A model generated the notes under the pieces. The model was not told the DNA's origin, searched no databases, and worked only from the letters and a program-made list of their open reading frames with translations. DNA of 18,065 nt from Chrysochromulina parva (taxonomy: Eukaryota; Haptophyta; Prymnesiales; Chrysochromulinaceae): positions 1 through 18,065 of the forward strand of contig PJAB01001029.1 in assembly GCA_002887195.1 (NCBI GenBank), in the 5' to 3' direction. Positions 1 through 18,065 of this stretch are shown here, in pieces; positions within the stretch are counted from its first letter, which is position 1, and the number at the start of each line of letters is the position of its first letter. The position numbers and the translations under genes are program-made.

Positions 1-407
1 CCGCCGATCCCAGACGTCCCACCGATGACGTCCCACGTCGGGACCGCCACCGGAAGCGGAACGCACCGCGACGCGGGCAGCGTGCGCGGCGAACGGCATG
101 GGACTGGCGAACCTACGGCACAACGGGCCGCGACCACGGCGCACGGGAGCGACCCAGAACCCGACCGCACGACCGGCGCCGGGGTTGGGCGTGCGGGGAG
201 ACCCGGGACGCGCGCGCGTCGATAGTACGGTCGGGCTTCGGGTCTCGAGCGAACGAAGCCCGGTCGCGTGGCGAACCCCGGCGGACTGCCGCGTGCACTC
301 CGCAGCGTAGATCCGCCAGATGAGCCACGGTCTTGGATGCCACGGTACACGGCTGTGGCCTTTTCCTACGACCTTAACGCTTAAGGTACATGTAACATGT
401 TCAACGT
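1..407. other. Gene-free left edge, GC- and CpG-rich
   Basis: No convincing coding region was seen. The short open frames here have arginine/alanine-biased translations typical of reading GC-rich DNA at random, and none resembles a known domain. The decamer GACGTCCCAC occurs twice near 14-40. Base composition drops sharply toward AT around 355-415, just downstream of the transporter's stop codon, so this AT-richer part is probably its 3' untranslated region and end signal. The far left may belong to an unseen neighbouring gene. Confidence 0.5.
232..262. repeat. Perfect 9-bp inverted repeat
   Basis: CGGGCTTCG at 232-240 and CGAAGCCCG at 254-262 are exact reverse complements with a 13-nt spacer, so a transcript from either strand could form a stable hairpin. 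Nothing ties it to a gene. It lies 146 bp beyond the transporter stop codon and could be a 3' structure or chance in GC-rich DNA. Confidence 0.5.
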
Positions 408-1997
408 TCAATCTACGATTGTTACGCCACGCGCCTCGCCGCTGAAAATCAGAGGCTCGCGCATGGCCGTCGCCCTCGTGGCCTCGGCGGCAGCAGGGTC
501 GGCGTCGGCGTCATCTACCAGTGGGGCGCACGAGACCGTTGGTACCTCGCTACGCTCTTGCGCAGCCTGAGCAAGGGCTGTCCAATCAGAACGCCAGACG
601 GCGACGCACACGATGACGACGGTGACCAAGTATCCCGCACAGAAGCCCCACCACAAGCCCACTAGGGGCGAGGCGTCGCAGTTCAACGGGCATCTTGAAA
701 ACGGCGTCTGGACAAACGCAAAGACGTACCCGAGGGTCGGGCTGAGCAGAAACGCTCCGAGAAGGAAGCCGAGCGCGCACGGTAACGGCCGTCCCTGGCC
801 AGAGAGCGTCGCCATCGCGGCGAAGAAGACGCCCATCACGAGGTACACTCCGCCGACGATCGGCAGAACCTGGGCCATGTAGTGCACGACGTTGGCGTCG
901 TCGGTGAACAGGTGACCAAGCTGGTCCTTGAGCAGGATCAAGGCGAGACTGACCGGGGTGGCGAGGACCATCATCATGACAAGAGACAGAGAAGCGACGA
1001 GGCGTGCGCCGGCCGCATCGCCGGCGCCAAGATGGTTACCAATCCGCACCTCGGTCGCCGTCATCATCCCGAAGAGCGGTGAGGTGAGCCACAGCAAGGA
1101 CTGCATCACAATCGTGTGAGCGGAGAAGGCTTCTTCGCTCATGCGGACAGCTAGGAACGCGACCGCTGCGATGCCAAGCTCCTGGAGCAAGGCCATCAAG
1201 AGCTGTGGCAGCGCCTGCTCCGCAAAGCTCCGTAGCCTCCGCCCCCGTCTCGCCTCGCGACAGGCGCTCGAGAGCCGCGGCAGCCGCACGACCCCACGCC
1301 AGTGCAGGAGCACAGTGAGCATCAGCAGGCTGAGGAAGCTCACGAGGCGGGTGACGTCCATAGCGAGCGGCGCGCCGTCGAAGCCGAGGCGCAAGCCGAA
1401 GACGAAGGCGAGGTTGAGCCCCAGGTTGAGGCCAATCCCCAGCATGTATACGATGAGCTCGGGCCACGCCAGCCGCTGCGCAACCAGCCAGCAGGCCAAG
1501 CACCACATCCACATGTTGGGAAATGCCGACGGGATGGCGAGCAGTGCGTAGCGGCTGGCCATGTCAACAGCTGCAGGATCGTTGGGCATAGCGACGGCCA
1601 AAATCTGTGGGGTCGCCGACCACAGCCCGCCAAGGACCAGGGCGCAGGCCGAAAAGCCCGCCAGGCCGACGATGAGCCACACGCCCACGAGGTGAGGATT
1701 TCCGGCGCCGTAGGCCTGCGCAGCGAGGACGGACAGCGCGCCGTCACAGCCGCGCCCGAAGGAGGCGCCCGTGAGATTGATCCACAGAGCGGCGAGGGCA
1801 GCGCTGTCGATGTAGAGAGCCGTCGAGCCGCCCGTTGGGCCCTTCAATCGACCGATGACAGCAGTGTTCTCGAGATCCAGAAACTGGCGAAAGGTAGCGG
1901 TGAGCGCATTTGGCACCGCGATCATCAGCAGCGATCGGATCTCGGCTCTGATTGTCGCGCGTTTCACCGCCGCTCCAGGCGGCTCCTGCACCTGCAT
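408..1997 (-). CDS. MATE-family multidrug/toxic compound extrusion transporter
   Basis: A 529-residue polytopic membrane protein without visible introns. MATE proteins export organic cations or metabolites across a membrane in exchange for H+ or Na+, using two six-helix halves related by pseudo-symmetry. Both halves are visible: a hydrophobic block from about 20 with the signature QAYGAGN (94-100), and a second block from about 260 with the matching IGNHLGAGDAAGAR (319-332). Roughly twelve hydrophobic segments can be counted up to about residue 468, followed by a polar Ala/Asp-rich tail. Length is usual for eukaryotic members. A loop with two cysteines (about 430-441) precedes the last helix and looks like a lineage insertion. 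The start is the first ATG of the open frame. The gene diverges from the kinase gene across about 400 bp. Family assignment is firm; substrate and membrane are unknown. Confidence 0.9.
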   Translation of the reverse strand: MQVQEPPGAAVKRATIRAEIRSLLMIAVPNALTATFRQFLDLENTAVIGRLKGPTGGSTALYIDSAALAALWINLTGASFGRGCDGALSVLAAQAYGAGNPHLVGVWLIVGLAGFSACALVLGGLWSATPQILAVAMPNDPAAVDMASRYALLAIPSAFPNMWMWCLACWLVAQRLAWPELIVYMLGIGLNLGLNLAFVFGLRLGFDGAPLAMDVTRLVSFLSLLMLTVLLHWRGVVRLPRLSSACREARRGRRLRSFAEQALPQLLMALLQELGIAAVAFLAVRMSEEAFSAHTIVMQSLLWLTSPLFGMMTATEVRIGNHLGAGDAAGARLVASLSLVMMMVLATPVSLALILLKDQLGHLFTDDANVVHYMAQVLPIVGGVYLVMGVFFAAMATLSGQGRPLPCALGFLLGAFLLSPTLGYVFAFVQTPFSRCPLNCDASPLVGLWWGFCAGYLVTVVIVCVAVWRSDWTALAQAAQERSEVPTVSCAPLVDDADADPAAAEATRATAMREPLIFSGEARGVTIVD

Positions 1998-2403
1998 GCC
2001 AAAACTGAGCCAGTCTGTCCCAGTCTGTCCCCTGTCCCCTTACGAGTAGGAACCTACGAGAAGAACAAGAGAGACATGTGGAGCAAGTCTCGTGCCTAAT
2101 CGGGCTTCGTCTGAAAGAAGCCCCCTATCCTTTCTCTTCAAAAGGTACCACACTCACACAGCGCGATCGTTTCACACTGGACCAGTGCAGTATAGGCACG
2201 GTGATTTCCTGAGCCTTCACGTGCACATGCGATGCCCCGCACACATATGAGTTCCTCGTCAAGTCTATACAAAAAACAACCGTACGGAAGCCTATCGAAT
2301 GTGCTCCGGAGGCCAGCAGTGGACTTGACTTGATTTGACTTGACATCTGACTTGCCTCGTTGCCATACGGGGCAAGTATTTGCTGAGAGGTCAGGCGTCC
2401 AGC
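1998..2403. promoter_or_regulatory. Divergent promoter region between transporter and kinase
   Basis: This is the only spacer between the two outward-facing start codons, so it should hold both promoters. On the kinase side there is a cluster of TTGACTT-type repeats at about 2322-2353, including TTGACTTGACAT at 2335-2346. The same 12-mer recurs at 7902-7913 upstream of the LOV-HSF gene. On the transporter side, CAGTCTGTCC is directly duplicated near 2010-2030. No TATA box stands out. Confidence 0.5.
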
Positions 2404-4071
2404 ATGGTCAGCGGGTCTGACGCGCGCACTCCAATGAGGACGAGCCGCGAGACGTTCCTCCAATCGGTCACGCGCTCAGAGGCGGAGCGCTACACTGTTC
2501 ATCGCCGCGTCGGTGGGGGCTCCTACGGAGAAGTCTGGCTGGCGACGGATCTTCACACTGGCGGACAGGTGGCCATCAAACGCGTGAGAGAATGCTTTGA
2601 CACGCCTTGCGACACGCGCATGGTCATGGAGGAGCTTCGGATTTTGAGACGTACACGTCATCCAAACATCGTCAAGATGAACGCTGTTCTTGCTCCCGCC
2701 GACGAGCGAGCCTTTGAGGACCTTTTTCTCGTACTCGAGGCCATGGACACTGACCTCGAGTTCGTGATCCATCGTGCCGGCGTGCAATCCTTGCACTCGA
2801 TCCAGTCCATCGGGCTCGGCATCCTGGCGGGCCTCAAGCACCTGCACTCACGAATGGTTCTACACCGCGATCTCAAGCCGGGCAATGTGCTCGTGTCCCG
2901 CGAGGGCGAGGTGCGCCTGTGCGACTTTGGCCTTTCACGAGCGTTCACAGAGGCTGAATGGAGCCAGGTCAAACGTTGCGAGCGGCGCGACCTGAAGCGG
3001 CTCAGGACGGGCTTCATCCATAGCGACCGAACGATGCCAAGTGCCTCCTCCTCACCAGAGCCCGACCCCGACGGCCCGCCGGCCTTGGCGCGACGGCCAC
3101 TTTCGGGTCGCATCGTCACGTGCGACTACCGCCCGCCTGAGGTGTGCCTCGAGTGTGGTTACGGGAGCGCGCTCGACATGTGGTCGTTCGGGTGCGTGAT
3201 GGCGGAGCTGTGCCTCGTGCTCGTCGACGCGAACACCGAGTGCCATGAGCGTCACCGCCTCTTCGAGCGCGCCGCTCATGAGAAGCAAGACGCCTTCCCG
3301 TCCACTGCGACGCTGCGCGCCATCATACGCGTCCTCGGCGCGCACCACATCACCGCCAGTCTCGGCTGGCTCGAGACGTCGCAGAATGAGAACGCGCTGG
3401 CATGCATGCGCAAGCTGCTGGCGGAGCCCCGAGGTGTGGCGTACACGTCCTCGCGTATCTCAAAGCTCATGCCTGGCGCACCCACGGCGGCCATCGACCT
3501 CGTCAGAGCGGTCTTGACATTCGACCCAGCGCGCCGTCCCTCTGCGGCAGCGGCGATGCAGTACCCCTTCTTCAGGCAGGTGGCCCCGCGCTGCCAGCGA
3601 GGCGGCATCTGGTGGTACGAGTCGCCTCCAGCACCCGTCGGCCCTGTCACGAGCAGCGCGAACGCCCGTGACGACGCCTCGTGGGAGCTCTCGTCGTCAG
3701 AGGAGGCTGAGGAGGACGCGCCGAGGACGCTGCGCCAGAAGGTTCTTGAGGAGATTGGCCGCTGTCGGTCACTCGAGGGCCAACTGGGCTCGCCAGTGCA
3801 GCCTACGGGCGCCTTCACCACACCAACCCGGCCGCCCCTGCCCTGCACCCTTCCAGCGAGCCTAACGAGCACCTCCACATGCCTGCCAGAGTGCATGGCA
3901 CCCTCGGGAGTCCACGGGAGTGCATGTCACCCACGGGAGTGCATGCCGCCCTCGGGGGTCCACGGCGCCGAGGGCGCAACGGCGGCGGCTCGAAAGCCAG
4001 CAGAGGTTGCCACGCCCAAGTCGCCTCGCACAGGTGAAGGCAGCTCGTGGTTCGGCCTCCTGCGGGCCTGA
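2404..4071 (+). CDS. CMGC-like Ser/Thr protein kinase with long activation-loop insert
   Basis: A 555-residue intronless protein kinase. The catalytic domain (about 31-395) has the glycine-rich loop GGGSYGEVW (about 37-45), the ATP lysine in VAIK (K59), the HRDLKPGN catalytic loop (D156) and DFG (174-176), so it should be active. The downstream motif YRPPE (P+1 loop), LDMWSFGCVMAEL and the final FDPARRPSA are typical of the CDK/MAPK branch. Between DFG and PPE there are about 67 residues, roughly three times the usual spacing, rich in Arg then in Ser/Pro/Asp, and no TxY phosphorylation motif is seen. After the domain come an acidic SSSEEAEEDA stretch and a Pro/Ser/Cys-rich tail with a degenerate repeat. 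I chose ATG 2404 because the frame upstream has only a TTG; ATG 2434 is a possible alternative. Upstream regulators and substrates are unknown. Confidence 0.88.
   Translation: MVSGSDARTPMRTSRETFLQSVTRSEAERYTVHRRVGGGSYGEVWLATDLHTGGQVAIKRVRECFDTPCDTRMVMEELRILRRTRHPNIVKMNAVLAPADERAFEDLFLVLEAMDTDLEFVIHRAGVQSLHSIQSIGLGILAGLKHLHSRMVLHRDLKPGNVLVSREGEVRLCDFGLSRAFTEAEWSQVKRCERRDLKRLRTGFIHSDRTMPSASSSPEPDPDGPPALARRPLSGRIVTCDYRPPEVCLECGYGSALDMWSFGCVMAELCLVLVDANTECHERHRLFERAAHEKQDAFPSTATLRAIIRVLGAHHITASLGWLETSQNENALACMRKLLAEPRGVAYTSSRISKLMPGAPTAAIDLVRAVLTFDPARRPSAAAAMQYPFFRQVAPRCQRGGIWWYESPPAPVGPVTSSANARDDASWELSSSEEAEEDAPRTLRQKVLEEIGRCRSLEGQLGSPVQPTGAFTTPTRPPLPCTLPASLTSTSTCLPECMAPSGVHGSACHPRECMPPSGVHGAEGATAAARKPAEVATPKSPRTGEGSSWFGLLRA
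3889..3967 (+). repeat. Degenerate coding minisatellite in kinase tail
   Basis: Three copies of a unit beginning GAGTGCATG and running to TCCACGG or CCCACGG, encoding ECMAPSGVHG, a shortened middle copy, and ECMPPSGVHG. The copies differ by a few bases and one internal deletion, which indicates slippage or unequal crossing over within the disordered C-terminal tail of the kinase. Confidence 0.7.
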
Positions 4072-4653
4072 TGGTGGCCAGGGCGCCATCACGGCTAAGA
4101 GCATCAGATCACCAGCTGAGGCGCGGGTGATGCCGAGTGCTCCGCACCAGGCACCTCCGTACAGCTGTACGGCCGTCAGTGCATTGTGGGACCGCGGATC
4201 CTAAAGCCGAAACGCTACCGGTCCTCAGAAGATTATAGGGTGCTGACCGTCTGCTGTCGAGACCGACCTCCCCTTATCTCGCAGGGTCACCACCGCGTGG
4301 GGCGTGTCGCATGGTCTGGCTGGTCTCGTGCGCCGCACGGGTGCGTTGGTACGCCGAAAGCGCGGGTCGAACGAACGGGACGGTTCGATGTGATCACAAT
4401 TGGTAAATCAATAGTACGTGGTCTTAACACGGTTTCGGTTACTTGTCAAGGTACAAGGAAATATTTGCACTTCGCGAACGCTGTTTAGTTTTACCTCACA
4501 TGTAGTTGGCGTGTTGGAGCTGGGTTCCGTTCGGTTGAACGCGACTCAAAACGCGTTGTGCGCATAGTAGAATGGCCAAGGCCCAAGCCTAACTGTAAAG
4601 GGTAATGGATCTGATGAATAGCAATTCGACGAGCGGCTTCATCGAACGTTGAG
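4072..4653. other. Convergent intergenic region, no gene seen
   Basis: This spacer separates the 3' ends of the kinase (plus) and the ankyrin gene (minus), so it should contain both 3' untranslated regions. It is less GC-rich than the flanking genes, especially 4390-4500. Short open frames are present but their translations look random. No AATAAA-type signal, tRNA or obvious hairpin was identified. Confidence 0.5.
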
Positions 4654-6027
4654 TCAAGCAGAGTACACTCGCGTGGCACCCGTAAGAGCCGTCTTGCGCC
4701 GCGCGAGCTGCTTGGCCTTCGGCTTCGAGCTTCGAGTGATCAGGTGCGAGAGCACCATATGCGCGAAGCACGTGGGCGGGGGGCCGCCTTCGAGCGCCGT
4801 GCCGAGCTGCACTAACGGCCAGAGGTACGAGCATGCCAGCGCGCGCGCCTCAGCCGGGAAGAGCTCGTGGTTACCAGGTGACCAGGGCTGGGCTGCGCGG
4901 CGCACGAGCCGAGCGCCTGCATGCCCCTTGGGCATCCGCCTCGCAAGCTCGAGTGGCGTGGGCCCGAGATTTTGTCCGAGATCTGGTCCGAGATTTGGTC
5001 CGAGGGTCGCGAGCTCGAGCGCATCGAGCGTCGCGTGGTCAGTCCCATAGAGCAACATATCGGGCGGGCTCTCGGCGCTGCGCACGATGGGCAGCCGCTG
5101 CATCACGTCCGCGCCCTCGCGCAGCAGCGCGCGCACCCGTCCAACCGTCATCACCTCGACGTGATGCAACGCGCCCCAGCTGCGAGTGCGCTGGAGCCAT
5201 TCGACCACCTCGAGCTTGTGCCGCTCAGTAGCGACCTCTTCGGCGCTCAGGACGCGGCCGAGCGCCGGAATGGGCACGCGACGGCGCGCGCCGTACGACG
5301 ACAGCAGTTGCACGCACGGCAGGTGGCCCATGATGCATGCAATGAAGAGAGGTGTCGCCCCCGAGCCGGCGGCGTTGTTCGCACCCCATCGCAGCTCGAT
5401 CGACGCACCCGCCTCGAGCAGCAGCCGCGCGCACTCGACGTGGCCGTGCTCGCAGCAGAGGAACAGGGCAGTGTTGCCGTCCGCGTTGGCCGTGTCCGTC
5501 GCCGCGCCGCCCGCGAGCAGCACGCGCACGCACGCTGTGTGGCCCTGCATGCACGCGAGCTGCAAGGCAGTGGCGCCAGAGCCTGGGGCCTGCCGGTCGA
5601 CGGCGACATTCGATCGGAGGAGCAGCGAGATGATCGCGGCGTGCCCCTCCTGCGCAGCGATGGCCAGCGGCACATCGCCCATCGCATTGGGCTGGTCGGG
5701 CTCTGCGCCCGCCAAGAGAAGCTCCTTGCAGCAGACGGTGTGGCCTCGCAGTGCCGCCGCGTAGACCGCAGTGACGCCCTGCCAGGCTTCTTCTGGCTGG
5801 AGCAGGAAGGCGTGGTCCGAGCTGGGCGTGCCCGACAAAAGGAGTTTCACGTTGGAGAGCGTGCCGTCGCGTGCTGCGATGATCAGCGCTTTTCGGCGCT
5901 TCATCAGGCAGGTTACCGCTGTGCTCGCCTGATACAGCTTGCGGACCATCATGGCAAGGAGCAAGAAGCCGAGCGGCTTGCGGAGCCACCACACGAAGTC
6001 AGGGATCGGCACAATGATGCGCAGCAT
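4654..6027 (-). CDS. Ankyrin-repeat protein with N-terminal hydrophobic anchor
   Basis: A 457-residue protein built of ankyrin repeats, which are scaffolds for protein-protein binding. Residues 1-35 are hydrophobic with flanking basic residues (FVWWLRKPLGFLLLAMMVRK) and probably form a signal anchor or membrane hairpin. Six repeats follow (about 46-250), clearest at VTAVYAAALRGHTVCCKELLLAGAEP, DVPLAIAAQEGHAAI, ATALQLACMQGHTACVRVLL, NTALFLCCEHGHVECARLLLEAGA and ATPLFIACIMGHLPCVQLL. Two degenerate repeats lie further on (VRALLREGADV near 298-308 and TPLELARRM near 357-365). Between them is a four-fold LGPN/LGPD/LGQN/LGPT run. The last 40 residues are basic. The start is the first ATG of the frame; no intron is needed. 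Partner proteins cannot be predicted. Confidence 0.85.
   Translation of the reverse strand: MLRIIVPIPDFVWWLRKPLGFLLLAMMVRKLYQASTAVTCLMKRRKALIIAARDGTLSNVKLLLSGTPSSDHAFLLQPEEAWQGVTAVYAAALRGHTVCCKELLLAGAEPDQPNAMGDVPLAIAAQEGHAAIISLLLRSNVAVDRQAPGSGATALQLACMQGHTACVRVLLAGGAATDTANADGNTALFLCCEHGHVECARLLLEAGASIELRWGANNAAGSGATPLFIACIMGHLPCVQLLSSYGARRRVPIPALGRVLSAEEVATERHKLEVVEWLQRTRSWGALHHVEVMTVGRVRALLREGADVMQRLPIVRSAESPPDMLLYGTDHATLDALELATLGPNLGPDLGQNLGPTPLELARRMPKGHAGARLVRRAAQPWSPGNHELFPAEARALACSYLWPLVQLGTALEGGPPPTCFAHMVLSHLITRSSKPKAKQLARRKTALTGATRVYSA
4964..4999 (-). repeat. 12-bp tandem repeat in ankyrin gene
   Basis: Three near-identical 12-bp units on the plus strand (CCGAGATTTTGT, CCGAGATCTGGT, CCGAGATTTGGT), plus a partial one on each side. 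They encode the tetrapeptide repeat LGPN-LGPD-LGQN-LGPT in the ankyrin protein. Because the unit is a multiple of three, length changes keep the frame. Confidence 0.8.
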
Positions 6028-6050
6028 TTTTACAAACGAAACTTGGCGTG

Positions 6051-6164
6051 AATTAAAGTTTTAATTAGTTCCGAAGTGGCTATTCCTAGCCCCTTGATGT
6101 ATCCTCTGCCCGACCTTCATGCGAAAGTTCGCATGTATCACGTATCAGGACTGTTACCTGATAC
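6051..6164. repeat. Cluster of three perfect inverted repeats upstream of ankyrin gene
   Basis: Three exact palindromic elements occur within 114 bp: AATTAAA-GT-TTTAATT at 6051-6066; CATGCGAA-AG-TTCGCATG at 6118-6135; and GTATCAGG-(7 nt)-CCTGATAC at 6142-6164. They begin 24 bp upstream of the ankyrin start codon and lie downstream of the selenoprotein gene, so they could be protein-binding sites for ankyrin transcription or 3' structures of the selenoprotein transcript. The middle one contains GAAnnTTC, the core of a heat-shock element dimer. Confidence 0.6.
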
Positions 6165-6294
6165 TCTCGTTCACATGTAATTACGTGCCCTGTCTCACAC
6201 TCGTACTCCGCACACAGTGCACCACGCGCGCACAAATCGCATGCGATCGGAGCGTGTCACGATGGGTGCGATAGTTGCTCGTCACGTGCGCGCT

Positions 6295-6366
6295 GTTGGG
6301 GCCGCCTCATCCGCGAGTGCGATCGAGGGGTCCGACCTTTTCACTGCGCAGACTCATCATCCCAAC
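6295..6366 (-). promoter_or_regulatory. Candidate SECIS element (form II) for the selenoprotein
   Basis: SECIS elements are 3' UTR hairpins that direct selenocysteine insertion at UGA in eukaryotes. Read on the minus strand, this stretch folds by inspection into: lower helix GTTGGG/CCCAAC (6 bp); an internal loop; the core ATGA on the 5' side opposite TGAG on the 3' side, giving the tandem G-A pairs; a 10-bp helix TCTGCG(C)AGTG/CACTCGCGGA with one bulged C and one G-U pair; an unpaired AAAA at the conserved A-A position; a mini-helix GGTC/GATC; and a 9-nt apical loop. This matches the form II plan. It begins 88 nt after the TAG of the gene with an in-frame TGA, the expected place. No folding program was run. 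Confidence 0.78.
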
Positions 6367-6454
6367 TCGTCGCCTCCTACAACGAGAGCCATCGCCAAGA
6401 ATGGTTCAATAGGTTTGGATTGCATCACGCTCTCGCGTCGCACGGGGCTAGCGC

Positions 6455-6865
6455 CTACTTCGGCTGTGTCGCGAGCCAGGTGCCAATCTTCGAGATCATC
6501 ATCAGCTGCTGCGTCTCAGAGGGGTACGATCTCTCAGAGGCCCCAAGCTGAGGAATTGTGTGGAGCACTTCGCCCGTGTTCTCAAGAACCACGGCGAGTC
6601 CGTCCGAGAGCGGCGTCGTTGCCTTCATGACGTCCACTTTGAGCTGCGACGACTGGAACTCTGATTCTAACTGGCCTGCAAGCCTGGTGGCAAGCTTCTT
6701 ATGCGGACCCCCTGATCAGCCGCCAGCTCCACCGACATACTTGATCGAGATGTGCGCCTGTACTGCAAGAAGCCGCGCAGAACCGCTGCGTGAATCGAGC
6801 GCTCGTCGGAGCGCCGGTGCTGCGCGCGCGCGCGCGCCGCCGCGATGCCCGAAAGCCGAGAGCAT
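6455..6865 (-). CDS. SelW/Rdx-like selenoprotein with in-frame TGA (Sec50)
   Basis: The reading frame runs from ATG 6865 to TAG 6455 with one internal TGA at codon 50 (6716-6718), read here as selenocysteine, giving 136 residues. The frame makes sense on both sides of the TGA. Before it comes a beta-strand and glycine loop, HISIKYVGGAGG; after it, SGGPHKKLATRLAGQLESEF, then LKVDVMKATTPLSDG and a strand pair LAVVLENTGEVLHT. This is the order of the SelW/Rdx thioredoxin-like fold (strand, redox loop, helix ending in EF, TP-x-x-x-G, strand with G-x-L/V-x-H). Residues 1-38 are Arg/Ala/Ser-rich and look like a mitochondrial or plastid transit peptide. The usual CxxU/CxxC is absent, and the protein has no cysteine at all. 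A candidate SECIS lies downstream. An in-frame TGA precedes the ATG. A shorter 60-codon frame after the TGA (from 6637) is the same gene seen without Sec. Confidence 0.8.
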
Positions 6866-7114
6866 CGCAAAATTGATGACGAGTGATGGACACGAATGGA
6901 AAAACGTTTTTCAAGTTCCGTTCGCATGGATATCGAGGCTCAATGGAAAGCATCTCATATCTTTTTGATGATTTCACGCGCGCCCGTCGGTGTGCACGAG
7001 CGACTCACGAGCGCGGGCCCTAGGAACTAGTCCTCCGTCCACATTCGGTGCAGACGCGCCAGCTCGGGAAGAAGCAAAAAAGAGCCGTGTCCTCATCGGC
7101 GTGCTACTTTACTC
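6866..7114. promoter_or_regulatory. Shared divergent spacer, selenoprotein and Cys-rich gene
   Basis: Only 249 bp separate the two outward-facing start codons, so both promoters must overlap or abut here. The selenoprotein side is AT-rich (6890-6970) with runs of A and T; the Cys-rich gene side is GC-rich. No recognisable TATA box or repeat was found. Confidence 0.45.
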
Positions 7115-7681
7115 ATGGCGGAGGCGCCGAGGGTCCTCGTGATGGTCGACCGGGACGCTCATCCTCACAAGTGGGCGACTGGCCTTGGCGGCACGGTCTG
7201 TCGTGAGCCGTGCTTCCTTGCTGTGAGCTGCTGCTTCTTGCCGTGCTCGAATGTCCTGCTGCGACGCGACGCGCTCAAAACTGTCGGCACGCCATATCGC
7301 TGCTTTCAACACGAGTTCTTGCCGTGCTGCGGCCGCTGCATTCCAGGGCAGCGGGCATGCCCCGCGTGCTGCCTGTGCCTAGAGGCCCACCTCTGCCCTG
7401 TGCACAGCGCGCTCGCCACGCGCCACATGATCCAAGACAAGTTTCAAGTGCGGCGCACCTGTGTCGAGCGCACCTGCATGGGGGCCCTGTGCATCTGCGA
7501 GCTTGCCACGTGCTGCTGTCCCAAGGACTCGTGCTTCCACGAGCTGCCGCATGCGCTCAAGCACTGCTGCCTGTGCTTCGTGTTGCCGTGCATGAATGCA
7601 CAAGGCCACCACCAGCTGAAGGTCGAGAGGCGCGGTGGCGGGCTCAGCGACGCACTTGTTCCAAGCGGCGGTCGGGAGTGA
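7115..7681 (+). CDS. Cysteine-rich protein of unknown function (26 Cys in 188 aa)
   Basis: A 188-residue intronless protein in which 14% of residues are cysteine. After a short N-terminal part without Cys (1-28), the cysteines come in clusters: CREPCFLAVSCCFLPC (29-44), CCGRCIPGQRACPACCLCLE (71-90), CVERTCMGALCICELATCCC (116-135) and CCLCFVLPC (151-159), with hydrophobic residues between them. The layout, including the CCxxCxPGQ segment and the xxxMIQDKF segment (104-110), resembles from memory an uncharacterised eukaryotic Cys-rich family found in protists, somewhat like PLAC8-type proteins; I could not check this. Such clusters could be palmitoylated, bind metal or form disulfides. The tail (165-188) is polar. 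ATG 7115 is the first ATG of the frame. The gene is divergent from the selenoprotein gene. Confidence 0.72.
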   Translation: MAEAPRVLVMVDRDAHPHKWATGLGGTVCREPCFLAVSCCFLPCSNVLLRRDALKTVGTPYRCFQHEFLPCCGRCIPGQRACPACCLCLEAHLCPVHSALATRHMIQDKFQVRRTCVERTCMGALCICELATCCCPKDSCFHELPHALKHCCLCFVLPCMNAQGHHQLKVERRGGGLSDALVPSGGRE

Positions 7682-8313
7682 GATGCGCGGATGTGTCGAG
7701 TTTTCGAAGTCAGTGTCTAACAGTGTAGAGTCTAGAGTGTTCGTATCACCTGGGGGGGTGCGGTCAGCCGGTTCGCATTGCTCTCTGAGCGTTATTTGAT
7801 GATTATCTGAGTCCGTAAAAGTCAGTCAAAAAGTCAGCCAGTCAAGCCTCGTGAGCACATTCGATTATGGCTTCCTGTAGGTTGTCTGTTGAGTTTGTGA
7901 CTTGACTTGACATTGAGGTTGCTTGTGACGGTTGAGCACTTGACTTCTGTGCACTTCTGTGCTGCTGCTGCTGTTCAACACAACGCGCGCACACACTCCG
8001 GACCCCCAAGCACGGGGGCCACGGTCGCTATGGACGGAGGTGTGGCCGACACAGCCCGTGCTAACACACCATATCTGTGTTGCTTCTGTCATGGCGTATA
8101 ACGGTAGCTCTGGAGCCGAGCAAGCAAGTAGGAAGCCCCAAGGAACGGATTCTGTCCCGGACCCAATTTTTCACGTTTTCGTCACAAAAAACCTCTGACG
8201 TTCTCGAACGCGCTCGAACGTGGAGATCAGACGAGCTGCGTCGAGCTGCGTTAACGCACAATCGGAGAAGGCTGAACAAAGCACTCGCTGAGTGCACTTG
8301 ACGGCTGATAGAG
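7682..8313. promoter_or_regulatory. Upstream region of the LOV-HSF gene
   Basis: No gene was seen in this 632-bp spacer. It holds several short repeats: AGTCTAGAGTGT-like copies near 7711-7741, GTCAGTCA/GTCAGCCAGTCA near 7821-7846, ACTTGACTTGACAT at 7900-7913 (its last 12 bases are also found upstream of the kinase gene), a duplicated ACTTCTGTGC near 7943-7962 followed by (CTG)n, and a heat-shock-element-like array at 8200-8219. AT-rich tracts lie at 8165-8192. The 5' untranslated region probably lies in the last 100 bp. Confidence 0.5.
8200..8219 (+). promoter_or_regulatory. Heat-shock-element-like array upstream of LOV-HSF
   Basis: The sequence gTTCtcGAAcgCGCtcGAAc fits the 5-bp-phased alternating TTC/GAA pattern of a heat-shock element in three of four units (TTC 8201-8203, GAA 8206-8208, a mismatched unit, GAA 8216-8218). 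It lies about 95 bp upstream of a gene whose product has an HSF DNA-binding domain, which suggests autoregulation. Short motifs like this can arise by chance, and the encoded recognition helix is atypical. Confidence 0.4.
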
Positions 8314-10785
8314 ATGACGGACCCAAGCCGGCTGCCGAGCAGCATCGAGGAGGCACTCCAGCCATCTTCGGAAGCGCGGCTCATCACCGAGCCCAATGAA
8401 CCCTTCCGCATCGTGCACGTCAACGAGGCGTGGTGTCGCACCTGTGGCTTTGACGCCGAAGAAGTGCTCGGCCACACGTGCAACTTCTTGCACGGGCCGG
8501 GGACCTGCAGCGCGACGCTTGCGATGCTCAAGCAGGCGCTCACTCTCAAGCGCATGCTTGCCGTGCAGCTTCTCAATTACACGAAGACGGGCCGCCCGTT
8601 CATGAACACCTTGCAGGTGGCGCCGCTCTACAATCGGAACAAGGAGGTAACGCACTACCTCGGCATGGTCCAGGCGCGCTACCTGGATGGCAGCGGCGCG
8701 CAGGTGGCGCCCCTGGAGCAACGGGGCAGTGTCGCGGCCCCCACGGCGCCAATGATCGGCCTGCAGCCGGTCAACCAGATGCCTCGCCTGGCTAGCAACG
8801 CGGTCGCGGCGGCGACGGCCTCAGCCGGCAGTGGTCTTGGGGGCGGCCACGGGGGGATGTTCGGGGGCGGCCTCGGGAATGGTCACACGGGGCGGGGTCT
8901 GGGCGGCAGTCTCGTGGGCAGCGGTCTGGGTGGAGGTCTCGGCGGTCTGGGTAGTGGCTTCGGGGGTGGCGGCATGGGCGGTGGCTTCGGAGGGGATTCA
9001 TCCAGCCTGAAGCGCAGTCACGGCAGCACCTTTGCCGACGGTGGTTACGGCGCCTGCCGGAGCGGCAGCGCCGGCAGCAACACCTGCAGCATGACCGGAA
9101 TGGACAATGTGAGCGGCCGAAGCCTTGGTGGCAGCATGACTGGTGGCAGCATGACTGGTGGCAGCATGACTGACAGGAGCGTGGGCGGCAATAGTGGCAG
9201 CGGCAGCATGATGGAGGTGGACACGAGCGCGGCGGTCATGAGTATGGGCGAGCAGGACGATGACGAGTCGCCCGGCGGCGGCTGGCGCGTGCCACCCTTT
9301 TTGACGAAGCTGACCGAGATCCTCAGTTGCGAGACCTCCGATGTGATCTCCCTCAGCGACGAGGTCGCCACCTTCACCATCGTCGATCCGGCGCGCTTCG
9401 CCCGTGAGGTGCTCCCGTGCTACTTCAAGCACAACAAGCTCGGCTCCTTCTCGCAACAGCTGCACACGTACGGATTCCGGCGGCTCGGCCACGTCACGAC
9501 CGCGACCGATGCGCCCATCGAGTTTTGCCACGACGCGTACACGGGCGAGCCGGAAGACTTCATTGAGTGGATCCGCAATGGCGGCGCCGTCTCGAAACGT
9601 ACGATGCATGCGGCGCCACGGCAGCCCTCGCCGCCGCCGCCGCCCGCCGAGACGAGCACCGGGCCGCCGCCCCAGCTGCTCAACGACATGCTGCAGGTGC
9701 ATGAAGGCATGCGCCAGCTTGCATCCGCCTTCCAGCAGGCCAAGATGACACACGCCTTCCAGCTGCGCACCATCCTGCAGAAGCTCGTACAGAGCGGCCG
9801 GCTTGCCCCCGAGTCCGCCAACTACATATCCGCTATGCCACCCGCGACGCCCCTCTACGGACAGGCTCCACTCGCCGCTGCGCTCAGCGCCGGCTTGGGT
9901 GGCGGCCTCGGCGGCGGCCTGAGTAGCAGCTTCGGTAGCGGCCTCGGTGGCGGCCTCGGCGGCGGCCTCGGTGGGGGTATGGGCGGGTACCTGCCCACTG
10001 CGCTGCAGCAACAAGCCGCCTTGCAACGCGCGCAGCAGGCCCATGCGCCTGCGATGGGGGGGTCGATGGGGTACGGATCAAGTAGCTACGGCGCGAACGG
10101 CTGCGGCAGCTGCGGCTGCGGCCGCAGTAGCCATAGCGGCTCGGAGCTGGGCAGGAGCGGCATGGGCGGCATGGGCGGCGGCAGCTCGGGCGCCTACGGC
10201 AGCGGCGCCGAGTCGTTCATGCCGCTCAAGCCCGAGCCGCACTCCTCCCCACCCATGCGCGAGGGCTACTCCGCGCCCAAGATCAACGACAACCCGACGA
10301 TGGTGCGCCAGGCCTCTAGCGACGGGCTGCTCACGTCCATGCGCCAGTCATCGTCCGACGGGCATGCCTCCTCCTTGCCCCGCGGCATCCTCGAGGCCCT
10401 CGAGAGCTCGTTCGACGCGCTCCAGAACCCGGACGTCTTCGGCCTCACGCCCGAGCCCGAGGGCAGTGGCAGCCGCGAGGAAGCCTACCCCACCAACCTG
10501 CGCTACTCGCGCGATGGAGTCCTCTTCCACCCGGGCTCCATCTCGCTCGGAGGCGCGAGCCTCGGCGGCGTCTCACTCGACGGCGGCGGCTCCTCTGTCG
10601 ACCTGCAGGGCGAGGAAGCTCTCCAGCTGCTCGCGGGGGAGAAGGCGCTGCTCGCCTTTGCCGACTCGACGACCAACTACGAGCCGAGGCAGCCGCCCTA
10701 CCCTGTCGATGCCTCGCCGCATGGCGACTCACCATCCGCCGCCAAGCTCGAAGCCAGCGCCTCCTCGGCCTCGCAAAGCTCTTAG
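8314..10785 (+). CDS. LOV/PAS-heat shock factor fusion, putative photoreceptor transcription factor
   Basis: An 823-residue intronless protein with an unusual domain order. Residues about 20-125 form a LOV-type PAS domain: GHTCNFLHG (53-61) corresponds to the flavin motif GxNCRFLQ and keeps the photoactive cysteine (C56). LLNYTKTGRPFMN (86-98) keeps both asparagines (N88, N98) and GMVQ keeps the glutamine (Q120) that contact flavin. A Gly/Ser/Met-rich linker follows (about 170-300). Residues 324-425 are an HSF DNA-binding domain: VPPFLTKL, FTIVDPARFAREVLPCYFKHNKLGSF, then recognition helix SFSQQLHTYGF (378-388). Residues 456-495 have the heptad pattern of an HR-A/B trimerisation coiled coil. 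The rest is low-complexity (Gly-rich 527-557; QQQ; acidic/Ser tail), probably an activation region. An in-frame TGA at 8299 fixes ATG 8314 as start. I infer a light- or redox-responsive nuclear transcription factor, analogous to aureochromes (LOV-bZIP) but with an HSF effector. Confidence 0.88.
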   Translation: MTDPSRLPSSIEEALQPSSEARLITEPNEPFRIVHVNEAWCRTCGFDAEEVLGHTCNFLHGPGTCSATLAMLKQALTLKRMLAVQLLNYTKTGRPFMNTLQVAPLYNRNKEVTHYLGMVQARYLDGSGAQVAPLEQRGSVAAPTAPMIGLQPVNQMPRLASNAVAAATASAGSGLGGGHGGMFGGGLGNGHTGRGLGGSLVGSGLGGGLGGLGSGFGGGGMGGGFGGDSSSLKRSHGSTFADGGYGACRSGSAGSNTCSMTGMDNVSGRSLGGSMTGGSMTGGSMTDRSVGGNSGSGSMMEVDTSAAVMSMGEQDDDESPGGGWRVPPFLTKLTEILSCETSDVISLSDEVATFTIVDPARFAREVLPCYFKHNKLGSFSQQLHTYGFRRLGHVTTATDAPIEFCHDAYTGEPEDFIEWIRNGGAVSKRTMHAAPRQPSPPPPPAETSTGPPPQLLNDMLQVHEGMRQLASAFQQAKMTHAFQLRTILQKLVQSGRLAPESANYISAMPPATPLYGQAPLAAALSAGLGGGLGGGLSSSFGSGLGGGLGGGLGGGMGGYLPTALQQQAALQRAQQAHAPAMGGSMGYGSSSYGANGCGSCGCGRSSHSGSELGRSGMGGMGGGSSGAYGSGAESFMPLKPEPHSSPPMREGYSAPKINDNPTMVRQASSDGLLTSMRQSSSDGHASSLPRGILEALESSFDALQNPDVFGLTPEPEGSGSREEAYPTNLRYSRDGVLFHPGSISLGGASLGGVSLDGGGSSVDLQGEEALQLLAGEKALLAFADSTTNYEPRQPPYPVDASPHGDSPSAAKLEASASSASQSS
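8830..8996 (+). repeat. Glycine-rich imperfect repeat in LOV-HSF linker
   Basis: Reiterated GGC/GGT-rich triplets encode GLGGG/GFGGG/GMGGG variants between the LOV and HSF domains. The unit is irregular (about 9-15 bp), consistent with slippage expansion. The linker is probably flexible. Confidence 0.7.
9127..9171 (+). repeat. Exact 15-bp tandem triplication
   Basis: Three identical copies of GGTGGCAGCATGACT in frame, encoding (GGSMT)x3 at residues 272-286 of the LOV-HSF protein. Identity at synonymous sites points to a recent duplication. Confidence 0.9.
9886..9985 (+). repeat. Second glycine-rich repeat in LOV-HSF C-terminal part
   Basis: Repeats of GGCGGCCTCGG(C/T) encode LGGGLGGGL runs (about residues 527-557), similar to but separate from the linker array before the HSF domain. 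Slippage of the same sort of codon tract is likely. Confidence 0.75.
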
Positions 10786-11822
10786 GCGGCCGTTGGGCGT
10801 CACCCCCACCAGCGGCTTGATGACGTTTGCATTAGAACACCCTTCGACACCCGCCTGTGTTTGCGTGATATCCGTGTGCGTGAGGGCCGATTCACTGGCG
10901 CGCTGGCTGCTCGAGCAACTTACCGCGGCTGCACCTTGCCCGCACAAGGCTGTCAGCGTTGTGCATACTTCGTGTGTGACCACGACGCGTAAGAGCATTC
11001 TGTGTGGACTGTGGTCCAGCCGTTCCGCGTATAGCTGTCGACTTTGCGTTGTCATGTGCGACATGCGTTGTGGCGGTTACGTTGTACTAGCGAGCTGCGT
11101 CTCTCAGTGTTCGGGATACTTAGTGTTACTCTCGACTGAAGCGAGGAAAAATCGATATGTTACGTACCGTCCCATCCTTGGCTCACGACGCGCCCCCGGC
11201 GCCCTCCTCGCACCCGCGAGACCCGGACGGCCCCCGGCGCCGCGCCGCCCCCGCCGGCCGCCCATGCGGCCGCCGCGGCGCGCCCCCGGCCCCCCCGCCG
11301 CCGCCTGACGCCCACACATGCGCCCACAGCACAGAACAAGGACAGGAGCCGGAAGCAAAGAGAGAAGTGATGAACGAAAACTCGGGAGAGCGCGAGCCGA
11401 GACATGGCGCAGACTACACGAAACGACGCAAGTCGCAACTGGAACTCGCAAGAAGTAGCGGCGCGTTCCGCGACAACTTAGATCTTACTTCTTAGAATAA
11501 GCTACACTAAGAACTAAGAAGTACATAAAATCAATTTGGGTCACTCTCGGCTTCCGATGAAAAAGTTGCACCGCACGTAGGACCGCATTTTAACCACATA
11601 CGCCCTGTCCGGGCATGGATGTGCGTGCGCCTGGCGCGAGGGCGCGACGGTAGAGCCCCCTCTCTGGCCTCCGGCTCTTTCTGCTGACGCTCCGGCCCTC
11701 GAGACACATACGACACATAGCACATAGGAAGGGCAGCTGCACTCCGGACGCATGGGCGGCAGACTTGTCGGCAGACCGCGTGACTCATTGTGCGCCCGCC
11801 ACAGCGCCCGCCTCTCGTCCAC
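10786..11822. other. Convergent intergenic region, no confident gene
   Basis: About 1 kb between the 3' ends of LOV-HSF (plus) and GAPDH (minus). The 11180-11310 stretch is extremely GC-rich, and open frames there (for example 11157-11495 plus) give Pro/Arg/Ala-rich low-complexity translations that I do not regard as genes. At 11475-11535 the sequence turns AT-rich with an inverted repeat. No tRNA or conserved protein was recognised. A non-coding transcript cannot be excluded. Confidence 0.5.
11486..11523. repeat. AT-rich 10-bp inverted repeat
   Basis: TACTTCTTAG at 11486-11495 and CTAAGAAGTA at 11514-11523 are exact reverse complements around an 18-nt spacer. The element lies about 300 bp beyond the GAPDH stop codon in the convergent spacer, so it could mark a 3' end, but no function is shown. 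Confidence 0.55.
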
Positions 11823-13344
<1,522 letters not shown>

Positions 13345-13693
13345 ATGTCTGCTCAGGCGGTGATCGGAGGAGCATTTGCTGCTATCACGGCTGCGGCCAT
13401 CTACTCGCATTTCTCGCAGCCTCAAGAGGGGGTATGCCGACCACGTCGCACTCCTGCGCCTGCACTGCGTTTCTGAGCTCATCGCGATCGTGACCATGCA
13501 CCCTCCGCAGAGTGCCGATCCCGATCCAGCGGTCAAGGGCCTTAAGCGCACGCTGACCAACGGCGGCCTCTACCCGCAGCCCGCAGGTGCAGCTGGGAAA
13601 GGGAAGCTCCAGACCCGTCCCAGCGGCAGCATGGCGGTCTTCACCGAGGGCGGGTCTGCGCTCGGCGGCGCCGAGTCCGGCGCGCACAATTAG
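13345..13693 (+). CDS. Small single-span membrane protein, spliced, unknown function
   Basis: A two-exon model: ATG 13345 to 13431, an intron at 13432-13510, then 13511 to TAG 13693. It encodes 89 residues. Exon 1 gives MSAQAVIGGAFAAITAAAIY followed by SHFSQPQEG: a clean N-terminal hydrophobic helix (about 4-20) in good start context (AACAATG). Exon 2 continues in frame with a polar Gly/Ser/Lys-rich tail containing VKGLKRTLTNGGLYPQP. Unspliced, exon 1 terminates 14 codons after the donor, and the exon 2 frame has no hydrophobic start of its own. I do not recognise the family. The form (short, one helix, basic tail) would suit an organellar or ER membrane subunit, but that is only a guess from size. 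Confidence 0.6.
13432..13510 (+). other. Predicted intron in small membrane protein gene
   Basis: 79 nt, donor GTATGCCG, acceptor CCCTCCGCAG, phase 0. The length is close to the GAPDH intron. Its boundaries are inferred from joining the hydrophobic N-terminal exon to the downstream open frame, with no family alignment to confirm them. Confidence 0.6.
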
Positions 13694-13716
13694 TCGAAGC
13701 CATTTAGTCGAAGCCA
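13690..13716 (+). repeat. 13-bp direct repeat spanning the stop codon
   Basis: TTAGTCGAAGCCA occurs at 13690-13702 and again at 13704-13716, one base apart. The first copy contains the TAG stop of the small membrane protein gene. It looks like a recent 14-bp tandem duplication. Confidence 0.85.
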
Positions 13717-14122
13717 GTGAGCAAAGGGAGTCTCCAGTCCCTCCCTACGCGGGCCTCGGTCTGAGGGTCGTAGCATCGGCGCTTCGAGTGTCACGACTCA
13801 CGTTGGTACATGTGCGAGTTGTGCGGGGGGTGACCTCGAATGCGCAAGCCCCCTGCGTGCTGCAACGCCCTGAGCCAGGCGTCCATGCTGCGTCCATGCA
13901 ATTATAGAAACGTCAATGATATGCGCTTGAAACGTGCAGCTAGACTTTGTAATCTTTTGCCCTCCTCCCCTCTCAGGTTCCTCTCAGGTACTAAGGGTCG
14001 GGTCGCTCCTGTGGAGGTCCGGCTATCTGCTCCGGCGTCGTTGCACTCTCGTCTCGCGTCCGAGGCCGTCGCTCGCGTCGCGCAAAAAGTAAAAGAGCCC
14101 CCCCAAACAAATGCCGCGAAAC
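13694..14122. other. Convergent intergenic region, no gene seen
   Basis: 429 bp between the 3' ends of the small membrane protein gene (plus) and MED15 (minus), expected to hold both 3' untranslated regions. GCGTCCATGC is tandemly duplicated near 13878-13898. The region around 13900-13970 is AT-richer. No coding or RNA gene was recognised. Confidence 0.5.
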
Positions 14123-16582
14123 TCACTGCCACGTGCCAGTGCACCGAAGCCGCCGCGTGCCCGCGTGACGCCACGCACAGCAAAGCGCGGTAATACTCGT
14201 GGGCTGTGGGGATGCAATCGGTGCGCCGTGCAACCGCGTCACTGCCTCCTCGAGTGGAACGCTTGGCACAGCCCCCTCGTCGCCCATCAACTCAATGCCG
14301 CCGCCCGCGACGCTGGCCGTTGCAGGGGCATCTGGGTACTTCGGAGGGATGGCCACAACCAGTGCGGGCAGGCCGCCGTCATGGCTGCCGGGTGACCAAA
14401 GCGCCACTCGCTGCCATGCGCTAGCCTCGCGCGCCCGATCGAGCGACGACTCGGCCATGCTCGTCTCCCCACGGCCGCGCGCCGTCTCGAGCGCACCCTG
14501 CCTAATTGGGAGCGCCGTATCGAGCGTCTCCTCACGCTCGAGTGCGCACGCGCGCCATCCAAAGGAATGAAGCAGCGACCGCAGCTCACGACGGCTCGTC
14601 TCTCCCAACGCCGCCCACGCCGCGATCGGATCCGCCGCGGCCCTTGCGACCCCGCCCCTCGCGACCTCGCCGCTCTGCACCTCGCGAGACCAAGACGGAG
14701 GAGGGGGGGACACCGAGCGGAGCCGGGGCCGCTTGTTCGGCGGCGCACACGCAGCATCCCCCCCGGCGGGTGACAGCATCCCCGCCGGCGCACACGCAGC
14801 ATCCCCGCCCTCAGCCTTTACTAGAGTGATCGCGTCCCGTACCAGCACCGGCGCGGTGCCAGCGCCGCCATCGCCCACTTGAGCACTGGGTTGGTCATCC
14901 GATGCAGCCCACTCGAGGGACCACTCGAGCTCCCAACTCGCCTGCCAGCCCGCTGCTATCCCTCGCGCCTCCCCCGGCGACGCGTCGAACGCCACAGGCA
15001 GGCCGACCGGCCCCAGTAACGGTATGGGTGCCGGCACCGGTACGGGTTGAGCCCCCTGCGCTGCGCTCTCGGTGCACGTGACGCCGGTGGCCAGCCGCGC
15101 CAAGGCCGCGCTGAACGGCTGGCGACGGGCCGAGTGCGCCGGCACGTTCACCAAGGCGCGAGCGAGCTGCTGCTGCATGGGCTGCACGTCGGTGGGGGGG
15201 CGGCCAGCACTGGCGACGCGCGCACGAGTACGCTTGAGACTGCTCAGCTTACCGAGGGCGCCGTCGTGGGCGGGCGGTGGCTCTGCTGCCGGTGAGCGTG
15301 GCTGACGAGCGTCTCGGATGGCGTGCAGAGCGCGCATGATCTCCTGATGCAGATCTGACAGTCGCACAAGGTCAGCGACGCCCTTCTTGTCGCCAGCCAA
15401 GGACTCAGCGCCACCCTCGCGCGCCGAATGCGGAGGAGCGGGCTCGTGCAGCCGTTGGAGATACTCGGAGATGCTCTCGACAAGGTGAGACGCCTTTTGC
15501 TTGAGTCGCACCTCGTCCGCATGGCGACCGAGCTCCCTGGGTGCGCCGCCGCCAGCACCGCTGGTGCTCGGACCAGTGCTCGCACCGGAACCGGCACCGC
15601 TGCCGCCGGCGGCGCCGCTGCTGCCGGCGGCGCCGCTGGCGCTGCCGCCGCCGGCGGCGCCGCTGCCGGTCGCCTCGCGTTGCTTGCGCAGCAGCACGTC
15701 GAGGAAGCGGCTCAGTCGCAGGTTGGGCGGCTGCTCGGCCTGGAGGTCACGCAGCCTCGCCACCAGCTGCCAGTACTGCGCCGCGGTCGAGGCCGGTCGG
15801 TCTGTAGGCGGCATCAGGCGCGGCGGCGCCGGCGCCATCGCGGGCGCGAGCAGCTCGAATGGGAGCGGCGGGCGCACCGCGCGCACGGGTGGCTCCATGG
15901 CTTTGGCCAGCAGCTGTTTGGCCAGGGACGCGTCGGAGGCAGCCGCGGAGGCGGAGGCGAAGGCGGAGGCGGAGGCGGAGGCGGAGGTCCAGGGGACTCG
16001 TTTGGAGGGAGTGGATGCGGCGACGAAATCTGCCATAGACGAGCCGGCAGCGATGCTGCGAAAGGGTGACGGCGCAAGTGGCGATGGCAGCTTGGTCGCC
16101 GGTGAGCGCTCGCGCTGGGCGATCGGCGGCGGCGGCGGCTGAGGTTCACCGGGCTGCGGCGGCCCGGTCGGCGACGGCGATGGCGGCGAGGGCGAGTTGG
16201 TCGATGGCGTCCCAACAGAAAGCAGCGGCGGAGGCGTCAATGAGGCAGCCGTCGGCGAAGGTGCGGAAGGCTGCGCCGAGCCATTAGCCATTCCGCTGGG
16301 CGACGTGGACGAGGCCGTTGAGCGCCCCGAGTGACCACTCGTTTGCATGCTTTTGTCCAACCGGCCGAGCCGCTTCTTGATGCGCTCCGTGTAATCGTCC
16401 TTCGAGCGCGACGAAGTCCACACATCCTCCTCCATCTTTTGCGCGAGATCATAGATCTTGTTTTCGGCCTCCTTCAGTCGTTGCTTGATGAACTGCACGA
16501 CATACTCGCGCGTCTGCGAGCGCAAAGACTCCGCAATCGCGTCGCGCCAATCCGCCGCCGTGGCGCCGCTGCGTGCACGCAT
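14123..16582 (-). CDS. MED15: Mediator complex subunit 15 (MED15) homologue with KIX domain
   Basis: An 819-residue nuclear co-activator subunit. MED15 belongs to the Mediator tail and binds activation domains through an N-terminal KIX domain. Here residues 10-80 read ADWRDAIAESLRSQ, VVQFIKQRLK, IYDLAQKMEEDVW and DDYTERIKKRLGRLDKSMQ, matching the three-helix KIX pattern, including the DWR start, the (F/M)EE-x-(I/V)(Y/W) middle and the DY-x-x-(K/R)I end. The long centre is disordered: Pro/Ser-rich, an (SA)n run, and a Gly/Ala/Ser run, with one helical patch (QYWQLVARLRDLQ). The C-terminus has LPALVVAIPPKYPDAP (from about 738) and PTSITALCCAWRHA, like the conserved MED15 tail. I chose ATG 16582 (context ACC-ATG) because the upstream frame offers only a GTG. 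No intron is needed. Assignment rests on the two ends. Confidence 0.82.
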   Translation of the reverse strand: MRARSGATAADWRDAIAESLRSQTREYVVQFIKQRLKEAENKIYDLAQKMEEDVWTSSRSKDDYTERIKKRLGRLDKSMQTSGHSGRSTASSTSPSGMANGSAQPSAPSPTAASLTPPPLLSVGTPSTNSPSPPSPSPTGPPQPGEPQPPPPPIAQRERSPATKLPSPLAPSPFRSIAAGSSMADFVAASTPSKRVPWTSASASASAFASASAAASDASLAKQLLAKAMEPPVRAVRPPLPFELLAPAMAPAPPRLMPPTDRPASTAAQYWQLVARLRDLQAEQPPNLRLSRFLDVLLRKQREATGSGAAGGGSASGAAGSSGAAGGSGAGSGASTGPSTSGAGGGAPRELGRHADEVRLKQKASHLVESISEYLQRLHEPAPPHSAREGGAESLAGDKKGVADLVRLSDLHQEIMRALHAIRDARQPRSPAAEPPPAHDGALGKLSSLKRTRARVASAGRPPTDVQPMQQQLARALVNVPAHSARRQPFSAALARLATGVTCTESAAQGAQPVPVPAPIPLLGPVGLPVAFDASPGEARGIAAGWQASWELEWSLEWAASDDQPSAQVGDGGAGTAPVLVRDAITLVKAEGGDAACAPAGMLSPAGGDAACAPPNKRPRLRSVSPPPPSWSREVQSGEVARGGVARAAADPIAAWAALGETSRRELRSLLHSFGWRACALEREETLDTALPIRQGALETARGRGETSMAESSLDRAREASAWQRVALWSPGSHDGGLPALVVAIPPKYPDAPATASVAGGGIELMGDEGAVPSVPLEEAVTRLHGAPIASPQPTSITALCCAWRHAGTRRLRCTGTWQ
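15944..15988 (-). repeat. Hexanucleotide (GGCGGA)n microsatellite in MED15
   Basis: About seven GGCGGA-like hexamers, with one GGCGAA variant, on the plus strand. On the coding strand this gives the (Ser-Ala)n run with a single Phe in the disordered centre of MED15. The unit keeps the frame, so length polymorphism is likely. Confidence 0.8.
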
Positions 16583-17365
16583 GGTTACGTACTGTACCCT
16601 CTCAAGGTTTTGGCGCCCAGGCGCCGTCACGGGCGTTTCAAGTCGCGACGCGATGCGCGTTTTCTAGTGTGGACCCACCGCCGCTTGTGCTCTCATTTGT
16701 TGTTGGCGCGCGAAGCCGTCGTGGGCGCTATCATGTTTTGTGCCGAGTCGCGAAGCGAGTGTTTTCTACGTACACGCAGAGCGTTCTGCCGTTCTCCCCG
16801 TGAAAAGCGGCTCAACAGCAACCGCGAGATACCCACCGGGACGGGGACTGTCGGAAGGCTTCATTTCGGAGCCGAAGCATTCAAAGTCCGATGCATTCGG
16901 ACGGGGACGCACGTGTCCGAGGGCATCAGAAGGGTACTGGTACATTAGTTGGTACAAAATAATTCGCATCAGTGCTTTCCACAGGTCACGAAAGGGTATA
17001 CGCAAGGGGCTCGAGTACAAAGTACGAGGTCAAGCGGCACTTTGAGAGGGTTCCTAATTCGTATTGAAGCATGCAACAATGCTTTCCCACAGGGCACGAG
17101 GACGTTTTTACCATGGTGCAAATGCGGGCAATGCGCGCGGCGGGGCTGCGGGCGCGCGCGCGGGCGCGTCGGGGCGGGTGGTCACGCGGGCAGGGCGGGC
17201 GGGCGGGAGAGTGCCACGCATGCCGCACGTCCCGCCCCAAGTGCTGCCCCGTCTCATGCTCGGAGGTCGACTCTCTCTGCACCCGGACAGGACCAGCTGG
17301 CTGCGGAACGGTGTGGGGCCTCTGTTTTGGTTGTGAACTTATCTGCCGGCCGAACGTGCTTGTGA
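16583..17365. other. Intergenic region between MED15 and the LVIVD gene
   Basis: Nearly 800 bp without a supportable gene. The left part should contain the MED15 promoter. A small perfect inverted repeat (GTCCGA-TGCAT-TCGGAC) sits at 16886-16902 and GGTAC occurs three times near 16934-16956. A very GC-rich tract runs from about 17135 to 17215. An open frame ending at 17412 has a Cys-rich stretch (ECHACRTSRPKCCPVSC), but without family support I do not call it. Confidence 0.45.
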
Positions 17366-17494
17366 TCTGCGATCGATGGCTCGAGGACTACTGCACGGGA
17401 TCGTCGCCGTGACGGCCTCGGCACATTCGCCTGTGCCGCCGCCTTTGACCGTAGTGCCCGCCCGCCCGCGCCCGAGGACGGCGGATTCAGCCCT

Positions 17495-18065
17495 TTGCCG
17501 CCGCCGCGACCGCCTTCGACGGAGCTTGGGCGAGCCCTCCCGAGCAGCCAGCATGATGGGCGACAACTCGCGCACTCCACAACCATCGTGGGCTCCGGGT
17601 CGATCGTGGGCAGCGTCGCCTCGGCGTCCCTTATGGATTACGTGCGTGCGACTCGACCCTGCGCTTTGACCTCGGACGCCGCGCCGCGGCTCCCACGCCC
17701 CTCGAGCTTGCTCGCCCACTTGCACAGCCCCTCACGCCCTCTCGCGCTCGCTCACTCGCTTGCTCTCACGTGCTGTGCACACAGCCTCATGGCGTCGCCG
17801 TGAGCGGCTTGTACGCTTACGTGACTGGGATGAATTCCGACTCGCTGGTGGTGGTCGACATTAGCAATCCTGCGTCTCCAGCCATCCGAGGCAGCGTGGT
17901 GTCGTCGTCTCTTCAGGATGGGGTGCGTGAGGCGGGGAGCTGCGAGCGCGGATGGCCTCGGGCGTGCCGCGCTTGCTTTCGCACCGCCCATCATGCTCGC
18001 GTCCGTGGCGCCACCGCCTGATGAGGCTCTCGCACTCTCACTCGCTCGCTCTCATGTGCTGTGCG
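17495..18065 (+). CDS. LVIVD-repeat protein, 5' end uncertain, runs off the window
   Basis: Two coding segments separated by an intron can be supported. The first ends IVGSVASASLMDY at 17641; its frame is open back to 17366 and the true 5' boundary is unknown. The second exon (17785-17922, 46 residues) begins PHGVAVSGLYAYVTG and continues through SLVVVDISNPASPAIRGS to VVSSSLQDG, an almost textbook LVIVD repeat (GVAVSGxYAYV...LxVVDISNPxxP). Joining them gives SLMDY-PHGVAVSG, the usual repeat junction. LVIVD repeats are thought to form beta-propeller-like structures, often in secreted or surface proteins. A third repeat exon is expected just beyond the right edge. Introns are 17642-17784 and 17923 onward, both phase 0 with GTGCGTG donors. 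Confidence 0.7.
17642..17784 (+). other. Intron between LVIVD repeat exons
   Basis: 143 nt, donor GTGCGTGC, acceptor TGTGCACACAG, phase 0. The last 40 bases, rich in CTCGCT and ending CTCTCACGTGCTGTGC, are nearly repeated at 18026-18064 in the next intron, so the two introns appear to share ancestry through exon-intron duplication. Confidence 0.75.

What the first reader, a model, noticed from the sequence alone, without database searches (positions are those of the whole stretch)
6455..6865. Hidden selenoprotein: SelW/Rdx-like frame interrupted by TGA
Seen: reading through TGA at 6716-6718 joins two fragments into a continuous 136-residue protein whose order (strand, Gly-rich redox loop with the TGA, helix ending EF, TTPxxxG, strand with Gx(V)xH) follows the SelW/Rdx fold. 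Known: SelW proteins carry Sec or Cys at this loop. Inference: the TGA encodes selenocysteine. Standard gene finders would truncate or miss it.
Basis: partly seen in the sequence, partly recalled or inferred. Interest (0 to 1): 0.9.

Follow-up and report, generated by a model that had tools for sequence, protein, structure and literature searches.

The report
Hidden SelW-like selenoprotein without CxxU
A gene in the DNA of a likely alga, interrupted by an in-frame TGA codon, is predicted to make a small selenium-containing redox protein folded like selenoprotein W, and its relatives recur in public sequence collections almost only as fragments that end before or start after that codon.

The parts
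6455..6865 (-). Selenoprotein coding sequence, 136 aa with Sec (predicted) at residue 50, stop TAG 6457-6455
   Evidence: relatives
6716..6718 (-). In-frame TGA, codon 50, predicted selenocysteine codon
   Evidence: W in P0002; Cys in P0049 at it or one residue on
6758..6865 (-). N-terminal 36 residues, Arg/Ala-rich (7 Arg, 1 Asp, no Lys or Glu in residues 1-37), resembles an organelle-targeting presequence (no predictor run)
   Evidence: similarity to P0005 and P0006 is strong from the Met onward and weak before it
6458..6757 (-). Rdx/SelW-like domain, residues 37-136, predicted beta-alpha-beta-beta-beta-alpha; Sec in the loop between strand 1 and helix 1
   Evidence: models made with Cys in place of Sec
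6291..6372 (-). Type-II SECIS-like hairpin with outer stem GUUGGG/CCCAAC; 98 bases lie between the stop codon and the quartet UGA
6354..6357 (-). 5' SECIS quartet AUGA
6338..6341 (-). Apical unpaired AAAA, 12 nt after the quartet
6306..6309 (-). 3' SECIS core UGAG

Best explanation
The minus-strand frame 6865-6455 is likely a selenoprotein gene whose TGA at codon 50 is predicted to be read as selenocysteine with the help of the SECIS-like hairpin in its presumed 3' untranslated region, giving a 136-residue protein with a predicted SelW-like (Rdx) fold. Shown by calls or sequence: the frame, the single TGA, the hairpin and its placement, Sec machinery genes in the same genome, conservation on both sides of the TGA, no cysteine in the protein. 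Inferred: the Sec sits in the glycine-rich loop between strand 1 and helix 1, where SelW has CxxU; since no cysteine is present to resolve it, the selenol would act alone, forming a selenenic acid or a mixed selenosulfide with glutathione or a client and being reduced by an external thiol, as a one-cysteine (monothiol) redox protein does. The Arg-rich N-terminus may send it to an organelle.
Against: No RNA or protein data. Rfam SECIS_1 does not match the hairpin, but it matches nothing in this genome even at E<=10. The folding energy of the 91-nt region alone is not unusual (48 of 200 shuffles fold as well). A covariance model from two SelW SECIS elements missed the candidate, and equally the other known loci. 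Pfam finds no family in the 136-aa protein at E<=10; for the 100-aa domain only chance-level names appear (SPATA6 0.15, folB 0.13). Among relatives P0028 reaches Rdx at 19.0 bits, and the doubtful P0056 and P0059 at 17.7 and 18.1, all below the cut-off of 22.6. Direct comparison with this genome's own SelW is insignificant. Plain Foldseek had no hit at E<=0.001. The Sec loop has the lowest model confidence (residues 11-15 of the domain under 50). The Cys of P0049 pairs with Sec only if Sec is entered as Cys (score 141); masked, it falls one residue later (133). The global register against Rdx was also made with Sec entered as Cys. The relatives' DNA could not be read, so their stop codons and SECIS elements are unseen.
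Confidence: 0.85

Rival explanations
1. A short intron removes the TGA and the protein is ordinary. For example GTATGT...ACCAG, 57 nt, would join in frame and delete YVGGAGG(TGA)SGGPHKKLAT.
For: 41 in-frame GT...AG spans of the ORF contain the TGA and leave an open frame, so such a span is easy to find; the 57-nt one begins with the donor-like GTATGT.
Against: The would-be intron encodes residues conserved elsewhere: P0049 shares P-x-K-x-x-A-x-x-L in an ungapped stretch and P0047 aligns from KKFASAL; P0005 and P0006 keep SIKYVGGAGG up to their end; the Rdx fold needs this loop and helix start. An intron would not explain the downstream SECIS-like hairpin.
Confidence: 0.06
2. A pseudogene or sequencing error created the TGA in a Cys or Trp codon.
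For: A single stop in one contig would look like this; third-position GC of the part before the TGA (0.63) is lower than that of four other window genes (0.76-0.82), and after it 0.72.
Against: Relatives from other contigs break at the same codon: P0003, P0005, P0006 end there and P0002 reads it as W; no other stop or frameshift lies in the frame; sequence after the TGA is conserved over a wide family.
Confidence: 0.03
3. The TGA is a true stop and the part after it is a separate short protein (57-75 aa) started at an internal ATG.
For: Databases list exactly such ORFs, for example P0009, 57 aa, 62 contigs.
Against: The ORF starts of 41 relatives scatter (projected starts at domain positions 18 to 57), as expected from the first usable start after a stop; the fragment lacks strand 1 and most of helix 1 of the fold; P0049 continues upstream through GGC.
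Confidence: 0.06

Closest known systems
Selenoprotein W (SELENOW; mouse SelW structure 2NPB)
   Different: No CxxU (V in place of Cys, loop longer: YVGGAGGU against YCGAU), no Cys at all, N-terminal extension, C-terminal QLMMISKIGTWL helix; no Pfam Rdx score
Rdx family PF10262 / TIGR02174 (SelT/SelW/SelH)
   Same: Remote profile similarity
   Different: No relative scanned crosses a curated cut-off (own SelW does); the CxxU/CxxC signature is absent
SelW and SelT of the same genome (L003-L006)
   Same: Selenoproteins with in-frame TGA and, in L003, L005 and L006, a SECIS of the same build shortly after the stop
   Different: They keep C-x-x-U (CGAU, CSSU, CMSU); SelW is too distant for BLASTP
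SELENOW with UxxU (Ostreococcus lucimarinus, amphioxus; passage of PMC7539508)
   Same: A departure from CxxU in the SelW group
   Different: Those keep two reactive residues; here only one remains
Monothiol glutaredoxins (recalled, not compared here)
   Same: One reactive chalcogen without a resolving partner, as a working analogy
   Different: Different family and sequence; Cys not Sec

Membership tests
Eukaryotic selenoprotein | In-frame TGA with conserved coding sequence on both sides | tested here: met
[quoted passage not shown]
   computed only; Rfam SECIS_1 silent
Eukaryotic selenoprotein | Homologue with Cys at the Sec column | tested here: inconclusive
   one relative, P0049 (E=4.7e-17): Cys at the column with Sec entered as Cys, one residue later with Sec masked
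Eukaryotic selenoprotein | Host has Sec machinery | tested here: met
   tRNA-Sec and SepSecS; eEFSec domain 25 of 27 bits, below cut-off; other parts not sought
Eukaryotic selenoprotein | Selenium actually incorporated | not testable with these tools
   needs 75Se or mass spectrometry
SelW / Rdx (PF10262, TIGR02174) | Profile score over curated cut-off | tested here: not met
   P0001 no hit; best clear relative P0028 19.0 of 22.6 bits
SelW / Rdx (PF10262, TIGR02174) | CxxC or CxxU motif after strand 1 | tested here: not met
   YVGGAGGUSGGP
SelW / Rdx (PF10262, TIGR02174) | Thioredoxin-like beta-alpha-beta-beta-beta-alpha fold closest to SelW | tested here: met
   predicted models only:
SelW / Rdx (PF10262, TIGR02174) | Common descent by profile comparison | tested here: inconclusive
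   probability 55-61 (global 44), above all controls but moderate

The most novel reading that the evidence does not exclude
This is the first described gene of a widespread eukaryotic selenoprotein family: an Rdx-fold, one-selenol redox protein (GGxGGU, no cysteine anywhere, organelle presequence) that has stayed out of annotation because nearly every member is cut at its UGA by gene callers.
Probability: 0.5. Interest if true: 0.75.

Novelty: new variant of a known kind. Interest (0 to 1): 0.6.

Why it matters
Sec genes are routinely truncated by gene callers, and here a whole family shows in the databases almost only as headless or tailless pieces. A SelW-fold protein that has dropped the CxxU partner and every cysteine, and keeps only selenium, would be a clean natural test of what a lone selenol does in this fold, and would add to the selenium demand of phytoplankton.

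Tried and rejected
Genome-wide recoding of TGA: rejected, since 57 of 58 light-harvesting and 8 of 8 AhpC-TSA_2 matches hold no stop and 5 of 7 larger window ORFs end in TGA (that they hold none inside follows from how ORFs are listed). Rfam SECIS model: silent on the window stretch and on the whole genome, so uninformative. Covariance model from the two SelW SECIS elements: only its training pair scored, so not used further; MAFFT on seven SECIS elements did not align their cores. Viral contigs and GTDB genomes gave no relative. Foldseek alone listed thioredoxin-fold, complex I and mitoribosomal chains, none at E<=0.001; a link to those was not pursued. The AhpC-TSA_2 search for SELENOU-type genes gave 8 matches without TGA. 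Plasmid search with SelW: none. The descriptor was written after I had seen the candidate, from generic SECIS rules; the ATGA restriction was added after seeing the known loci, so the rate is a guide, not a formal P value. Wider rates: any TGA-type hit 41 per 400,000 strand-bases; a looser first scan gave 5 hits in 36,130 strand-bases of the window, candidate included. Of the 15 known loci, L004, L013, L014 and L031 gave no ATGA-type hit and that of L009 is weak (-11.9). Whether the family is in print: the listings of searches showed no paper naming it, and the motif letters gave 0 papers, but supplements and the SPDB site of PMC7539508 (42 families, one called 'Hypo') could not be read. Papers: PMC7539508 outline with abstract, section 5 and passages; PMC2375036 passages and section 27; PMC2398784 passages; the rest as search listings only. 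Monothiol glutaredoxin behaviour is recalled.

Full report
What is there. The finding lies on the minus strand. Reading 6865 to 6455 gives 136 residues with a single TGA at codon 50 and a TAG stop; table 11 shows a stop at that place and none elsewhere in the frame. The more distant relatives P0005 and P0006 match strongly from the Met onward (local score 189 each) and weakly before it (13 and 30), which supports the start codon; P0002 and to a lesser degree P0003 resemble the window upstream too (125 and 27).

Host. The window is contig C1029 of an unnamed 45-Mb assembly. It has 58 chlorophyll-binding (LHC) domain matches, so it is likely an alga. Of three Sec machinery genes sought, two are clear: tRNA-Sec with anticodon TCA and SepSecS; the eEFSec domain scores 25 of 27 bits. 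Four of 4 Rdx matches (two SelW, two SelT), 8 of 11 GPX matches and 3 of 3 Sep15/SelM matches carry one in-frame TGA. TGA is not read through in general: 57 of 58 LHC and 8 of 8 AhpC-TSA_2 matches hold no stop, and 5 of 7 larger window ORFs end in TGA.

SECIS. Downstream of the stop the strand folds into outer stem GUUGGG/CCCAAC, AUGA, a 10-11 bp stem, AAAA, a small apical stem, and UGAG. The spacing and energy fit the rules printed in PMC2375036, section 27; its further structure filters were not run. Scanning 200 kb of this genome on both strands (20 stretches of 10 kb) gave 9 ATGA-type sites, one as stable as the candidate. After the candidate's stop there is exactly one, 98 bases on; 11 of 15 recognised selenoprotein loci have one within 1,200 nt of the domain match, one of these (L009) weak. 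The other four (L004, L013, L014, L031) gave none by this descriptor; L014 has a hairpin without the outer stem and L004 one without AA. The energy alone is not distinctive, and Rfam's model is silent here and in the whole genome.

Relatives. Three protein searches give 49 database proteins at E<=1e-3. Three stop right before the Sec codon; 42 begin after it; P0002 spans it with W, and also shows W where the window has an upstream in-frame TGA, so it was evidently called with TGA as Trp; P0049 has GGC at the place, Cys aligned to Sec when Sec is entered as Cys and one residue later when it is masked; P0047 and P0050 extend upstream with sequence that does not align. Thus the family looks largely Sec-type with probably one Cys member. 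The stop codon of the truncated ones is inferred, as their DNA is not open to me.

How it likely works. The protein holds no Cys. A SelW has the C-x-x-U pair; here the Sec would have to form its adduct with an outside thiol. I therefore infer a one-selenol cycle with glutathione or a client protein. The first 37 residues carry 7 Arg, 1 Asp, no Lys or Glu, like a mitochondrial or plastid presequence; no predictor was run.

Verdict. Selenoprotein: very likely. SelW-like fold: likely. Member of SelW as defined: no, since CxxU and the profile cut-off are not met. Novelty: a new variant, possibly a new family; I could not exclude that it sits unnamed in the supplements of PMC7539508.

Noticed in passing
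window 8314-10785 +: One ORF joins a PAS domain (PAS_9, E=2.1e-12) to an HSF DNA-binding domain (E=2.3e-16) with long glycine-rich stretches: a sensor domain fused to a heat-shock-type transcription factor.
   Followed up: no
window 7115-7681 +: Cys-rich 188-residue ORF on the opposite strand to the selenoprotein gene, no Pfam family at E<=0.01.
   Followed up: no
L007, L008, L012, L015, L030, L032: SECIS-like elements of these selenoprotein loci share the 5' word AUGAUG; the window candidate also has AUGAUG, but in a shifted register (its second AUGA fits the spacing).
   Followed up: partly
G000:C1675:2019-2600: One of 58 light-harvesting domain matches holds an in-frame TGA; intron, error or pseudogene not examined.
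   Followed up: no
L054-L083, phylum of G001: Rdx domains occur in 96 of 201 genomes of the phylum of L020 (an Anaerolineales record); many of the listed matches hold one TGA, and in most of the 30 fetched loci it is in the CxxU place.
   Followed up: partly
window 11823-12773 -: The GAPDH ORF matches its N-terminal domain profile only from position 39, so an upstream exon is probably outside the ORF.
   Followed up: no
P0056, P0059: Short ORFs with FEVVLSTGEVLHSK or FEVTLSTGEVLHSK look intermediate between SelW and this family and match Rdx below cut-off.
   Followed up: partly
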